From Firmicutes bacterium HGW-Firmicutes-14 (GTDB lineage: Bacteria > Bacillota > Thermincolia > Thermincolales > UBA2595): DNA of 64,000 nt. Under the pieces are notes generated by a model, which ran no database searches, was not told the origin of the DNA, and saw only the letters and a list, made by a program, of their open reading frames with translations. A program made the position numbers and the translations under genes. Within the stretch, counting starts at the first letter, position 1, and the number at the start of each line of letters is the position of its first letter. Below, in pieces: positions 1-64,000 of this stretch. The stretch lies in contig PHAB01000017.1 in the NCBI GenBank assembly GCA_002840275.1, positions 1 through 64,000 on the forward strand, in the 5' to 3' direction.

Positions 1-3
1 AAC

Positions 4-249
4 ATGAATCAAGAATACAATTATAAAGTGGTCTGGTGTCCAATATGTAACCAAGGGTGGGTTGAGATAGTTAAAGAAAAAGATACAAATGAACTATTCA
101 TATTATGCAGTGAATGTGAAACAGAATGGGACACTCCGAATGAAATTAGTGTCAAAAATGGTACCCGGTCAAAATACGGTAGGGTTATCGAACCAACACA
201 TGAGGAAATAATTAATAAAGGTTGGCAGAACTTCATATTAAATAGTTAA
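4..249 (+). CDS. Small zinc-ribbon-like protein, unknown function
   Basis: An 81-residue protein with two cysteine pairs, CPIC near residue 12 and CSEC near residue 35, spaced like a minimal zinc ribbon. No membrane segment or signal peptide is visible. The ATG lies three bases from the window edge, so the ribosome-binding site cannot be seen and the true start could lie outside. It is followed by a terminator hairpin and then by an RHS fragment. Small ORFs beside RHS genes often encode immunity proteins or orphan-cassette products, and that role is inferred from position only. The low GC contrasts with the chromosomal genes to the right and fits an accessory region. Confidence 0.6.
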   Translation: MNQEYNYKVVWCPICNQGWVEIVKEKDTNELFILCSECETEWDTPNEISVKNGTRSKYGRVIEPTHEEIINKGWQNFILNS

Positions 250-254
250 GATAA

Positions 255-295
255 ATTACCTCAAGGGAATTCATAAATACTCTCTTGAGGTAAAT
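255..295 (+). terminator. Hairpin terminator after the zinc-ribbon gene
   Basis: A stem of about 14 bp, with left arm ACCTCAAGGGA and right arm TCTCTTGAGGT, encloses a 12-nt AT-rich loop just after the stop at 249. A related hairpin sits at 4223-4251 on the other side of the mobile block (25 of 31 aligned bases identical). Confidence 0.65.
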
Positions 296-306
296 CTTCT
301 TAATAA

Positions 307-617
307 TCGGGAGACAATGCACAAAAGAGCACCACATCTCTTGTAACAGACTGTGGCGGCCAGGCTTACGCTTTTGTCTCCCACTCTGATTCTCAGATTG
401 AAGGTGTGCCTATCCCGTACCGTTACACAGGCCCCCTTAAACCGGAGAATAAATATGGCTACCAACCCGCTGCGGAAGGTGACGGCATAAACGCGGCCAC
501 CGGCAACTACACATACAGCAATGTTGATCTGTCGGTACCGGGCCGGGGAATCCCCCTGACCATCAACCGGTCATATAACTCTCTTGACACATCATTTGTC
601 AGCCCGTTCGGGTATGT
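307..617 (+). pseudogene. RHS-repeat polymorphic toxin, internal fragment (DUF6531 region)
   Basis: The frame is open from 307, just after a stop codon at 304-306, and reads across 406-617 with the typical RHS N-terminal region: GDGINAATGNYTYSN, then a P-G-R-G-I-P run and INRSYNS, ending in SPFGY. No ATG, GTG or TTG with a ribosome-binding site precedes it, although GTG 406 is in frame. The frame runs directly into the terminal repeat of the tni element at 618, so both ends are missing. RHS proteins are large secreted toxin carriers. About 100 codons of what is normally a protein of over 1000 residues remain. A dead remnant is the best reading. Confidence 0.75.
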
Positions 618-642
618 TGTCGCTTCCAGAGCTATTTGTCAG
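618..642 (+). repeat. Left terminal inverted repeat of the tni element
   Basis: It starts TGTCGCTTCCAGAG and ends in TTTGTCAG. It matches the reverse complement of 3826-3850 at 20 of 25 positions. It interrupts the RHS frame directly after SPFGYV. Confidence 0.8.
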
Positions 643-744
643 TGGAATTCCAGCCGTCAATGGCAATTAGAAGTGGACATTTCCCGAACTGCATGACATT
701 TTAGAAGTGTTTAGTTCCAACTGTCATTGACAATAGAAAGAGCG

Positions 745-771
745 AAAAATAGCCCTCTTTGTCGGAGGGCT
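745..771 (-). terminator. Rho-independent terminator of the tni operon
   Basis: Arms AGCCCTC (751-757) and GAGGGCT (765-771) pair across a 7-nt loop. On the minus strand a short T tract follows. It lies just past the stop of the ATPase gene. Confidence 0.7.
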
Positions 772-783
772 GATAATTTAAAG

Positions 784-1578
784 CTAACGATCAGCAATAA
801 CCCTGGCTACGGTAGTGGCATCAATGGTATGCTGCTCCCGAGTGACGGCGTCTACCAGACAGTCGGTACATATAGCGTTAATCAAACGCGGGATGCCATT
901 AGAATGGACATAGATGGCTTTAACCGCATCATCGGAGAAAAACATGTGAGTGCCGCCAGCCTTTTGCAGGACATGGAAAATATACTTTTTAGTCTCTTCT
1001 TCGGACAGGCCGTTTAAGTGAAACCGGACGTTAATGCGCTGTTCAATGGCCCGAAGCGCCCTGAGTTTAAGGCGGTCCCGGAGTTCGGGCTGGCCTGTCA
1101 GGATTAAGGCTAATGGTGAACGGGAATCCACGTTAAAATTAATCACGAAGCGGAACTCATTAATCATGGCAGCAGAAAGCTCCTGGCCTTCATCGACAAC
1201 AATTACCGGCAGGACATGGTGCTTGTCGTAAAAATCTCTGATAGTCTCCATAAAGCGGCGTTTGGCTGTAGCCTGGAGGAACCCCGGCTCCGTATCCAGC
1301 TGGTAGAGCACCTCCTGATAAAAGATACGGGGACTCATCCTGGAGTCAGAGAGATAAACAAACCTGTACTTACTGGGATCCATGCTTTCACAGAGCGCCC
1401 GGATAGCCGTGGATTTACCGGCGCCGATCTCGCCGGTGACCAGGGAGAAATACCGGTTTTCGATGGCATAACGCAGTCGGGCAGTTAATTCCTGATGCTG
1501 CTCCGAAGGGAAAATGAAATCAGTGGCAATCTCCTTGGTAAATGGGACGTGAGTAAAGCCGAAAAACTCTTTAATCAT
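784..1578 (-). CDS. AAA ATPase, ExeA/TniB-like transposition protein
   Basis: A 264-residue P-loop ATPase with Walker A GEIGAGKST near residue 50, Walker B VIVVDEGQ, and the GxPRLINAI motif near the C terminus that marks the ExeA/GspA/TniB group. In Tn7-like and Tn402-like elements such ATPases (TnsC, TniB) choose the target and activate the DDE transposase. ATG 1578 is chosen because AAGGAGG lies 9 bases upstream. The ATG at 1584 is only 3 bases from it. The gene overlaps the end of the broken integrase gene, a normal tniA-tniB arrangement. The ATPase itself looks intact. Confidence 0.85.
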   Translation of the reverse strand: MIKEFFGFTHVPFTKEIATDFIFPSEQHQELTARLRYAIENRYFSLVTGEIGAGKSTAIRALCESMDPSKYRFVYLSDSRMSPRIFYQEVLYQLDTEPGFLQATAKRRFMETIRDFYDKHHVLPVIVVDEGQELSAAMINEFRFVINFNVDSRSPLALILTGQPELRDRLKLRALRAIEQRINVRFHLNGLSEEETKKYIFHVLQKAGGTHMFFSDDAVKAIYVHSNGIPRLINAICTDCLVDAVTREQHTIDATTVARVIADR

Positions 1579-1831
1579 GGGCATTATCCTCCTTAATCAG
1601 TTTGGCAAAAGATAGTGAATTACGCAGGCTATCAGCCTGTTCCTTAGCCAGCGCCGCTTTGGTAGCTTCCAGGAAGTTAAGGCCGGTAGGTTGACTTGGC
1701 TGTTCCTCTAATTCAGGTAAAGCCTTATGGCGATGACGGGTCATATTGAGAGGCAGAGCATCAGGGTATTGCTCTCCGTCAAACCATACCTCCAACCGGC
1801 TTAAATCTTGGGGATCGAAACGTTGCGGGTT
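1571..1831 (-). pseudogene. Detached C-terminal part of the tni integrase
   Basis: This frame encodes RFDPQDLSRLEVWFDGE and a polar tail, the typical C-terminal beta-barrel segment of Mu/Tn7/Tn402-type transposases. It is out of frame with the integrase body, which stops at 1801. In relatives about 20-25 residues normally separate the EExRKV segment from RFDPxDLS. Here they are nearly adjacent, so an internal deletion with a frameshift is likely. A small separate gene starting at 1795 is the alternative, but no ribosome-binding site supports it. Confidence 0.7.
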
Positions 1832-2871
1832 TCTTCCCAGAGGAAGTATTTATCCAGCAGAACGGGGTCCAAATAGCGCAGTTCCTTATCACATCGGGCA
1901 AAGCGGATGCGTGGTTTTTCCTTGGTCGTACCGTGTACCCTGGTTTGGTAGGCTTTTTCCAGCCAGGCCCAAAAGAATTGATTAAGATCATCAAGAGTAG
2001 TCAATTTACCTTGCTCAATTAATAAATAGGCTTCTGGCTTAAAACTGCGGTCCACGTAATGAAAAAACCGTTCCACCTTACCTTTACCCTGAGGACGGTA
2101 TGGTTTTGCATGAATCAGATGAGTTTTCAATCGCGCACAGATCCCCTGCAGATGTCGTGAGGAGTAGATGGCTCCGTTATCGACGTAAAGTTTTTCCGGA
2201 ATACCGTGTTTTAAGATGGCCTTCTTGAAGACCTGTTCCAGGCTTAAAATATTTTCCTCAAAAAAGAACTCCCCGTGGGTTACGAGTCGTGAATAATCAT
2301 CCAGGAAGATGATGAGATAAGCCAGCCGGCGTTTATTGGGCTGCTTAGGATGGGGTAAATAAAGGGTATGCTGGGTGTCTGCCTGCCATACCTGATTTCG
2401 GTAAGCCATCTCATAGCGGCGGCAGGATTCTTTGTTACCTTCTACAAGCTTTTGCACCGGTTCTGCTTCATAGAGATGATTGCTTAAGGTGCTAGGTTTA
2501 AGAAAACCTTCCGGGCAAGTATTAGTAAGCTCCAAAATGCGGATGATCTGCCTTACGCTCCTGTCCGGTGTCTCCAGTTTGAGAGCTACCGCCTTTTCCA
2601 GCAGGTCGGGAGGGGTAACCCGGCAGTGGGCAGCGTCATTTCGCACTTTGGGAACTAACCCCGCCAGCCCCTCCTTTTCATACGCTGCTACATAACGCTC
2701 CAGGGTCCGGATACTGAACGTTTTGCACTCTCCTGTGGGGGTAAGGTGGCTTTGACAGGCCAGTTCTGTTAAGATTTTTTGGCGTTCCCCCTTGACTAAT
2801 TCTCTGGTTACCAGTGGGGCAATGAGGCTAAAACGGAAATTGGCCAGTGTCTCTCGTTCTTCTTGCTTCAT
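1801..2871 (-). CDS. DDE-type integrase/transposase (TniA/Mu-like), frameshifted near the C terminus
   Basis: A 356-residue transposase body. An N-terminal helix-turn-helix region (LERYVAAYEKEGLAGL) is followed by an rve-type catalytic core with the three acidic residues in QADTQHT, YVDNGAIY and GKGKVERFF. Start ATG 2871 has AAAGGAGTG about 8 bases upstream and is preferred to the ATG at 2898. The protein ends abruptly at VSIPKI, where homologues continue into a beta-barrel domain. That domain is found in another frame (1571-1831). The catalytic triad is complete, but loss of the C-terminal domain would probably abolish function. Confidence 0.8.
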   Translation of the reverse strand: MKQEERETLANFRFSLIAPLVTRELVKGERQKILTELACQSHLTPTGECKTFSIRTLERYVAAYEKEGLAGLVPKVRNDAAHCRVTPPDLLEKAVALKLETPDRSVRQIIRILELTNTCPEGFLKPSTLSNHLYEAEPVQKLVEGNKESCRRYEMAYRNQVWQADTQHTLYLPHPKQPNKRRLAYLIIFLDDYSRLVTHGEFFFEENILSLEQVFKKAILKHGIPEKLYVDNGAIYSSRHLQGICARLKTHLIHAKPYRPQGKGKVERFFHYVDRSFKPEAYLLIEQGKLTTLDDLNQFFWAWLEKAYQTRVHGTTKEKPRIRFARCDKELRYLDPVLLDKYFLWEETRNVSIPKI

Positions 2872-3047
2872 ATAATGCACTCCTTTCCTTGATGGCATCT
2901 ACCATAATTATCCCACAGTTAGCCAGAACCGGGGAGTTAGCAAACTCTGTGGACGGTTTTGGGGAAATCCGGCTAACTGGTCGGGTAACGGGGTAAAAGT
3001 CACCAAAATTTCTCCCGAAAGGCAAAAAACACCCCGCAAAGGAGGAG

Positions 3048-3647
3048 CTACACCAACAAGTTATCTGGGAGGAGTATATTGAGCATGTCAAAAACACCGT
3101 AATTATGCAGAGGTTCTTCCGGTAAAAGAGACTGGACTATGAGCTTTAAAACCTGCCCGGCATTTAAAACAAAGGCTACATCTGATAAACCTTTGGGAAC
3201 AGATAAGCCGGGACGTAATTCCAGAAGCCGTGCGGCAAGGTGTTTACTGATTTTAGGGGCGATACTTTTAAATTGCTTTAACCAGCGTCTAAAGGTACAA
3301 GTACTAACAGAATGCTTGGTAGAAGAACGGGATGGGGTTTGTCTTATTGACACCTCCTCAACTACATGATGTTGCAGGAGGTCGAAACGATAGGCGTTGA
3401 GAAATCGGGCGTAGGGTTTAATGAAAGAAGGAATAAAAGAAAAAGATGTCTTACAACTCGGGTAGTACAACCGGAAGATGGGGATTACATAGCATTCATC
3501 CCGGCTGTATACATTACGTTCATAATTACCATTACGATGGGTTTTACCCTTACAACAAGGACAAGAATGCTGGGTTGTCCAATACCAATTTGAAATTATA
3601 GATAAATAGGCAGTGACACCATCCGGAAAAGGAAGTATAATAGTCAT
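3048..3647 (-). CDS. DUF6431-type zinc-ribbon protein of the tni element
   Basis: A 199-residue protein with CPCC near residue 29, followed by further Cys, Arg and Tyr-rich positions and a YxPSCKTSFSFIPSFI segment, a layout of DUF6431 proteins carried by Clostridial transposons. The C-terminal half contains CTFRRWLKQF and is helical. Start ATG 3647 follows AGAGGGGA; the upstream ATG at 3701 lacks such a site. It is the first gene of the element, next to the right end, and is followed by the integrase and ATPase. By position it could play the part TniQ/TnsD plays elsewhere (target choice or end recognition), but that is inference. Confidence 0.65.
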   Translation of the reverse strand: MTIILPFPDGVTAYLSIISNWYWTTQHSCPCCKGKTHRNGNYERNVYSRDECYVIPIFRLYYPSCKTSFSFIPSFIKPYARFLNAYRFDLLQHHVVEEVSIRQTPSRSSTKHSVSTCTFRRWLKQFKSIAPKISKHLAARLLELRPGLSVPKGLSDVAFVLNAGQVLKLIVQSLLPEEPLHNYGVFDMLNILLPDNLLV

Positions 3648-3825
3648 TAACAATCCCCTCTCTGGGGTTTGGGAAGACCTTTTCGGGAGTGGCGTCGCCA
3701 AACATCACAGCCCCGTTAAGGTCTTGTCTATTTTTAGGCATAATAATAGCCCTATCGACCGACAGGACTAATATACTGGATAAATAGTATTTCTGTCAAA
3801 TAATTCTAGAAATAAGCCTATTTTT

Positions 3826-3850
3826 CTGACATAGAACTTTAGAAGCGACA
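3826..3850 (-). repeat. Right terminal inverted repeat of the tni element
   Basis: The reverse complement begins TGTCGCTTCTAAAG and ends in ATGTCAG. It is paired with 618-642. It abuts the IS256 remnant directly at 3851. Confidence 0.8.
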
Positions 3851-4190
3851 CTCAGCCTCAGGATAACAGGCACCGTCAGTAAACCCTTTAAGGTTATCTA
3901 CTGACACGATAAGAATATCCTGAACCCCACGGTTCCGTAATTCGTTTAGAACCGTTAACCAAAACTTAGCAGACTCATGTCCCTATCCACATACCCAGTA
4001 CTTCTTTATGACCGTCCAGGTCAACTCCGATCGCCATGTAGGCTGCTTTGTTCACTATCTGCCCGTCTTGCTTAACCTTAAAGTGGATTGCGTCAAGAAA
4101 TACTACTGCATAGACCTGCTGCAATGGCCTATTCTGCCAGGCCTTGATTAAGGGCATTATCTTACCTGTACATTGGAAATCAGAGTTGGT
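3851..4190 (-). pseudogene. IS256-family transposase, middle fragment
   Basis: The minus strand from about 4170 reads IMPLIKAWQNRPL, then VVFLDAIHFKV and [16 protein letters not shown], which is the IS256 catalytic region. A one-base frameshift follows, and the protein resumes as [19 protein letters not shown] and [10 protein letters not shown] until the transposon end at 3851. The N-terminal third and the C-terminal third are absent. A nearby in-frame RGLTNSDFQ suggests an internal deletion that joined an N-terminal scrap to the core. It is inactive. Confidence 0.8.
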
Positions 4191-4222
4191 TAACCCTCGG
4201 TGTATCTAATAAAGCGTCAGTG

Positions 4223-4251
4223 TCAAGGGAGTTCAAGTATCCTCCCTTGAG
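4223..4251 (+). terminator. Hairpin related to the one at 255-295
   Basis: Perfect 9-bp arms TCAAGGGAG and CTCCCTTGA surround an 11-nt loop, followed by GGTTCTCTTGTTT. The sequence aligns with the hairpin at 261-291 in 25 of 31 positions, so the two look like copies. It marks the right edge of the mobile block. Confidence 0.6.
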
Positions 4252-4419
4252 GTTCTCTTGTTTCAGGATTATAAGAGGATGAAATCTAAAAGATCAGGAT
4301 TAACCGGGTTTGGTTTAATATTGGTATAATAACCGATAATTAAAGGCATCTTTTTTTCATCGGTTTTGAATCGCCAAACCCACTTCAGGGACATAATAAC
4401 AGCTAAAGGAGGGGATGTG

Positions 4420-4611
4420 ATGGAAAAGGATGTGTCCCATAAAAAACCGATGCCAAAGGAATTCATACCTACCGAACTGGGGTCTGCGGTTTTTGCCAGT
4501 GTTGACGGCGCTCCCACAGATGAAGAATTTCTTATACTAAATAATAACAGTCAGGATGATATAAAAAATGGGGCAGGCGATAAAGGAGAAAAAAGTAAAC
4601 AAAGCCAATAA
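4420..4611 (+). CDS. Small acidic hypothetical protein upstream of splB
   Basis: A 63-residue hydrophilic protein beginning MEKDVSHKKPMPKEF, with no recognisable domain. Start ATG 4420 has AAAGGAGG nine bases upstream; an ATG 54 bases earlier lacks any such site. It overlaps the splB start by about 44 bases, so the two are probably translated together. Upstream lies an extended -10 (TGGTATAAT, 4322-4330) and a leader hairpin (AACCGAT at 4331, ATCGGTT at 4359). Bacillus spl operons carry a regulatory splA before splB, but I see no clear similarity. The function is unknown. Confidence 0.65.
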   Translation: MEKDVSHKKPMPKEFIPTELGSAVFASVDGAPTDEEFLILNNNSQDDIKNGAGDKGEKSKQSQ

Positions 4612-5662
4612 GGCCGTCAGGGTGCCGGGGATTTACCGGGGGCTTTTCCCTTTTGTCCCGAAACGGGCTTTTTTTGAGCCGGGCGCCCTGGAATACTCCC
4701 TTGGTATAAGAATAATGAAGATATTAAAGGAACTGGGGACAGAAGTAAGTTTAACAGGCACTCATAACAGGGTTACCGGCATTCCGGGAAAAACCGCCCG
4801 GGAGGCTTACCTGGAAGCAAAAAGGACACTGGTGGTCGGGGTGAGGAAGACCCTTGATTTTCAGACATGCAAACCTTCCGCCCATTTTCAGCTGCCCATT
4901 GTGACCAGCTGTCCCGGCATGTGTGAATATTGTTATCTGAATACTACCCTGGGAAAGAAGCCGTATGTCCGGGTATATGTGAATATAGACGAGATACTTG
5001 GCCAGGCAGCCAAATATATCAGTTCCAGGCAGCCTGAAATTACTGTCTTTGAGGGAGCGGCAACTTCTGACCCGCTGCCCGTGGAACCGTTTACCGGGGC
5101 ACTGTCAAGGGCTATCGAGTTTTTTGGGGAGCAGGATAACGGCAGGTTCAGGTTTGTTACCAAGTTTACAAATGTTGATTCACTCCTGAGAATAAACCAC
5201 CGTGGCCATACCAGGTTCCGGTTCAGCATCAATGCCCGCCCGGTAATAGACAGGTTTGAAAGGGGCACACCAAGATTGGCTCAGCGGCTGGATGCAGCCG
5301 AAAAGGCATACAGTGCCGCTTACCCGACCGGTTTCATAGTTGCGCCGGTAATCATGTTTGAAGGCTGGCAGGATGAATACAGGGAATTATTCACCGGGAT
5401 TAGGGACCGTTTCGGTGCGGGGCAGGGACTCACTTTTGAAGTAATCACCCACCGTTTTACCCGGCGGGCCAAAAGCAACATCCTTGAGATCTTCCCGGAG
5501 ACTGCTCTTCCGATGGAAGAAGAAGAACGGAAGTTCAAATACGGGCAGTTTGGGTACGGAAAATATGTATATGTACCTGAAGATATGGCGTCAATCAAGA
5601 CATTCTTTTACGACCTCATCGGCAAGTATGTTCCGAGAGCACAAATTGAATACTTTATTTAA
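4568..5662 (+). CDS. splB: Spore photoproduct lyase (radical SAM)
   Basis: This enzyme reverses the UV-induced spore photoproduct (5-thyminyl-5,6-dihydrothymine) in DNA during germination, using S-adenosylmethionine and a [4Fe-4S] cluster. Residues C115, C119 and C122 form CPGMCEYC, followed by YLNTTLGKKPYVRVYVN, a strong family signature. In Bacillus SplB the hydrogen-donor cysteine lies 43 residues after the last cluster cysteine, within a CTSD motif. Here that place is alanine (A165 in GAATSD). The 364-residue length is normal. ATG 4568 overlaps the small gene before it and has no clear ribosome-binding site; GTG 4621 is a possible later start. Its presence implies endospore formation. Confidence 0.92.
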   Translation: MGQAIKEKKVNKANKAVRVPGIYRGLFPFVPKRAFFEPGALEYSLGIRIMKILKELGTEVSLTGTHNRVTGIPGKTAREAYLEAKRTLVVGVRKTLDFQTCKPSAHFQLPIVTSCPGMCEYCYLNTTLGKKPYVRVYVNIDEILGQAAKYISSRQPEITVFEGAATSDPLPVEPFTGALSRAIEFFGEQDNGRFRFVTKFTNVDSLLRINHRGHTRFRFSINARPVIDRFERGTPRLAQRLDAAEKAYSAAYPTGFIVAPVIMFEGWQDEYRELFTGIRDRFGAGQGLTFEVITHRFTRRAKSNILEIFPETALPMEEEERKFKYGQFGYGKYVYVPEDMASIKTFFYDLIGKYVPRAQIEYFI

Positions 5663-5690
5663 ACTTTTGTTACTTTTCGCGGAGGAATTC

Positions 5691-5732
5691 ATGCTTTATT
5701 GTCGAAATATGGGAAAAGAAGGTGATATTTGA
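5691..5732 (+). CDS. Possible 13-codon leader peptide before the S-layer gene
   Basis: ATG 5691 follows GCGGAGGA with good spacing, and the frame encodes MLYCRNMGKEGDI before a stop 25 bases ahead of the S-layer start. The ribosome-binding site is better than many real ones in this window. It may be a translated leader or a chance match. No terminator or attenuator pair is obvious around it. Confidence 0.3.
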   Translation: MLYCRNMGKEGDI

Positions 5733-5757
5733 AAGGTTTCCTTTGGGAGGGGCGAAA

Positions 5758-8700
5758 ATGAATTTTAGGAAAAAGCCTTTTGTGTTTACTGTGCTGTTAA
5801 CGATGGTCCTGGGGCTTCTAACACCGCATCCGGTGTTATTCGCAGCGAGTTCCCCTGTGATCACCGTTTCATCTCCGGCAGACAATGCCGTGGTGACGGT
5901 AAACCTGGTCAATGTGTCAGGCTATGTGTCTGATACTTCAGTCCTCAAAATCAACGGCGTCGGTGTACCTTTTAGCACCAACGGCTTTTTTTCGTATACG
6001 GTCCGAGACCTCCTTGAGGGAAGTAATACAATAATAATTTCCGCGACAGGTTCGACAGGGGCAGTGACAAACAAGTACCTTACAGTCAATTATGACCCGG
6101 AGGCTGTCAGCCCGGTTATAACAGTAACGGGTCCGGCGGATAACTCCGAAGTCTATACTGATTCACAGAATGTTACGGGTACTGTCAGCTATAATGATAC
6201 CCTGTCCGTATTGGTTAACGGCACAGAGGCTTATACGGGCACGGTTACGGGGGCATTTTCTGTGCCGGTACAGCTGGCTGAGGGTGACAATACGATTGTT
6301 GTGACTGCAACCGGGTCGGGACTGACAGCCACCAAGACCATCCGGGTAAGGTATACTGCCCCGGCTGTTATAACCGGCGTAGGGCTGGATGACGGGGTTA
6401 CATACAGGTATGTGAATGACTATATTGCTGTGACCTTGAGTCCTGTGACCCTGGATGGTTATGCTGACGGCGCCGGTTCGGTGACTGTGACCAATAACGG
6501 GCAGCAGGTTTCAACTATATTTGACGGCAGTTATTTTTACGCCGCCCTGAATTTGACCTCCGGGGCCAATAATATATTGATTACCGCCCAAAAGTCCGGT
6601 ATCAGCCAGACGAGGGAGATACTCATTTATTACGGCCCGGAAGGGCCCCAGCTTTATAATGTCCAGCCGGCGGACGGAAGTACGGTTTATTCTGCTTCAG
6701 TCACTGTCCGTGGAATGACCAGGGATGCCAATTCGGTAACGGTCAACGGGTATTCGGCATCAATTGCTTCTGACGGCAGTTTTTCCCGCACGGTCAGCCT
6801 TGCCGCCCAGCAGTGGAATACGGTTACCGTGGTGGCAGCCAATTCCGGGGGGAACTCAGTCACCCGCTCATACAGCATTTTTTGCCGGACAGACCCGGTA
6901 ATTACCGTAAACGAACCGGAAGATGGGAAAACTGTTTATTCAGGTACTGTCACGGTATCGGGTAAAGTTATAAATGTGAAATCAGGCGGATTGACGGTCA
7001 ATGGCAGTTCCACCGGCTTCAATAGTTCTACCGGCAGTTTTTCCACCGTTGTCACCCTTAAGCCGGGAAACAATACAATCGTGGTAAAGGGTACTAATTC
7101 TGCAGGAGTGACAGTGGAAAAGGGCGTCACGGTAGAATATGCCGGGGGCCCCGCTATTTACAGCCTTTCTCCCGTCTCCGGATCTTCTGTGACCACAGGC
7201 ACTGTTACCGTGACCGGGAATGTAGCTAATACTTCTTCGGGAGGTCTGAAAATTAACGATTCAGTGGTCAGCTTTGACAGCAGGGGCAATTTTGCCAAAT
7301 CAGTTTCCCTCCAGCCCGGAAGCAATACAATTACCGTTAAGGTCACGGACGGGTTTACCACCACTACAAAGACTATTATCGTTACATACCTGGCTAACCC
7401 GATAATTACATTAACGTCTCCGGTCAACGGGGATATAGTCATCCAGGATTCGGTTGTTGTCACAGGTAAGGTGTTTAATACTGAGACCAAAGGTCTTACT
7501 GTTAACGGTGAGTATGTAAGTTTCAGTTCCTCAGACGGCAGTTTTTCAAAAACTGTTGAACTATCGGGACTGGAAAATGAAATTGAGGTAACGGCTTATA
7601 ATGGGGACCTTTGGACCACCAGAGAGGTCGTCGTATATTATCAGGGCATACCCTCGATAACAGTTAGCTCCCACAGCAACGGGGATATTGTGGAAACTGC
7701 GAACATAATATTAGAAGGATGGGTATTTCCTACTGACCCTGCTCAAATAACGACTTTTACTATAGACGGGACAGATAACAAGGCCAGGATTTCTGAAGGA
7801 AGGTTCCGCTCCTACCCAGTAACCCTTGAACCGGGTGATAATAGTATCGAATTTATCCTCACCACAGCTTCCTACAATACACCGCTGGGCCGGACCATCC
7901 CTTCCAGGACCATTACCCGGACTATAACCATAACCCATAATGAAGGACCCTCTATTACGGTTACATCACCTCTTAATGGATCCACGGTATATGCAAATAA
8001 TGTTACCATAAAGGGAACGCTTAAAAGGGCGGATTTTAACTCCCTGGAAATCGGTGATGATGCTGTTAGGGTCAGTGGAGACGGAAGGTTTCAGCATACC
8101 GTAAACCTGCAAAAAGGAGAAAACGAGATAGAACTGTCGGCTAGTTTAGGTGACACCACCACAGTTGCTGTCCTTACCCTGTATTATAATCCTGTCGCCA
8201 GGGAAGGGGCGGTTGTAAGAACCGAGGTGGAAGATACCAGTGAGGTCAGGGCTTTTGAAGACATGATAAAGGTCAAAATCGCCAAGGGCTCTGTCGGCCT
8301 TGAAACTGTATCGGTCCTGTCGGTTGCCGACCCGTCTGACCTGGATGACCCTCCTGACCAGTCGGCTTTCGTGGGGCCGGTATTCCGGCTGAGATGGGAC
8401 GGGGATGAACCACTGAAGCCATACAGGGTGACACTAAAGTATGATGATGTGGTGAGAGAAAACCAGGCCCATAAGGTATCGGTTTTCTGGTTTGACGACG
8501 ACGAGGACGAATGGCAGGTGCTGGGCGGGGCGGTAGACGCCAAATCCAGGACGGTTACTATTGAAACAGACAGTACAGGGTATTTCACGGCCATGGTTTA
8601 TTTCCGGACCTTTGATGATGTAAATTATCACTGGGCCCAGCGGGATATAGAGTTTCTTGTAGCCCGCGGGGCGGTATCCGGCCATACCGGAAACAGGTTT

Positions 8701-9174
8701 ATGCCGGATAGCAATGTGACCAGGGCGGAGTTTGTTACCTTTCTGGTCAAGGCGCTGGGCATCCAGCCCTATGAGCCGGATCATCCCTCGTACCGGGATG
8801 TCGGCAGGAGGCATTGGGGGTACAAATACATCGAGGCAGCTTTCAGGGCAGGAATAATCAGCGGTATATCCCATGACAGGTTTGGCCCTGACCGGAATAT
8901 AACCAGGGAAGAGGCGGCGGCCCTCCTGGCAAGGGCCGGAAACCTGAAGGTACTGAAAGACCAGGAAATTCTGAAGATATACAGTTCATTTACCGATGCC
9001 GACAAAATCAGCTTCTGGGCCAGGAAAGAGGTGGCTTCGGCCATTAAATCCAAGGTTCTTAACGGGTCAGGTGACGGCACCTTTTCTCCCCATAACAATA
9101 CCACCAGGGGCCAGGCAGCTGCAATGATAGCCCGGTTAACAGAGGCAGTCAGCAAAACAGGGACATCCCGGTAA
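5758..9174 (+). CDS. S-layer protein with about ten Ig-like repeats and three SLH domains
   Basis: A 1138-residue exported protein. A signal peptide (MNFRKKPFVFTVLLT..., cleaved near AASS, residue 30) is followed by about ten beta-sandwich repeats of 75-90 residues. Each begins like PxITVxxPxDG, has VTVxGxV and ends with GxNTIxVxATxxG, resembling glucodextranase-B/Big-type modules. A linker with an acidic FDDDEDEW patch leads to three SLH domains from about residue 960 (FDDVNYHWAQRDIEF, YRDVGRRHWGYKYIE, FTDADKISFWARKEV), which anchor proteins to pyruvylated secondary wall polymer. Start ATG 5758 follows GGGAGGGG. It is probably a major surface or adhesive protein; the ligand is unknown. Carboxypeptidase DacF follows. 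Confidence 0.88.
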   Translation: MNFRKKPFVFTVLLTMVLGLLTPHPVLFAASSPVITVSSPADNAVVTVNLVNVSGYVSDTSVLKINGVGVPFSTNGFFSYTVRDLLEGSNTIIISATGSTGAVTNKYLTVNYDPEAVSPVITVTGPADNSEVYTDSQNVTGTVSYNDTLSVLVNGTEAYTGTVTGAFSVPVQLAEGDNTIVVTATGSGLTATKTIRVRYTAPAVITGVGLDDGVTYRYVNDYIAVTLSPVTLDGYADGAGSVTVTNNGQQVSTIFDGSYFYAALNLTSGANNILITAQKSGISQTREILIYYGPEGPQLYNVQPADGSTVYSASVTVRGMTRDANSVTVNGYSASIASDGSFSRTVSLAAQQWNTVTVVAANSGGNSVTRSYSIFCRTDPVITVNEPEDGKTVYSGTVTVSGKVINVKSGGLTVNGSSTGFNSSTGSFSTVVTLKPGNNTIVVKGTNSAGVTVEKGVTVEYAGGPAIYSLSPVSGSSVTTGTVTVTGNVANTSSGGLKINDSVVSFDSRGNFAKSVSLQPGSNTITVKVTDGFTTTTKTIIVTYLANPIITLTSPVNGDIVIQDSVVVTGKVFNTETKGLTVNGEYVSFSSSDGSFSKTVELSGLENEIEVTAYNGDLWTTREVVVYYQGIPSITVSSHSNGDIVETANIILEGWVFPTDPAQITTFTIDGTDNKARISEGRFRSYPVTLEPGDNSIEFILTTASYNTPLGRTIPSRTITRTITITHNEGPSITVTSPLNGSTVYANNVTIKGTLKRADFNSLEIGDDAVRVSGDGRFQHTVNLQKGENEIELSASLGDTTTVAVLTLYYNPVAREGAVVRTEVEDTSEVRAFEDMIKVKIAKGSVGLETVSVLSVADPSDLDDPPDQSAFVGPVFRLRWDGDEPLKPYRVTLKYDDVVRENQAHKVSVFWFDDDEDEWQVLGGAVDAKSRTVTIETDSTGYFTAMVYFRTFDDVNYHWAQRDIEFLVARGAVSGHTGNRFMPDSNVTRAEFVTFLVKALGIQPYEPDHPSYRDVGRRHWGYKYIEAAFRAGIISGISHDRFGPDRNITREEAAALLARAGNLKVLKDQEILKIYSSFTDADKISFWARKEVASAIKSKVLNGSGDGTFSPHNNTTRGQAAAMIARLTEAVSKTGTSR

Positions 9175-9302
9175 GTTTTTTCTTGAATTTGGAAGACATC
9201 AATACCTTCTTCCGGGTTGCGCCGGAATTTACTAGAGGTTATAATTTGGATGACAGGTGTTTTTGGTGTTTTGAAACAAAATTTCTGAATCGGGAGCGGG
9301 TT

Positions 9303-10529
9303 ATGCGGTTTCACAAAATTGTGCTAAGTGTGGTATTAATATTCTGTATAATAATCAATGCAGCCCCAATGGCGTGGGCCGGACCTCAGGTGACCGGAAA
9401 ATCCGGTATACTCATAGACGGGAAAAGCGGCCAGGTTCTTTATACTAAAGATGCAGATGAGCCCCTGCCGCCGGCCAGCACTACCAAAATCCTGACGGCG
9501 GTTATAGCCCTGGAAAGGACCAAACTCACTGACAAGGTAACTGCCGGAAAAAACCCTTCCCTGGTTGAACCTTCAGCCATAGGATTTATGGAAGGTGAGA
9601 CCCTCACCATGGAAAACCTGCTTTATTCTCTCCTGGTAAAATCAGCCAATGACGCTGCGGTAGCAATTGCAGAACATATATCCGGGTCAGTACCGGAATT
9701 CGCCCGGCTGATGAATGAGACTGCCGGGGAATTGGGGGCCACAAATTCTAATTTTACCAACCCCCACGGTCTGCCTGACCCCAACCATTATAGTACGGCT
9801 CATGATTTAGCCGTAATTGCCAGGTATGCCATGAAAAACCCGGTATTTCGGGAAATAGTGGCCACAAAAGTGAAGACAATCCCCCGGGAAAACGATTCTG
9901 ACATCCAGTGGCTGGAAACCCATAACAAGCTGCTTAAGAGATACGAATTGGCTAATGGGATCAAGACGGGTTATACCAAAGAAGCCCGGCAGTGCCTGGT
10001 CGCCTCGGCATCAGACGGGCAGAGGGAATTTATTGCAGTCGTCCTGGGCTCTGAGGGGAACAATATATGGACTGATGCTACAGTTTTACTGGATTATGGT
10101 TTTGATAATTATGCCACCATTAAACATAAGAATGCCAATACCCTGATAAAAACCGTCAGTGTCAATAAGGGCACCGGAAATGCGGTGCTGGTAACTGCAG
10201 AGGATTTTTATTACACAATTCCCAAGGGGGAAACCAGGGCCATTACGGAAGAAGTTGAACTAGATGACAATATTTCGGCTCCGGTGAAAAAAGGCCAGGT
10301 TCTCGGAAGGGTTAAGTTCCTCGAATCAGGCAAAATGATTGGGTCCGCAAACCTGATAGCCCAAAACAATATCCCGGCAGAAGAAGCAATTGTCAGGGAT
10401 GGGGCTTCTTTCAACCCCATTTTGGCAGGGGGAATTATATTGGGTCTCTTCACTGTCTGGAATATCAGGAGACGCAGGCACAAGGTAAGGAGAAAGAACA
10501 AGTGGCGTTATAAGAATGCTATCAGGTGA
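9303..10529 (+). CDS. dacF: D-alanyl-D-alanine carboxypeptidase (penicillin-binding protein)
   Basis: A 408-residue secreted low-molecular-weight PBP that trims the terminal D-Ala of peptidoglycan stem peptides. A signal peptide (MRFHKIVLSVVLIFCIIINAAPMAWA) precedes the peptidase S11 domain with its three active-site motifs: STTK, SAN and KTG. A C-terminal PBP5-like beta domain follows, and then a hydrophobic segment (FNPILAGGIILGLFTVWNI) and a basic tail that would anchor it to the membrane. Start ATG 9303 follows GGGAGCGGG; an earlier in-frame ATG at 9183 would bury the signal peptide. dacF and dacB paralogues cannot be told apart here. Confidence 0.88.
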   Translation: MRFHKIVLSVVLIFCIIINAAPMAWAGPQVTGKSGILIDGKSGQVLYTKDADEPLPPASTTKILTAVIALERTKLTDKVTAGKNPSLVEPSAIGFMEGETLTMENLLYSLLVKSANDAAVAIAEHISGSVPEFARLMNETAGELGATNSNFTNPHGLPDPNHYSTAHDLAVIARYAMKNPVFREIVATKVKTIPRENDSDIQWLETHNKLLKRYELANGIKTGYTKEARQCLVASASDGQREFIAVVLGSEGNNIWTDATVLLDYGFDNYATIKHKNANTLIKTVSVNKGTGNAVLVTAEDFYYTIPKGETRAITEEVELDDNISAPVKKGQVLGRVKFLESGKMIGSANLIAQNNIPAEEAIVRDGASFNPILAGGIILGLFTVWNIRRRRHKVRRKNKWRYKNAIR

Positions 10530-10544
10530 CGGAGGTGTCTGATA

Positions 10545-10778
10545 ATGAGCAGGCTGAAAGAGGCAGTTTTCGCCGAAACGGAAAAAGTTTTTACTGCTTT
10601 TGTATCATGGGGCATTGGAATTTTAATCATGGTTGCCTACTGCCTGTTTATTTACTGGCTGAACCAGAGCTTTGGAAAATACGTAATGGTCATGGGAGCC
10701 ATGCTGTTTCTTGCGGTGGCCTTCTTTTTCATCGATTTATGGTGGGGTTACCACAAGGTAAAAGAGATTTCCGAATAA
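10545..10778 (+). CDS. Small two-helix membrane protein
   Basis: A 77-residue protein with two predicted transmembrane segments (about residues 18-39 and 47-68) and a short charged C terminus, KVKEISE. ATG 10545 follows ACGGAGGT, 16 bases after dacF, so the two may share a transcript. No recognised family. Confidence 0.7.
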   Translation: MSRLKEAVFAETEKVFTAFVSWGIGILIMVAYCLFIYWLNQSFGKYVMVMGAMLFLAVAFFFIDLWWGYHKVKEISE

Positions 10779-10836
10779 GGTCAAATGGATTATTCCCCCG
10801 TTTCGCGGACATACTATTACCGCGGAGGTGGTGTTG

Positions 10837-11154
10837 GTGAGACAAAGGGACAACACCGGGTTTAAGGTGCTGCCCGGGGGGTATAATAAACTGGAGACCA
10901 TGCATGACATGATAATGGGATATCTTGACACAGAAGAAAAACAGGGGGTCCGTCAACTGTTGCAGAGAAACAATGAAGCCTGCAAAAAGCTGATTTTCCC
11001 CTATGTCAGCTCCAGGGAAAATCAGGCAGCAGTTATGACTGCCCTGGCCGGTGTTCTTGAAGCCCATGCCAGGGAATGTTATACCATCGGATACATAGAT
11101 TGTATTATAAACGATAGTTCATGCAGTAAGAAGGAAATTAGCCGTGACCCGTAG
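10837..11154 (+). CDS. Hypothetical soluble protein
   Basis: A 105-residue, mostly helical protein without signal peptide or membrane segment. Notable features are a conserved-looking AGVLEAHARECYTIGYIDCI stretch and cysteines near the C terminus. Four start codons are stacked at 10828-10839. GTG 10837 is the best spaced from GGAGGT (10824-10829). The stop codon lies inside the following terminator hairpin. The function is unknown. Confidence 0.65.
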   Translation: MRQRDNTGFKVLPGGYNKLETMHDMIMGYLDTEEKQGVRQLLQRNNEACKKLIFPYVSSRENQAAVMTALAGVLEAHARECYTIGYIDCIINDSSCSKKEISRDP

Positions 11155-11175
11155 AAGTTATTACGGGTTTTTTTG
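11147..11175 (+). terminator. Rho-independent terminator
   Basis: ACCCGTA (11147-11153) pairs with TACGGGT (11162-11168), followed by seven T residues. It overlaps the stop codon of the preceding gene. Confidence 0.85.
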
Positions 11176-11301
11176 TTTGCCCTTGGTTACGACGAAAATT
11201 AATATTACTAAAAAAGCAGGAATTTCCAGCTGTTTGTCGAACAAAATCTAAAATTAAAAAATTTTGTCAGGTATCTTTCATTTAGAGAAAGGGGTATACC
11301 T

Positions 11302-12981
11302 GTGAAAAGTTTTGGATTAAAACTCGTTGCGGTTTTTGTTTTTATGCTGTTGTGCATATCTACCGGAATCGGGCTGTATTCTTTAAATGCATTGGACAAC
11401 TATTCAAAATCCCTGGTCCGGGACCGGCTTATGGAAAACGTTATTCTTGGCAGACAAATGCTGGATTTCGAATATCCGGGAGAATGGCGGGTTGAGGAGA
11501 ATATTCTCTTCAAGGGTGATATAATGATTGGAGATGAATTCCTTTTCCCGCAAAAGATGATTAGTGAAACCGGAAATGATTTTCTTATGTATCTTGGACC
11601 TGATATGATTATATCCAACCTTGAAGATGCGGACCCCAAACAGTTCAGCATTGACGAAAACACTTTTTCTGAGATCATATTAGAAAATAAACCCCTTGTC
11701 AGAAATCTGGAAATTGCCGGTTCCACCTCAATGGCCGGTATTATGCCGATATTTGATGAGATTGGCCAGGGAGTGGGGTTTTGGGCGGTCAGGATTCCGG
11801 CAGAGGAAATTAGCGCCCTTGTGCGCAAGACCCAGATCCGGATGATGGTGGGCGCTTATATGGCCATGATAGGGACAGGCATAATATTTTATTTTCTGAC
11901 CAGGATTATTGCCGCCCCCATACCGGATATTGTCAGTGGGATGACCAGGGCAGAAAGCGGGGACCTTACAATCAGGCTGGATATTAAGACCAATGACGAA
12001 TTTGCCCTTTTGGGGGATAAGTTCAACAGTATGATCAAGAACATCGAATCATTGATAAAAAGTATAATTACAGTCTCTGAAAGGGTTGCTGCTTCCGCTG
12101 ACCAGCTTAATGATGCGGCAGGAGAATCATCCAAAACAACTGAACAGATTGCTGCCACCATACATATGGTTGCTACGGGGACTGAAGACCAGGCCAAGAG
12201 CGTGGAACAAACCTCCACAGTGATTGGTGAAATGTCCAAGGGGATCCAGGAAGTCGCCGGACATGCCCACACTGTGCTGATCGAATCTCAAAAAGCCAGC
12301 ACAATGGCTGTCGAAGGGGCCGGATCGATACAGAATGCTGTAATTCAGATGAGGGAAATTAACAATAAAGTCAATTCGACTGCTGATTCGGTACGGATAC
12401 TGGGGGAAAAGTCAAAATTAATAGGCTACATCGTAGATGTTATTACATCGATAGCCAAACAGACCAATTTATTGGCTCTTAATGCCGCTATCGAGGCGGC
12501 AAGGGCCGGTGAACAGGGACGGGGGTTTGCTGTGGTTGCCGAGGAGGTCCGGAAGCTGGCGGAACAATCCGGACAGGCAGCCAAGGAAATTGCCGACCTC
12601 ATCCTGGAAATCAGGGACGAAACAGAGAAAGCGGTTGTGGCCATGGAAAGCGGTATCCTCGAAGTTGAAAACGGTACAGGAGTAGTAAATGAAGCCGGCC
12701 AGGCTTTTGACGAAATAGTAAAATCCATTAGGCATGTTTCTGAAAGGATACAGGAAGTTTCTATAGCCGCGGAAGAGATGGCTGCCGGAGCTGAGGAGGC
12801 TGTAGCGGCCATGCAGAATATTGCCAGCATATCGGAGGAAACTGCGGCCAGCGCCGAACAGGTTGCAGCTGCAGCTGAAGAACAGACTGCTTCAGTCCAG
12901 GAAGTAGCGGCTTCGACCACTATTCTCGCTAACTTGTCCGATGAGCTGAAAAAAATGGTGAAGAACTTCAAGGTGGAATAA
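11302..12981 (+). CDS. Methyl-accepting chemotaxis protein
   Basis: A 559-residue transmembrane chemoreceptor. A transmembrane helix at about residues 5-27, an extracellular Cache-type sensor of about 140 residues and a second helix at about 178-200 lead into a HAMP domain and a long coiled-coil signalling region. The hairpin tip is the standard [20 protein letters not shown]. It would pass ligand signals to CheA and CheW and be adapted by CheR and CheB. Start GTG 11302 follows GAAAGGGG. It stands alone, without other chemotaxis genes, after a terminator. The ligand cannot be predicted. Confidence 0.92.
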
Positions 12982-12984
12982 CAA

Positions 12985-13111
12985 GGCAACGATAAATGCT
13001 CCTCCGCTCTGGGCGAAATCTCAATCGGATACGGCTCCCGCGATTCACAGCCAAGCGGGTCACCGACCGATTGACGATTTAAGCCCCGCTTCGGAAACAT
13101 TTATCGTTGCC
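12985..13111. repeat. Long imperfect palindrome A
   Basis: Perfect 14-bp outer arms GGCAACGATAAATG (12985-12998) and their complement (13098-13111) enclose further imperfect pairing (for example TCAATCGG against CCGATTGA) over most of a 127-bp stretch. It begins 3 bases after the chemoreceptor stop. There is no T tract directly after it, so it is not a simple terminator. Part of the 531-bp gene-free stretch 12982-13513. Confidence 0.7.
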
Positions 13112-13138
13112 TCATTGTTTTCTCTTAGCTTTTATAGC

Positions 13139-13164
13139 TAGTGCCCCTTCGGGCAACGTTGATC
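13139..13164. repeat. Copy of the AGTGCCCC...GGCAAC repeat
   Basis: A 26-bp stretch around AGCTAGTGCCCCTTCGGGC and the following AACGTT recurs with three changes at 37283-37306. Here the downstream arm GGGGCACT that makes the other copy a hairpin is missing. Confidence 0.5.
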
Positions 13165-13195
13165 TGATTTTACGTATTAATGTAGTTGTAAATTC

Positions 13196-13431
13196 ATGTG
13201 CTTATGAGGGTTGATATATACAAAAGGATTTGCCTTTGTTTCCCTTGATGCGCCTCTTGGCGAAAACACTGATGGAGCCTTCGGCGAAGGCATGGATGCC
13301 GGAGCCGTCCAGCGGCACGGATGCCGCTTGGACGGGTGAAACCGGAGGCGGAATCAGTGATTTCGCCTTAGAGGCGCACAAGGGAAACAAGAGTAATTCC
13401 GTTGTATATATCAACCCTCATAAGACATTAA
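13196..13431. repeat. Long branched palindrome B
   Basis: Perfect 22-bp inverted arms lie at 13201-13222 and 13403-13424. Inside them the sequences 13237-13273 and 13353-13390 also pair closely, giving arms of roughly 75 nt with few mismatches. The 80-nt centre holds two more hairpins: GCCTTCGGCGAAGGC near 13277-13291, and CCGTCCA...TGGACGG at 13305-13335. The whole folds as a branched cruciform or RNA. The ORFs across it look like by-products of the repeat. No gene is seen. Confidence 0.75.
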
Positions 13432-13513
13432 TCTATACGACGATTTTAAAAGAATTTCAACTAAAACAGGTCAACGTCACTGGATGGGGTACTAGAAAGA
13501 AAAGCTGCCCGAT

Positions 13514-13900
13514 TCACTTATGGGCTTCTTCCTGCACGTGCTGCCGCAGTATTTCTTCACCCCTTTTACAGTAAAAGGCTACCGTTGGACCCGTTTTTTC
13601 GTAAGGCGAGGGCGGGGTATCATCTCCTGTAACCAAGTACACCAGGGCATTAATGAACTCAAATATCCTGATGCCGCTTTTGCCTTCCTCGACGAGAGAA
13701 CCGAATTCGCGGCAGTTTTCCGGGGTGATAATTACTGCATCTGCCTGCCGGCCATTGCGGCTGAAGGTCATTTTACCGTCTTTGGTGCCGGTTTCAACAC
13801 CCAGGCGCACACATATCTTTTCAAAGAATAATGGACTGAGCAGGACTCTGGGATTTTTTGCGGCTATTTTTAATACTTTTTCCAGGGCTTCCGGGTGCAT
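13514..13900 (-). CDS. Hypothetical protein downstream of the Na/Pi cotransporter
   Basis: A 128-residue soluble protein. The N-terminal half is helical (MHPEALEKVLKIAAKNPRVLL) and the middle contains RNGRQADAVIITPENCREF. No family is recognised. ATG 13900 has AAGGAGG eight bases upstream. Using the ATG at 13978 instead would overlap the upstream transporter gene by 35 bases without a good site. It is 43 bases after that transporter on the same strand, so probably co-transcribed. Confidence 0.7.
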   Translation of the reverse strand: MHPEALEKVLKIAAKNPRVLLSPLFFEKICVRLGVETGTKDGKMTFSRNGRQADAVIITPENCREFGSLVEEGKSGIRIFEFINALVYLVTGDDTPPSPYEKTGPTVAFYCKRGEEILRQHVQEEAHK

Positions 13901-13943
13901 ATCGATGGCCTCCTTAATATTAAGATAACCGGAAACCAAAAAA

Positions 13944-14867
13944 TCATTCAGGCATAATTTTCTGTACCATGCAGGCAAACTGGCGGCTGAAAGGCAAGAC
14001 TGCCACAGAGCTTAATATATTAAAAATAGTATGGGCATTGGCAATTTGACGGGGAAGGGTTCCAGCTGTCATTTCCGTAAGCCCGGCAAAGGGATGAATT
14101 ATAGGGATGAAAACAGCAGCTCCCAGTACATTCAGCAGGACATGGGCAGCTGCTACCTGTTTGGCGGCAGTCGGGGTGCCTATGGATGCCATTACTCCGG
14201 TTATACAGGTTCCGATATTACTCCCCAGGATGATGGCAATAGCAGTGGGGAGGTCAAGGAGGCCTTGGTGGGACAGGGTTATGGCTATACCGGTAGTGGT
14301 GGCGCTGCTGTGAATGAGGGCTGTAAAAAGGGTCCCGGCCAGGACACCAAGAAAGGCATTGGAACTTACTTTACCCATCAGGTCTATGAAAACTGGGGAG
14401 TGTTTCAGTGGTTCCAGGGAATCAGACATGGTGCCGATTCCCAGAAAGATGATACCAAACCCAACCATAGACTGACCGGCGTACCGGACGGACCTTTTCC
14501 CGGGCAGAATAATTAAAAGGGCACCGAGGCCGATTGCGGGAAGGGCAATTTCCTCCAAATTGAAAGATATTATCTGGGCGGTGACACAGGTCCCCACATT
14601 GGTGCCAAGAATAATGCCGACTGCCTGGTAAAAGTTCATAATCCCGGCATTGACAAAGCCGATAGTAATTACAGTCACGGCTGTGCTGCTCTGGACGAGG
14701 GCTGTGATAACCGTCCCGGTAAAAAAACCGGTGACAGGGTTTTGGGTCAGGGTCTTTATTGCCTGACGCATACGCTTTTTTGCGGCGTTTTCCAGGCCGT
14801 CCCTCATAAATCTCATACCAAAAAGCAGCAGGGCGACACCGGCGCAGAATTTTAAAATGGAGAGCAT
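13944..14867 (-). CDS. Na/Pi-cotransporter family protein (NptA-like)
   Basis: A 307-residue polytopic membrane protein with the two inverted Na_Pi_cotrans repeats. Each carries the QSST/HSSA-type motif (ALVQSSTAVTVITIGFVNAG near residue 58; ALIHSSATTTGIAI near 185) followed by a GTNVGTC or GSNIGTC segment, which are the family hallmarks. It should import phosphate with sodium. The cytoplasmic PhoU-like tail found in longer homologues is absent. Start ATG 14867 follows GGGAGGAAAAT. It is transcribed divergently from the blaI-like gene, with 158 bases between them. Confidence 0.88.
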   Translation of the reverse strand: MLSILKFCAGVALLLFGMRFMRDGLENAAKKRMRQAIKTLTQNPVTGFFTGTVITALVQSSTAVTVITIGFVNAGIMNFYQAVGIILGTNVGTCVTAQIISFNLEEIALPAIGLGALLIILPGKRSVRYAGQSMVGFGIIFLGIGTMSDSLEPLKHSPVFIDLMGKVSSNAFLGVLAGTLFTALIHSSATTTGIAITLSHQGLLDLPTAIAIILGSNIGTCITGVMASIGTPTAAKQVAAAHVLLNVLGAAVFIPIIHPFAGLTEMTAGTLPRQIANAHTIFNILSSVAVLPFSRQFACMVQKIMPE

Positions 14868-15025
14868 ATTTTCCTCCCGGATAACAGATTAATACAATTT
14901 TATGAACAAATTTTTCCGGATAGACCCCCTGAAAATTGTTGAAATTTTCGTATAAATAGACAAAAGTACTATGATTGATGTATTATTAAACTAAGTAGGT
15001 CTGTGGGTCGTAAAGGGGGATTATT

Positions 15026-15457
15026 ATGTTTCTCAAGAGGGTAATATCAGATTTTAAACCTCATAAGATCGGTTATAAAAAGGTTTTAGGTGAGCTCGAA
15101 GCTGACATTATGAAGATAGTATGGAAGAGAAATAAGGCAACAGTCCGGGATGTTTATGAACAGCTTCGTCTTGAAAGGAGTCTCGCCTATACAACTGTTA
15201 TGACCATAATGGGGCGGCTGGCCGAAAAGGGCCTGCTGGAGAAGGAACCCCTGGGCAATGCCTATATTTATAACCCGACGATCAGTGAAGGCGATTTTGT
15301 CAAACGCGTTGTCGGTGAAGTCCTCGACGGCCTTATGGAGGAATTTGCCGAACCCGCCATGTCCCATATGGTTGACAGGTTAAGTTCCGAAGATGCGGAG
15401 AAAATGAATGCCCTGGAAAAAATAATTGAGGAGCGGAGGTATAAGGGGGCCAAATAA
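15026..15457 (+). CDS. BlaI/MecI/CopY-family repressor
   Basis: A 143-residue winged-helix repressor. The DNA-binding domain spans about residues 20-90 (LGELEADIMKIVWKRNKATV, YTTVMTIMGRLAEKGLL), followed by a C-terminal helical dimerisation part. In this family the paired M56 membrane protease triggers cleavage or release of the repressor. The M56 gene starts 3 bases downstream. Two TACTA-N7-TAGTA palindromes lie before the FtrD-like gene at 16675, so that operon is the likely target. A weaker half-site (TACTA at 14967) lies before blaI itself. RBS AAGGGGG before ATG 15026. Confidence 0.88.
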   Translation: MFLKRVISDFKPHKIGYKKVLGELEADIMKIVWKRNKATVRDVYEQLRLERSLAYTTVMTIMGRLAEKGLLEKEPLGNAYIYNPTISEGDFVKRVVGEVLDGLMEEFAEPAMSHMVDRLSSEDAEKMNALEKIIEERRYKGAK

Positions 15458-15460
15458 AAC

Positions 15461-16450
15461 ATGTCATACGATATATTCATACATAAGTTTGTCCACCCCT
15501 TCATAATTTACGTACTGATAGGTACTTTGGTCAGCTACTTGCTGGCGCTTCTTGTATCACGGTTTCCCATTGTCAGAAACTCCGGTTCAGGGTCTCTGGT
15601 TTACGGGATTCCATTTATTGTGCCTTTTGTTGCATATTTTTCCTACCGGCCGTTTATTATTGACAAATGTGCCATTTACGGGCACCCACTGGGCATCATA
15701 AATGACTGGCTTTGTTTTGGCGGCGAGGTTTTGGCGGTAATCCTGACCCCGTTGTTCGGGATAGTTTTTATCATTGCCATTACAAAGGCTTTGCTCAGTA
15801 TTTTTGCTTCCCGGAAACTGGCAAAAAAATATGGATTTGCATCTCCCGCGGTTTATCCCGGTGTATTTATGATTCTCGAACAGCTGTGTGCAAAAAGCGA
15901 AATAAATATGCCGCGGGTGATTATTACAGGTGACCCTTTTGCCCGGTCCTTTACCATGGGATACAGGTCGCCGGTTATTGTTTTTTCCAAGGGGGTCCTG
16001 GGGATTCTTGATGAAGACGAACTGGAAACTGTTATAGCCCATGAACTTGGGCATATCGTCAGGGCAGATTCGATGATGACCTGGGTGATGGTGTTCCTGA
16101 GGGATTTGATGTTTTTCACCCCTGCTATTTACTGGGTTTTCAGGGACTTTGCCTTTGAAAAGGAGAAGGCCTGTGATGATATTGTTGTACGCCTGACCAA
16201 TAAACCCATGGCTTTTTCCCAGGCCTTGATCAAGGTCTGGAAACTGTCTCCCAGGACTTTTTTTGACCGGGTGGTACTGGACAACTTTATGCCCCACCCG
16301 AATCTGGTAGGGAGTTCGGGAATACTGGAACACCGGGTGACAAGGATTCTTAACGGAGAGCCTGGGATAATAAATAATTCTCCCATTTCCCATATAATTA
16401 TTATTTTAACTGCTGTGTTTTCCGTTTTCCTTTTATATTGGGTCTGTTAA
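15461..16450 (+). CDS. M56-family (BlaR1/MecR1-like) membrane metalloprotease
   Basis: A 329-residue integral membrane zinc protease with HELGH at residues 194-198 (H194, E195, H198) and a downstream glutamate in EKEKACDD. Several transmembrane helices flank the domain, the last at the C terminus (HIIIILTAVFSVFLLYWVC). Unlike BlaR1 it has no extracellular penicillin-binding sensor after the final helix, so the signal must be sensed by the membrane part, by an unknown partner, or not directly. It is nearly contiguous with the BlaI-like gene and should control it by proteolysis. Confidence 0.85.
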   Translation: MSYDIFIHKFVHPFIIYVLIGTLVSYLLALLVSRFPIVRNSGSGSLVYGIPFIVPFVAYFSYRPFIIDKCAIYGHPLGIINDWLCFGGEVLAVILTPLFGIVFIIAITKALLSIFASRKLAKKYGFASPAVYPGVFMILEQLCAKSEINMPRVIITGDPFARSFTMGYRSPVIVFSKGVLGILDEDELETVIAHELGHIVRADSMMTWVMVFLRDLMFFTPAIYWVFRDFAFEKEKACDDIVVRLTNKPMAFSQALIKVWKLSPRTFFDRVVLDNFMPHPNLVGSSGILEHRVTRILNGEPGIINNSPISHIIIILTAVFSVFLLYWVC

Positions 16451-16533
16451 TTGATTATATTCGGTCTGCTGTCTAAACGGGTTTTCTGATTCTGGCGGCC
16501 TTCTTTTGGGAGGCCGTTATCTATGGAGGAAAC

Positions 16534-16550
16534 TACTACAAAACATAGTA
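16534..16550. promoter_or_regulatory. Putative BlaI-type operator 1
   Basis: A palindrome TACTA-CAAAACA-TAGTA, with the same arms and spacer length as operator 2. It lies upstream of the -35 of the FtrD-like gene, and its centre is 88 bp from that of operator 2. Confidence 0.6.
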
Positions 16551-16581
16551 AAAAATAAAGGTGGAAACAAAAAATTATTTA

Positions 16582-16610
16582 TTGACCATTGAAGTACCGT
16601 ATTGTAATAT
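16582..16610 (+). promoter_or_regulatory. Promoter of the FtrD-like/ABC operon
   Basis: TTGACC (16582-16587), a 17-bp spacer and TAATAT (16605-16610) give a good sigma-A-type promoter, with the transcript starting near 16617, just before operator 2. Confidence 0.65.
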
Positions 16611-16621
16611 TAGTAATGAAC

Positions 16622-16638
16622 TACTACGATATATAGTA
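16622..16638. promoter_or_regulatory. Putative BlaI-type operator 2
   Basis: TACTA-CGATATA-TAGTA, extended by one more pair (C and G) to 16621-16639. It lies directly after the -10, across the predicted transcription start, where a bound repressor would block initiation. Confidence 0.65.
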
Positions 16639-16674
16639 GATAATATGTATATATTCTTAGAAAGGAGAATGTAA

Positions 16675-17268
16675 ATGTCAAGAAGAGATAAAAGGAACAA
16701 ATTTGTGGAACAGAAAAAAAGCCGTACCGGCACCTATTTCCTGGTGGGAATACTGGCTATTGGGGTAATTGTTTTCGGTGCATACAAACTCTTGGGCCAA
16801 TCTGATACCCCGGCAGGGGTAACAAACGTAGGTGAGGTTGATTATAACAGTCAGTTTATCGATCCTGTGCAGATTGATGTCATTGATTCCGGCGGGAACA
16901 TTGTTATTGACCTGAACAAGGTAAAAAGTGATAAAGCAGTGACATTTGACATTCCGGGTATAAACTTTACCTTGAATAACGGGACCCCTTTTGACTATGT
17001 ACCGATTATCGGGTATGTTTCTCCAAAAGGAAATGTCATTATGGCAACCAGCCTCTGTGAACCATGCAGTGGAATTACCTTCCACTTTGAAGGGGACCAC
17101 CTGGTATGTAATGCATGCGGTACCCGGTGGGAACTGGAAGGTTTGAAAGGAATATCCGGTGGCTGCACAGAATATCCGCCGGAAACTTTCAATTATACAG
17201 TTGAAGGGGATAAGATCCTTATTAAAAGGACAGACCTGGAGAACTGGCAGCCGCGGGTTATCGGGTAA
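16675..17268 (+). CDS. FtrD-like (DUF2318) membrane-anchored metal/Fe-S protein
   Basis: A 197-residue protein with a cytosolic basic N terminus, one transmembrane helix (about residues 20-38) and an external domain. The C-terminal part carries CEPC near residue 128, CNAC near residue 145 and a further Cys in SGGCTEY, the cysteine layout of DUF2318/FtrD-like proteins, known from FtrABCD-type iron uptake. A segment QIDVIDSGG near residue 65 recurs in the next protein. ATG 16675 follows AAAGGAGAA. It is the first gene of the BlaI-controlled operon. A role in metal handling with the ABC transporter downstream is inferred. Confidence 0.75.
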   Translation: MSRRDKRNKFVEQKKSRTGTYFLVGILAIGVIVFGAYKLLGQSDTPAGVTNVGEVDYNSQFIDPVQIDVIDSGGNIVIDLNKVKSDKAVTFDIPGINFTLNNGTPFDYVPIIGYVSPKGNVIMATSLCEPCSGITFHFEGDHLVCNACGTRWELEGLKGISGGCTEYPPETFNYTVEGDKILIKRTDLENWQPRVIG

Positions 17269-17328
17269 TTGGTGAGAACGAATTTTATCGGGTGAAAGAC
17301 GGAGGAATGTATAACGGGGGAATGTGTA

Positions 17329-17772
17329 ATGGATAACCTGAACAGAAAAATCATGTTAACCGGACTTTTGACACTGCTGGTGATTGGCGCCGGTATAATG
17401 ATTTATATTTCGGAAGGGAAAGCGGAACTGGCCGGGTACGGCATACCTGCAGGGTTTAACAATGCAGTCGGCCAGGCTGTGGGATACTTCCCCGATGGTG
17501 GCGGATGCTGCGGCGGTTCGGGGGCCATAGCCGGAGAAGGCTCCGGTACCGCTTCCGCCGGCGGATGCGGCATGGCGGGTGCAGGGGACATTTCTTCTGA
17601 TGACCTGGAAGCTCAGGCTCTTGAAAAATATAAGGAAGAAAAGGGAGAGGCTGAAGTGAGGGCCGAGGTCTCGGATTTTGGCTGTCATATCCAGATTGAT
17701 ATCATTGATAAGGGCGGAGAAGTCCTCAGGAGCTACGGTTACCAGGGCGGCCCGTTATATGTAATTAAGTAA
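17329..17772 (+). CDS. Cys/Gly-rich membrane-anchored protein, unknown
   Basis: A 147-residue protein with one N-terminal transmembrane helix (about 8-26), a flexible Gly/Cys region containing GGGCCGGSG and AGGCGMAG, a charged helix, and a C-terminal FGCHIQIDIIDKGGEVL. That last segment matches QIDVIDSGG of the FtrD-like neighbour, so the two share a small module. The clustered cysteines could bind a soft metal or a cofactor. ATG 17329 follows a weak GGGGGAATG. It ends 14 bases before the permease start. No named family is recognised. Confidence 0.65.
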   Translation: MDNLNRKIMLTGLLTLLVIGAGIMIYISEGKAELAGYGIPAGFNNAVGQAVGYFPDGGGCCGGSGAIAGEGSGTASAGGCGMAGAGDISSDDLEAQALEKYKEEKGEAEVRAEVSDFGCHIQIDIIDKGGEVLRSYGYQGGPLYVIK

Positions 17773-17786
17773 AGGCGGTGCTGGTC

Positions 17787-18944
17787 ATGAAGCTGCACAA
17801 TATTGCCATAAACAACCTCCGGCGCAGGAAAGCCAAGATGGCTTTCCTGATGGCCGGAATGATTATAGGGATAGCCACAATAGTTATACTTTACACAATC
17901 ACGACCGGCATGGAGCAGGAGATTGCCGATAAGTTTGATCAGATCGGATCAAATATGACCATAATTCCGGAATCCGATTCCCTGAGCATGTCATATGAAG
18001 GGGTCAGCGCTGCGGATACAGAAGGCACTCTTAACCTGATGACCATGGATGAAGTGGCCAAAATAGGGACCATCAAAAACAGGGAAAATATTGCAACAGT
18101 GGCCCCCAAACTTTTGGATTCATTAAAAGTGGCAAACAGGAACATGCTGGTAATAGGGGTGCAATTCCCTGAAGAACTAAGGCTGAAAAAATGGTGGAAA
18201 GTGGAGGGCACCAGGCCGGAGGCGGAAACTGATGTCCTTCTTGGGTATGCGGCTTCCGGGGAACTGGGCAAAAAAGCGGGAGAGACGCTGGAAATTCTGG
18301 GGAGACAGTATAAGGTTGCCGGGGTCATACAAGAAACAGGCAGCCAGGAGGATTCTGTCATTTTTATGGACCTGAAAAACCTGCAGTCTGTAACCGGCAA
18401 AAAAGATGCGGTCAGTTTTGTGGAAGTTGCCGCTCTTTGTTATACCTGCCCCATTGAGGAGATAACCGCCCAGATTTCCGGAAAGCTTCCCGGGACCAAG
18501 GTGACAGCAATCAGGGAGGCTGTACAGGCCCGTAAGGATTTCGTGGACCGGTTCAGCCAGCTGGGTCTGTCTGTCTCTGTTATTATCCTGGTTATTGGAG
18601 CCCTGGTGGTATTTATCACAATGATGTCCTCGGTAAGTGAACGGACCAGGGAAATAGGGATTTTCAGGGCAATAGGGTTCAGGAAGAGCAGGATTATAGG
18701 TGTTATCCTGATGGAAGCGGGTATGATCAGCCTATTTGGAGGACTGGCAGGCTACCTGCTGGGAATGGCTGCTGCCCGGATCGCAGCTCCCGTTATTGCC
18801 CAGATGGAAGTTGTTATCCCGTGGGACTACCGGATTGGGGGAGCTGCCCTGGCGATTGCGGTGCTGATTGGCCTGATGGCCAGTATTCTTCCTGCACTTA
18901 AGGCATCGAGCCAGGACCCGGTGGAGGCCCTTCGCTATATGTAG
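17787..18944 (+). CDS. MacB/FtsX-type ABC transporter permease (first copy)
   Basis: A 385-residue permease. An N-terminal helix follows MKLHNIAINNLRRRKAKM, then an extracytoplasmic MacB-PCD-like domain, and then three C-terminal helices of the FtsX domain with MMSSVSERTREIGIFRAIGF. Proteins of this type drive mechanotransmission or export and do not form a classic import channel. ATG 17787 is preferred to GTG 17778, since AAAGGCGG lies 8 bases upstream. It is clearly homologous to the permease at 19678. The two flank the ATPase, giving a heterodimeric transporter. Confidence 0.85.
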   Translation: MKLHNIAINNLRRRKAKMAFLMAGMIIGIATIVILYTITTGMEQEIADKFDQIGSNMTIIPESDSLSMSYEGVSAADTEGTLNLMTMDEVAKIGTIKNRENIATVAPKLLDSLKVANRNMLVIGVQFPEELRLKKWWKVEGTRPEAETDVLLGYAASGELGKKAGETLEILGRQYKVAGVIQETGSQEDSVIFMDLKNLQSVTGKKDAVSFVEVAALCYTCPIEEITAQISGKLPGTKVTAIREAVQARKDFVDRFSQLGLSVSVIILVIGALVVFITMMSSVSERTREIGIFRAIGFRKSRIIGVILMEAGMISLFGGLAGYLLGMAAARIAAPVIAQMEVVIPWDYRIGGAALAIAVLIGLMASILPALKASSQDPVEALRYM

Positions 18945-18968
18945 CATTGTTTAAGGAGGATTAGGTCA

Positions 18969-19667
18969 ATGAGTCTGATAAATGTGAAAGATGTTAAAAA
19001 GATATATAACGGAGGGGAAGGGGAGGTTGCCGCTCTTGGAGGGGTGAGTTTTAACGTTGAGGACGGCGAATTTATTTCACTGATGGGGCCGTCAGGTTCC
19101 GGGAAAAGCACTCTCCTGACGATGCTTGGAGCCATGAACCCCCCGACATCGGGAGCGGTAATAATTGATGGGATTGATATTTATGACCTTCCCAACGAAA
19201 AGAGGGCGGATTTCAGGAGCGAATACCTGGGATTTGTATTCCAGCAGTTTCAATTAATACCATATCTGAATTCAATGGAAAATGTCATGCTGCCTTTGGC
19301 TATTACCGGCAAGTCAAATAGGGAACAGGTTAAAATGGCTTCTGCTGTCCTGGAAAAGGTTGGTCTTGGCAGCAAGGGAAACCGGCTCCCAAACCAGCTT
19401 TCCGGAGGTGAGCAGGAACGGGTGGCTATTGCCAGGGCAATTGTAAACGAACCCCCCATACTTTTTGCTGATGAACCGACTGGGGCCCTTGATTCCAAAA
19501 CAGGTGAAGAGATTATTAACCTTTTTAAACAGCTTAACAGGGAAGGGCAGACGATAATTATGGTTACCCATAACCCTGAATTTCTGTCTCATGTAAAAAG
19601 GGCAATATTCATCCGGGATGGAATCCTTGACGAAACAAAACACCCGGAGAAACAAATAGCTGTATAG
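18969..19667 (+). CDS. MacB/LolD-type ABC transporter ATP-binding protein
   Basis: A 232-residue ATPase with Walker A GPSGSGKST near residue 40, Q-loop FQQFQLIPYLN, signature LSGGEQERVAIARAI and Walker B ILFADEPTGALDSKTG. These place it in the LolD/MacB/FtsE group that pairs with FtsX-fold permeases. ATG 18969 follows AAGGAGGA. Its position between two permease genes implies that it powers both. Confidence 0.93.
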   Translation: MSLINVKDVKKIYNGGEGEVAALGGVSFNVEDGEFISLMGPSGSGKSTLLTMLGAMNPPTSGAVIIDGIDIYDLPNEKRADFRSEYLGFVFQQFQLIPYLNSMENVMLPLAITGKSNREQVKMASAVLEKVGLGSKGNRLPNQLSGGEQERVAIARAIVNEPPILFADEPTGALDSKTGEEIINLFKQLNREGQTIIMVTHNPEFLSHVKRAIFIRDGILDETKHPEKQIAV

Positions 19668-19677
19668 GGGGGATTGG

Positions 19678-20841
19678 ATGCAGTTAAGAGATATAGCATT
19701 AAAAAACTTGCAGAGACGCAAATCAAAAATGCTGTTCCTCGTATTTGGGATGGTTTTTGGGATAGCGACTATAGTTGCTTTATTCACCCTGACGGGGGCC
19801 ATGGAAAAAAGTATCAGCAAAAAGATAGAAGAAACGGGGATTAAGCTGGCAGTAACGCCGGATTCAGATACTGTAACTTTCTCTGTGGGAGGAATCCCCG
19901 TTGCTTCGGGGATATCTTATGATGCAAAAGAACTCCCTTCTGATGCGGTACAGTTAATTAAGTCTGGGAGTATCGGGGATAAAATAAGGGTGGTTGCACC
20001 CAAGGTTATGGGGACAACCATGGTCAACGGAACAAGAGTCCTGGCGGTGGGAATCGACTTCCCGGGTGAGTTTGCCATAAAGTCATGGTGGGAAATGTTG
20101 GGAGGAATGAGGCCTGACAATGACCGGGAGGTCCTGGCCGGTTACAAGGCTGCCCGGAAGCTGGACCTTGTGGTGGGACAGCCGGTGGAACTAAATGGGA
20201 GGGCATTTACGGTTTCCGGGATTTTGGCTGAAACGGGTGAAGAAGAAGACGGGATTATCTTTCTCAGCCTTGCAGCAGCCCGGGAAATACTTGGGAAGCA
20301 AGATAATTTCAGTTTCATAGAACTTACGACTGTCCGGGATGAAAAGATTGCCTCAGCCTTATCTGCGGAGATTGCGCAAAAAATTCCCGGGGCAAGGGTA
20401 AAGATTATCAAGGAAGCGGCAGAAGCACGGCAGGAACTGGTAGGCAGGTTTGAAAAGTTTTCTCTTGTGGTATCTCTGATTATGATATTAATTGCTTCGT
20501 TAATAATTACAACCACGATGATGTCCTCGGTTAATGAGAGGACAAGGGAAATAGGAATTTTCAGGGCCATTGGATTCAGGCGGGGCCATATCACAAGAAT
20601 CATCCTGACTGAAGCCGGATTGGTGTCCGGGGTAAGTGCAGCCGCCGGTTACCTCATGGGCATGGGTGCTGCTGTCCTGATTGCCCCTCTGTTTTCGACT
20701 TTTGAGATGGAGGTAACCTGGAACCCTCTGTTTGGAATAGCTGTCCTTACCGGGGCAATACTGCTTGGCCTCCTGTCCGGCCTGTATCCCGCACTCAGGG
20801 CTGCAAAACTGGACCCGGCGGAGGCGCTAAGATTTATTTAG
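19678..20841 (+). CDS. MacB/FtsX-type ABC transporter permease (second copy)
   Basis: A 387-residue permease with the same layout as the copy at 17787: an N-terminal helix after MQLRDIALKNLQRRKSKM, an external domain, and a C-terminal FtsX region with MMSSVNERTREIGIFRAIGF. It begins 11 bases after the ATPase. It probably arose by duplication and now forms a heterodimer. The operon ends in a strong terminator 10 bases further on. Confidence 0.85.
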   Translation: MQLRDIALKNLQRRKSKMLFLVFGMVFGIATIVALFTLTGAMEKSISKKIEETGIKLAVTPDSDTVTFSVGGIPVASGISYDAKELPSDAVQLIKSGSIGDKIRVVAPKVMGTTMVNGTRVLAVGIDFPGEFAIKSWWEMLGGMRPDNDREVLAGYKAARKLDLVVGQPVELNGRAFTVSGILAETGEEEDGIIFLSLAAAREILGKQDNFSFIELTTVRDEKIASALSAEIAQKIPGARVKIIKEAAEARQELVGRFEKFSLVVSLIMILIASLIITTTMMSSVNERTREIGIFRAIGFRRGHITRIILTEAGLVSGVSAAAGYLMGMGAAVLIAPLFSTFEMEVTWNPLFGIAVLTGAILLGLLSGLYPALRAAKLDPAEALRFI

Positions 20842-20850
20842 TTTTTTTTT

Positions 20851-20885
20851 CACGGCTGTTGGTTTTGCAGCCGTGTTTTTTTGTA
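20851..20885. terminator. Strong rho-independent terminator of the ABC operon
   Basis: CACGGCTG (20851-20858) and CAGCCGTG (20868-20875) enclose a 9-nt loop, with T runs on both sides. It could work in both directions. Confidence 0.9.
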
Positions 20886-21007
20886 ATTTAATATTAGCAC
20901 GACTTTATTATGCTTCAGCAAAATATATCTTTTCCAGACATTTTATAGTATTATTAATGTAATAATTTTTTTCTCCCGCCAAACATCATCCATCAGGAGG
21001 GGTCTGG

Positions 21008-21559
21008 ATGCTTCTGGACGAAATTATCCTGGCCAACAGTTTCTTTGTCCACGAGTACGGGGATTACCTTAGAAAGCTCAGCCACCGGCCGAAAAAACAG
21101 GTGGCAGTATTCACATGTATGGATACCAGGCTGGTGGAGTTTCTGGAGCCGGCCCTGGGCATCAAGAGAGGAGATGCCCAGATTATCAAGAACGCCGGCA
21201 ACCGCATCAGAGAGGGCTGTGATGATGCTATCCGGAGCCTGGCTGCAGCCATTTTCCTGCTGGGGGTAAAAGAAGTCCTGGTAATAGGACACCTGGATTG
21301 CGGCATGTCCAAGGTGGACGGGGAGGCGCTGGCTCAGCGAATGTTCGAGTACGGGATCCCGGCAGAGGGGACAAAGAAGCTTGATCTGGTTAAATGGATA
21401 GGGGCCTTCACTGATACGGAGGGGAATATTACCGAAGCAGTTAACAGGATAAAATCCCACCCTCTGATTCCTAAGGCAGTACCTGTGCATGGACTTCTCT
21501 TCTGCCCGGACAACGGGGAGGTCAGAGTAGTTGTGAACGGTTATGGGGAAATGGAATAG
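21008..21559 (+). CDS. Beta-class carbonic anhydrase
   Basis: A 183-residue enzyme with the zinc-binding signature CMDTR (C37, D39, R41) and HLDCG (H95, C98), diagnostic of beta carbonic anhydrases. It hydrates CO2 to bicarbonate in the cytoplasm. The short length fits the Firmicute YtiB-like group. ATG 21008 follows AGGAGGGG. It stands alone after a terminator and 25 bases before a LysE-type gene. Confidence 0.88.
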   Translation: MLLDEIILANSFFVHEYGDYLRKLSHRPKKQVAVFTCMDTRLVEFLEPALGIKRGDAQIIKNAGNRIREGCDDAIRSLAAAIFLLGVKEVLVIGHLDCGMSKVDGEALAQRMFEYGIPAEGTKKLDLVKWIGAFTDTEGNITEAVNRIKSHPLIPKAVPVHGLLFCPDNGEVRVVVNGYGEME

Positions 21560-21583
21560 GATAATATAACGGAGGTAACAGTT

Positions 21584-22222
21584 TTGAGTCTGCTGGGGAT
21601 TTTTCTTACTTCTTGGATAGTTGGGTTTTCAGGGGCCATGATGCCAGGGCCCCTTTTGACTGTGACGATAAATGAGAGCGCCCGCAGAGGGGTGAGGGCA
21701 GGCTGGCTGCTGATGGCAGGACACTCTATACTGGAGTTTTTCCTGATTGTGGCCCTTATTCTTGGGCTGAATAAATACCTGGATAATGAGAATTTTATCA
21801 TAACGGCAAGCCTTTTAGGGGGTCTTTTCCTCCTGTGGATGGGCTTCGGGATGCTCCGCGACGCCTGGAAAGGGGATCTTTCCCTGGACCTGTCCGATGG
21901 GAACCGCAAAGCCCTGTTTGGACCTGTTCTGGCAGGCATATTTGTCAGCCTGTCTAATCCCTACTGGACCATATGGTGGGCTACCATCGGGCTGAACTAT
22001 ATAACTAATGCCTGGGTCTATGGGATAACCGGCCTGGTATTTTTTTTCACCGGTCATATCCTGGCGGATTTCACCTGGTATGGAGCAATAGCTTTAGCTG
22101 TGGTCAAGGGGAGGAGATTGATAAATGACAGGATGTACCGGAGTCTGATTGCCGTATGCGGTGTCTTCCTGGCGGGACTGGCAGTGAAGTTTATGAGTGA
22201 CGGACTAAGAATGTTGTTGTGA
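21584..22222 (+). CDS. LysE-family translocator
   Basis: A 212-residue protein with about six transmembrane helices, starting SLLGIFLTSWIVGFSGAMMPGPLLTVTI, whose MMPGP motif is typical of LysE/RhtB exporters of amino acids or small polar compounds. TTG 21584 follows ACGGAGGT. The substrate cannot be assigned. Confidence 0.82.
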   Translation: MSLLGIFLTSWIVGFSGAMMPGPLLTVTINESARRGVRAGWLLMAGHSILEFFLIVALILGLNKYLDNENFIITASLLGGLFLLWMGFGMLRDAWKGDLSLDLSDGNRKALFGPVLAGIFVSLSNPYWTIWWATIGLNYITNAWVYGITGLVFFFTGHILADFTWYGAIALAVVKGRRLINDRMYRSLIAVCGVFLAGLAVKFMSDGLRMLL

Positions 22223-22252
22223 AGATGATATGAGAAAATATTAAATGCTCAG

Positions 22253-22281
22253 TTGTTATTAGGGGAAAATTAGGATATAAT
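22253..22281 (+). promoter_or_regulatory. Promoter of the toxin-antitoxin operon
   Basis: TTGTTA (22253-22258), a 17-bp spacer and TATAAT (22276-22281). The transcript would start near 22288 and include the tandem repeats at 22319-22358. Confidence 0.7.
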
Positions 22282-22318
22282 ATATATGTAGCGATTTCGC
22301 ATAATCCGATATTCGTAG

Positions 22319-22358
22319 AATTGCAGAATTGCAGAATTGCAGAATTGCAGAATTGCAG
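22319..22358 (+). repeat. Five perfect tandem copies of AATTGCAG
   Basis: The 8-bp unit is repeated five times without variation, in the untranslated leader between the TATAAT box and the antitoxin ribosome-binding site. The copy number of such short repeats commonly varies by slippage. Confidence 0.95.
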
Positions 22359-22390
22359 CATAGGAGAATTTTTTTGTCAGGGGGATAACA

Positions 22391-22663
22391 ATGGAAAGGA
22401 TTTTAGTTGGCAAGCGTAACCTGGATTATATCCCTAAATCTATAAAAAAAGCGCTTAACATTCAGCCCGGAGATGTACTGGAATTTAAAGTTGAAAATGA
22501 TAAAATTATTATTACACCAATGAAGACTGTTCCGGCTGAGCAAACCTGGTTTTGGAACCGGGTTTGGCAGGAGGGTGAAAAAGAGGCGGAAGAAGACATC
22601 AAATTGGGAAGGGTCAAACAATTTCATTCAATGAAGGATTTGCTGGAGGACCTGGATGTTTAA
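22391..22663 (+). CDS. AbrB/SpoVT-type antitoxin
   Basis: A 90-residue protein with an N-terminal swapped-hairpin (AbrB) DNA-binding fold, IPKSIKKALNIQPGDVLEFKVENDKIII, and an acidic, helical C-terminal tail (EKEAEEDIKLGRVKQFHSMKDLLEDL) of the kind that wraps the toxin. It should neutralise the RelE-like toxin and repress the operon. GGGGG precedes ATG 22391. The end overlaps the toxin start by 8 bases, so translation is coupled. Confidence 0.85.
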   Translation: MERILVGKRNLDYIPKSIKKALNIQPGDVLEFKVENDKIIITPMKTVPAEQTWFWNRVWQEGEKEAEEDIKLGRVKQFHSMKDLLEDLDV

Positions 22664-22919
22664 CGGGTTCTTTTATACCACTCATTTTAAGAAATGCTAT
22701 AAAAATCTTTCCCTGCAAGTCCGGGACAGGGTTAAAAAGACTTTGAGACTGCTGGCTGACAACCCTCATCACCCTTCTTTGAGAATGAAGAAGATGGAAG
22801 GTACCGCTGATATTTGGGAAGTATGGGTATCCATGGATATGAGAATAACTTTTCAAATTCGTTCAGATGTTTTAGTCCTTAGGAAAGTGGGGAAACATGA
22901 TATTTTGAAAAATCCTTAG
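22656..22919 (+). CDS. RelE/YafQ-like toxin (mRNA interferase)
   Basis: An 87-residue protein of the RelE/ParE fold: FYTTHFKKCYKNLSLQVRDRVKKTL, then the central LRMKKMEG and IWEVWVSMDMRITFQI, and a C-terminal LRKVGKHDIL. The GKHD-type ending with its histidine resembles the YafQ/RelE-like ribosome-dependent endonucleases. It overlaps the AbrB-type antitoxin and is followed by a strong terminator. Activity is inferred from the family. Confidence 0.85.
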   Translation: MFNGFFYTTHFKKCYKNLSLQVRDRVKKTLRLLADNPHHPSLRMKKMEGTADIWEVWVSMDMRITFQIRSDVLVLRKVGKHDILKNP

Positions 22920-22967
22920 GAAGTTTTTGTATAAGGCAGCGGCTGCTTTTACAGAAACTTCTTTTTA
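22919..22967 (+). terminator. Strong rho-independent terminator of the toxin operon
   Basis: A stem of about 20 bp (22919-22940 with 22941-22961, one or two mismatches) with almost no loop, followed by TTTTT. Confidence 0.85.
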
Positions 22968-23018
22968 TGTAGAGGAATAAAGAGAATACGGTCGAAGTAT
23001 TTCCCTGAGGTGGTAGCT

Positions 23019-23687
23019 ATGGAGTGGTGGTTGGCCGGTTTAATATTTTTAGCTCTGGCGGCAACTGCAGCGATACTGCCGTGGAGTATTATTGTGGTCT
23101 TCTCCTCTGGGGAGGGGTTTAACTTCAGGCTCAGATACCTAAAAAAAATCCCCGTATTGACAGTGAGAGCTGATTCCCTTAAAAAGGTCAGGGTCAGGCT
23201 GATGGGGTTCATCTGTTTTGAGGTTAAGGCCGGTAAAAAGCGGAAAAAGGCTCCGAAAGGCCCGGAAAGTCCGGAAGGGAAAAAACAATTGATGCCCGGA
23301 CGGGTGAGCGCTGCCCTGCAGGCAGTGACTCTTGACACAATTATCCAGATGATACGGTATTTTCGGGGGATAATAGGGGATACTAAGACTCAAATGGAAA
23401 TATCAGGGGAGATTGGATTGGGTGACCCAGCCTGCACAGGGATGGCTTACGGTTTCGCCCATGCATTTTTGGGGGCCATGGGGATCCGGAGAATACATAT
23501 CACACCGAATTTTATGGAACCTGTCGTTGATGGGTATGTTAAACTGACAGCCACCGTTTATCCCTTGGCAGTTCTTGTCCGCACATTAAGAACACTGTTT
23601 AGTCCGAGCATACGGAAAGTATGGTTTGCGCTGTTAGTCCCGCGCAGGACCATAATAATAGAGGAGGTGCAGAACATTGGATCTTAA
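23019..23687 (+). CDS. DUF2953 protein (YtfI-like)
   Basis: A 222-residue protein with one N-terminal membrane helix, a basic middle (KAGKKRKKAPKG) and the DUF2953 C-terminal core (EISGEIGLGDPACTGMAYGFAH and the following ITPNF). In Bacillus ytfI sits directly before ytfJ/gerW, and the same order is seen here, with a 10-base overlap. ATG 23019 is taken as the start (CTGAGGTGG upstream). GTG 23010 lies inside that site. Its role is unknown but probably related to sporulation. Confidence 0.8.
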   Translation: MEWWLAGLIFLALAATAAILPWSIIVVFSSGEGFNFRLRYLKKIPVLTVRADSLKKVRVRLMGFICFEVKAGKKRKKAPKGPESPEGKKQLMPGRVSAALQAVTLDTIIQMIRYFRGIIGDTKTQMEISGEIGLGDPACTGMAYGFAHAFLGAMGIRRIHITPNFMEPVVDGYVKLTATVYPLAVLVRTLRTLFSPSIRKVWFALLVPRRTIIIEEVQNIGS

Positions 23688-24066
23688 ACAGAATCTTGAC
23701 ACTGTCTTTTCCCATCTGGAGAATATGTTTAAGGCGAAAACGGTTATAGGAGACCCCATGGTAATTGGTGAGGTCACCCTGGTACCCGTGGTTAACGTGA
23801 CCTTCGGGATTGGTACCGGGGGCGGCGAGGGTAAGGATGCCAAAGATCAGGGGGGAGGGGGTGTCGGAGCCGGGACAGGCGCCAGGATAACCCCGGCGGC
23901 GGTAATTGTCATTAAGGGTGACGATGTGAGCATGCTGCCCATTTCCGGGCGGGGAAGTCTGGAGAATATTGTCGGAATGGCCCCCGAACTGATCGGACAG
24001 CTCAAAAAGGTTGTAAAGAGGGAAGGTTCCGAAACGGAAAAAGAGGAGAAGAAGAGAGTAGAATAA
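23677..24066 (+). CDS. gerW: GerW-family sporulation protein (YtfJ)
   Basis: A 129-residue protein with the family core TVIGDPMVIGEVTLVPVV, a Gly-rich insert (GGGEGKDAKDQGGGGVGAG) and ARITPAAVIVIKGDDVSML. In Bacillus subtilis YtfJ/GerW is needed for proper spore germination. TTG 23677 has GAGGAGG nine bases upstream. It overlaps the stop of the DUF2953 gene and ends before a terminator. Confidence 0.88.
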   Translation: MDLKQNLDTVFSHLENMFKAKTVIGDPMVIGEVTLVPVVNVTFGIGTGGGEGKDAKDQGGGGVGAGTGARITPAAVIVIKGDDVSMLPISGRGSLENIVGMAPELIGQLKKVVKREGSETEKEEKKRVE

Positions 24067-24101
24067 GAGTGGAGTAAAGGGTAGAGTGAAGGAATAAGGA
24101 G

Positions 24102-24131
24102 GGCTGTTGACCTGAGTCGGCAGCCTTTTTC
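24102..24131 (+). terminator. Rho-independent terminator after gerW
   Basis: GGCTGTTGAC (24102-24111) and GTCGGCAGCC (24116-24125) with a short loop, followed by TTTTT. Confidence 0.8.
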
Positions 24132-24181
24132 CAGTGGAAAACAGGAAATCCTCTGCCTCTTCTAGAAATATGTACCCACAG

Positions 24182-24218
24182 AGGTTTAATCCTGCTAAAT
24201 CGAGAAATTGTTAAACCT
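24182..24218. promoter_or_regulatory. Inverted repeat before the phosphomannomutase gene
   Basis: AGGTTTAA (24182-24189) and TTAAACCT (24211-24218) form an 8-bp inverted repeat with a 21-nt gap, ending 18 bases before the start codon. It could be an operator or a leader hairpin. No regulator is assigned. Confidence 0.35.
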
Positions 24219-24236
24219 AACCGAGGAGGACTGTAC

Positions 24237-25637
24237 ATGTACATCAATCCTGCCATATTCCGGGAATACGATATACGCGGACTGGCCGAAACAGAGCTGA
24301 CACCCGAAGCTGTCCAACAGCTGGGCCGGGCGTATGGCACGTTTCTGACCCAAAAGGGGGTTCACCGGGTGCTTATTGGCGGTGATGTCCGCCTCTCCAC
24401 GCCGGTTATACGGGAAAACATCATTCAAGGCCTGACATCCCTGGGGATTGACATTATTGATATCGGTACAGTGACAACCCCGGTGTTTTATTTCGGTCTT
24501 CACCATTATGATTTAGATGGAGGTGTCATGATTACCGGCAGCCACAATCCTAAAGAATTTAACGGGCTGAAGATGGCTTATGGCAAAACCACAATTTACG
24601 GTGACGACATACAGGAGATAAGGAGAATTATTGAGGAGGGCAGGATATCAGCAACCGGCCCCGCAGGCAGTATAGAAAAAGCCGGCAGGGTTGAAAAAAC
24701 TGATATTTCCCGGTACTACCTGGATATGCTGGCCTCCAAAATCAGTCTCGGCCCTAAAAAGCTCAGGGTAGTGGCAGATGCGGGGAATGGGGCGGCCAGC
24801 CTTTTCATAGAGGAATTTCTCCGGAATCTGGGTTGTGATGTGCGTCCTCTTTTTTGCCAACCGGACGGAACCTTCCCCAGCCACCACCCGGACCCGGTTA
24901 AAAGGGCAAACCTTACTTGGCTCATAGACGAGGTCCTGCGGTGTAAGGCCGACCTAGGGGTTGCCTATGACGGTGATGCCGACCGGATAGGAGTTGTGGA
25001 TGACCGGGGGGATGTAATCTGGGGTGACAGGCTGATGGTCCTGTTCTGGAGGGAGATACTGGCCAAATATCCGGGAGAGACGGCTATTATTGAGGTCAAG
25101 TGTTCCCAGGCCCTGGTGGACGAGATTATCAGGCTGGGTGGGAAACCTTATTTTTATAAGACAGGTCATTCCCTGATTAAGGCCAAAATGAAGGAACTTA
25201 ATGCTCTCTTTACCGGTGAGATGTCAGGTCACATGTTTTTTGCCGATGAATTTTACGGTTTTGATGATGCTTTTTATGCAACCGGACGGCTCCTGCGCAT
25301 CCTGTCCAACACCGAAGACAAGCTGTCTGCCCTTTTGAGCAGTCTTCCGCAGTACTTTAGCACTGCTGAGACGAGGATAGACTGTTCTGATGAAGCCAAG
25401 TTTGGGATAATAGAGAATATAAGGCAGGAAGCCCTGATGGATTACGAAGCCATTACCGTAGACGGTGTCAGGATTCTTTATCCTGACGGGTGGGGGCTTG
25501 TCCGGGCTTCCAATACCCAGCCGGTCCTGGTGGGCAGGTGTGAGGCGAAGAGCGAAGAAGGCCTTGAATTTATCACCCGGGACCTTCATGACAGGATTGT
25601 CAGGGCAGGTTTGCGGGAATTCGACTGGGAATATTAG
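24237..25637 (+). CDS. Phosphomannomutase/phosphoglucomutase
   Basis: A 466-residue alpha-D-phosphohexomutase that moves phosphate between C6 and C1 of mannose or glucose. The phosphoserine loop is ITGSHNP (S102), the metal loop DGDADRIGVVDD lies near residue 245, the sugar loop is GEMSGHMFF, and the phosphate-binding RASNTQP is near the C terminus. It closely resembles the AlgC/ManB group. It heads a run with galE and galU, so it probably supplies glucose-1-phosphate for UDP-glucose. ATG 24237 follows GAGGAGG. Confidence 0.9.
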   Translation: MYINPAIFREYDIRGLAETELTPEAVQQLGRAYGTFLTQKGVHRVLIGGDVRLSTPVIRENIIQGLTSLGIDIIDIGTVTTPVFYFGLHHYDLDGGVMITGSHNPKEFNGLKMAYGKTTIYGDDIQEIRRIIEEGRISATGPAGSIEKAGRVEKTDISRYYLDMLASKISLGPKKLRVVADAGNGAASLFIEEFLRNLGCDVRPLFCQPDGTFPSHHPDPVKRANLTWLIDEVLRCKADLGVAYDGDADRIGVVDDRGDVIWGDRLMVLFWREILAKYPGETAIIEVKCSQALVDEIIRLGGKPYFYKTGHSLIKAKMKELNALFTGEMSGHMFFADEFYGFDDAFYATGRLLRILSNTEDKLSALLSSLPQYFSTAETRIDCSDEAKFGIIENIRQEALMDYEAITVDGVRILYPDGWGLVRASNTQPVLVGRCEAKSEEGLEFITRDLHDRIVRAGLREFDWEY

Positions 25638-25655
25638 GTCAAAGGAAGTGATACC

Positions 25656-26663
25656 GTGAGCATTTTGATTACCGGCGGGGCCGGTTACATAGGAAGCCAT
25701 ACCGTAAAAATGCTGGCAGCCCGGGGGTATGATGTGGTTGTGTATGACAACCTTTCAAAAGGCCATAAGGAATCGGTCTCCGGGGATGTCCCTTTTGTGG
25801 AAGGGGACACCGGGGACAAACAAAAACTGGCAGAGGTTTTTCGTAAATACCGGACAGGAGCTGTGATTCATTTTGCGGCATACAGCCTGGTCGGTGAATC
25901 GGCGGTTAAACCGGGCATGTATTACCGAAACAATGTCGCCAACACCCTCAGCCTGCTGGATGCCATGCTTGAAACCGGTGTCAGCAAGATAGTATTTTCA
26001 TCCACAGCGGCTGTTTACGGTGAACCTGGGGAGATCCCCATTACCGAAGACAGTCCCAGGGAACCCACAAATGTTTACGGGACCTCCAAATTAATGGTTG
26101 AAAAGATCCTTGAGAGCTATGACCGGGCTTATGGTTTAAGATTCATGTCCCTCCGCTATTTTAACGCTGCAGGGGCTGACCCGTCAGGTTTTATCGGTGA
26201 GGACCATGACCCTGAAACCCACCTGATCCCCATCGTCCTGCAGGCGGCTTTGGGACAAAGGGAACACCTGCAGATTTACGGGACTGACTATAATACCCCT
26301 GACGGAACCTGCATCAGGGATTATATACATGTTAACGATTTGGCTGATGCGCACATCCGGGCCGTTGGGGCCCTCAGGGACGGGGCGCCTTCAAATATGT
26401 ACAACCTGGGCAACGGGACGGGGTTTTCTGTTAAGGAAGTTGTTAACACAGCGGAAACAGTAACCGGCAGGAATATTACCGCTGTTGAAGCCGGCCGGCG
26501 TGAGGGCGATCCGGCAATCCTGGTAGCGGGTTCCGAAAAAATAAAAAGAGAACTGGGCTGGGAACCGGACTTCCAGTCATTGGCGGACATAATTTCTTCC
26601 GCCTGGAGATGGCACAGTACCCATTTATATGGGTACAGATCCGGACTGTCAATAGGGTATTAA
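25656..26663 (+). CDS. galE: UDP-glucose 4-epimerase
   Basis: A 335-residue short-chain dehydrogenase-fold enzyme. The NAD-binding GGAGYIGSHT at the start, the catalytic Ser in SSTAAVYG and YGTSK, and HLIPIVLQAALGQR with its TPDGTCIRDYIHV region are standard for GalE. It interconverts UDP-glucose and UDP-galactose. GTG 25656 follows AAAGGAAGTG, 18 bases after the mutase gene. It is followed closely by galU. Confidence 0.92.
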   Translation: MSILITGGAGYIGSHTVKMLAARGYDVVVYDNLSKGHKESVSGDVPFVEGDTGDKQKLAEVFRKYRTGAVIHFAAYSLVGESAVKPGMYYRNNVANTLSLLDAMLETGVSKIVFSSTAAVYGEPGEIPITEDSPREPTNVYGTSKLMVEKILESYDRAYGLRFMSLRYFNAAGADPSGFIGEDHDPETHLIPIVLQAALGQREHLQIYGTDYNTPDGTCIRDYIHVNDLADAHIRAVGALRDGAPSNMYNLGNGTGFSVKEVVNTAETVTGRNITAVEAGRREGDPAILVAGSEKIKRELGWEPDFQSLADIISSAWRWHSTHLYGYRSGLSIGY

Positions 26664-26689
26664 CTTATATAATCCAAGGAGGGATTTTC

Positions 26690-27601
26690 GTGAAAAAAAT
26701 ACGCAAGGCGGTCATACCGGCTGCCGGACTGGGGACCAGGTTTCTGCCTGCAACTAAGGCCCAGCCTAAGGAAATGCTGCCCATTGTCGATAAACCCACT
26801 ATACAATATATAGTAGAAGAGGCTGTTAATTCCGGGGTGGAGGATATCCTGATAATTACGGGCAGGAATAAACGGGCCATTGAGGATCATTTTGACTATA
26901 CCCTTGAAGTTGAGACCCTTCTGGAGCAAAAAGGGAAAACAGACCTGTTAAGCTTGGTTCAGGATATATCCAGTATGGTGGATATACATTATATCCGCCA
27001 GAAGACTCCAAGCGGGCTGGGCCATGCCGTATACTGTGCCAGGAAGTTTATCGGAAATGAGCCTTTCGCTGTTTTGCTGGGGGACGATATTATTGTCAAC
27101 CCCAAAAAACCCTGCCTTAAACAGCTGATGGAGGTCTATGATGAATACGGGGGCAGTATACTTGGGGTGCAGCGGGTTCCCCGGAAGGATGCCGGTAAAT
27201 ATGGGATTGTGGACCCTGAGGGTGATGGTTTGGCCCAAACAGTCAGAGTAAAGAGTTTGGTGGAAAAGCCGCCGGCCAACACGGCCCCTTCAGATATAGC
27301 GATACTGGGCCGGTACATAATAGAACCCGACATTTTTGATATTCTGGAAAACACCGACCCGGGAACAGGAGGGGAGATCCAGCTTACAGATGCGTTAAAG
27401 GTTCTGGCCGCCAGGAAGCCGATGTATGCCCACATCTTTGAGGGAAACCGCTATGATGTTGGGGACAAGATGGGATTCTTAAGAGCCACGGTAGAATTTG
27501 CCCTTAACCGTCCGGACCTGGCCGGGGAATTTACAGATTACCTAAAGAAACTCGTGGCCGGTCTGGCTTCAGAAAAAGAGATTGCTGCCGGAAAAGGATA
27601 A
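26690..27601 (+). CDS. galU: UTP--glucose-1-phosphate uridylyltransferase
   Basis: A 303-residue nucleotidyltransferase with the signature AAGLGTRFLPATKAQPKEML, then EDILIITGRNKRAIEDHFD and GTGGEIQLTDAL, all typical of GalU. It makes UDP-glucose for wall polymers or glycolipids. GTG 26690 follows AAGGAGGG. A longer frame from 26609 would overlap galE by 54 bases without a ribosome-binding site. Confidence 0.92.
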   Translation: MKKIRKAVIPAAGLGTRFLPATKAQPKEMLPIVDKPTIQYIVEEAVNSGVEDILIITGRNKRAIEDHFDYTLEVETLLEQKGKTDLLSLVQDISSMVDIHYIRQKTPSGLGHAVYCARKFIGNEPFAVLLGDDIIVNPKKPCLKQLMEVYDEYGGSILGVQRVPRKDAGKYGIVDPEGDGLAQTVRVKSLVEKPPANTAPSDIAILGRYIIEPDIFDILENTDPGTGGEIQLTDALKVLAARKPMYAHIFEGNRYDVGDKMGFLRATVEFALNRPDLAGEFTDYLKKLVAGLASEKEIAAGKG

Positions 27602-27790
27602 AAATCTAAATAAGTATATACGGAATTATGCTATTATTATAAAATATTTTTTAACTAAGGGGAGCTAAAGAGACGGCTAAATTACATATCTTCCCAATGG
27701 GACAGACAGGAATTGATGAAAAAGGCCAACCACAATATTCTTATTATACTAGTAAATGACATTTTTCGCCAAAAAACGCGCTTTTCCGTA

Positions 27791-27819
27791 TTGACAAACA
27801 TTTTCAGCAATGTTACCAT
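27791..27819 (+). promoter_or_regulatory. Promoter for a noncoding RNA
   Basis: A perfect TTGACA (27791-27796), a 17-bp spacer and an extended -10 TGT-TACCAT (27811-27819). Transcription would start near 27826. No ORF follows before a terminator at 28113. Confidence 0.65.
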
Positions 27820-27825
27820 AATATT

Positions 27826-28113
27826 GAAGTGTTTAATAAATAAGCGATATTCGGCAAAAGAAGGATAATGATCCTTCCGGTGTAGGTGATTGGCCTTTCA
27901 GACGGGTTGCCAGGTTGTGTAGCAGTATTTTCAGCCTGTTATCGAGATGATAATAGGCTTTGTTTGTTACGCAAACAATCCCGGGACAAGCTATGAAATA
28001 AGGTTTAGAGCAAAAGCTGCCTCTCCCAGACAGATTCCGATTAACCGTCAGATCCAGTTTTTGTCACCGAGGTGAAAGTGTGACCCGTTGTTGCAGGTAC
28101 ACTTTATTTTTTT
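27826..28113 (+). ncRNA. Candidate structured RNA of about 288 nt, family not recognised
   Basis: Between a strong promoter and a rho-independent terminator (AAAGTGT at 28075, ACACTTT at 28099, T7 tract) there is no ORF but several clear hairpins: GAAGGAT/ATCCTTC (27860-27877), AGCCTGTTATC with GATAATAGGCT (27933-27958), TTGTTTG/CAAACAA (27960-27978) and AGAG/CTCT near 28010. The 5' end AAGTGT could also pair with the terminator arm ACACTT. I see no T-box, SAM, TPP, cobalamin, lysine, glycine, c-di-GMP, tmRNA, RNase P or SRP signature. A 6S-like RNA or a leader element are possibilities. Confidence 0.5.
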
Positions 28114-28194
28114 ACACATAATTTTTACAGAAAAACTGCTATTAATTAACAATGCCTGAAGGACATTTAAAGGTGTACAAGAATAGAATAATTA

Positions 28195-28226
28195 GTCACT
28201 TTTTTCCACTTATATGTTTAAGTGAC
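28195..28226. promoter_or_regulatory. Inverted repeat upstream of the alpha-glucan cluster
   Basis: GTCACTT (28195-28201) and AAGTGAC (28220-28226), a perfect 7-bp inverted repeat with an 18-nt gap, about 90 bases before DUF4912. It is a possible operator. The remainder of 28114-28317 is AT-rich leader or promoter sequence. Confidence 0.35.
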
Positions 28227-28317
28227 ATTATTGCATTGGTTAAAACTAACCGGTTCTTTTTACCTGCCTCAGGCATATATTGACTATGTATTTTATTTCT
28301 GGAGGAGGAGTTTGGCC

Positions 28318-28839
28318 ATGAAATTAAATGTGCCCGAATACGGTTTCCCCACCCGTTATGATGAAAACTTTCTGGTCCTGCTTGTCAGGGATCCACACTG
28401 TATTTATGCATACTGGGAGTTCTCTGATGAACAGATGGAGCTTATAGCAGAGGAATTGGGGGTAACATGGGGGCAAGTGCCGCTTACATTAAGACTCTAT
28501 GACCTGACAGGAATTAATGATGATAAAGGATCTGCCCACAGCTGCTTTGATTTTACCGTCCACTCCCTGGCCAACCATTATTATATTAAGGACCTTGATG
28601 AAAACTCTTCATTCCGCGTTGACCTTGGAATCCTTACAAAAGATGGGTTGTTTGTTGCCCTTCTGCGGTCAAATATCGTCCGGACACCCAGGGAGAGTCC
28701 AGCTGACGGGTCCGGAGTCATGTGGGCCGACCTTCTGGAACGGCTGGTCTCCAGACAGGAGAAACCCAAATCAGAAACCTTCAGCAGTGAAGGCGTATAT
28801 GGCGCAGAAATCAGGGAACCCGACAGAGAGGAGGGATAG
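28318..28839 (+). CDS. DUF4912 domain protein
   Basis: A 173-residue soluble protein. The DUF4912 core lies at about residues 10-125 (LVRDPHCIYAYWEFSDEQ, LTLRLYDLTG and the following SFRVDLGILT), a likely beta-sandwich reminiscent of carbohydrate-binding modules. ATG 28318 follows GGAGGAGG. In many Firmicutes DUF4912 genes precede GH57 genes, as here (3 bases apart). It may help the enzyme bind glucan; the exact role is unknown. Confidence 0.8.
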   Translation: MKLNVPEYGFPTRYDENFLVLLVRDPHCIYAYWEFSDEQMELIAEELGVTWGQVPLTLRLYDLTGINDDKGSAHSCFDFTVHSLANHYYIKDLDENSSFRVDLGILTKDGLFVALLRSNIVRTPRESPADGSGVMWADLLERLVSRQEKPKSETFSSEGVYGAEIREPDREEG

Positions 28840-28842
28840 TCT

Positions 28843-31671
28843 TTGGCTAAAGGATTTTTTGCTTTGGTGCTTCACGCACACCTGCCTTACGTGAGGCATC
28901 CGGAAAGGGAGAAATATCTCGAAGAGAACTGGTTTTTCGAAGCCCTGACCGAAACTTATATACCTCTGGTTAAGGTTATTGACAACATGTTAAATGATGG
29001 CGTGGATTTTAGGATTACCATATCCCTGTCCCCGCCATTGATTTCGATGATGGCAGATGACCTTTTAAAGGAAAGGTACCTGAAACATCTGGACAGACTC
29101 ATAGAACTGGCCGGGAAGGAAACAGCAAGGACCAGGGGCACGGAGTTTGAGAATCCTGCATCTATGTACTTCAACAGGTTTCATGAAATTAGGGATGTAT
29201 TTGTTAACCGTTACCGGTGCAACCTCCTTCACGCCTTCCGTAAACACAGGGATTCAGGTAAAGTGGAATTAATAACTTCAGGAGCCACCCACGGCTATTT
29301 CCCATTGATGAAAAACAGGGAAGCCATAAAGGCCCAGGTAACGGTTGCCGTGGATTTGTTTACCAGGCATTTCGGCAGCCCGCCCAGGGGTATGTGGCTT
29401 CCCGAATGCGGCTATACCGAGGGAGTAGACGAGATTCTAAAAGCCAACGGAATACAATTTTTCTTTACTGATACCCATGGGATTATGTTTGCAACCCCGA
29501 GTCCGGTCCATGGAGTTTTTGCTCCCTTATATACTTCCGCGGGAGTAGCAGCCTTCGGCCGGGACCTGGAAACCTCAAAACAGGTTTGGGATATGCACAG
29601 TGGTTATCCCGGAGACTATAATTACAGGGAATTTTACCGGGACATAGGGTATGACCTGGACCTGGATTATATCAGCCCATATATTGGAGAAAACAGCATC
29701 CGTATAGATACAGGTATGAAATATTACCGTATCACTGGGAAAACAGACCGCAAACAGGTTTATGACCCCGGTATTGCTGACGAAAGGGCTGCTGAACATG
29801 CCGGCAACTTCCTCTACAACCGGGGCAAACAGGTGGAATACCTTGCAGCCTGTATGGATCGCCCGCCTTTGGTGGTCTCTACCTATGATGCGGAATTATT
29901 CGGTCATTGGTGGTACGAGGGTCCCCAGTGGATTGATTATCTGCTGAGGAAAATGCATTATGACCAGGAGAATGTTAAAACTATCACACCTTGGGAATAC
30001 CTCAACCAGTATCCCGTCAACCAGGTATCCAGCCTGCCAATGACCAGCTGGGGCCACCGGGGATACAGTGAAATGTGGCTTGACCCTGCCAATGACTGGA
30101 TCTACAGGCACCTTCACAAGGCTGAGGAACGCATGGTGGAAATGGCCCAGGCTTACCCGGCGGCAGAGGGATTCCAACAGCGGGTCCTGAAACAGATGGC
30201 CAGGGAACTCCTCCTGGCCCAGAGTTCGGACTGGGCTTTTATCATGAAAATGGGGACTTCGGTTGAATATGCCGAAAAAAGGACAAAAGACCATATTGCG
30301 AGATTCAACCGGCTTTATTGGGGTATAAAGAACAATGACCTTGACGAAGATGAAGTGAAAACCCTTGAAATAACAGACAATATATTTCCGGATTTAGACT
30401 ATACGGTATACAGGTCTGATAAGTCAAATGTTTTACCCATGCCAAGAAAAGGAGAGGGGCAGGGAATCAGGAATCACACGGTACTTATGTTGTCATGGGA
30501 ATACCCTCCCAAGACAGTGGGAGGTCTGGCCAGGCATGTTTATGACCTGTCACGGGCGCTGGCGGCCCAGGGGGAGGAGGTCCATGTGGTGACATGCCAT
30601 GTCCCTGGCGCCAAACCTTATGAGCTGCTTGACGGTGTACATGTTTACCGGGTCCACCCCGTCCATATGGAAACCCATGGTTTTCTGGATTGGGTAGAGC
30701 GGCTGAACATGGCCATGATAGATTGTGCCCATAACCTGCTGAAATCACATCACTTTGACCTCATCCACGCCCATGACTGGCTGGTTGCCCAGGCCGGCAA
30801 GGTCCTTAAAGAATCCTACCGGGTCCCGCTGGTTTCGACAATTCATGCTACCGAATTTGGCAGGAACAGGGGAATTCATAATGAAACACAGCGTCATATC
30901 AACCAGATTGAATGGGGCCTGACCTTTGAATCATGGAAAGTAATCTGCTGCAGCCGGTACATGGCCCGGGAGATTGCCCAGGTCTTCCAGCTCCCGGCGG
31001 ACAAAATACGGATTATTGCCAACGGCGTGGAAGTGAAAAACGTTATCCCAAGGGTGGTTGACCCGGGTTTTCGCAGCAAGTATGCACTGCCTTTTGAAAA
31101 AATTGTCTACTTTGTTGGCCGTCTGGTCCCTGAGAAGGGGGTTCAGGTTTTGATTCAGGCTGTTCCCCAAATAATTAAGAAATTCCCCAATGTAAAATTT
31201 GTGATATCAGGCAAAGGTTCCTATCAGGAAGAGCTTTACAAACTTGCGGAACAGCTTGGGGTAAACCACAAGGTATATTTTACGGGTTTTGCCGATGATG
31301 ATACCAGGAATATGCTATTCGCCTGTTCCGATCTGGCTGTATTCCCGAGTCTTTATGAACCTTTCGGTATTGTTGCCCTGGAAGCCATGGCCACCAGGGT
31401 GCCGGTGATTGTCAGTGAGACCGGGGGGCTCTCAGAGGTAGTGGAGCATGGTGTCGACGGGCTGAAGGTTTATCCTGATGATGTTAACAGCCTGGCTTCC
31501 GCCGTTTTACGCATTCTCAGTGAACCGGGACTGGCCGAAAAGCTGAGCCATTCAGGCTGGGAAAAAGTAAATTCCGTCTACAACTGGGGGTTCATTGCCG
31601 CTGAAACAATCAAGGTCTACCGGGAGGTTGTGACAGAGGCCGGAAGTGTGGGTTTTGCATCAGGGCAGTAA
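28843..31671 (+). CDS. Fusion of GH57 glucan-branching enzyme and GT4 glycosyltransferase
   Basis: A 942-residue protein. Residues 1-520 form a GH57 domain of the TK1436-like branching-enzyme type: HAHLPYVRHP at the start, the nucleophile E188 in GMWLPECGY, and the acid D349 in STYDAELFGHWWYEG. From about residue 545 a GT4 domain begins (MLSWEYPPKTVGGLARHV), with the donor motif YEPFGIVALEAMA near 840, resembling glycogen/starch synthase relatives. One polypeptide could extend and branch an alpha-glucan. TTG 28843 follows GAGGAGGG. Branching specificity is inferred; GH57 also includes amylases. Confidence 0.87.
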   Translation: MAKGFFALVLHAHLPYVRHPEREKYLEENWFFEALTETYIPLVKVIDNMLNDGVDFRITISLSPPLISMMADDLLKERYLKHLDRLIELAGKETARTRGTEFENPASMYFNRFHEIRDVFVNRYRCNLLHAFRKHRDSGKVELITSGATHGYFPLMKNREAIKAQVTVAVDLFTRHFGSPPRGMWLPECGYTEGVDEILKANGIQFFFTDTHGIMFATPSPVHGVFAPLYTSAGVAAFGRDLETSKQVWDMHSGYPGDYNYREFYRDIGYDLDLDYISPYIGENSIRIDTGMKYYRITGKTDRKQVYDPGIADERAAEHAGNFLYNRGKQVEYLAACMDRPPLVVSTYDAELFGHWWYEGPQWIDYLLRKMHYDQENVKTITPWEYLNQYPVNQVSSLPMTSWGHRGYSEMWLDPANDWIYRHLHKAEERMVEMAQAYPAAEGFQQRVLKQMARELLLAQSSDWAFIMKMGTSVEYAEKRTKDHIARFNRLYWGIKNNDLDEDEVKTLEITDNIFPDLDYTVYRSDKSNVLPMPRKGEGQGIRNHTVLMLSWEYPPKTVGGLARHVYDLSRALAAQGEEVHVVTCHVPGAKPYELLDGVHVYRVHPVHMETHGFLDWVERLNMAMIDCAHNLLKSHHFDLIHAHDWLVAQAGKVLKESYRVPLVSTIHATEFGRNRGIHNETQRHINQIEWGLTFESWKVICCSRYMAREIAQVFQLPADKIRIIANGVEVKNVIPRVVDPGFRSKYALPFEKIVYFVGRLVPEKGVQVLIQAVPQIIKKFPNVKFVISGKGSYQEELYKLAEQLGVNHKVYFTGFADDDTRNMLFACSDLAVFPSLYEPFGIVALEAMATRVPVIVSETGGLSEVVEHGVDGLKVYPDDVNSLASAVLRILSEPGLAEKLSHSGWEKVNSVYNWGFIAAETIKVYREVVTEAGSVGFASGQ

Positions 31672-31709
31672 GCGGTTTACAGTAATGCATATAGGAGGGA
31701 TAATCAGGC

Positions 31710-34130
31710 ATGAAAGCAGTTATTATGGCAGGGGGTAAAGGTTCCCGGTTAAGGCCCCTGACATGCAACAAACCAAAACCCATGGTGCCGGTCCTGAACA
31801 AGCCGGTTATGGAATATGCCGTAGAGATACTCAAAAGATATGATATGACTGATATTGCCGTGACTTTGCAGTACCTGCCCGGTGTTGTTGAGGAATACTT
31901 CGGAAATGGTTCCAGGTTCGGGGTTAACCTCAGGTATTTCGAGGAAACAATACCCCTGGGAACGGCCGGCAGTGTGAAAAATGCGGAAGAGTTCCTGGAT
32001 GAAACATTCCTGGTGATCAGCGGGGACGGAATAACGGATTATGACCTGGGCAGGGCGGTGGAATATCACCGGCAAAAGGGCGGAATTGTTACCATTGTTA
32101 TGGCCAAGGTCCAAAATCCTCTGGAATACGGTGTGATAATGTGTGATGATAACGGCCGGATTACCCGGTTCCTGGAGAAGCCCAGCTGGGGAGAAGTTTT
32201 CAGTGATACTGTAAATACCGGTATATATGTGATTGAACCGGAGATATTTGATTACTTCGAAAAAGATGTATTCTTTGATTTTAGCAAGGACCTGTTTCCA
32301 AAGCTGTTGGCCATGGGAAAACCGATGTATGGTTATGTGGCGGAGGGCTACTGGTCAGACATCGGAAGCCTGGAACAATATCGCCAGACCCATAATGACC
32401 TGATGGACGGCCTGGTCCGGGCTGCTATAAGAGGAAAAAAGGTGGAAGAGGGTTTATGGATCGGAGACGGCACTGTGCTTGAACAGGGTGTCAAAATTAC
32501 GGAAAAACCCGTTTATATAGGTGAGGACTGCAGGATTGATGCCGGAACAGAGATTGGCCGTTATTCGGTCATTGGAAACAATAATACGGTCCGGGGCGGG
32601 TCTTCTCTGAAACGCAGTATTCTCTGGGATTATAACTTTCTTGACCATGAGGTTGAACTCAGGGGAGCCACCGTATGCAACCACAACCAGATACAGGCCA
32701 ATTCGGCGATTTTTGAAGGAGCCGTTGTGGGAGACAATAATTTGATTGGCCGGAGGGTTACGGTTAAGCCCCAGGTTATGATCTGGCCGGGCAAGATTAT
32801 TGAAGACAACTCGGTAGTTACCGGGTCACTCATTTGGGGGGAAGTGTTTCGCAAAAACCTTTTTTCAACTTACGGGGTCACTGGAATTGCCAATGTGGAA
32901 ATATCTCCCGAAATCGTGGTCAGGCTGGCTGTTGCCCATGGTTCTACTATTCCCCAGGGAGCTTATATGGTAGTGAGTTCAGATCACCACAGGTCTTCCC
33001 AGGTGACTAAAAAGGCATATGCGGCGGGATTGCTGGCTGCGGGGATTAATGTATATGACCTGGGGGTAATCACCACCCCAATAAACAGGTATGCCGTTAA
33101 AAGCCTGCAGGCAAAGGGTGGTATCCATGTCAGGATGCTGCCGCCCCAGGACAGCCCACAGATAATCCTCGAATTTTTGGATGAAAACGGAATTAATATC
33201 AGTAAAGATATGGAGCGCAAAATTGAGAACACATTTGTTCAGGAGGATTTCCGCCGGGCCGAAATCAAGGACCTGGGAGAGATACAATATATCCCGCAGC
33301 TGGCGGATGCATACCGGGAAGGGCTGCTAAAAACCATAAATCGTGATATGATAAAGAGGTGCCGGTTCAGGCTGCTTTTTGCATATGACTACAAAAACCT
33401 GGGCTGGTTTATTCCACCGATCTTTGAACAATTGGGCTGCCAGGTGACCACTATAAATTCTGTTGATTATTCCATGGAAGATGTTGCCGGACTTGTCCAG
33501 GATAACCAGATGGATATGGGGGTACTGCTGAACAGCAACGGAGATGATGTAATCCTGTTTACCCCTTCCGGGAACGTGATTAGGGAAGAAAGGCTGATGA
33601 CCCTTTGGGCTTATATTTCCATGGACAGCTTGGGAGAACGGGAAATTGGTGTCCCGGTTACCGCCCCGTCAGCGATAGAGGATATTGCTTCCAGGATGGG
33701 AGGCAGTGTAATCCGGACCAAAGTACACCCGCGGTCACTGATGGAAGTTTCCAGGGAGAGCATGTTCCAGCCCCTCTTTGACGGCACATACATATTCCTG
33801 AAGGTGCTTGAATACCTGCAGGCCGGGAATACCAACCTGGAAAAGGTAATGAGCATGATACCCAGAAGCTACATCTACAAAAAGGAAGTCGGGTGTCCCT
33901 GGGCAGACAAGGGAATGGTAATGAGACGGCTGATAGAAGATGCGAAACAGGAAAAAGTTGAACTGGTCGACGGTATAAAAGTATTTACAGAGGACGGATG
34001 GGTCCTGGTCCTGCCTGACTGTGAGGAACCGGTTTTCAGGGTCATAAGTGAAGCCTCCTCCATTGAGGAGGCGGAAGAGCAGGCCAACCGCTATGCCTGT
34101 AAAATAGAAGAAATAAAATCGGCAGTGTAG
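31710..34130 (+). CDS. Sugar nucleotidyltransferase fused to a degenerate phosphomannomutase domain
   Basis: An 806-residue, three-part protein. Residues 1-240 are a nucleotidyltransferase (MAGGKGSRLRPLTCNKPKPM, SGDGITD, VNTGIYVIEPE). About 250-370 is a left-handed beta-helix of hexapeptide repeats. From 385 on is a phosphohexomutase-like region. In that last part the phosphoserine loop (TASHNP in relatives) is replaced by HVRMLPPQDS near 473-482, and the metal loop DGDADR by NSNGDDV near 608, so mutase activity is unlikely. It may be a regulatory or structural domain. The nucleotide donor (NDP-glucose or GDP-mannose) is unknown; the neighbours favour ADP- or UDP-glucose. Confidence 0.85.
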   Translation: MKAVIMAGGKGSRLRPLTCNKPKPMVPVLNKPVMEYAVEILKRYDMTDIAVTLQYLPGVVEEYFGNGSRFGVNLRYFEETIPLGTAGSVKNAEEFLDETFLVISGDGITDYDLGRAVEYHRQKGGIVTIVMAKVQNPLEYGVIMCDDNGRITRFLEKPSWGEVFSDTVNTGIYVIEPEIFDYFEKDVFFDFSKDLFPKLLAMGKPMYGYVAEGYWSDIGSLEQYRQTHNDLMDGLVRAAIRGKKVEEGLWIGDGTVLEQGVKITEKPVYIGEDCRIDAGTEIGRYSVIGNNNTVRGGSSLKRSILWDYNFLDHEVELRGATVCNHNQIQANSAIFEGAVVGDNNLIGRRVTVKPQVMIWPGKIIEDNSVVTGSLIWGEVFRKNLFSTYGVTGIANVEISPEIVVRLAVAHGSTIPQGAYMVVSSDHHRSSQVTKKAYAAGLLAAGINVYDLGVITTPINRYAVKSLQAKGGIHVRMLPPQDSPQIILEFLDENGINISKDMERKIENTFVQEDFRRAEIKDLGEIQYIPQLADAYREGLLKTINRDMIKRCRFRLLFAYDYKNLGWFIPPIFEQLGCQVTTINSVDYSMEDVAGLVQDNQMDMGVLLNSNGDDVILFTPSGNVIREERLMTLWAYISMDSLGEREIGVPVTAPSAIEDIASRMGGSVIRTKVHPRSLMEVSRESMFQPLFDGTYIFLKVLEYLQAGNTNLEKVMSMIPRSYIYKKEVGCPWADKGMVMRRLIEDAKQEKVELVDGIKVFTEDGWVLVLPDCEEPVFRVISEASSIEEAEEQANRYACKIEEIKSAV

Positions 34131-34181
34131 CCGGAAAACCTCATTTATGAAGCAAAACCTGCAGTCCAAAGGAGGATTTAC

Positions 34182-36188
34182 GTGCCCAGACAACTGGTAA
34201 TCGGAAACGGCGGTATGCTGATTAATTTTGACTCCAATTATAATATGAGGGACCTGTATTACCCTTATGTCGGTCAGTGGAACCACATACAGGGTAATAA
34301 GAACTGCATCGGGGTATGGGTTGAGGATAAGTTTACATGGTGTGATGAATCAAGCTGGGAAAGAACCCTCAGGTACAAAAAAGAAACCCTCGCAACATGT
34401 GTAAAACTGAAGAATGAGGAGCTTGGGCTGTTCATGAACTGTCATGATACCGTCCATTACCATGACAATATCTACTTAAAGAAAATTGTGGTGGAAAACC
34501 TTACTGACCGGCAGAGGGAAGTAAGACTGTTCTTTACCCACGATTTTTCCATTGACGAATCAGAAGTGGGCGATACCGCTGTATATGAACCTGACCTGGG
34601 AGTCGTTTACCACTACAAAAAGGGAAAATACTTTATGGCCAACGGTTTTTCCAGCACCGGGGGTATCTACCAGTATGCCACGGGCACCAAGAGATTCAGG
34701 GGTGCGGAAGGCACCTGGAGAGATGCTGAAGACGGTCACCTGCAGGGCAATCCCATAGCCCAGGGTTCTGTTGACAGTACAATAAGTTTCCGGATTGAAC
34801 TCCCGCCCAGGGGCAAGGATGTGGCCTATTACTGGATAGTTATAGGCAAAAATTTTCAGGAGGCCCGCCGCCTTAATGAATATGTCCTGCAGCGGTTCCC
34901 GGAAACAATTATCCAGTCAGTTGAGGCCTATTGGAAACAGTGGGTCAACAAGATCGACTATGAAGGGATTACCCTGCCTGATGATGTAATCGGACTTTTT
35001 AAACGAAGCCTCCTGATTATCCGTACCCAGGTTGACAGGCACGGCGCTATTACTGCGGCCAATGATTCTGACATCATGCAATACAACCGGGACCATTACA
35101 GCTATATGTGGCCAAGGGACGGCGCCCTGGTCTCCTATGCCCTGATCAGGGCCGGGTACCCGGAAATGGTTGAACCTTTCTTCAAATTCTGTGAAAATGC
35201 CCTCACATCAGGAGGTTTCCTGCTCCATAAATATAACCCGGACGGGTCTGTCGGCTCCAGCTGGCACCCGTGGATAAACAACGGTAAACCCCAGCTTCCC
35301 ATCCAGGAAGATGAAACCGCTCTGGTGCTTTTTGCCCTGTGGGAGCATTATAAATATACCAGGGACATCGAATTTGCCCTGGGCCTGTACAGGACCCTTA
35401 TCCGGCCTGCCGGCAATTTTATGGTCAGGTTCATGAGGGAAGAATTCAATCTTCCATACGAAAGCTATGACCTGTGGGAAGAACGCCGGGGAATTTTTAC
35501 CTTTACCGCATCTGCCGTCTATGCAGGGTTAACAGCTGCAGCCAAATTTGCCGACCTGTTTGCCGATTACCTCAGGGCCAAGGTTTACCATGAGGCGGCA
35601 GCCAGGGTGAAAGAAGGAATCCTGGAACACCTTTATGACGGGTCTCTTAACCGTTTTGTCCGGGGTGTTTACGTGAAGGATGACGGTACCCTGCAGAAAG
35701 ACCTGACAATGGAAAGCAGTGTATACGGGGTGGCCAAATTCGGTGTGCTGCCTCCCGGTGATGAGAGGGTTGTATCTACCATGAAGGCCGTGGAATCGGG
35801 TCTTTGGGTTCAGACTGAGGTGGGTGGTATTGCCCGCTATACCAATGATTATTATTTTCGCAAGTCAAGCGATATTGCCCATGTTCCCGGCAACCCGTGG
35901 TTTATCTGCACCCTATGGGTGATTGAATGGTATATAAACAAGGCTCAATCCGTTGACGACCTGGTCAAACCCCTTAATATGCTGCAGTGGGTAACAGGGC
36001 ATGCGATGCCCAGCGGAGTCCTTTCTGAACAGCTGCATCCATATACCGGGGAACCCTTATCCGTTGCCCCGCTGACTTGGTCCCATTCGGCTTATGTATC
36101 GACGGTCAGGCGGTTAATCGATAAAATGAAGGAACTGACATGTACGGAAATATGTCCCCTGCCGCCGATTGGCAGGACTATTGATTGA
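34182..36188 (+). CDS. Glycoside hydrolase family 15 (glucoamylase-like)
   Basis: A 668-residue enzyme without signal peptide, so intracellular. The N-terminal beta-sandwich (about 1-260) is followed by the (alpha/alpha)6 barrel with YMWPRDGALV, the probable catalytic acid in SYDLWEERRG, and the second glutamate in GVLSEQLHPYTGEP before TWSHSAY. It releases glucose from alpha-glucans, or trehalose in some relatives. GTG 34182 follows AAAGGAGG. As last gene of the cluster it would degrade the polymer made by the GH57-GT4 enzyme. Confidence 0.88.
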   Translation: MPRQLVIGNGGMLINFDSNYNMRDLYYPYVGQWNHIQGNKNCIGVWVEDKFTWCDESSWERTLRYKKETLATCVKLKNEELGLFMNCHDTVHYHDNIYLKKIVVENLTDRQREVRLFFTHDFSIDESEVGDTAVYEPDLGVVYHYKKGKYFMANGFSSTGGIYQYATGTKRFRGAEGTWRDAEDGHLQGNPIAQGSVDSTISFRIELPPRGKDVAYYWIVIGKNFQEARRLNEYVLQRFPETIIQSVEAYWKQWVNKIDYEGITLPDDVIGLFKRSLLIIRTQVDRHGAITAANDSDIMQYNRDHYSYMWPRDGALVSYALIRAGYPEMVEPFFKFCENALTSGGFLLHKYNPDGSVGSSWHPWINNGKPQLPIQEDETALVLFALWEHYKYTRDIEFALGLYRTLIRPAGNFMVRFMREEFNLPYESYDLWEERRGIFTFTASAVYAGLTAAAKFADLFADYLRAKVYHEAAARVKEGILEHLYDGSLNRFVRGVYVKDDGTLQKDLTMESSVYGVAKFGVLPPGDERVVSTMKAVESGLWVQTEVGGIARYTNDYYFRKSSDIAHVPGNPWFICTLWVIEWYINKAQSVDDLVKPLNMLQWVTGHAMPSGVLSEQLHPYTGEPLSVAPLTWSHSAYVSTVRRLIDKMKELTCTEICPLPPIGRTID

Positions 36189-36215
36189 TTAACGAGCTGA
36201 ATTAGCATTAAACTG

Positions 36216-36247
36216 GGGGTCTCCATAGAAAATGGGGCCCCTATTTC
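36216..36247 (+). terminator. Probable terminator after the GH15 gene
   Basis: GGGGTCTCCAT pairs with ATGGGGCCCC (36232-36241) across a 5-nt loop, followed by a weak T-rich TATTTCT. Confidence 0.6.
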
Positions 36248-36264
36248 TACATGGAACAAAATTA

Positions 36265-36273
36265 TGTTATAAT
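36265..36273 (+). promoter_or_regulatory. Extended -10 promoter giving a near-leaderless ABC transcript
   Basis: TG-T-TATAAT (36265-36273) is a perfect extended -10. The ATG at 36283 is only 10 bases downstream, so transcription should start within about three bases of the start codon. No ribosome-binding site is present. Confidence 0.55.
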
Positions 36274-36282
36274 TATTAAGTT

Positions 36283-37272
36283 ATGAGTGATAATACAGGT
36301 ATATCAGGCAAAAAGAACAAAATAATTGAATCCCGGGACCTGGTGAAGAAGTTCGGTGATTTTGAGGCTGTGAAGGGAGTCTCTTTTTCCGTTTTTCAGG
36401 GTGAGTGCTTTGGACTCCTGGGGCCGAACGGCGCCGGGAAAACATCCATTGTGAAGATGATTTATGGATTCTCCCCTATTACTTCCGGGGAGATGCAGGT
36501 TTTCGGAGAAGATATTTCCGCCAGGGCAAGGGCCATCAAGACCCGTATCGGGGTGGTCCCTCAGGAGGACAACCTTGACCCGGAGCTGTCCGTATGGGAT
36601 AATCTGATGGTTTATGCCGGGTACTTTAGGATAAAAAGGGAACAGGCCCGGGAAAGGGCTGGGCAGGTGCTTGACCTGATGGAACTTACGGAAAAGGCAG
36701 ACACCGCGGTTAATGACCTCTCAGGCGGTATGAAAAGACGGCTGACCTTGGGCAGGGCCCTGATTAATGAACCGGAACTGCTTATCCTGGACGAACCTAC
36801 CACAGGCCTTGATCCATACGCCCGCCACCTTTTGTGGCAAAGGCTGAGGCGCCTGAAGGAAGCGGGGACAACCATGCTCCTGACCACCCATTACCTGGAG
36901 GAGGCTGAACAGTTGTGTGACAGGCTGCTCATCCTGGACAGGGGGGAAATACTGGAAGAGGGTTCACCTGCTGACCTGGTGGAAATTCACGTTGGCAGGG
37001 AAGTACTTGAACTGGGTATTGGCTACGAAGAAATCGCTTCCCTGACCGAAGGGGCAGGGGACCTGGTCAAGGATTATCATGTCCTGGGTGACAATGTCCT
37101 GCTGTTTACCAACCGGGGGCAGGCGCTTTCAGACCTGGTTGCCGGCAATGCGGAAAAGATGAGCATCACCCTGTTTTACAGGCGGCTCAGACCGTCAAAT
37201 CTGGAAGACGTCTTTCTTAAACTGACGGGAAAGACCCTGGAGGATATTCCCCAGGGTCCCGAAGGATATTAA
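36283..37272 (+). CDS. ABC-2 type transporter ATP-binding protein (DrrA/NodI-like)
   Basis: A 329-residue ATPase. Walker A is GPNGAGKTS, the signature LSGGMKRRLTLGRAL, Walker B LLILDEPTTGLDP and the H-loop TTHYLEEAEQ. A C-terminal extension of about 90 residues is typical of DrrA/NodI/CcmA-like exporters. The ATG lacks a ribosome-binding site and sits directly after an extended -10, so it may be translated from a leaderless mRNA; ATG 36283 also has MSDN-type low-complexity sequence after it. The permease follows 80 bases later. Confidence 0.9.
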   Translation: MSDNTGISGKKNKIIESRDLVKKFGDFEAVKGVSFSVFQGECFGLLGPNGAGKTSIVKMIYGFSPITSGEMQVFGEDISARARAIKTRIGVVPQEDNLDPELSVWDNLMVYAGYFRIKREQARERAGQVLDLMELTEKADTAVNDLSGGMKRRLTLGRALINEPELLILDEPTTGLDPYARHLLWQRLRRLKEAGTTMLLTTHYLEEAEQLCDRLLILDRGEILEEGSPADLVEIHVGREVLELGIGYEEIASLTEGAGDLVKDYHVLGDNVLLFTNRGQALSDLVAGNAEKMSITLFYRRLRPSNLEDVFLKLTGKTLEDIPQGPEGY

Positions 37273-37282
37273 ATAAATTAGC

Positions 37283-37322
37283 AGCTAGTGCCCCATCCGG
37301 CAACATTACCTGAAGGGGCACT
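37283..37322 (+). repeat. Hairpin copy of the AGTGCCCC...GGCAAC repeat
   Basis: AGTGCCCC (37287-37294) pairs with GGGGCACT (37315-37322). The left half matches 13139-13164 with three changes. It lies between the ABC ATPase and permease genes, without a T tract, so it may tune expression between them or protect the mRNA. Confidence 0.55.
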
Positions 37323-37352
37323 GAATAAACGAATAAGCATCGAGGTGATTAG

Positions 37353-38159
37353 ATGGCCAGGACAGCACAACTTCTGAAGGGGGTTGCCACCCTCCCGGAT
37401 ATTTCATGGCCGTTGGTGGGAAGGGTATTTTACCGCAATTTTAAAGTTTTTATGAAGACATGGAAGGCAAATATTATGTTCAACTTTGTAGAACCTGTCC
37501 TGTATCTCTGGGCCATGGGATTTGGACTTGGGGTTTATGTCAGTAAAATTAACGGGCTTTCTTACATAGAATTCCTGGCCCCCGGTCTGATCGCTTCATC
37601 GGCGATGTTTTCAACCTGTTATGAGATGACTTATGACAGTTTTACCAGGATGAACTACCACAAGACCTTCCATGCCATGGCTGCCACACCTGTAAGTATG
37701 GATGATGTCCTGATGGGTGAGATTATTTACGGGACGTTCAAGGGGATGCTGTATGGTACGGTCTTTTTCATGATTACTTTTTTGTTCGGGCTGGTGAAGT
37801 CCCCTCTGGCATTGTTTGTGCCGGTACCGCTGTTCCTGCTGACCCTGTGCTTTTCCATCCTGTGCCTTATCTGGGTAAGTATTGCCCCTAATTATGACTT
37901 CTTCGGGTATTTTTTTACCCTGTTTGTTTCACCGATGTTTCTTCTTTCCGGAATATTTTTCCCGGTAGAGAACCTGCCGGCAGGAATCCGCTTCCTGCCA
38001 TGGCTTACACCTTTGTATCACGCCGTGGAAATTATCCGCCCCCTGGTGCTGGGCCAGGTGACGGGGGCCGTCCTGGTACACCTGGGATGGCTCGCCGCCT
38101 TTGTGGCCCTGACACTGAGACTGCCTCTGGTGATGGTCAAAAACCGGCTGGTCCAGTGA
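37353..38159 (+). CDS. ABC-2 type transporter permease (NodJ/DrrB-like)
   Basis: A 268-residue membrane protein with about six helices. EFLAPGLIASSAMFSTCYEM and FTRMNYHKTFHAMAATPV followed by the VLMGEI motif are typical of the ABC-2 NodJ/DrrB family. It would form an exporter with the preceding ATPase. ATG 37353 follows GAGGTGA. The substrate is unknown; relatives export drugs, lipo-oligosaccharides or polysaccharides. Confidence 0.88.
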   Translation: MARTAQLLKGVATLPDISWPLVGRVFYRNFKVFMKTWKANIMFNFVEPVLYLWAMGFGLGVYVSKINGLSYIEFLAPGLIASSAMFSTCYEMTYDSFTRMNYHKTFHAMAATPVSMDDVLMGEIIYGTFKGMLYGTVFFMITFLFGLVKSPLALFVPVPLFLLTLCFSILCLIWVSIAPNYDFFGYFFTLFVSPMFLLSGIFFPVENLPAGIRFLPWLTPLYHAVEIIRPLVLGQVTGAVLVHLGWLAAFVALTLRLPLVMVKNRLVQ

Positions 38160-38164
38160 GGCTC

Positions 38165-38641
38165 CTATTTGACGATATTGAGCTTATAAAGTCCGAGTTT
38201 AATGTATTCCATGATAACCAGCCTGGCAATGCGCACCTGTTCGGCGCCGGAGGCATTGTAGAACTCACTGTCGGGTACAGGGGCCGATACTGTCTTTATT
38301 CCCTTGTCTTCAAACATCGTTTTTGCTCTCAGGGTGTGGTAAGGGGATGTTACCAGTATCACTGATTCAAGCTTATTTTTCAGAAGGATTTGTTTAACAA
38401 ACAGGGTGTTCTGCCATGTGCTTTCCGAGTGTCCTTCCATGATTATTGATGCTATTGGAAACCCATCGCTAATCGCCATCCCGGCCATTGCCTCTGCTTC
38501 CGAGGGGTTACCCCACAGGTTCCCACCGGAGAAGATCAGGTTCCTGCCGTAACCTTTTTGGTATAAGTTGACCCCGTATTTGTAACGCTCCAGAGTGCTT
38601 CTGCCCAGTTGGCCTTCCTTTGCCCAGCCACCGCTCAGCAC
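38165..38641 (-). CDS. YdcF/SanA-family (DUF218) protein with a disrupted start
   Basis: A DUF218 protein: VVLSGGWAKEGQLGRSTLERY, SGGNLWGNPSEAEAMAG, then SESTWQNT and VTSPYHTLRAK. Family members act in envelope or vancomycin-resistance biology in an undefined way. The first canonical in-frame start is GTG 38641, but the frame stays open further upstream and encodes a membrane helix (FIFISLVILFFVFLYTPL) and LVVEDPLKKSDAIV, which homologues possess. A strong AAAGGAGGGG and ATG at 38780 lie just ahead, one base out of frame. A frameshift near 38755-38775 is likely, real or a sequencing error. It converges on the ABC permease gene, with 5 bases between. Confidence 0.75.
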   Translation of the reverse strand: MLSGGWAKEGQLGRSTLERYKYGVNLYQKGYGRNLIFSGGNLWGNPSEAEAMAGMAISDGFPIASIIMEGHSESTWQNTLFVKQILLKNKLESVILVTSPYHTLRAKTMFEDKGIKTVSAPVPDSEFYNASGAEQVRIARLVIMEYIKLGLYKLNIVK

Positions 38642-38903
38642 AACTATGGCGTCGGATTTTTTCAGTGGGTCTTCTACTACCAGGGGGGCAGCGATATATT
38701 GGACCAGGGGAGTATACAGGAAGACAAAAAAGAGGATTACCAGGCTAATGAAAATAAATTTTAACCTGCTCGTACCACATCCCCTCCTTTGGTCTGGATT
38801 TTTCCGGACTTTTGTGTTTTCATTCTACATCCGGCCGGAGAAGTCCTGCATATAATCACCGGCACCCGGGCAATGTAAGGATACCTGTATTTTAGGGGGT
38901 AAT

Positions 38904-39158
38904 GTGGTGGAGTATGGGTGCCCTTTATGTAACGGAATTGCCGGGGTTAACGAACGGTGCTCTTCCTGTGGTCAGTTGATGAGGGATGCCGGGATGGTAG
39001 AAGATTATTATGGGCCATACAGCCCCTACGATAATATGGACCGGTATGAACCACCCTTATTCTGGGAACTTGCGGACAGGATGCCCTGTGTCCATTTGTT
39101 TTCGTGTTCCAAGTGCGGTTATGACAAACGTGTGGGTATTCAAAGAGCATTTTTTTAA
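38904..39158 (+). CDS. Small zinc-ribbon protein
   Basis: An 84-residue protein with CPLC and CSSC in the first 25 residues and C-V-H-L-F-SCSKCGYDKR near the end, which together could bind one or two zinc ions. Acidic Tyr-rich residues lie between. Start is GTG 38904 or 38907 behind AGGGGGT. The function is unknown. Confidence 0.65.
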   Translation: MVEYGCPLCNGIAGVNERCSSCGQLMRDAGMVEDYYGPYSPYDNMDRYEPPLFWELADRMPCVHLFSCSKCGYDKRVGIQRAFF

Positions 39159-39214
39159 CTAATCAGTTGTAATCAGACCCCAAAAAGAATTATAATGAAT
39201 GAAGAAACCATAAT

Positions 39215-39559
39215 TTGGCGAAAAAGGTGGTTTTATTGCACTTCTTTTTGTTTATCATCCCGGCAGCGGTCATTTTATTTGAATATACCGCGGTTTCGGC
39301 GGCTTTTGCATATGCCAGGTTTGCTGTTGAGGTACCGCTGCAGACGGTCAGCCTGCTGGGCGGAGTTTTGGAGGTTGGAGGGAACCTGCCTTATGATGCC
39401 GTCCCCAATGCCGTGGTTGCCCTGCACCTTACGGCCCTGGTAATGAGCGTGTTTTATTTCGTATATTTTGTGGTTTATGGTACTGATTCCGGGGATGACA
39501 GCCAGACATTGGCCCGGGAGGAAGATAACATACAGCTGCCTCCCCCTCAAGAGGGATAA
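39215..39559 (+). CDS. Small membrane protein, unknown
   Basis: Up to 114 residues with two hydrophobic segments (FFLFIIPAAVILFEYTAVSA near the start and LHLTALVMSVFYFVYFVVYG near 70-90) and an acidic tail. The start is unclear: TTG 39215 has no good site, and TTG 39236 is better placed behind AAAAGGTGG. It precedes sfsA by 47 bases. Confidence 0.5.
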   Translation: MAKKVVLLHFFLFIIPAAVILFEYTAVSAAFAYARFAVEVPLQTVSLLGGVLEVGGNLPYDAVPNAVVALHLTALVMSVFYFVYFVVYGTDSGDDSQTLAREEDNIQLPPPQEG

Positions 39560-39606
39560 GATGACAGATCCTTTTGAGGGCTTTATTTTTACCCGGGGGG
39601 AGTATA

Positions 39607-40284
39607 ATGATTAAGGCACAGTTTGTGGAACGAAGGAACAGGTTTATGGCCCTGGTCAGACTTGAATCCGGAGAAACGGTGGCTGCCCATGTTCCAAATT
39701 CGGGAAGGCTCAGGGAACTGTTCAGGCCGGGAAGGGAGATATACCTGGAAGAAAAACCGGAACCCCACAGGGTCACAAAATATGACCTTGCTCTGGTCGA
39801 ATATAACGGGAACCTGGTTTCCGTTGATGCCCGGGTACCCAACAGGGTGGTGGCTGATGCTGTCGAAAACAGGGAACTCCCGGAATTCAGCGGCTATAGA
39901 GTAGTCCGGCAGGAAGTGAAATACGGGGCCAGCAGGCTTGATATGCTCCTGGAAAACAAAAACGGCCTCCGGTTTTATGTGGAAGTCAAGTCAGTTACAC
40001 TCGTGAAGGATGGGATAGCCATGTTTCCTGATGCACCCACGGTAAGGGGCGCCCGGCACATGGCAGAACTGGCGGGTGCGGTTGCCAAAGGGTACCGTGG
40101 TGCGGCAGTGTTCCTTATCCAGAGGGAGGATGCCCGGGCTTTCACACCCAATGACACGACTGACCCCAATTTTGGTGAGGCCCTTAGAGAAGCCGCGGGC
40201 ATGGGTGTTGAAATATATGCGTTTTTGTGCAATGTGTCCGTGATGGGGGTAAGGATAACAAGGCCCATCCCGGTATGGCTGTGA
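39607..40284 (+). CDS. sfsA: DNA/RNA nuclease SfsA
   Basis: A 225-residue protein with VAAHVPNSGRL, the central SRLDMLLEN and FYVEVKSVTLV with acidic residues of a PD-(D/E)XK-like site, and MFPDAPTVRGARHM. SfsA was first named as a sugar fermentation stimulation protein; family members have nuclease activity. ATG 39607 follows GGGGGGAG. Confidence 0.88.
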   Translation: MIKAQFVERRNRFMALVRLESGETVAAHVPNSGRLRELFRPGREIYLEEKPEPHRVTKYDLALVEYNGNLVSVDARVPNRVVADAVENRELPEFSGYRVVRQEVKYGASRLDMLLENKNGLRFYVEVKSVTLVKDGIAMFPDAPTVRGARHMAELAGAVAKGYRGAAVFLIQREDARAFTPNDTTDPNFGEALREAAGMGVEIYAFLCNVSVMGVRITRPIPVWL

Positions 40285-40317
40285 AAATGTTTTTCGCAAA
40301 CCGGAAGGACGGTATTT

Positions 40318-41499
40318 ATGGAGAAAAACAAGATGCTTTTGAAAGGATACCCTGTATCACTCCATGGATTATCAGAGAGCAAAGGGTTGGTTGAGGTACA
40401 GGCAGGTAAGATAACTTATGCCGGCGAAAGCGGGGTATTGTTTCCCGGCAGCGGACACCGGATATATGATTTCGGGACAGGTTATATATGCCCGGGGTTC
40501 ATAGACCTGCATGTCCATGGCTCCGGTGGTGCGGATGTTATGGATGGTTCCCTGGAAGCCCTGGACCGGATGTCAAAAGTACTGGCAGAAGGCGGGACCA
40601 CCTCTTACCTGGCTACTACGATGTCTGCTCCGCGCCATGTAATGGCTGAAGCTGTACGCAGTGCGTCAGTGGCTGCAAAAAGGGGGACAAAGGGAGCAAA
40701 AATACTGGGTGTTCACCTGGAAGGACCATTTTTAAACCCGGCCCAAAAAGGCTCCCAAAAGGAAGAATTCCTCCGTCTCCCCAATATCGAGGAATTGAAG
40801 GAATACATTGATTTAAGCGGCGGCCTGGCAAGTATGATTACATTGGCTCCCGAATTGCCTGGAGCCATGGAATTGATTGAATATGCCGCCGGCCGGGGAT
40901 TGGTTGTTTCCCTGGGGCATTCCGTTGCCTCCATCGCCCATGTCAACGAGGCCTGCAGGGCGGGGCTGAGCCATGTTTCTCATGCTTTTAATGCAATGGG
41001 CGGGCTGCATCACCGCGAACCGGGAGCAACAGGGGCTATCCTGAGCATGGAGCAGTTAACCGCTGATATTATTGCAGACGGCCTGCATGTCCATCCCAGT
41101 GTGATAAATATTCTTATCAAAGTCAAAGGCATATACAATATATGTGTCATTACCGATTGTATGCGGGCAGGCGCCATGGGAGACGGCATATTTGAACTTG
41201 GCGGTCAGAGGGTGATAGTCAAAAACGGTGAAGCCCGCCTGGAGGATGGTACTATTTCGGGAAGCACATCCAGTATGGCCGGGATGATTAAAACCCTGGT
41301 GGAAAAAGTCAGGCTATCTGTGCCTGATGCTGTCAGGATGGTATCGGCCAATCCCGCCAGGCTGCTTGGGATTGATTCCAAGGGGGTCCTCAGGGAGGGT
41401 AAGGATGCTGATATTGTGGTTATGGACCGCAGGTTTAATATCCTGATGACAATAGTGGAAGGTAAAATCGTATACGAAAAACCGCCCCGGCAGCAGTAG
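40318..41499 (+). CDS. nagA: N-acetylglucosamine-6-phosphate deacetylase
   Basis: A 393-residue amidohydrolase. The metal-binding PGFIDLHVHGSGG, HLEGPF, SLGHS, SHAFNAMGG and catalytic TDCM motifs are in the right order. It converts GlcNAc-6-phosphate to glucosamine-6-phosphate in amino-sugar recycling. No nagB or transporter is adjacent. ATG 40318 follows GGAAGGACGG. It converges on dgkA. Confidence 0.92.
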   Translation: MEKNKMLLKGYPVSLHGLSESKGLVEVQAGKITYAGESGVLFPGSGHRIYDFGTGYICPGFIDLHVHGSGGADVMDGSLEALDRMSKVLAEGGTTSYLATTMSAPRHVMAEAVRSASVAAKRGTKGAKILGVHLEGPFLNPAQKGSQKEEFLRLPNIEELKEYIDLSGGLASMITLAPELPGAMELIEYAAGRGLVVSLGHSVASIAHVNEACRAGLSHVSHAFNAMGGLHHREPGATGAILSMEQLTADIIADGLHVHPSVINILIKVKGIYNICVITDCMRAGAMGDGIFELGGQRVIVKNGEARLEDGTISGSTSSMAGMIKTLVEKVRLSVPDAVRMVSANPARLLGIDSKGVLREGKDADIVVMDRRFNILMTIVEGKIVYEKPPRQQ

Positions 41500-41523
41500 T
41501 TTCAGCTGCAGGCGGCAATAGTC

Positions 41524-41892
41524 TCAGCTCCCGGTAAAAATGTTCGCCAAGAGTATGGCAAAAAAGACTGTCACAGATGTGATAACACATAAAAAGACCG
41601 CACAGGCAGCGACATCTTTAGCTATCTTGACCTTGGGGTGGTACCTTCCCTGGATTTCCAGATTAAGGGTTATTTCAATTGCGGTATTAAGGATTTCTGC
41701 CACCAGGGTGACCATTACCGTAAAAAATACAACCACTGTTTGGAGGACAGAAAAACCGATCAGGGGGCACAGTATAAGCGCCAAAATGGCTATACCCAGG
41801 AGAAGCTTGCTGTTTTTCTCTTCTTTCATGAGGTATACCAGGCCTTCCAGGGCATACCCGCCGGCTCTTAAAATTCTTAATATTTCATTCAT
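41524..41892 (-). CDS. dgkA: Diacylglycerol/undecaprenol kinase
   Basis: A 122-residue protein with three transmembrane helices and the family motif AEILNTAIE near residue 66. Gram-positive DgkA enzymes phosphorylate undecaprenol to recycle the wall lipid carrier, which fits the nearby wall genes. ATG 41892 has a weak GGAGGGGTC site. It is divergent from the MetE-like gene. Confidence 0.88.
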   Translation of the reverse strand: MNEILRILRAGGYALEGLVYLMKEEKNSKLLLGIAILALILCPLIGFSVLQTVVVFFTVMVTLVAEILNTAIEITLNLEIQGRYHPKVKIAKDVAACAVFLCVITSVTVFFAILLANIFTGS

Positions 41893-42060
41893 GTGACCCC
41901 TCCATGGTTTTTTAATAGTATTTCTGATTGTTTATGACAAAATCCTCCAGGGTGACAGTTGATTTTTTAGGAATTTGTGTATATTATTAAGCAATCTTTT
42001 ATCCGAATCACAATATATTAGTGCCAACTAACATATAATAACAGTATTGGAGGGCTCAAC

Positions 42061-43137
42061 ATGAATTTCAAACCCGGATGCCTTGCCACAGGGATTGGCA
42101 GTACCCCCCATCATGACCCGGAAGAGGCGGTCAGGTTCGTCCTGTCATATTTTCCGGAAATCCCAAACTGGCCCCAGGTACCTAACCGGGGGAGCGAGGA
42201 GGGGTTTATTAACCAGTTTATCGCACCCCTGGTAAAGCTTGGCCTGGTAATCGAAAAAGACGGCAAGTTCTTTTTTGATACCCACCAGGAAGAATGGGGA
42301 GTGAAACTGGCCGGGTTTTATGAGCTTTTTATGGCTGCTATGGAGGGAGACGAACAGGCTCTTGATTTTTTCAGTTTCCCTGAACTTTCTGCATCAGGGT
42401 TTTACGCCTTTGTCAGGCATATTGAGAAAAACGGTCCTGGAACTGCCGGGTATCTTAAGGGCCAGATAAGCGGTCCCCTGACTATCGGTCTGGCTATGAC
42501 GGACCAGGACAGAAGGTCTATATATTACAATCCTCAGGGCAGGGATGTCCTTGTAAAGACCCTGGCCCTCCAGGGCATGATCCAGGCAAAAACCCTGGGG
42601 CGGTTTGGGATTCCCGTGATAGTCTTTGTTGATGACCCAGGCCTTTATGCCCCTGGTCAGTCACCTTACATAACCCTGAAGAAAAATGAAATTATCGATG
42701 AACTAAACAGTATTTATGATGCAATCCGGGGGCAAGGCGCGATGACAGGGACCCATTGTTGTGCCGGGATGGACTGGTCCATTCTTTTTGAATCTGAAGT
42801 CGATATCGTCAGCTTTGATGCTTTTGAGTATTTTGTTTCAGTATCCAGCTATACCGGTGAACTTAAAAAGTTTGTTGACAGGGGCGGGGTCCTGGCCTGG
42901 GGTATTGTCCCTACTTCCTCAGAAAATGTTGCCGGGGAGACGGTGGAATCTCTCAGGGAACGGCTGGAATCTCAAATAGAGTATCTTGTTAACAAAGGTT
43001 TTGACCGCAAAGTACTACTGCAACAAGCCCTGATTACTCCCAGCTGTGGCACCGGGACACTGACCATGGATACGGCTGCCAGGGTCCATGAACTGACCGG
43101 GGATTTATCACGAAAATTGAGGGGCATTAAGGGTTAA
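42061..43137 (+). CDS. UROD/MetE-like protein (methionine synthase II C-terminal fold)
   Basis: A 358-residue TIM-barrel protein. The N-terminal TGIGSTPHHDPEEAV and the zinc-site motifs GTHCCAGMDW and TPSCGTGTL correspond to the H, C and C ligands of cobalamin-independent methionine synthase (MetE) and related methyltransferases. It lacks the MetE N-terminal half, like core-MetE and UROD-type methyltransferases. The substrate is not determined. ATG 42061 follows TTGGAGGG, and TATAAT lies near 42031. Confidence 0.8.
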   Translation: MNFKPGCLATGIGSTPHHDPEEAVRFVLSYFPEIPNWPQVPNRGSEEGFINQFIAPLVKLGLVIEKDGKFFFDTHQEEWGVKLAGFYELFMAAMEGDEQALDFFSFPELSASGFYAFVRHIEKNGPGTAGYLKGQISGPLTIGLAMTDQDRRSIYYNPQGRDVLVKTLALQGMIQAKTLGRFGIPVIVFVDDPGLYAPGQSPYITLKKNEIIDELNSIYDAIRGQGAMTGTHCCAGMDWSILFESEVDIVSFDAFEYFVSVSSYTGELKKFVDRGGVLAWGIVPTSSENVAGETVESLRERLESQIEYLVNKGFDRKVLLQQALITPSCGTGTLTMDTAARVHELTGDLSRKLRGIKG

Positions 43138-43220
43138 CTTAATAGGGCAAATTGATAAAATTTGGGCAGAGAGAGGGGGTTTGACCTATCAAAGGGAAAC
43201 GCTTCAGGATTTTTATTTAC

Positions 43221-44507
43221 ATGGTTATAGTTATTACAGGTTTTTGCCTGGGGTCCGGTCCCGGTCTTGCAGACGACGGCACGGAACAGCTGGTGTTTAT
43301 TCCGGTAAAAGGTCAGATAGAACCCGGCCTGGCTGAATTTGTGCAGCGCGGCATAGACAGGGCGGAAAAAATAGGAGCTGCCGGGATTGTGCTGGAGATA
43401 GATACTCCGGGGGGGTTAATTGCTTCTGCAGAGGAAATAAAAAATGCTGTGTTTGCATCCAGGGTGCCGGTTGTGGCTTTTGTCAGCGGCCAGGCCAAGT
43501 CTGCCGGGGTATTGATATCCCTGGCGGCGGGAAAAATATATATGACTCCCGGTGCCAGTATCGGGGCTGCTGAACCAATTCCCAACACACCCAAAATACT
43601 TGCTTCCTGGCGTTCCGAACTTGAATCGGCGGCTGATGCCAACGGCCGCAGCACAGAAATAGCAGCAGGTATGGCTGACAGGGATATAGTTATAGAAGGT
43701 GTCAAGAAGAAGGGGGAACTGATTTCTCTTTCCGCTAAGAAGGCCGTTGAGCTGGGCGTGGCCGATCAGGTTGTCCGCAACAAAGATGCATTTCTTACGA
43801 CCCTTTCCCAGGAAGACGGGGTTCACTACCGGACCGTAGAACTTAAACCCGGCATGGGGGAAAGAATGGCCTGGTGGATAATTAATCCCTTTGTCAGCCC
43901 GTTATTGCTTATGATAGGATTTGCGGGAATTATTATTGAGGTATTTATACCGGGTTTTGGGGTGCCGGGAACTGTGGGGCTGCTGGCCCTTGGCCTGTTT
44001 TTCGCCGGCCATATGATGGCCGGTGTATCAGGCTGGCTGGCGGTGTTTATATTTGGTCTGGGTGTCATAGCCCTCCTCCTGGAGGTTTTTGTTATACCGG
44101 GGTTTGGGGTCGCCGGCATTCTGGGCCTGGGCATGATTGTCTGGAGCATATTCCTGGCCTCGACAAGTGCAGGCCAGGCCATGATTTCCCTCTCCGTGGC
44201 CATGCTGGGCAGTATTGTCCTGATATATGTGCTGGTTAAGGTCATGGGACGGAGAGGGATGTGGGACAGGCTTATTCTCGGGATGAACCTTGATACCGCT
44301 ACCGGATATGTTTCCGCCAAGAAAGACCTGGAAAAATATGTCGGGAAGGAAGGAGTCACCGTAACTCCCCTGAGGCCTGCCGGAACGGCTGACCTGGCCG
44401 GGGACCGGGTTGATGTGGTAACAGAAGGGGGATTTGTCCCCCGCGGTGCCGCAATAAAGGTAGTTTTGGTTGAAGGAGGCCGGGTTGTAGTCAGGCCGGT
44501 CAAATAA
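43221..44507 (+). CDS. NfeD family membrane-bound serine protease (ClpP-like)
   Basis: A 428-residue protein with an export signal, a ClpP/SppA-fold protease domain (VLEIDTPGG, catalytic Ser in GQAKSAGVLIS), four or more transmembrane helices (about 225-350) and a C-terminal NfeD OB-fold (GKEGVTVTPLRPAGTADL). It partners with flotillin FloA in membrane quality control. The start is odd: ATG 43221 has no ribosome-binding site, while the strong AGAGGGGG at 43171-43179 is spaced for an in-frame ATC at 43188, which would add a basic N-region (KGKRFR) to the signal peptide. Confidence 0.88.
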   Translation: MVIVITGFCLGSGPGLADDGTEQLVFIPVKGQIEPGLAEFVQRGIDRAEKIGAAGIVLEIDTPGGLIASAEEIKNAVFASRVPVVAFVSGQAKSAGVLISLAAGKIYMTPGASIGAAEPIPNTPKILASWRSELESAADANGRSTEIAAGMADRDIVIEGVKKKGELISLSAKKAVELGVADQVVRNKDAFLTTLSQEDGVHYRTVELKPGMGERMAWWIINPFVSPLLLMIGFAGIIIEVFIPGFGVPGTVGLLALGLFFAGHMMAGVSGWLAVFIFGLGVIALLLEVFVIPGFGVAGILGLGMIVWSIFLASTSAGQAMISLSVAMLGSIVLIYVLVKVMGRRGMWDRLILGMNLDTATGYVSAKKDLEKYVGKEGVTVTPLRPAGTADLAGDRVDVVTEGGFVPRGAAIKVVLVEGGRVVVRPVK

Positions 44508-44527
44508 GAATTTAGGAGGTAATTAGT

Positions 44528-45538
44528 TTGGAACTAGCAGCATTGATTCCTTTATTTATGTTTGCCGTGGGGCTTATAGCTGTGGCCATAATTCTCAGCT
44601 TTATCCCTATAGGGCTTTGGATTTCAGCCCTGGCGGCAAATGTCAAAATCGGTATTATTACTTTAATAGGGATGCGTCTCAGGCGGGTGCCGCCGGCAAA
44701 AATTGTCAATCCGCTGATAAAAGCCGTAAAGGCCGGTCTCACGGTAACAGTAAACCAGCTGGAGGCCCATTACCTGGCCGGGGGTAATGTGGACCGGGTG
44801 GTGGATGCCCTGATTGCTGCTGAAAGGGCCAATATCCCCCTGCTTTTTGAACGGGCAGCGGCTATTGACCTGGCGGGGCGGAATGTCCTGGAAGCGGTTC
44901 AGATGAGTGTAAATCCCAAGGTTATTGAAACCCCGCTTATTTCAGCGGTAGCTAAGGACGGTATTGAAGTTAAGGCTATTGCCCGGGTTACTGTGCGGGC
45001 AAATATTGACCGGCTGGTAGGGGGAGCAGGTGAGGAAACAATCATCGCCCGGGTCGGGGAAGGTGTGGTTACAACCGTTGGTTCAGCAGTTAACCACAAG
45101 GCGGTTTTGGAAAACCCTGACCTGATATCCCAGACTGTTCTTGGCAAAGGACTAGATGCCGGGACGGCTTTTGAAATCCTTTCAATTGATATTGCTGATG
45201 TTGATGTAGGCAGGAACATAGGCGCCCAGCTTCAGACCGACCAGGCCGAGGCTGACAAGCAGATTGCCCAGGCCAAGGCGGAAGAGCGCAGGGCTATGGC
45301 TGTGGCCAGGGAGCAGGAGATGAAGGCTTCCGTGCAGGAAATGAGGGCCAAGGTCGTGGAAGCAGAGGCGCTGGTCCCGGCTGCGATGGCTCAGGCTTTA
45401 CAGGAAGGCAAGCTGGGAGTAATGGATTATTATAATATGCAGAACATCCTGGCAGATACCCAAATGAGGGACGCTATCGGCAAGGTAGCCCCCAAGACAG
45501 ACGGTTCAGGCGACAACCGTCCTCCCGCCAAGAAATAA
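44528..45538 (+). CDS. floA: Flotillin-like protein FloA
   Basis: A 336-residue protein of the UPF0365/FloA family. An N-terminal membrane hairpin ([23 protein letters not shown]) is followed by a band-7/PHB-like domain ([20 protein letters not shown]) and a coiled coil rich in Ala, Glu and Gln ([18 protein letters not shown]). It organises membrane microdomains. TTG 44528 has TAGGAGGT. The gene lies 20 bases after nfeD, the conserved order in Firmicutes. Confidence 0.92.
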
Positions 45539-45560
45539 CCGGAGAAAGGGGGGCATATAG

Positions 45561-46103
45561 TTGGATGCCTTATGGATAGTGATATTTATTGGGTATGTAT
45601 TATTTAAATTTATCGGGAAAAGGCTGCCGGATATGAGGGAAAAAATTCCCAGGGAATGGGAAGACAAGATGCCCAGGGACTGGGATGGTCTGCCTCCGGT
45701 ACTCAAGGAACTCTTCCCCTGGGAAGAAGAGGGTGAGACCGGCAAGAAGGTATCCCCGAAAAGGTCTGTCAGGCCGGGGAGGCCGGCAAGAACAGGGCAG
45801 GCAGCAAATACCCGCCAGGAAGGGCCTCCCATGAGGCGGGAGGGACCTCCACCGCGAAGAGAAGGGCCGCCGCCGAGGCGCGAGGGTCCTCCCCTCCGCC
45901 AGGAGGGGCCGCCACCGCGGGAAGCCCGGGGGCATAATACTACCATCCCGGCGCCGGGGATTGAGCACGGAGGAGCTGAATGTGGCTACAGCTCTGAGGG
46001 AATAATGCCTTTATTTGACCGCGGGGCGATAATAAACGGCGTTATCTTCAGTGAACTTCTTCAACCGCCAAAATGCAGGAGAAGGAACCGGCGAATATCT
46101 TAA
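45561..46103 (+). CDS. Membrane-anchored protein with Arg-Glu-Gly-Pro-Pro repeats
   Basis: A 180-residue protein. A short N-terminal helix (WIVIFIGYVLFKFI) is followed by a charged segment and about five octapeptide repeats of the form REGPPxRR (residues 86-122), then a tail with two cysteines. It is encoded by a GC-rich 24-bp DNA repeat. TTG 45561 follows GAAAGGGGGG and lies 22 bases after floA, so it is likely in that operon. Disordered, proline-rich and basic: it may bind acidic lipids or polymers. No family is recognised. Confidence 0.65.
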   Translation: MDALWIVIFIGYVLFKFIGKRLPDMREKIPREWEDKMPRDWDGLPPVLKELFPWEEEGETGKKVSPKRSVRPGRPARTGQAANTRQEGPPMRREGPPPRREGPPPRREGPPLRQEGPPPREARGHNTTIPAPGIEHGGAECGYSSEGIMPLFDRGAIINGVIFSELLQPPKCRRRNRRIS

Positions 46104-46194
46104 AATTGGTTACGGGAGATATCAATAAAACCACCAGTTAAAAAACCGGAATTATTTTGCTGTTTTCCCATATATTTTACCGGAGGTGGTTTTT

Positions 46195-46767
46195 ATGGCC
46201 GGGAGATTGATTGTGCTGGGCAGGAAAAAACTGATTTGGACTGCCGTTATGGTAATCGGGGTTATGATGCCGCTCATGGTGGCCAGTTACCGGGTCGCGG
46301 TAGAAGATGCTGCCGGCACGGTGGGACAAGTGCTGACATACAGCTCAGAAAAGGAAGGGTTTAAGTTTGCATATCCCCAGGGCTGGCTCCTCAGGGTTGA
46401 GAAGGATTTCTCAGGAGGTGAAATCCTGGAAAACGTCACTTTTGCCTGTCCGGAGCAGACGGCTCACGGTTTTGTCCAGGTGATGAAACTGGGAAAAACA
46501 ATCCCGGAATACATTGAGGATTCCAAGAAAGCAATGGCCCCCGGGTATGATTCCCTGAAATTCGGTAAAACGAAAGCGAACGGCCAAGACGGGTATCTCC
46601 TCACCTATGGTCGCGGACAGGGAGATTTGCGGATAACGGCAGTAGAGCATTTTTTTGAGAGAGGCGAAAAGGTATACAGGTTCAGTTACTTCTACCGGGC
46701 CGACAGTAAAGAACGGTACCTGGAAAACCTGGAAGAAATGCTGCAGAGTTTCGTTCTCCCCGATTAA
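46195..46767 (+). CDS. PsbP/DcrB-like exported protein
   Basis: A 190-residue protein with an N-terminal membrane anchor or signal peptide (KLIWTAVMVIGVMMPLMV) and one external domain: EGFKFAYPQGWLL, then AHGFVQVMKL and FFERGEKVYRFSYFYRA. The order resembles the PsbP/DcrB fold found as single-domain surface proteins in Firmicutes. ATG 46195 follows GGAGGTGG. The function is unknown. Confidence 0.65.
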   Translation: MAGRLIVLGRKKLIWTAVMVIGVMMPLMVASYRVAVEDAAGTVGQVLTYSSEKEGFKFAYPQGWLLRVEKDFSGGEILENVTFACPEQTAHGFVQVMKLGKTIPEYIEDSKKAMAPGYDSLKFGKTKANGQDGYLLTYGRGQGDLRITAVEHFFERGEKVYRFSYFYRADSKERYLENLEEMLQSFVLPD

Positions 46768-46802
46768 CCGGCGCTATAGTTGGTGTTGCGATACAGCATT
46801 TG

Positions 46803-46811
46803 TGCTATAAT
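46803..46811 (+). promoter_or_regulatory. Extended -10 promoter of the MoxR-VWA operon
   Basis: TG-C-TATAAT (46803-46811). No good -35 is seen 17 bases upstream; TTGCGA at 46786 is too close. An extended -10 can act without one. The leader would be about 95 nt. Confidence 0.5.
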
Positions 46812-46832
46812 AATTATATCTTGGTGAATATT

Positions 46833-46869
46833 GAGCCGTGGTGAGGGGATAATTCCCGTCACCCGGCTC
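46833..46869 (+). promoter_or_regulatory. Leader hairpin before the MoxR-VWA operon
   Basis: GAGCCG, GGTGA and GGG pair in turn with CCC, TCACC and CGGCTC, a stable stem of about 14 pairs with a 6-nt loop. No T tract follows, so it is not a terminator. It begins about 15 nt after the predicted transcription start. Confidence 0.5.
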
Positions 46870-46912
46870 ATATTACAGGTGAGATAAGAACACAATTTAC
46901 AAGGAGATCATT

Positions 46913-48046
46913 ATGTTAAAAAAAATAGCTCAGATTAGGGACGAGCTCTCAGGGATTGTCCTTGAGAGAAGTGAACTTATTGACGGCTTGTTTCTGGGGA
47001 TACTCACAGGACAGCATGTGCTCTTTATCGGCCCTCCGGGAACGGCCAAGAGTATGCTGGTCAATGAGTTCGGCCGCAGGCTGGAAGGGGGTAGGTATTT
47101 CTCCTACCTCATGACCAAGTTCACAAAGCCTGATGAGATTATCGGCTCGGTTTCTCTTAAGGGCCTGGAAAAAGACGAATACCGGCGGGTCCTGACAGGG
47201 AAAATAGCTGATGCACATTTTGTCTTCCTGGACGAAATATTTAACTCCAACAGCAGTTGTGCCAATACTATCCTGACTATATTAAACGAACGGCAGTACC
47301 ATAACGGTACAGAGGTGGTTGGGGTCCCCCTGATTATGCTGGTGGGGGCGACAAATGAGCTGCCGGTGGAAACCGGTGACGAACTTCAGGCATTCTACGA
47401 CCGGTTCCTGTTCCGCTATGAGATAGGATACATAAAGGATATAAATAATCTGCGCAGGCTCTTCGAACTACCCGGGTCCGGGGAAGGAGTTACCCGTTAT
47501 TCCTTGGGGGAACTGAGAAAGTGGCAGGCAGAGGTTGAAAAAGTGGAGGTGCCTGCGGATATAGCCAACAGGGTAATAGGTATAGTGCTGAAACTGAGAA
47601 AGGCCGGGGTTGATATATCAGACCGGCGTTTGAGGGAGAGCAGGAGGGTGTTGCAGGCTCATGCCCTGATTAAAGGCCGGTATAAAGCCGGCATGGAAGA
47701 CCTGAGTGTATTGGAAGATATATTATGGATTCAGCCGGCTGATAAGAAGGTCCTGGGAGAGATAATGTTTACCGTCAGGCTTACTGTAGAGGTACAGGCA
47801 GCGGAACTTCTGAAAGAAGCCGTACAGATAAGGGATAAATTCAGGACATTGGATAACCGGGCCAGGAAACAGGCGCTGGGGGGCGAGATGAATTCCAGGC
47901 TGACGGAGATTGAAGACAGGCTCAGGGAGTTAAGGGAACTGGCCGGTGTACCCAGCACGGTCCTGACAGATGCCGCCAAAAAGGTAGAAGAAATTCACGC
48001 GGAAATTATCAGGGAGTGCCTCGGTCACGGGGAAAAACTGGTATAA
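46913..48046 (+). CDS. MoxR/RavA-family AAA+ ATPase
   Basis: A 377-residue ATPase with Walker A GPPGTAKSML near residue 41, Walker B FVFLDEIFNSNS, sensor 1 VGATNELP and arginine-finger region FYDRFLFRYE. The C-terminal part is helical and fits the RavA-like AAA lid and LARA-like region. MoxR proteins work with VWA proteins as chaperone-like assembly or metal-insertion systems; here the VWA gene follows directly. ATG 46913 follows AAGGAG. Confidence 0.9.
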   Translation: MLKKIAQIRDELSGIVLERSELIDGLFLGILTGQHVLFIGPPGTAKSMLVNEFGRRLEGGRYFSYLMTKFTKPDEIIGSVSLKGLEKDEYRRVLTGKIADAHFVFLDEIFNSNSSCANTILTILNERQYHNGTEVVGVPLIMLVGATNELPVETGDELQAFYDRFLFRYEIGYIKDINNLRRLFELPGSGEGVTRYSLGELRKWQAEVEKVEVPADIANRVIGIVLKLRKAGVDISDRRLRESRRVLQAHALIKGRYKAGMEDLSVLEDILWIQPADKKVLGEIMFTVRLTVEVQAAELLKEAVQIRDKFRTLDNRARKQALGGEMNSRLTEIEDRLRELRELAGVPSTVLTDAAKKVEEIHAEIIRECLGHGEKLV

Positions 48047-48059
48047 TTCAGGTGGTTTT

Positions 48060-49568
48060 ATGACAGAAAACAGGTGTGTGGTTGATACATTTTCAAGAGA
48101 AGAATTTGACCGTCTGGAGGCAAATTTCAGCGAAGTCAGAAAACTGATTGAAGAAGGGGGAAAGGCTGTCAGCCAGTTTCCCTATCTTCTTCAGGACATC
48201 TTTTTTGCCCTTTTCAATGAATTTCCTGTGATGCTGCCCCCGGATAAGGTGTCCACCGGTGCACGTCTTAACCGGCTGGTTATCGGGCAGCTTTTCAAGA
48301 ACAGGGAGTTCAGGAGAATCCGGGAATTCACAAAGGGGGATGCTGCCGGGGCAGGAATGGCGGCCATGTACTATGGTGAACTGCTCCTTCAAAGCCTGGA
48401 CCATGTAATTAAGGATACTGTCAATGAAATATTTGTTTCTGAAGAGGAACTCTATGATGCTGTCCTGCAGAAAAAGGTAGCGGAAAAAATTGCCCTGATT
48501 GCCGGAGGCCATAAAAAAAAGGCTTTCGAAAAGCAGTATACGGTCCTGGCGGGACAGTGGGAAAAGCTGGCCGGGGACAAAAGAAAACACCTCCTGAGTC
48601 TTGCTGCCCGTCTTAACCTGCTTTGGAACACTTCGGGGAACAAAAATGTTGCCACATCCGGAGGAGATGAGAAAGGGGACAAAGAAGGCCGTTTCGAAAC
48701 AGGAGGAGAAGGACAGGGGACAAACAAGGGGGTCTGGACCAGGGGCGATATAAGCGCCCATCTCAAGCTGGTGGAAACCTATATTACCTCTCCCAGGCTC
48801 AAAAGGCTCGCAGAAAAGGTAGGCCGGCTGAGAGAGGTAAGGGAACAGCGGAAGGGGCGGGCTGTTCCTGAAGATATTGCAGAGGTCACCGGTATAGATT
48901 ATGGGAATGACCTTTCCCTGGTGGTCCCTGAAGAATGGCTGGATTATTTTCACCCGGTCAAAAGAGCCGGTTTCCGGAAAAGATATGCTGATGAATCCCT
49001 GTGTCTTTATGATATAAAGGGAAAGCGCCGGAAGGGCAGGGGCAGCCTGATTATCTGTCTTGATAATTCCGGTTCAATGCAGGGCCCCAAGGAAGAGACC
49101 AGTAAGGCAGTGGCAATTGCCCTGATGGAAATTGCTGCAGCTCAGAAGAGGGATTTCATTTTAATCATGTTTGGGGGACCGGATGACGACCTGAGGGTCT
49201 TTGAAGTTCCCAAAGGCAAGTGTACCACTGAACAGCTGATTGAAATCGGGGAACACTTCCTTTGTTCAGCCGGCACCGATTTTGAAAAGCCTTTGCAGGA
49301 AGCAGTACAGTACCTGGAGAAAGATAAATATCAGGAAGGGGACATAGTCTTCATTACTGACGGTGTATGTAATGTCAGTCCCGGTTTCCTGGCTGGGTAT
49401 AAGGATAAGAAAAAGGCAATGCAGTTCAGGACTATAGCTGTGCTGGTCAATTACGGAAATATTTCGACGGCGCCTGTTGAGGCTTTCTGTGACGAACTAC
49501 TGTTCAGTAAAGACCTGAAAGGACTTGACGTGGCAGCTGAACTGTTTGGCAGCCTGGGGAAAGGATGA
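48060..49568 (+). CDS. VWA-domain protein, ViaA-like partner of MoxR
   Basis: A 502-residue protein. The N-terminal two thirds are helical, and the C-terminal VWA domain has a complete MIDAS: DNSGSM near residue 340, Thr in the AGTDF segment and Asp in FITDGVCNV. The order AAA ATPase then VWA, and the length, match the RavA-ViaA pair of enterobacteria, linked to respiratory-complex and membrane functions. ATG 48060 follows CAGGTGG. Confidence 0.87.
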   Translation: MTENRCVVDTFSREEFDRLEANFSEVRKLIEEGGKAVSQFPYLLQDIFFALFNEFPVMLPPDKVSTGARLNRLVIGQLFKNREFRRIREFTKGDAAGAGMAAMYYGELLLQSLDHVIKDTVNEIFVSEEELYDAVLQKKVAEKIALIAGGHKKKAFEKQYTVLAGQWEKLAGDKRKHLLSLAARLNLLWNTSGNKNVATSGGDEKGDKEGRFETGGEGQGTNKGVWTRGDISAHLKLVETYITSPRLKRLAEKVGRLREVREQRKGRAVPEDIAEVTGIDYGNDLSLVVPEEWLDYFHPVKRAGFRKRYADESLCLYDIKGKRRKGRGSLIICLDNSGSMQGPKEETSKAVAIALMEIAAAQKRDFILIMFGGPDDDLRVFEVPKGKCTTEQLIEIGEHFLCSAGTDFEKPLQEAVQYLEKDKYQEGDIVFITDGVCNVSPGFLAGYKDKKKAMQFRTIAVLVNYGNISTAPVEAFCDELLFSKDLKGLDVAAELFGSLGKG

Positions 49569-49572
49569 TTTC

Positions 49573-50376
49573 GTGCCTGTTGATTATCACATTCACACCA
49601 AGATGTGTGGTCATGCATCAGGGGAAATGGAACAATATGTTGAATCAGCCAGGCGGCAGGGCCTCTTGGAAATGGGTTTTGCTGACCACATCCCCATGTA
49701 TTTTTTTCCCCCGGAGGAGCGGGACTGCTCAATTGCCATGGGAGAAGAGGAACTTCCCTCTTATGCTGAAAGGGTCAGAGAGCTGCAGAAGAGATACCAT
49801 CCTTTTCCCGTCAGGTTTGGCATAGAAGCCGATTACACCCCGGGCATGGAACAAGAACTGTCTAATATTCTTGGCCAATATGATTTTGATTATGTCCTGG
49901 GGTCCGTACACTACCTGGACGGCTGGGGGTTTGACAATTCCAGCCACAAGGGCGGGTATGACAAGTGGGCTCTATATGAACTGTATGAATTCTATTTTTC
50001 GCTCCTGGGCAGGGCTGCGGCCAGCGGAATGTTTGATACCATGGCCCACCCGGACCTGATCAAGAAATTCGGCTTCAAACCGGACGGAGATATTATACCC
50101 CTTTATGAAGAGGCTGTCAGGACCATAGCAGGTGCCGGTGTATGTGTGGAAATTAATACCGCGGGGTTCAGAGTTCCTGCCGCGGAGGTTTATCCCAACA
50201 TGGAATTTCTTAAACTCTGCTGCCGGTACAGAGTGCCTGTTACTCTTGGGTCTGATGCCCATAAGCCGGACCTGGTGGGTTACCGGTTCAGTGATGCCCT
50301 TAGCCTTCTCCGGGAGGCCGGTTACACGGAAATAGTCACTTTTAACCGAAAAAACAAAAATTACATACGTATATAA
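49573..50376 (+). CDS. Histidinol-phosphatase, PHP family (HisJ/HisK type)
   Basis: A 267-residue PHP-domain phosphoesterase. The metal-binding motif HIHTKMCGHA is at residues 6-15, with further ligands in GFADHIP, GIEADY, GSVHYLD, MAHPDLI and GSDAHKP. It probably dephosphorylates histidinol phosphate, though no other his genes are near. GTG 49573 is chosen since an earlier start would overlap the VWA gene. Confidence 0.85.
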   Translation: MPVDYHIHTKMCGHASGEMEQYVESARRQGLLEMGFADHIPMYFFPPEERDCSIAMGEEELPSYAERVRELQKRYHPFPVRFGIEADYTPGMEQELSNILGQYDFDYVLGSVHYLDGWGFDNSSHKGGYDKWALYELYEFYFSLLGRAAASGMFDTMAHPDLIKKFGFKPDGDIIPLYEEAVRTIAGAGVCVEINTAGFRVPAAEVYPNMEFLKLCCRYRVPVTLGSDAHKPDLVGYRFSDALSLLREAGYTEIVTFNRKNKNYIRI

Positions 50377-50504
50377 CTACTTTCATAGTGCAAAGTTCCG
50401 GAAAATATGCTATACTATTTATTGGATTTTTATGTGAAAATTTAGAGATTCGTTTTTTAATAGTTCACTTGTCTCAGGTTTTATTTTGAAAGGAATGGTT
50501 TTTT

Positions 50505-51488
50505 GTGGATTTGATTACTCACGGGTTAATGGGATCAATGATGGCCGGCGCAGGCCTCCAGGAGAAATTTGGCATAGCCGGTTTGGCTACAATGGTCATA
50601 TCAAACATTGCCCCCGATCTGGATATTGTGGCAGGTCTAAAAGGACCTAAAACATTTTACAAGTACCATCGTGAAATTACCCATTCCCTTTTAGGGGCCG
50701 GGGTTCTCTGGGTACTGATCACCCTGGGAGTATACTTTTTTACCCCTCTTGACAGTTTTTGGGCGATTCTGGCCATGGTTGGAGCAGGGCTGGCCGGGCA
50801 CCTTCTGATAGATTCTCTTACTCCCTGGGGGCTGCCGCTGTTCTATCCGTTTTCCAGTAAAAAATACGGGTTAGACCTGATATGGTTCTTTGACCCAGTC
50901 ATTATTTCCCTGTTTGTAGGCGGGGTATACCTGGGGTTGCATTATCCTGTTAACCAGCAGCTGATATATGTGGGATCCTTCGCCTTTTTGCTGTTATACC
51001 TGTTCCTGAGGGTTGTTCAGAAACGCAAGGCTTGCAGGATGGCGGAAAGGGAAGTAACACCGCGGTTCAGGAGCGCAGAGACATATGTTCTCCCTTCTGC
51101 GGTGAACCCGTTTATGTGGGATGTCATTTATAAGGCCCGCAGCCAGTATCTTTATGTGAGTGTGGATACTTTAAGAAAAGAAGTTATTATGACCAGGGAA
51201 TTTACTTCTTCCCATTATCACAGGTGTATTAAGCATTCGTGCCGGTCTGACCTGGTGGATGTATTCTTAAAAAGGGCTCGCTTCCCATTCTACAACATGA
51301 CCAGGGAAAACGGCTGTTATGTGGTGGAATGGTGTGATGTTCAGCTCCTCAACCTCGGTGGTGTGCATGGTATCACAGTGGTGATTGACGAATCAGGCCA
51401 GATATCGGCAGAGAAGCTGATGATCAAGAAGCCGGTCAGGCGCCGCAAGAAGAAAATCGAAGATTACCTCCAGGAGGAGGTTTCCTGA
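50505..51488 (+). CDS. Membrane-bound metal-dependent hydrolase (YdjM/DUF457-like)
   Basis: A 327-residue protein. The N-terminal half has several membrane helices with the conserved HG near the start, APDLD, REITHSLL and HLLIDSLTPWGLPLFYPF, the motifs of the YdjM/DUF457 family. A soluble C-terminal domain of about 140 residues ends in a basic stretch (KKPVRRRKKKIEDY). GTG 50505 follows GAAAGGAA. The substrate is unknown. Confidence 0.82.
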   Translation: MDLITHGLMGSMMAGAGLQEKFGIAGLATMVISNIAPDLDIVAGLKGPKTFYKYHREITHSLLGAGVLWVLITLGVYFFTPLDSFWAILAMVGAGLAGHLLIDSLTPWGLPLFYPFSSKKYGLDLIWFFDPVIISLFVGGVYLGLHYPVNQQLIYVGSFAFLLLYLFLRVVQKRKACRMAEREVTPRFRSAETYVLPSAVNPFMWDVIYKARSQYLYVSVDTLRKEVIMTREFTSSHYHRCIKHSCRSDLVDVFLKRARFPFYNMTRENGCYVVEWCDVQLLNLGGVHGITVVIDESGQISAEKLMIKKPVRRRKKKIEDYLQEEVS

Positions 51489-51505
51489 GGCAGGGATAAT
51501 TTTTT

Positions 51506-51664
51506 AGTTTTGAATAAAACAATAGGGAAGGGATAGGCATATTCCTCGAGCGGCAACAACTCAGCCGGCAAACCGCTCCCGCTCTCGCGGGTCGCGGGCC
51601 GGCTGATGTCAGACTCGCTCATCGGAATACACCTATCCCTTCCTTTTATGTTTTGTCCAAAACT
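51506..51664. repeat. Long branched palindrome C
   Basis: Outer arms AGTTTTGAATAAAAC (51506-51520) and its near-complement (51650-51664; 13 of 15), a perfect 12-bp inner pair GGAAGGGATAGG (51526-51537) with 51632-51643, TATTCC with GGAATA, and TCAGCCGG (51561-51568) with CCGGCTGA (51599-51606) nest around a GC-rich centre. About 160 bp, beginning 18 bases after a stop codon. No sequence is shared with palindromes A and B. Confidence 0.75.
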
Positions 51665-51718
51665 ATGGGAATATTGCCCTGCCTTAGCAAACCTCTTTTA
51701 AAAAATGATTCTGACACT

Positions 51719-51763
51719 AAAAAATGCTGATTATAAATTCAAGTTAATCAGCATTTTTTTTTA
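51719..51763 (+). terminator. Rho-independent terminator before the dcw cluster
   Basis: AAAAATGCTGATTA (from 51719) pairs with TAATCAGCATTTTT (51745-51761), a 13-14 bp stem with A and T tracts on either side. It could work in both directions. Confidence 0.85.
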
Positions 51764-51925
51764 CACATTGGTATCTACAAATAGGGGTCAGAGGCCGGAG
51801 ACATACTATATCTGGTATAAAACGAAGCTATAGCGAAAAAACTCGAGAAAAACGGAGATTTTCCGAAAAAATTTTTTAAAAAACTATAAAGTTTAGGAGG
51901 ATTTCTTTCGATTATGGAGAATAAC

Positions 51926-51960
51926 AGTGGTATAAAGTGGGGAAAAGTGGGGGAGGGTGC
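51926..51960 (+). promoter_or_regulatory. mraZ: MraZ operator overlapping an extended -10
   Basis: AGTGG occurs at 51926, 51936 and 51946, exactly 10 bp apart, with a weaker fourth copy (GGTGC) at 51956. Direct repeats of GTGG/TGGG phased by one helical turn are the known MraZ-binding pattern. They overlap TGGTATAAA (51928-51936), a possible extended -10, so bound MraZ would shut off its own operon. The remaining 5' region (51764-51925) is AT-rich, with another TATAAA at 51816. Confidence 0.75.
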
Positions 51961-52058
51961 CCCGAAAACCCATTTCAGTGGTGGCCGGTGCCTGGTTATG
52001 CCAGGACAGGCCGGACCCGGCCGGGGAAGCTGCCGGCTGTTAAAGTAGGTGACATGCG

Positions 52059-52496
52059 ATGTTCATGGGGGAATTTCAGCACACTATAGATGCCAAAGGG
52101 AGACTGATAGTCCCCCAGAAGTTCAGGGATGCTCTCGGGGAAAAGTTTGTTGCCACAAGAGGCCTGGATAACTGCCTTTTTGTTTTTTCCGCAGAAGAAT
52201 GGCAGCTGATGGAGCAAAAACTGAAGACCCTGCCGATGACCAGCAAGGATGCCAGGGCTTTTGTGCGGTTCTTCTTCTCCGGGGCCACCGAATGCGAACT
52301 TGATAAACAGGGAAGGATATTACTCCCGGCAAACCTCAGGGATTATGCCAAACTTGAAAAAGATGTGGTGCTGCTGGGAGCGATCAACCGGGTTGAAATC
52401 TGGAGTAAGGAATCGTGGCAGGAATACAGCAACAATACGGAAGATGCATGTGAGGAAATTGCTGAGAAAATGTTTAACTTTGACCTGGGTATATAA
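52059..52496 (+). CDS. mraZ: Transcriptional regulator MraZ
   Basis: A 145-residue protein of two AbrB-like repeats, beginning [19 protein letters not shown] with the second [16 protein letters not shown]. It forms rings that bind the repeats upstream and repress the division and wall cluster. ATG 52059 is kept because the family usually starts MFMGEY/F; ATG 52065 is possible. Confidence 0.93.
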
Positions 52497-52518
52497 AAGA
52501 TTAGAAGGTGAAGGCGGG

Positions 52519-53481
52519 ATGAAATTCCACCATGTCCCGGTAATGCTGGACGAAGTTATTATGTACTTAAATCTGCAGCAGGGTGGAACATATGTGGACT
52601 GTACACTGGGTGGAGGCGGGCATACATTAGAGATAATAAAAAAAATTCTGCCCGGTGGCCGGGTCATCGGCATCGACCAGGACCCCAATGCTCTTGAAGC
52701 TGCAAAAAAGACACTGGAAGAGTACAGAGAAAATATCACTTTTGTCCATGGGAATTTTTACAGGTTAAGAGAAATTGCGGCAGAGCTCCGACTAGGACAG
52801 GCAGACGGGGTCCTTTTTGACCTCGGCGTTTCTTCTCACCAGTTGGATGAGGGTGAACGCGGTTTCAGTTATAGGTTTGACGCCCCCCTGGATATGAGGA
52901 TGAATCCCGGGGACCCGGTAACGGCAGAAAAGCTTGTGAATGAACTGACAGAAGAAGAACTTGCAGCAATTCTTTCAGAATACGGGGAAGAGCGCTGGGC
53001 CAAGCGAATAGCGGCGTTTATCGCAGGACAGAGGGAGAACCGGCCTATCCGCACAACGGGAGAACTGGTAGAAATAATCAAAAAAGCTATTCCGGCCGGC
53101 GCCCGGCGGGAGGGACCGCACCCGGCAAAAAGGACTTTTCAGGCCCTGAGGATTGCTGTCAATGATGAACTAAACAGGTTTGCCGAAGCCCTGAAAGGGG
53201 CGATAGATATCCTTAAACCCGGCGGCCGGGTTTGTGTAATATCATTTCACTCCCTGGAGGACAGGATAACCAAGGAGGTTTTCCGGGAAGCGGCCAGGAC
53301 ATGTATCTGCCCTCCGGAAATGCCTGTCTGCAGGTGTGATAAACAAAAGCTGGTAAGGATTATAACCGGAAAACCGGTACTGTCCCGACCGGATGAAATT
53401 ACGGCCAACCCCCGGGCCAGGAGCGCGAAGCTGAGAGTGGCTGAGAAGCGCCAGGTTCTAAACGACAGGAAGGATGAATAA
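52519..53481 (+). CDS. rsmH: 16S rRNA (cytosine(1402)-N(4))-methyltransferase RsmH
   Basis: A 320-residue methyltransferase: HVPVMLDEV, DCTLGGGGHT (SAM site), GIDQDPNALEAA, LFDLGVSSHQLDE and CVISFHSLEDRITK. It methylates C1402 in the ribosomal P site. ATG 52519 follows AAGGCGGG. A longer frame from 52249 would run inside mraZ and was rejected. Confidence 0.95.
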   Translation: MKFHHVPVMLDEVIMYLNLQQGGTYVDCTLGGGGHTLEIIKKILPGGRVIGIDQDPNALEAAKKTLEEYRENITFVHGNFYRLREIAAELRLGQADGVLFDLGVSSHQLDEGERGFSYRFDAPLDMRMNPGDPVTAEKLVNELTEEELAAILSEYGEERWAKRIAAFIAGQRENRPIRTTGELVEIIKKAIPAGARREGPHPAKRTFQALRIAVNDELNRFAEALKGAIDILKPGGRVCVISFHSLEDRITKEVFREAARTCICPPEMPVCRCDKQKLVRIITGKPVLSRPDEITANPRARSAKLRVAEKRQVLNDRKDE

Positions 53482-53483
53482 GT

Positions 53484-53972
53484 TTGTTAGTAGCCAAAGA
53501 ACGCTTCGACTACCAATATCATCCGCAGGAACGATCCGGCAGGCGGGTTCAGACCAGACGGGTACACAGAACGGGAATTAAAACCAAGGTGGTCTACTGT
53601 ACTATTGTGCTGGTAACCTTATGCCTGGCCTTTTTAGTCGCTTCCAGGCAGGCACAGATTGCTTCAACCGGGTATGATATTCTGGCCCTGAAGAAACAAC
53701 TGCAGATAATTAACCTGGAAAACCAGAGCCTCCAGCGCAGGGTTGATGAATTTCAATCCCTTGAGCATATCGAATATGTAGCGACCGTCAGGCTGGGAAT
53801 GCAAAAACCGGAGTTGGCCGAAGGAGTTCAGTTTGTCCCTGTCGAATACTCAAAAGCCGGAACCGGGGGAACTGTGGGAATAGCTTCTGCTGATGAAACT
53901 GAAGAGATTCCACAGGCAGAACAAAAACGAAATTCTCTGGTTCAGGCTCTGGCACAACTTATCAACGGCTGA
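53484..53972 (+). CDS. ftsL: Cell division protein FtsL
   Basis: A 162-residue bitopic protein: basic cytoplasmic N terminus (GRRVQTRRVHRTGIKTK), one helix (VVYCTIVLVTLCLAFLVA) and a leucine-zipper-like coiled coil (LKKQLQIINLENQSLQRRVDEF). Position between rsmH and the class B PBP supports FtsL. TTG 53484 begins two bases after the rsmH stop. The C-terminal tail is longer than usual. Confidence 0.85.
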   Translation: MLVAKERFDYQYHPQERSGRRVQTRRVHRTGIKTKVVYCTIVLVTLCLAFLVASRQAQIASTGYDILALKKQLQIINLENQSLQRRVDEFQSLEHIEYVATVRLGMQKPELAEGVQFVPVEYSKAGTGGTVGIASADETEEIPQAEQKRNSLVQALAQLING

Positions 53973-54033
53973 CCGGGGATAAACCGGACGGAGTTGAAGC
54001 AACCGATAAGATTAACAGAGGGGTTGACTTCAA

Positions 54034-56163
54034 GTGAGCGCCACTAACATAATAATCAGGAAACGTATTACCAGGCTTTTTCTAGTTGTCGGAACAATCT
54101 TGATTCTGCTTATCGGTAGGCTGGCGTGGATACAGTTTGTCCGGGGTGAGGAACTGAGGGAAAAGGCGTTGGCCAACCGGATGGATGATATACCGGTCCC
54201 TGCCACAAGGGGAACTATATATGACAGGAATGGTCGAGAGCTGGTGGTTAGCATCAGCTCCGATTCTATTTGTGCCTTTCCCCCGGTGGTAAAGAGCGGG
54301 GATGCCGAAAAGACTGCGCGCGAGCTTGCCCGCATCCTGGATTTGGAATATGATGATGTCTATAAAAGAATCACCAAAAACACCAATTTTGAATATGTCC
54401 AGCGGAAGGTAGATATTGAGAAAAGCAAGGAGATACGGGATTTAAACCTTACAGGGATAGACATAATTGAAGAAAGCCAGCGTTCATACAGTAAGGGGAA
54501 GTTTGCTTCCCATATCCTGGGCTTTGTGGGTATGGACAATGCTGGGCTTGACGGTATTGAACTGAAGTTAAACAAGGAACTGGCGGGTATCCCTGGAAGG
54601 ATTATTACGGAAAAAGACGCCAGGGGCAGGGAAATTCCCCAGGCTCTTCACGAACATGAAGAACCGGTCCCGGGCAATAATATTTATCTTACACTTGATG
54701 AAACGATACAGTACTTTGCGGAGAGGGAACTGGATAATGTGATGGCCCAGTATCAGCCGAAAGGTGCAACTGTAATAGTCATGGAACCCCGGACCGGCGC
54801 TGTTCTGGCCATGGCCAACAGGCCGGACTATGAACCTGCCGAATATGGTACAACCCCGGCTGAAAACAGACGTAATATGGCAATCCAGTTTAATTATGAG
54901 CCAGGGTCCACATTCAAGGTAATTCCAGCCGCGTCAGCCTTGGAAGAAGGGGTTGTTAAACCGGAGAGCAGGTTTTATGACAAGGGTTATGCTGTGGTTG
55001 GAGACAGGAAGATAAAATGCTGGAGGTTCCCACGAACTCATGGTTCCCAGTCCTTTGAGGAAGTAGTGATGAATTCCTGCAACCCCGGTTTTGTGGAAAT
55101 TGGACTTGACCTGGGAGAGGAAAGATTTTACCAGTACATAAGAGCCTTTGGCTTCGGGCGGAAGACAGGAATTGACCTTCCCGGTGAGGCAACGGGGATT
55201 TTAATCCCTGAAAAAGACATCAAACCCATCAATATTGCGACAATTTCTATTGGGCAATCCATATCTGTCACTCCGATTCAGCTTATCACTGCCGTTTCAG
55301 CCCTGGCCAACGACGGCTTGCTTATGAAACCCCGGCTGGTCAACAAGATTACTGACAGCAGTGGGAAAGTAGTCCGTACAGAAGAGCCTGAACCTGTCAG
55401 GCAGGTGGTATCCAAATCCACTGCCAGGCAGCTGGCCGGGATACTGGAGAAGGTTGTCAACTCCGGAACCGGCAGGAATGCATACCTGGAAGGCTTCCGG
55501 GTCGCCGGCAAGACCGGTACAGCCCAGAAGGCCGGTCCCGGTGGGTATGTGGAAGGACGTTATGTTGCATCTTTTGCCGGTTTTGCTCCTGCAGACGACC
55601 CGCAGGTAGCGATACTGGTTGTAATTGATGAACCTCAGGGTGGGATTTATTACGGGGGCCAGATTGCAGCCCCGGTGTTTAAAAACCTGGCAAAAGATAT
55701 ACTCCGTTACCTCAACGTAACTCCCGAACTGAGTGAGGAAGAAATTAAAAACAGGTCCGATCAGGCAGAGGTCCTCGTTCCGGATGTCGTAAACATGTCC
55801 CTTGAGGATGCCCAGGATATTCTGCGGGAAGCAGGGCTTAAGGCGAGGATAGAGGGTGAAGGATCGTGGGTTGTTGAACAGCAGCCAAAGGGAGGGATAA
55901 GATTCCCGGCCGGTTCCCAGGTCCTTATTTACCTGGGGGATAAGGGGGGCACTGTGCCAAACGGCCAGGAGGTCACTATGCCTGATTTGACAGGGCTGAC
56001 TATGAGAGAGGCAGGGCAGCTGCTGGGGCGCCTCGGCCTGCAGATAAACGCCGTGGGAACGGGTTTGGTTTCCGAACAAAAGACCGCGCCGGGTACCAAA
56101 CTGAAATCAGGTTCCACGGTAACAGTGGTATTTACACCCCAGGTCCCTGAACCGTCTCCATAA
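54034..56163 (+). CDS. spoVD: Class B penicillin-binding protein, SpoVD-like, with two PASTA domains
   Basis: A 709-residue transpeptidase. An N-terminal helix is followed by the PBP dimerisation domain (ATRGTIYDRNGRELV), the transpeptidase domain with GSTFKV, NSCNPGF and KTGTAQ, and two C-terminal PASTA repeats (PDVVNMSLEDAQDILREAGL, MPDLTGLTMREAGQLLGRLG). SpoVD makes spore cortex and PBP2B acts in division; both have this layout. As the only such gene in the cluster it may serve division too. GTG 54034 follows AGAGGGG. Confidence 0.9.
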   Translation: MSATNIIIRKRITRLFLVVGTILILLIGRLAWIQFVRGEELREKALANRMDDIPVPATRGTIYDRNGRELVVSISSDSICAFPPVVKSGDAEKTARELARILDLEYDDVYKRITKNTNFEYVQRKVDIEKSKEIRDLNLTGIDIIEESQRSYSKGKFASHILGFVGMDNAGLDGIELKLNKELAGIPGRIITEKDARGREIPQALHEHEEPVPGNNIYLTLDETIQYFAERELDNVMAQYQPKGATVIVMEPRTGAVLAMANRPDYEPAEYGTTPAENRRNMAIQFNYEPGSTFKVIPAASALEEGVVKPESRFYDKGYAVVGDRKIKCWRFPRTHGSQSFEEVVMNSCNPGFVEIGLDLGEERFYQYIRAFGFGRKTGIDLPGEATGILIPEKDIKPINIATISIGQSISVTPIQLITAVSALANDGLLMKPRLVNKITDSSGKVVRTEEPEPVRQVVSKSTARQLAGILEKVVNSGTGRNAYLEGFRVAGKTGTAQKAGPGGYVEGRYVASFAGFAPADDPQVAILVVIDEPQGGIYYGGQIAAPVFKNLAKDILRYLNVTPELSEEEIKNRSDQAEVLVPDVVNMSLEDAQDILREAGLKARIEGEGSWVVEQQPKGGIRFPAGSQVLIYLGDKGGTVPNGQEVTMPDLTGLTMREAGQLLGRLGLQINAVGTGLVSEQKTAPGTKLKSGSTVTVVFTPQVPEPSP

Positions 56164-56174
56164 GTTTTTTCTGA

Positions 56175-56205
56175 CGGGATTGATGTATTTTTACATCCAA
56201 TCCCG
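56175..56205 (+). promoter_or_regulatory. Hairpin between spoVD and murE
   Basis: CGGGATTG (56175-56182) and CAATCCCG (56198-56205) form a perfect 8-bp stem, extended by ATGTA with TACAT. Only weak T richness follows. It may be a partial terminator or mRNA-stability element. Confidence 0.45.
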
Positions 56206-56267
56206 CTGCATATTTATGGATAATATGGTTGACTGTTGCCAATAATAGAGCCAAACGGGAGGTTATC

Positions 56268-57764
56268 ATGAAAACCCTCAGGGAATTGATTAAGGATATA
56301 GATGTATATGAAAAAAAGGGGGATCTTGACATCAAAGTCCCTGGAATAGCCTATGATTCCAGGAAGGTTAAACCAGGTGACGTATTTGTCTGTATTGAGG
56401 GTTTTAAAACTGACGGCCATAACTATGTTTCTCCGGCCCTGGCCAATGGCGCTGCTGCGGTTGTAGCCAGGAAGCCGGTAGACGTTCCAGGGGGGATACC
56501 CCTTGTCATTGCCGGGGATACCAGGAAGGCCCTGGCCATGATGGGTGCGGCTTTTACCGGTCATCCTTCCGGGAAACTGACTATGGTAGGAATAACCGGG
56601 ACCAACGGAAAGACAACCACAACTTACCTGGTGGAAAGTGTATTTAGGGAACAGGGGTACAAGGTCGGGCTTATTGGGACCATAATCAACAAAATCGGTG
56701 ACCGGGTTTTTCCTGTAACCAATACCACTCCTGAATCCCTGGACCTGCAGGTCCTGCTAAAAGACATGCTGGACAGCGGTGTGACCCATGTGGTGATGGA
56801 GGTTTCTTCCCATGCCCTGGAACTCGGACGGACTGCCGGGGTGGAATTTGATACCGCTGTTTTTACAAACATCACTCAGGACCACCTGGATTTCCATGAA
56901 ACAATGGACAATTACCTGGCGGCCAAGAAAAAGCTGTTTGAAGGGCTGGGAAAATATTCTGAGAAAAAACGGCAGAAATACGGTATTATTAATATAGATG
57001 ACCCCAGAGCGGACAGCCTCATTAAAGCAACCACGGGCAGGGCTGTGACTTACGGGGTAGAAAATGAATGTGATGTAAGGGCCCGGAACATTCATCTCAG
57101 ATCTGACCGGGCAGCCTTTGACGTAGCCACCCCTGAAGGGGAGTTGTTCCTGGAAATCCATCTCCCGGGCATGTTTAATGTATATAATTCATTGGCGGCA
57201 CTGACTGTGGGCCTGATGGAAGGGATGGGGAAAGACTCTGTAAAAAAAGCCCTGGAAGCAGTCAAAGGTGTGCCGGGGCGGATGGAAAAGGTTGAAGAGG
57301 GCCAGGATTTTATGGTGTTGGTGGATTATGCCCACACCCCGGACGGCCTGGAAAACATAATCAGGGCAGCCAGGCAGTTTGCCGAGGGCAGGGTCATTAC
57401 GGTTTTCGGGTGCGGGGGAGACCGGGACAGGACCAAAAGGCCGGTCATGGGAAAAATATCAGCCGGTTTGAGTGATTATACAATACTGACCTCTGACAAT
57501 CCCCGGACTGAGGAACCTATCTCGATTATTTCCCAGATTGAAGAGGGTGTCAGGAGGACCGCTGACCGGTCCCGGTACTCGATAATTCCTGACCGCCGGG
57601 AAGCCATTGCCCACGCTGTCGGGATGGCTGAACCGGGTGATGTAATCCTCATCGCAGGCAAAGGACATGAGACATACCAGATAGTCAATGACCAGGTGCT
57701 GCACTTTGACGACAGGGAAGTCGCCAGGGAGGCTTTGAGAGATTTGACCCTAGCGTCCCAATAG
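56268..57764 (+). CDS. murE: UDP-MurNAc-L-Ala-D-Glu:meso-DAP ligase MurE
   Basis: A 498-residue Mur ligase. It has the substrate-binding N-terminal domain, the P-loop GITGTNGKTTTTYL, HALELGR, TNITQDHLDFH and the C-terminal DNPRTEEP. The DNPR motif selects meso-diaminopimelate, so the peptidoglycan should be of the DAP type. ATG 56268 follows CGGGAGG. An upstream in-frame start at 56229 was rejected. Confidence 0.95.
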   Translation: MKTLRELIKDIDVYEKKGDLDIKVPGIAYDSRKVKPGDVFVCIEGFKTDGHNYVSPALANGAAAVVARKPVDVPGGIPLVIAGDTRKALAMMGAAFTGHPSGKLTMVGITGTNGKTTTTYLVESVFREQGYKVGLIGTIINKIGDRVFPVTNTTPESLDLQVLLKDMLDSGVTHVVMEVSSHALELGRTAGVEFDTAVFTNITQDHLDFHETMDNYLAAKKKLFEGLGKYSEKKRQKYGIINIDDPRADSLIKATTGRAVTYGVENECDVRARNIHLRSDRAAFDVATPEGELFLEIHLPGMFNVYNSLAALTVGLMEGMGKDSVKKALEAVKGVPGRMEKVEEGQDFMVLVDYAHTPDGLENIIRAARQFAEGRVITVFGCGGDRDRTKRPVMGKISAGLSDYTILTSDNPRTEEPISIISQIEEGVRRTADRSRYSIIPDRREAIAHAVGMAEPGDVILIAGKGHETYQIVNDQVLHFDDREVAREALRDLTLASQ

Positions 57765-57791
57765 GGATGATTGGACTGGAGTGTTAGATAC

Positions 57792-59174
57792 ATGAAAGCA
57801 TTCACAGTGAGGGAAATAACTGAAGCTGTATCAGGTAAACTGATTCAGGGGAACCCTGCTGCGGTTTTGAACAGGGTTTCTACCGACACAAGACAGATAA
57901 ACAGGGGTGACCTGTTTTTTGCCCTGGCAGGGGAGCGTTTTGATGCCCATGATTTTATTGACCGGGCTATGGCAGAAGAGGCGGGCGGGCTGGTTGTCAG
58001 CCGCCGGGTAGAAACCGGTTCCTGGCAGGGGCCGGTTGTCCTGGTGGAAGACACCCTGAAAGCCCTGCAGGCGCTGGCAGGGAATAACCGGAAACACTTC
58101 ACCGGACCGGTAATCGGAGTGACGGGGAGCAATGGCAAAACCACTACCAAGGACATGATTTCATCGGTCCTGGAGAGGAAGTATAAGACCCTTAAAACCC
58201 CCGGAAACCTGAATAACGAAATCGGTCTACCCCTGACCCTGCTGGAGTTAAATCATGATTACGGGGCAGCAGTCCTGGAGATGGGTATGAGGGCCCCTGG
58301 GGAAATAGACCTTCTGGCCGCAATTGCTCTTCCCACTGGAGCGGTGATAACTAATATCGGGGAAACCCATCTGGAGAGGCTTGGGTCTGTTGAAAATATT
58401 GCCCGGGCTAAGGGAGAGATACTTGACCATATTGATGAACATGGGTTTGCTGTCCTAAACGGAGATGACCGCCTGGCCCGCGGACAGGCTGCCCGGTGCC
58501 GGGGAAAAGTGGTATATTACGGACTGGGCGGAGATGTTGAAATATCAGCCAGGGGCTTAAGCTCTTTAGGAGAAAAAGGGATGTCTTTCACTGCTGTTAC
58601 CCCGGTCGGGGATGTGAAGATAAACCTCCCTGTTCCCGGCAGGCATAATGTGATAAATGCCCTTGCCGCTGTTGGTGTAGGAATTAAGACCGGTGTTCCG
58701 CTGGAAGAAATAAAGGAAGGGCTGGAAAGCACCAGGCTGACATCCATGCGCCTGGAGATAATCGAAACCGGAAGAGCTACCGTGATTAATGATTCCTATA
58801 ATGCTAACCCGGCGTCGGTAAAGGCTGCATTGCAGATACTGGATGACTTGGGGAGAGAGCGCAGAAAAATTGCTATCCTTGGGGACATGTTCGAGCTGGG
58901 ACGCCGGGCCGCGGAAGGGCACCGGGAAGTTGGGGAAGAAGCTGCCGCCAGAAAAGTTGATATACTGGTTACTGTAGGTACACTGGCCAGGGAAATTGCC
59001 CTGGGAGCGGGGATGGCCGAATCACCGCCGGCAGAGATTATTAGTTTTAACAGCAGGTCGGAAGCTGTCAGCATGCTGGATAAGCTGGTGAGACAGGGTG
59101 ACGTGGTCCTGGTAAAGGGATCCCGGGGTATGAAAATGGAAGAGATTACCCGGAGCCTGGAGGAACTTACGTAA
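57792..59174 (+). CDS. murF: UDP-MurNAc-tripeptide--D-Ala-D-Ala ligase MurF
   Basis: A 460-residue Mur ligase with GVTGSNGKTTTKDMI, TPGNLNNEIGLPLTLL, INDSYNANPASVKAAL and AILGDMFELG. It adds D-Ala-D-Ala, finishing the UDP-MurNAc-pentapeptide in the cytosol. ATG 57792 (MKAFTV) is the likely start, 27 bases after murE; the upstream ATG 57771 is close to the murE stop. Confidence 0.95.
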   Translation: MKAFTVREITEAVSGKLIQGNPAAVLNRVSTDTRQINRGDLFFALAGERFDAHDFIDRAMAEEAGGLVVSRRVETGSWQGPVVLVEDTLKALQALAGNNRKHFTGPVIGVTGSNGKTTTKDMISSVLERKYKTLKTPGNLNNEIGLPLTLLELNHDYGAAVLEMGMRAPGEIDLLAAIALPTGAVITNIGETHLERLGSVENIARAKGEILDHIDEHGFAVLNGDDRLARGQAARCRGKVVYYGLGGDVEISARGLSSLGEKGMSFTAVTPVGDVKINLPVPGRHNVINALAAVGVGIKTGVPLEEIKEGLESTRLTSMRLEIIETGRATVINDSYNANPASVKAALQILDDLGRERRKIAILGDMFELGRRAAEGHREVGEEAAARKVDILVTVGTLAREIALGAGMAESPPAEIISFNSRSEAVSMLDKLVRQGDVVLVKGSRGMKMEEITRSLEELT

Positions 59175-59204
59175 ATGAGGCACATGTAATAGGGGGAGAA
59201 TAAG

Positions 59205-60173
59205 TTGAATGATATATTGTACGGATTTGCAGCGGCTTTACTGGTTTCGCTGCTGATAGGACCGGTCCTTATCCCCGCCTTGTATAAAATGAAGTTCGGG
59301 CAGTATATAAGGGAAGATGGACCGGAAAGGCATTTCCGGAAGGCAGGAACACCCACCCTGGGAGGGTGGATATTCCTCGCCGGTGCCGGTGCGGGAACTC
59401 TTATGTTTGCCCAAAAAAGCGGTGAGGTTCTGCTTGTCCTTGGTACAACCCTTGGCTTCGGTATTATTGGATTTATTGACGATTATCTTAAAATAGTTCT
59501 GAAACGTTCCCTGGGGCTGCGGGCCAGGCAGAAGCTTGCCGGACAATTTGGGCTGGCGGTTATAGCTGCTGTCACAGCAGTTTTTTTCCTGGACAGGGGG
59601 ACAGATATTATTATCCCATTTACAGGATACAGGTGGGATTTGGGGCTTGTACTTTACCTGATTTTTTCTACCCTGGTAACAGTGAGTACTGTTAATGCCG
59701 TTAACCTTACAGATGGGTTGGACGGACTGGCGGCAGGTTCGATGACAGTTTCGGCTTCTGCCTTTGTATTTATATGCCTGATGATGGGTAAACCTATAAG
59801 TGATACGGCGGTCTTTGCCGCGGCGCTCGCGGGAAGCTGCCTTGGATTCCTCAGGTTTAATATTTATCCTGCCAGGGTTTTTATGGGGGATACCGGTTCC
59901 CTGGCCCTGGGCGGTGCCCTTGCTGCCCTCGCCATGGTGACACGGACTGAACTCTTTGTACCCCTGATCGGGATTGTTTATACGGTGGAAACCTTGTCGG
60001 TAATTATACAGGTTATTTCATTTAAGACAACAGGTAAAAGGGTTTTCCGGATGAGCCCGCTGCACCATCATTATGAGCTGGCAGGATGGTCTGAACGGAA
60101 GGTGGTCAGGGCCTTTTGGCTTGTTTCACTGGCCGGTGCCCTGATAGGTATCCTTGGGTTATACAATGCCTGA
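59205..60173 (+). CDS. mraY: Phospho-MurNAc-pentapeptide transferase MraY
   Basis: A 322-residue protein with ten membrane helices. It transfers phospho-MurNAc-pentapeptide to undecaprenyl phosphate, making lipid I. Key motifs: FIDDYLK (catalytic Asp pair), NAVNLTDGLDGLAAG, FMGDTGSLALG and SPLHHHYEL. TTG 59205 follows AGGGGGAG. Confidence 0.95.
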   Translation: MNDILYGFAAALLVSLLIGPVLIPALYKMKFGQYIREDGPERHFRKAGTPTLGGWIFLAGAGAGTLMFAQKSGEVLLVLGTTLGFGIIGFIDDYLKIVLKRSLGLRARQKLAGQFGLAVIAAVTAVFFLDRGTDIIIPFTGYRWDLGLVLYLIFSTLVTVSTVNAVNLTDGLDGLAAGSMTVSASAFVFICLMMGKPISDTAVFAAALAGSCLGFLRFNIYPARVFMGDTGSLALGGALAALAMVTRTELFVPLIGIVYTVETLSVIIQVISFKTTGKRVFRMSPLHHHYELAGWSERKVVRAFWLVSLAGALIGILGLYNA

Positions 60174-60244
60174 CAGGAAATGAAATGGGATAATACCGAT
60201 AAGAATATTATCTGTGGTACGGGAGAAAGCAGGGAAAGAATAAA

Positions 60245-61621
60245 ATGGCTGCTGAAGAAAAAGGATTAATTGTTAGTGACAAGAGAGTCATGGTAGTGGG
60301 CATTGCCCGCAGCGGAATTGCGGTTGCCAGGTTCCTTTCCTTGAAAGGGACTAAAGTGGTGCTGGTTGACAGAAAGACCAAAGAGGAGCTGGGTACGGCT
60401 CTCCGGGATATCCCCGGTGATGTTGCTGTATTTGCAGGTCAGTATCCTGATTTCAATCCGGGCGACTACGATTTTTTAGTGGTCAGCCCCGGTGTCCCGC
60501 TAACCATTCCACCTGTCAGGCGGGCCTTTGATCTTGGCATCCCGGTATTCAGCGAACTTGAGCTGGCTTACCGGTTTGCCGGTTCTCCGATAGTGGCTGT
60601 CACCGGGACAAACGGGAAGACAACAACCACCACCCTGGTGGGTGAGATATTCCGGAGATCCGGGAGAAATGTTTGTGTGGGCGGCAATATCGGTATCCCG
60701 CTGGCCCTTGAAGTGGAAAAGTACGGCTCGGGGGACATAATCGTGGCTGAGGTGTCCAGTTTCCAGCTGGAGTGTATAGATAAATTCAAACCGAGGGTGG
60801 CAGTACTCCTGAACCTGACTCCTGACCACCTGGACAGGCATGGGACAATGGAAAACTACCTGGCTGCAAAGGCCAGGATATTTGCAAACCAGAACAGGGA
60901 CGATTTTACCGTACTTAATTATGATGATTCGGATATCGCTGCCCTTAAAGACAAAACGGCGGGGAAAGTAATATTTTTCAGCCGCAGGCATAAGCTTGAA
61001 GAAGGAATATTTGTTGAGGACGGGCAAATTACGGCAAAAATTGCCGAAACTGAAGAACGTATTTGCCCGGCGGGGGAAGTGTTCATTAAGGGCGCCCACA
61101 ACCTGGAAAACGCACTGGCGGCTGTTGCGGCCTCTTACATAATGGGGGTCCCGGCAGCGATTATCAGGAAAGTCCTGGCAACCTTCCGGGGAGTGGCCCA
61201 CAGGCTGGAATTAGTGGCTGAGATAGGTGGGGTCAAGTTTATAAATGACTCCAAGGGAACGAACCCTGATGCCTCAATAAAAGCCCTCGAAGCTTATGAT
61301 GAACCCATAGTGCTTCTGGCCGGCGGGCAGAATAAGGGAAGCGATTTTTCCGCATTTGCCGGGAAGGTGAAAGAAAAGGTCCGTTTACTGATAGTACTGG
61401 GGGAGTGCCGGCAGGAGATCAGGGAAGCGGTGGAAAAGACAGGGTTCCAATCCGTTTTGGAAGCCGGGACCTTTGAAGATGCGGTAAAAATGGCGGCCGC
61501 AGAGGCCAGGCCGGGAGAAATTGTGCTTCTTTCACCGGCTTGTGCCAGTTGGGATATGTTCAAAAACTTCGAGGAGAGAGGGGAACGTTTCAAGGAAATA
61601 GTTTTGAGCCTAAGGAGGTAG
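60245..61621 (+). CDS. murD: UDP-MurNAc-L-alanine--D-glutamate ligase MurD
   Basis: A 458-residue Mur ligase. Near the start is VVGIARSGIAVARFL, then VVSPGVPLT, the P-loop AVTGTNGKTTTTTLV, NLTPDHLDRHG and INDSKGTNPDASIKAL. It adds D-Glu to UDP-MurNAc-L-Ala. ATG 60245 follows a weak AGGGAAAG, after a 71-base gap. It is four bases from the next start. Confidence 0.95.
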   Translation: MAAEEKGLIVSDKRVMVVGIARSGIAVARFLSLKGTKVVLVDRKTKEELGTALRDIPGDVAVFAGQYPDFNPGDYDFLVVSPGVPLTIPPVRRAFDLGIPVFSELELAYRFAGSPIVAVTGTNGKTTTTTLVGEIFRRSGRNVCVGGNIGIPLALEVEKYGSGDIIVAEVSSFQLECIDKFKPRVAVLLNLTPDHLDRHGTMENYLAAKARIFANQNRDDFTVLNYDDSDIAALKDKTAGKVIFFSRRHKLEEGIFVEDGQITAKIAETEERICPAGEVFIKGAHNLENALAAVAASYIMGVPAAIIRKVLATFRGVAHRLELVAEIGGVKFINDSKGTNPDASIKALEAYDEPIVLLAGGQNKGSDFSAFAGKVKEKVRLLIVLGECRQEIREAVEKTGFQSVLEAGTFEDAVKMAAAEARPGEIVLLSPACASWDMFKNFEERGERFKEIVLSLRR

Positions 61622-61627
61622 TTCTTT

Positions 61628-62731
61628 TTGTATCCTCGGAAAAAATCTCCGGATATCCTGTTGTTTACGGCAATTATCATGCTGCTGGGTCTGGGGGTTA
61701 TCATGGTTTACAGCGCCAGTCAGGTCACGGCTTTTGAAAGACTGGACGATACCTTCTATTACCTTAAGAAACAGATGGTTTGGGCGCTGCTTGGCTTAAC
61801 GGCCATGGTCTCGGTGATGAAGATAGACTATTGGAGATACAAAAAACTGGCTGTTCCTTTCCTGGTGATAGCCTTTCTTCTCCTGATCACGGTTTTGCTT
61901 CCCGGCATAGGCACGAGTGTCAAAGGAGCGCAGCGCTGGCTGGCTGTCGGTCCGATGAGAATACAGCCTTCCGAGGTAATAAAACTGTCCCTGGTTGTTT
62001 TTATGGCCTATGGGCTGTCCAGATACCGTGACCGGCTCAGGTCTTTTGTGACAGGACTTCTTCCGTTTCTGCTAATATTGGCTGTTGCATGTATTCTGAT
62101 TTTGCTGCAGCCGGACCTGGGGACAGCGGTTTCGGTTGCCGGTACGGTCTACATTATGCTTTTTGCTGCCGGGGCAAGGGGTAAACACCTCTTATACCTG
62201 GCTTTCGCCGGAATAGCGGCAGTTGCCCTGGCAATTATTCTGGAACCATATCGGATGAGCCGGTTTATGGCATTCCTTGACCCCTGGGCAGATCCGCGGG
62301 GGACCGGTTTCCATATTATCCAGTCTCTATATGCCCTGGGGTCGGGCGGCCTGTTTGGATTGGGACTGGGGCAGAGCCACCAAAAGTTTTTTTATCTGCC
62401 GGAACAGCATACAGATTTTATCTTTGCGGTTTTGGGGGAAGAACTTGGGTTCTTCGGTGGTTCCCTCGTGATTCTGCTGTTTCTGGTTTTTATCTGGAGG
62501 GGGTTCAAAATAGCCCTCAGCACCGGTGACCCCTTTGCCAGCCTGCTGGCTGTGGGAATTACATCAATGATAGCTCTCCAGGCAATCATTAACATCGGTG
62601 TTGTTACCGGGTCACTGCCTGTAACCGGGATACCTCTGCCCTTCATCAGTTTTGGAGGTTCTTCCCTGGTGTTTACCCTGACAGGTATTGGTGTTCTTCT
62701 GAATATTTCCAGATATACGTCATATCGTTAA
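61628..62731 (+). CDS. ftsW: SEDS peptidoglycan polymerase (SpoVE/FtsW)
   Basis: A 367-residue protein with ten membrane helices, a lipid II polymerase of the SEDS family. Diagnostic segments are GLGVIMVYSAS, KGAQRWLAVGPMRIQPSEVIKL, LQPDLGTAV, the QSLYALGSGGLFGLGLG run and the C-terminal GIPLPFISFGGSSL. In Clostridia this position holds FtsW/SpoVE, with SpoVD as the likely partner, so it may act in both septation and cortex synthesis. TTG 61628 follows AAGGAGG. Confidence 0.9.
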   Translation: MYPRKKSPDILLFTAIIMLLGLGVIMVYSASQVTAFERLDDTFYYLKKQMVWALLGLTAMVSVMKIDYWRYKKLAVPFLVIAFLLLITVLLPGIGTSVKGAQRWLAVGPMRIQPSEVIKLSLVVFMAYGLSRYRDRLRSFVTGLLPFLLILAVACILILLQPDLGTAVSVAGTVYIMLFAAGARGKHLLYLAFAGIAAVALAIILEPYRMSRFMAFLDPWADPRGTGFHIIQSLYALGSGGLFGLGLGQSHQKFFYLPEQHTDFIFAVLGEELGFFGGSLVILLFLVFIWRGFKIALSTGDPFASLLAVGITSMIALQAIINIGVVTGSLPVTGIPLPFISFGGSSLVFTLTGIGVLLNISRYTSYR

Positions 62732-62833
62732 GCTTGAAATTCTTTTTCAATGATATATAATAAGAATGTTTGCAGTAATAAATATGAGGACTTCTGAACT
62801 TCGGGAAATTCAGAAACGGCGGGGGGAAGTCAT

Positions 62834-63943
62834 GTGCGGGTTGTAATAACCGGCGGCGGAACGGGTGGACACATATATCCCGCCCTTGCCGTCGCCAGGG
62901 GAATCAGGGAAAAGAATAACGAGGCCGAGATACTCTTTGTCGGGACCGCCCGGGGTATGGAGGCAGATATAATCCCCCGGGAAGGCTATAGTTTCAGGAC
63001 TGTTACTGTGGAAGGCCTGACCAGAAAAGTATCCCTTCGGGCAGTCCTGACCCTGCTGAAAACCGGCCGGGGTCTCTGGGAATCCTTCAGGATTTTGAAG
63101 GAATTCCGCCCGGATATAGTTATCGGCACCGGTGGTTATGTCTGCGGACCGGTGGTCATGGCGGCCGTATTGCTGAAAATCCCCACCCTCATCCATGAAC
63201 AGAACGCCTATCCGGGAGTGACCAATAAACTGCTGGCCAGAATGGCAGACAAAGTGGCAGTTACCTTTCATGAATCTATAAAGTATTTCACCCCCAAAGC
63301 AGACATTGAAGTGACCGGCCTTCCTATCCGGCCGGAAATCCTGACTTCCAACAGGGAAAAAAGCCGTGTGGCAATGGGGTTGAAGGATGACAGGTTTACT
63401 GTGCTGGTAGTGGGGGGCAGCCGGGGAGCCCGGAACATAAACCGGGCCATGACCGGAGTAATTGCCCGGGCTTGTGGAAATGCTGATATACATTTGATAC
63501 ACATGACAGGTGAGACAGGTTACCGGGAGACTGTGAGCAGCCTCGAAGCAAGGAGTATCAACCCCGGCAGTTGTGGAAACATTAATGTGACCCCGTACAT
63601 ATATAATATGGAAGAGGTCCTGGCAGCTGCCGATCTGATGGTCTGCCGGGCCGGGGCGACAACAATTGCGGAAATTACTGCCAGGGGACTGCCGGCAGTC
63701 CTGGTGCCATATCCATATGCATCGGAAAACCACCAGGAATACAATGCCAGGGCTCTGGAAAAAAACGGTGCGGCCGTAATGGTTCTTGACCGTGAATTAA
63801 CTGGGGACAGGTTGTGGGATTTGCTGACCAACCTGTCCAAAGACAGGGCGGGACTCGAAAAAATGGCTTCCAGATCGCTGCAGATGGGCAGGCCGGAAGC
63901 ATTAAATCACATTCTTCAGATTGTTGACGGGCTGATCAGGTAA
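62834..63943 (+). CDS. murG: UDP-GlcNAc:lipid I N-acetylglucosaminyltransferase MurG
   Basis: A 369-residue GT28 enzyme that makes lipid II on the inner membrane face. It has the N-terminal GGGTGGHIYPALAVA, then GTGGYVCGP, HEQNAYPGVTNKLL, the donor-site GGSRGARNIN, and CRAGATTIAEITARGLPAVL. GTG 62834 follows GGGGGGAAG; the gap after the SEDS gene (102 bases) is larger than its neighbours. After the stop, 63944-64000 shows nothing recognisable. Confidence 0.95.
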   Translation: MRVVITGGGTGGHIYPALAVARGIREKNNEAEILFVGTARGMEADIIPREGYSFRTVTVEGLTRKVSLRAVLTLLKTGRGLWESFRILKEFRPDIVIGTGGYVCGPVVMAAVLLKIPTLIHEQNAYPGVTNKLLARMADKVAVTFHESIKYFTPKADIEVTGLPIRPEILTSNREKSRVAMGLKDDRFTVLVVGGSRGARNINRAMTGVIARACGNADIHLIHMTGETGYRETVSSLEARSINPGSCGNINVTPYIYNMEEVLAAADLMVCRAGATTIAEITARGLPAVLVPYPYASENHQEYNARALEKNGAAVMVLDRELTGDRLWDLLTNLSKDRAGLEKMASRSLQMGRPEALNHILQIVDGLIR

Positions 63944-64000
63944 TTTATTTTTTCTCAATTTTTGGACATGCCTGTTGTGCTGTTATCACAATCAAAATTA

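Follow-up and report, generated by a model that had tools for sequence, protein, structure and literature searches.

What is the sequence between a methyl-accepting chemotaxis gene (11302-12981) and a convergent gene in the genome of Firmicutes bacterium HGW-Firmicutes-14, and what might it do for the cell? In the window (the whole 64,000-nucleotide stretch of contig PHAB01000017.1 that was analysed), a palindrome at 13196-13431 lies between these two genes, on the same strand as the chemotaxis gene. A preliminary description, made from the sequence alone, had proposed that it could be a MITE-like element, a structured RNA or a protein-binding cruciform.

A long palindrome with a branched centre

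Near-complete folding of the stretch on itself was borne out: the fold energy of 13166-13461 is -160.5 kcal/mol, compared with -76.1 +/- 5.0 kcal/mol for 200 dinucleotide shuffles (z -17), none of which folded as well. The arms are perfect as described, but the longest pair measures 23 bp and not 22. This pair (13201-13223, CTTATGAGGGTTGATATATACAA, with 13402-13424, + strand) is the sole perfect inverted repeat of at least 16 bp within 1 kb in the 64-kb window, for a chance expectation of about 0.015. The two-hairpin centre was also recovered, with hairpins at 13289-13300 and 13305-13335 over a shared closing stem (13277-13284/13342-13349). Both folding and the family alignment presented below place the apical hairpins at 13289-13300 (loop A-UGGA-U) and 13312-13327 (loop A-CGGA-U), the second carried by an outer stem at 13305-13311/13329-13335. 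The limits of 236 bp are right for the strong palindrome; however, weaker arms, conserved among copies, continue the pairing out to 13138 and 13495. The whole repeat unit is then about 360 bp long (13138-13495, + strand, oriented as the RNA strand) and bounded by outer inverted ends (CTAGTGCCCC... and ...GGGGTACTAG), which pairing and copy alignment place at 13138-13170 and 13464-13495. These outer arms are common to copies L002, L003, L006 and L008, and in part to L014.

The core matches the TwoAYGGAY RNA family

A cmscan search of the short stretch with an E-value threshold matched the TwoAYGGAY RNA (RF01731) to 13235-13391 on the + strand, at 38.8 bits (E 8.5e-5) for a cut-off of 43. The match was seen only in this setting; at the Rfam gathering score, the whole window gave no match. 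The alignment covers model positions 1-168 of 168, closing outer stem included, and brings AUGGAU (13292-13297) and ACGGAU (13317-13322) onto the two loops of the model. Three homologues from sister genera score above the cut-off (L037, 44.9 bits; L062, 44.1 bits; L031, 43.2 bits), and the whole set was therefore treated as members of the RF01731 family. Matches to miRNA, snoRNA and P10 models, all far below cut-off, were dismissed as artefacts of the hairpin. That the palindrome is a long-armed, dispersed variant of the TwoAYGGAY RNA is thus well supported. Like the RNA described by Weinberg (2010), it has two adjacent A(Y)GGA(Y)-loop hairpins on a closing stem, aligns with the full-length model and is found in Bacillota. 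It differs in that this copy scores below the cut-off, the stem is prolonged into a long palindrome with the ends of a dispersed repeat, and the loops of its relatives can have A, G or no base where the model has Y.

The palindrome is a dispersed repeat

Searching the 3.65-Mb assembly at the DNA level returned 32 matching pieces. With up to two mismatches allowed, the genome contains the arm motif GGGTTGATATATACAA 25 times, against once for a control. Eight copies have a full core: five of the form seen in the window (C33, C5:4499, C37, C2 and C31) and three in which an additional hairpin interrupts the second loop (C5:36235, C19 and C39). Three short forms are devoid of the branched centre (C23, C15 and C21), and four divergent copies (C26:85700, C5:25162, C19:13822 and C6:36960) were added with RF01731 and with R1, a covariance model built from the repeat cores. 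Judging by the alignment, the short forms may have arisen by deletion between the two AGGCG(A/G)AA-type repeats on either side of the centre. Aligned copies share the outer inverted repeat CTAGTGCCCC(A/T)TCCGGCAACGTTGACCTGTTTT unless it has been lost, and their flanks are unrelated. The outer tips of the repeat also occur alone, as bare 36-bp palindromes; one of these (AGTGCCCCATCCGGCAACATTACCTGAAGGGGCACT) lies at 37287-37322, with similar ones at C6, C12 and C56. Just upstream of the repeat, another palindrome (12980-13117) belongs to a different hairpin repeat, which occurs at 17 places in the genome and matches no Rfam model above cut-off.

Homologues were found in sister genera of the same family, where R1 gave 42 matches in G001 and 24 in G002; some of these read the same palindrome more weakly on its reverse strand, and the copy counts are therefore below these numbers. 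The sequence is therefore neither unique nor unconserved, with a dozen or more dispersed copies in its own genome and relatives beyond it. Comparison of flanks showed homology that typically extends over about 220-310 bp, the full long hairpin, and not beyond. In four G001 subfamilies (L040, L062, L077 and L084) the intermediate arms differ in sequence and still pair. Elsewhere, RF01731 matches number at least 56 in G119, 40 in G242, 35 in G036 and 32 in G052. Three genome-scan matches in other organisms (L071, L074 and L086) were taken as chance, with no core-like sequence around the pattern. In G001, copies L064, L065, L070 and L080 carry a second, unrelated palindrome (CCCCATTTTGTCGGAACGGCGGG...GTTCCGGTAATAAAATGGGG) nested inside a loop of the TwoAYGGAY palindrome. 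In G002, a region near a TwoAYGGAY copy (L032:1896-2230) matches the cspA thermoregulator RNA at 74.5 bits, below the cut-off of 78.

The repeat is small, non-coding, multi-copy and bounded by terminal inverted repeats, all features of MITEs. The MITE-like reading finds partial support in the dispersed copies, shared ends and unrelated flanks; clear marks of transposition itself were not found. No direct repeat was seen at the ends of L002, L006, L008 and L014. CTAG is present at both ends of L001 and L003, but this motif is itself palindromic and may thus belong to the inverted ends rather than to a target duplication. Among the 27 tip matches in this one genome, compared by position, no pair had the spacing of a transposase element. 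Nor was a clean empty site apparent at four sites in genus g5 (joined flanks, G004, G007 and G008). Mobility is therefore inferred from the scattering of the copies and the conservation of their ends.

Three species of a sister genus share an orthologous site (L161, L192 and L195) at which the outer hairpin arms are conserved and the tips differ: one species has a TwoAYGGAY tip, the next a different hairpin and the last a stretch of about 40 nt. Tips can thus be exchanged or lost in place.

Among the known dispersed palindromic repeats of bacteria are ERIC, Correia, bcr1 and RPE. Bacterial MITEs and repeats of this type, as well as the double-hairpin elements of fungal mitochondria, resemble the present repeat: they are short, non-coding, intergenic or nearly so, have inverted ends, exist in many copies and form nested palindromes. 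What sets this repeat apart is its conserved, named RNA domain, which repeat families that otherwise differ have in common; neither a clear target duplication nor a transposase partner was found for it. A literature search on nested palindromic elements in Firmicutes returned nothing relevant.

Stems covary while one-strand loops stay constant

We aligned 17 cores from three genomes, in which 95% of the cells are paired. Double changes occur at 23 of the 41 pairs, a number reached in 0 of 500 shuffles, and the covariation score is 0.369, compared with 0.124 after shuffling and at most 0.086 when the partners were slid. By single-sequence folding, exactly two GGA hairpins form in 54 of 63 copies from 13 genomes. 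The GGA loops nearly all read A-N(0-1)-GGA, N being C, U, A, G or absent, and are closed by varying pairs (GGC/GCC, GCC/GGC, GAC/GUC, GUC/GAC, UGC/GCA, CAC/GUG and others). Homogenisation of the arms at the DNA level would explain the paired changes but not the strand-specific constancy of the loops. Together with the RF01731 match, these loops and the strong covariation support a structured RNA. Recent origin, which the preliminary description had considered as one possible reason for such symmetry, is not needed: the best identity between copies is only about 91-93%, and paired changes maintain the symmetry across genera. Both GGA loops are lost in three copies and the second is interrupted in three more, thus not every copy can act.

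The loops resemble CsrA-binding sites

CsrA, a regulator of motility and metabolism, recognises A-N-GGA presented by a hairpin loop. The SELEX consensus of CsrA/RsmA is RUACARGGAUGU with GGA in a hairpin loop, and one CsrA dimer bridges two sites 10-63 nt apart, best above 18 (PMC7652899); A_GGA is the part of the site that is conserved across species (PMC6692469). The two loop GGA of the palindrome start 25 nt apart, inside the bridging range. From motif matches alone, Gardner and Eldai (2014) proposed that TwoAYGGAY is a CsrA-binding sRNA (PMC4333381), which predicts that carriers of the RNA also have csrA, and the co-occurrence of the two is thus a test of that prediction. Among 398 genomes of the phylum, 53 have RF01731 and 292 have csrA (73%). 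A csrA gene is present in 51 of the 53 carriers and in 241 of the 345 non-carriers (Fisher p 5e-6). Kinship was handled by genus and family counts only: the numbers become 40/42 versus 159/229 by genus (p 1.2e-4) and 27/27 versus 80/117 by family (p 1.2e-4; approximate, the family total of 144 being derived from genome-handle numbering). The two carriers in which csrA was undetected are incomplete MAGs (94% and 92%) from a single family, in which their relatives have the gene. Because csrA is so common, the association is only suggestive.

The host genome itself encodes CsrA (E 1.1e-24), between genes recognised by eye, without a profile search, as fliW and flagellin. The palindrome thus combines two features expected of a CsrA-sequestering RNA, loop GGA with a conserved flanking A and a host with CsrA. 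Like CsrB/CsrC and RsmX/Y/Z, it displays A-flanked GGA in its apical loops, spaced so that one CsrA dimer can bridge them. Unlike them, it offers two sites per RNA from many gene copies and stands outside the Gammaproteobacteria, with CsrA binding and transcription predicted only and with fliW also found in the one genome examined. Judged from sequence features, CsrA binding is the most likely function of the palindrome RNA, an earlier proposal now backed by loop constancy and csrA co-occurrence.

Discussion

The results are best explained if the palindrome is a dispersed, MITE-like repeat whose + strand encodes a TwoAYGGAY-type RNA that binds CsrA, and we consider this probable. Transcription would start at a promoter of the palindrome itself or enter it as read-through, although a scan revealed no sigma-70 or terminator consensus nearby. 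The two apical loops of the transcript, with sites 25 nt apart, would bind one CsrA dimer. The long double-stranded arms may stabilise the RNA and present the loops. Dispersed copies would jointly titrate CsrA off its targets, flagellin mRNA for example. They may have spread non-autonomously at the DNA level or through recombination between arms. Against this reading, FliW is a known CsrA antagonist in Firmicutes, so that an RNA sponge is not required there.

The repeat might instead be a purely selfish, non-autonomous MITE-like DNA element, its hairpin serving DNA-level transposition or hairpin-templated copying and its RNA motif without cellular function. Dispersal with shared inverted ends, nested palindromes with exchangeable tips and the high copy number in some genomes (at least 56) all fit such an element, as do the short derivatives, which are dispersed too without GGA loops. 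It would not predict, however, that A-N-GGA loops on one strand stay constant over 13 genomes while stems change, nor that csrA accompanies RF01731, and the lack of a clear target duplication, transposase partner and clean empty site in our searches also speaks against it; we regard it as rather unlikely.

The hairpin might also act in cis within the 3' region of the chemotaxis gene upstream, by stabilising its mRNA, offering a processing site or ending transcription. This would suit the shared strand and the convergent gene on the other side, and the Rfam type of RF01731 is Cis-reg. But 51 copies have no common orientation towards their neighbouring genes (crude ORF calls), and the scan revealed neither a terminator consensus nor a T tract. 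In addition, the main text of Weinberg (2010), which lists TwoAYGGAY only in a table, scores it as 'probably not' cis-regulatory. Such a role thus appears quite improbable. A DNA cruciform bound by a protein, such as a nucleoid or recombination site, is conceivable in that the intrastrand fold is very stable and could in principle be extruded. Nothing specific favours it, though: conservation falls on the apical loops of a single strand and on internal mismatches that every copy retains, neither of which would be expected from DNA symmetry alone, and the copies have no systematic position relative to genes. We consider a cruciform very improbable.

If the CsrA-binding repeat is the correct reading, a wider proposal may be made, which we put forward tentatively and as possible rather than probable: TwoAYGGAY would travel as cargo on mobile nested palindromic repeats, which spread through genomes and jointly act as a dispersed CsrA sponge in Bacillota, a regulatory RNA network built and tuned by a selfish repeat whose tip can be exchanged between repeat families. 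There are hints that the repeat set may serve as genome-wide CsrA sponges in Bacillota bacteria; a search of literature titles and abstracts found no CsrA sponges carried on repeats. The 2014 proposal has now become directly testable, with csrA, fliW and flagellin together in a genome that has a named set of copies. The loop-less derivatives offer natural controls for it, and the phylum-wide co-occurrence fits its prediction. The literature consulted describes CsrA-titrating RNAs for Gammaproteobacteria, whereas for Firmicutes it points to the protein FliW. If the repeats bind CsrA, Firmicutes would gain an RNA arm too, made of tens of dispersed repeat copies, and the spread of a repeat would be linked to global post-transcriptional control.
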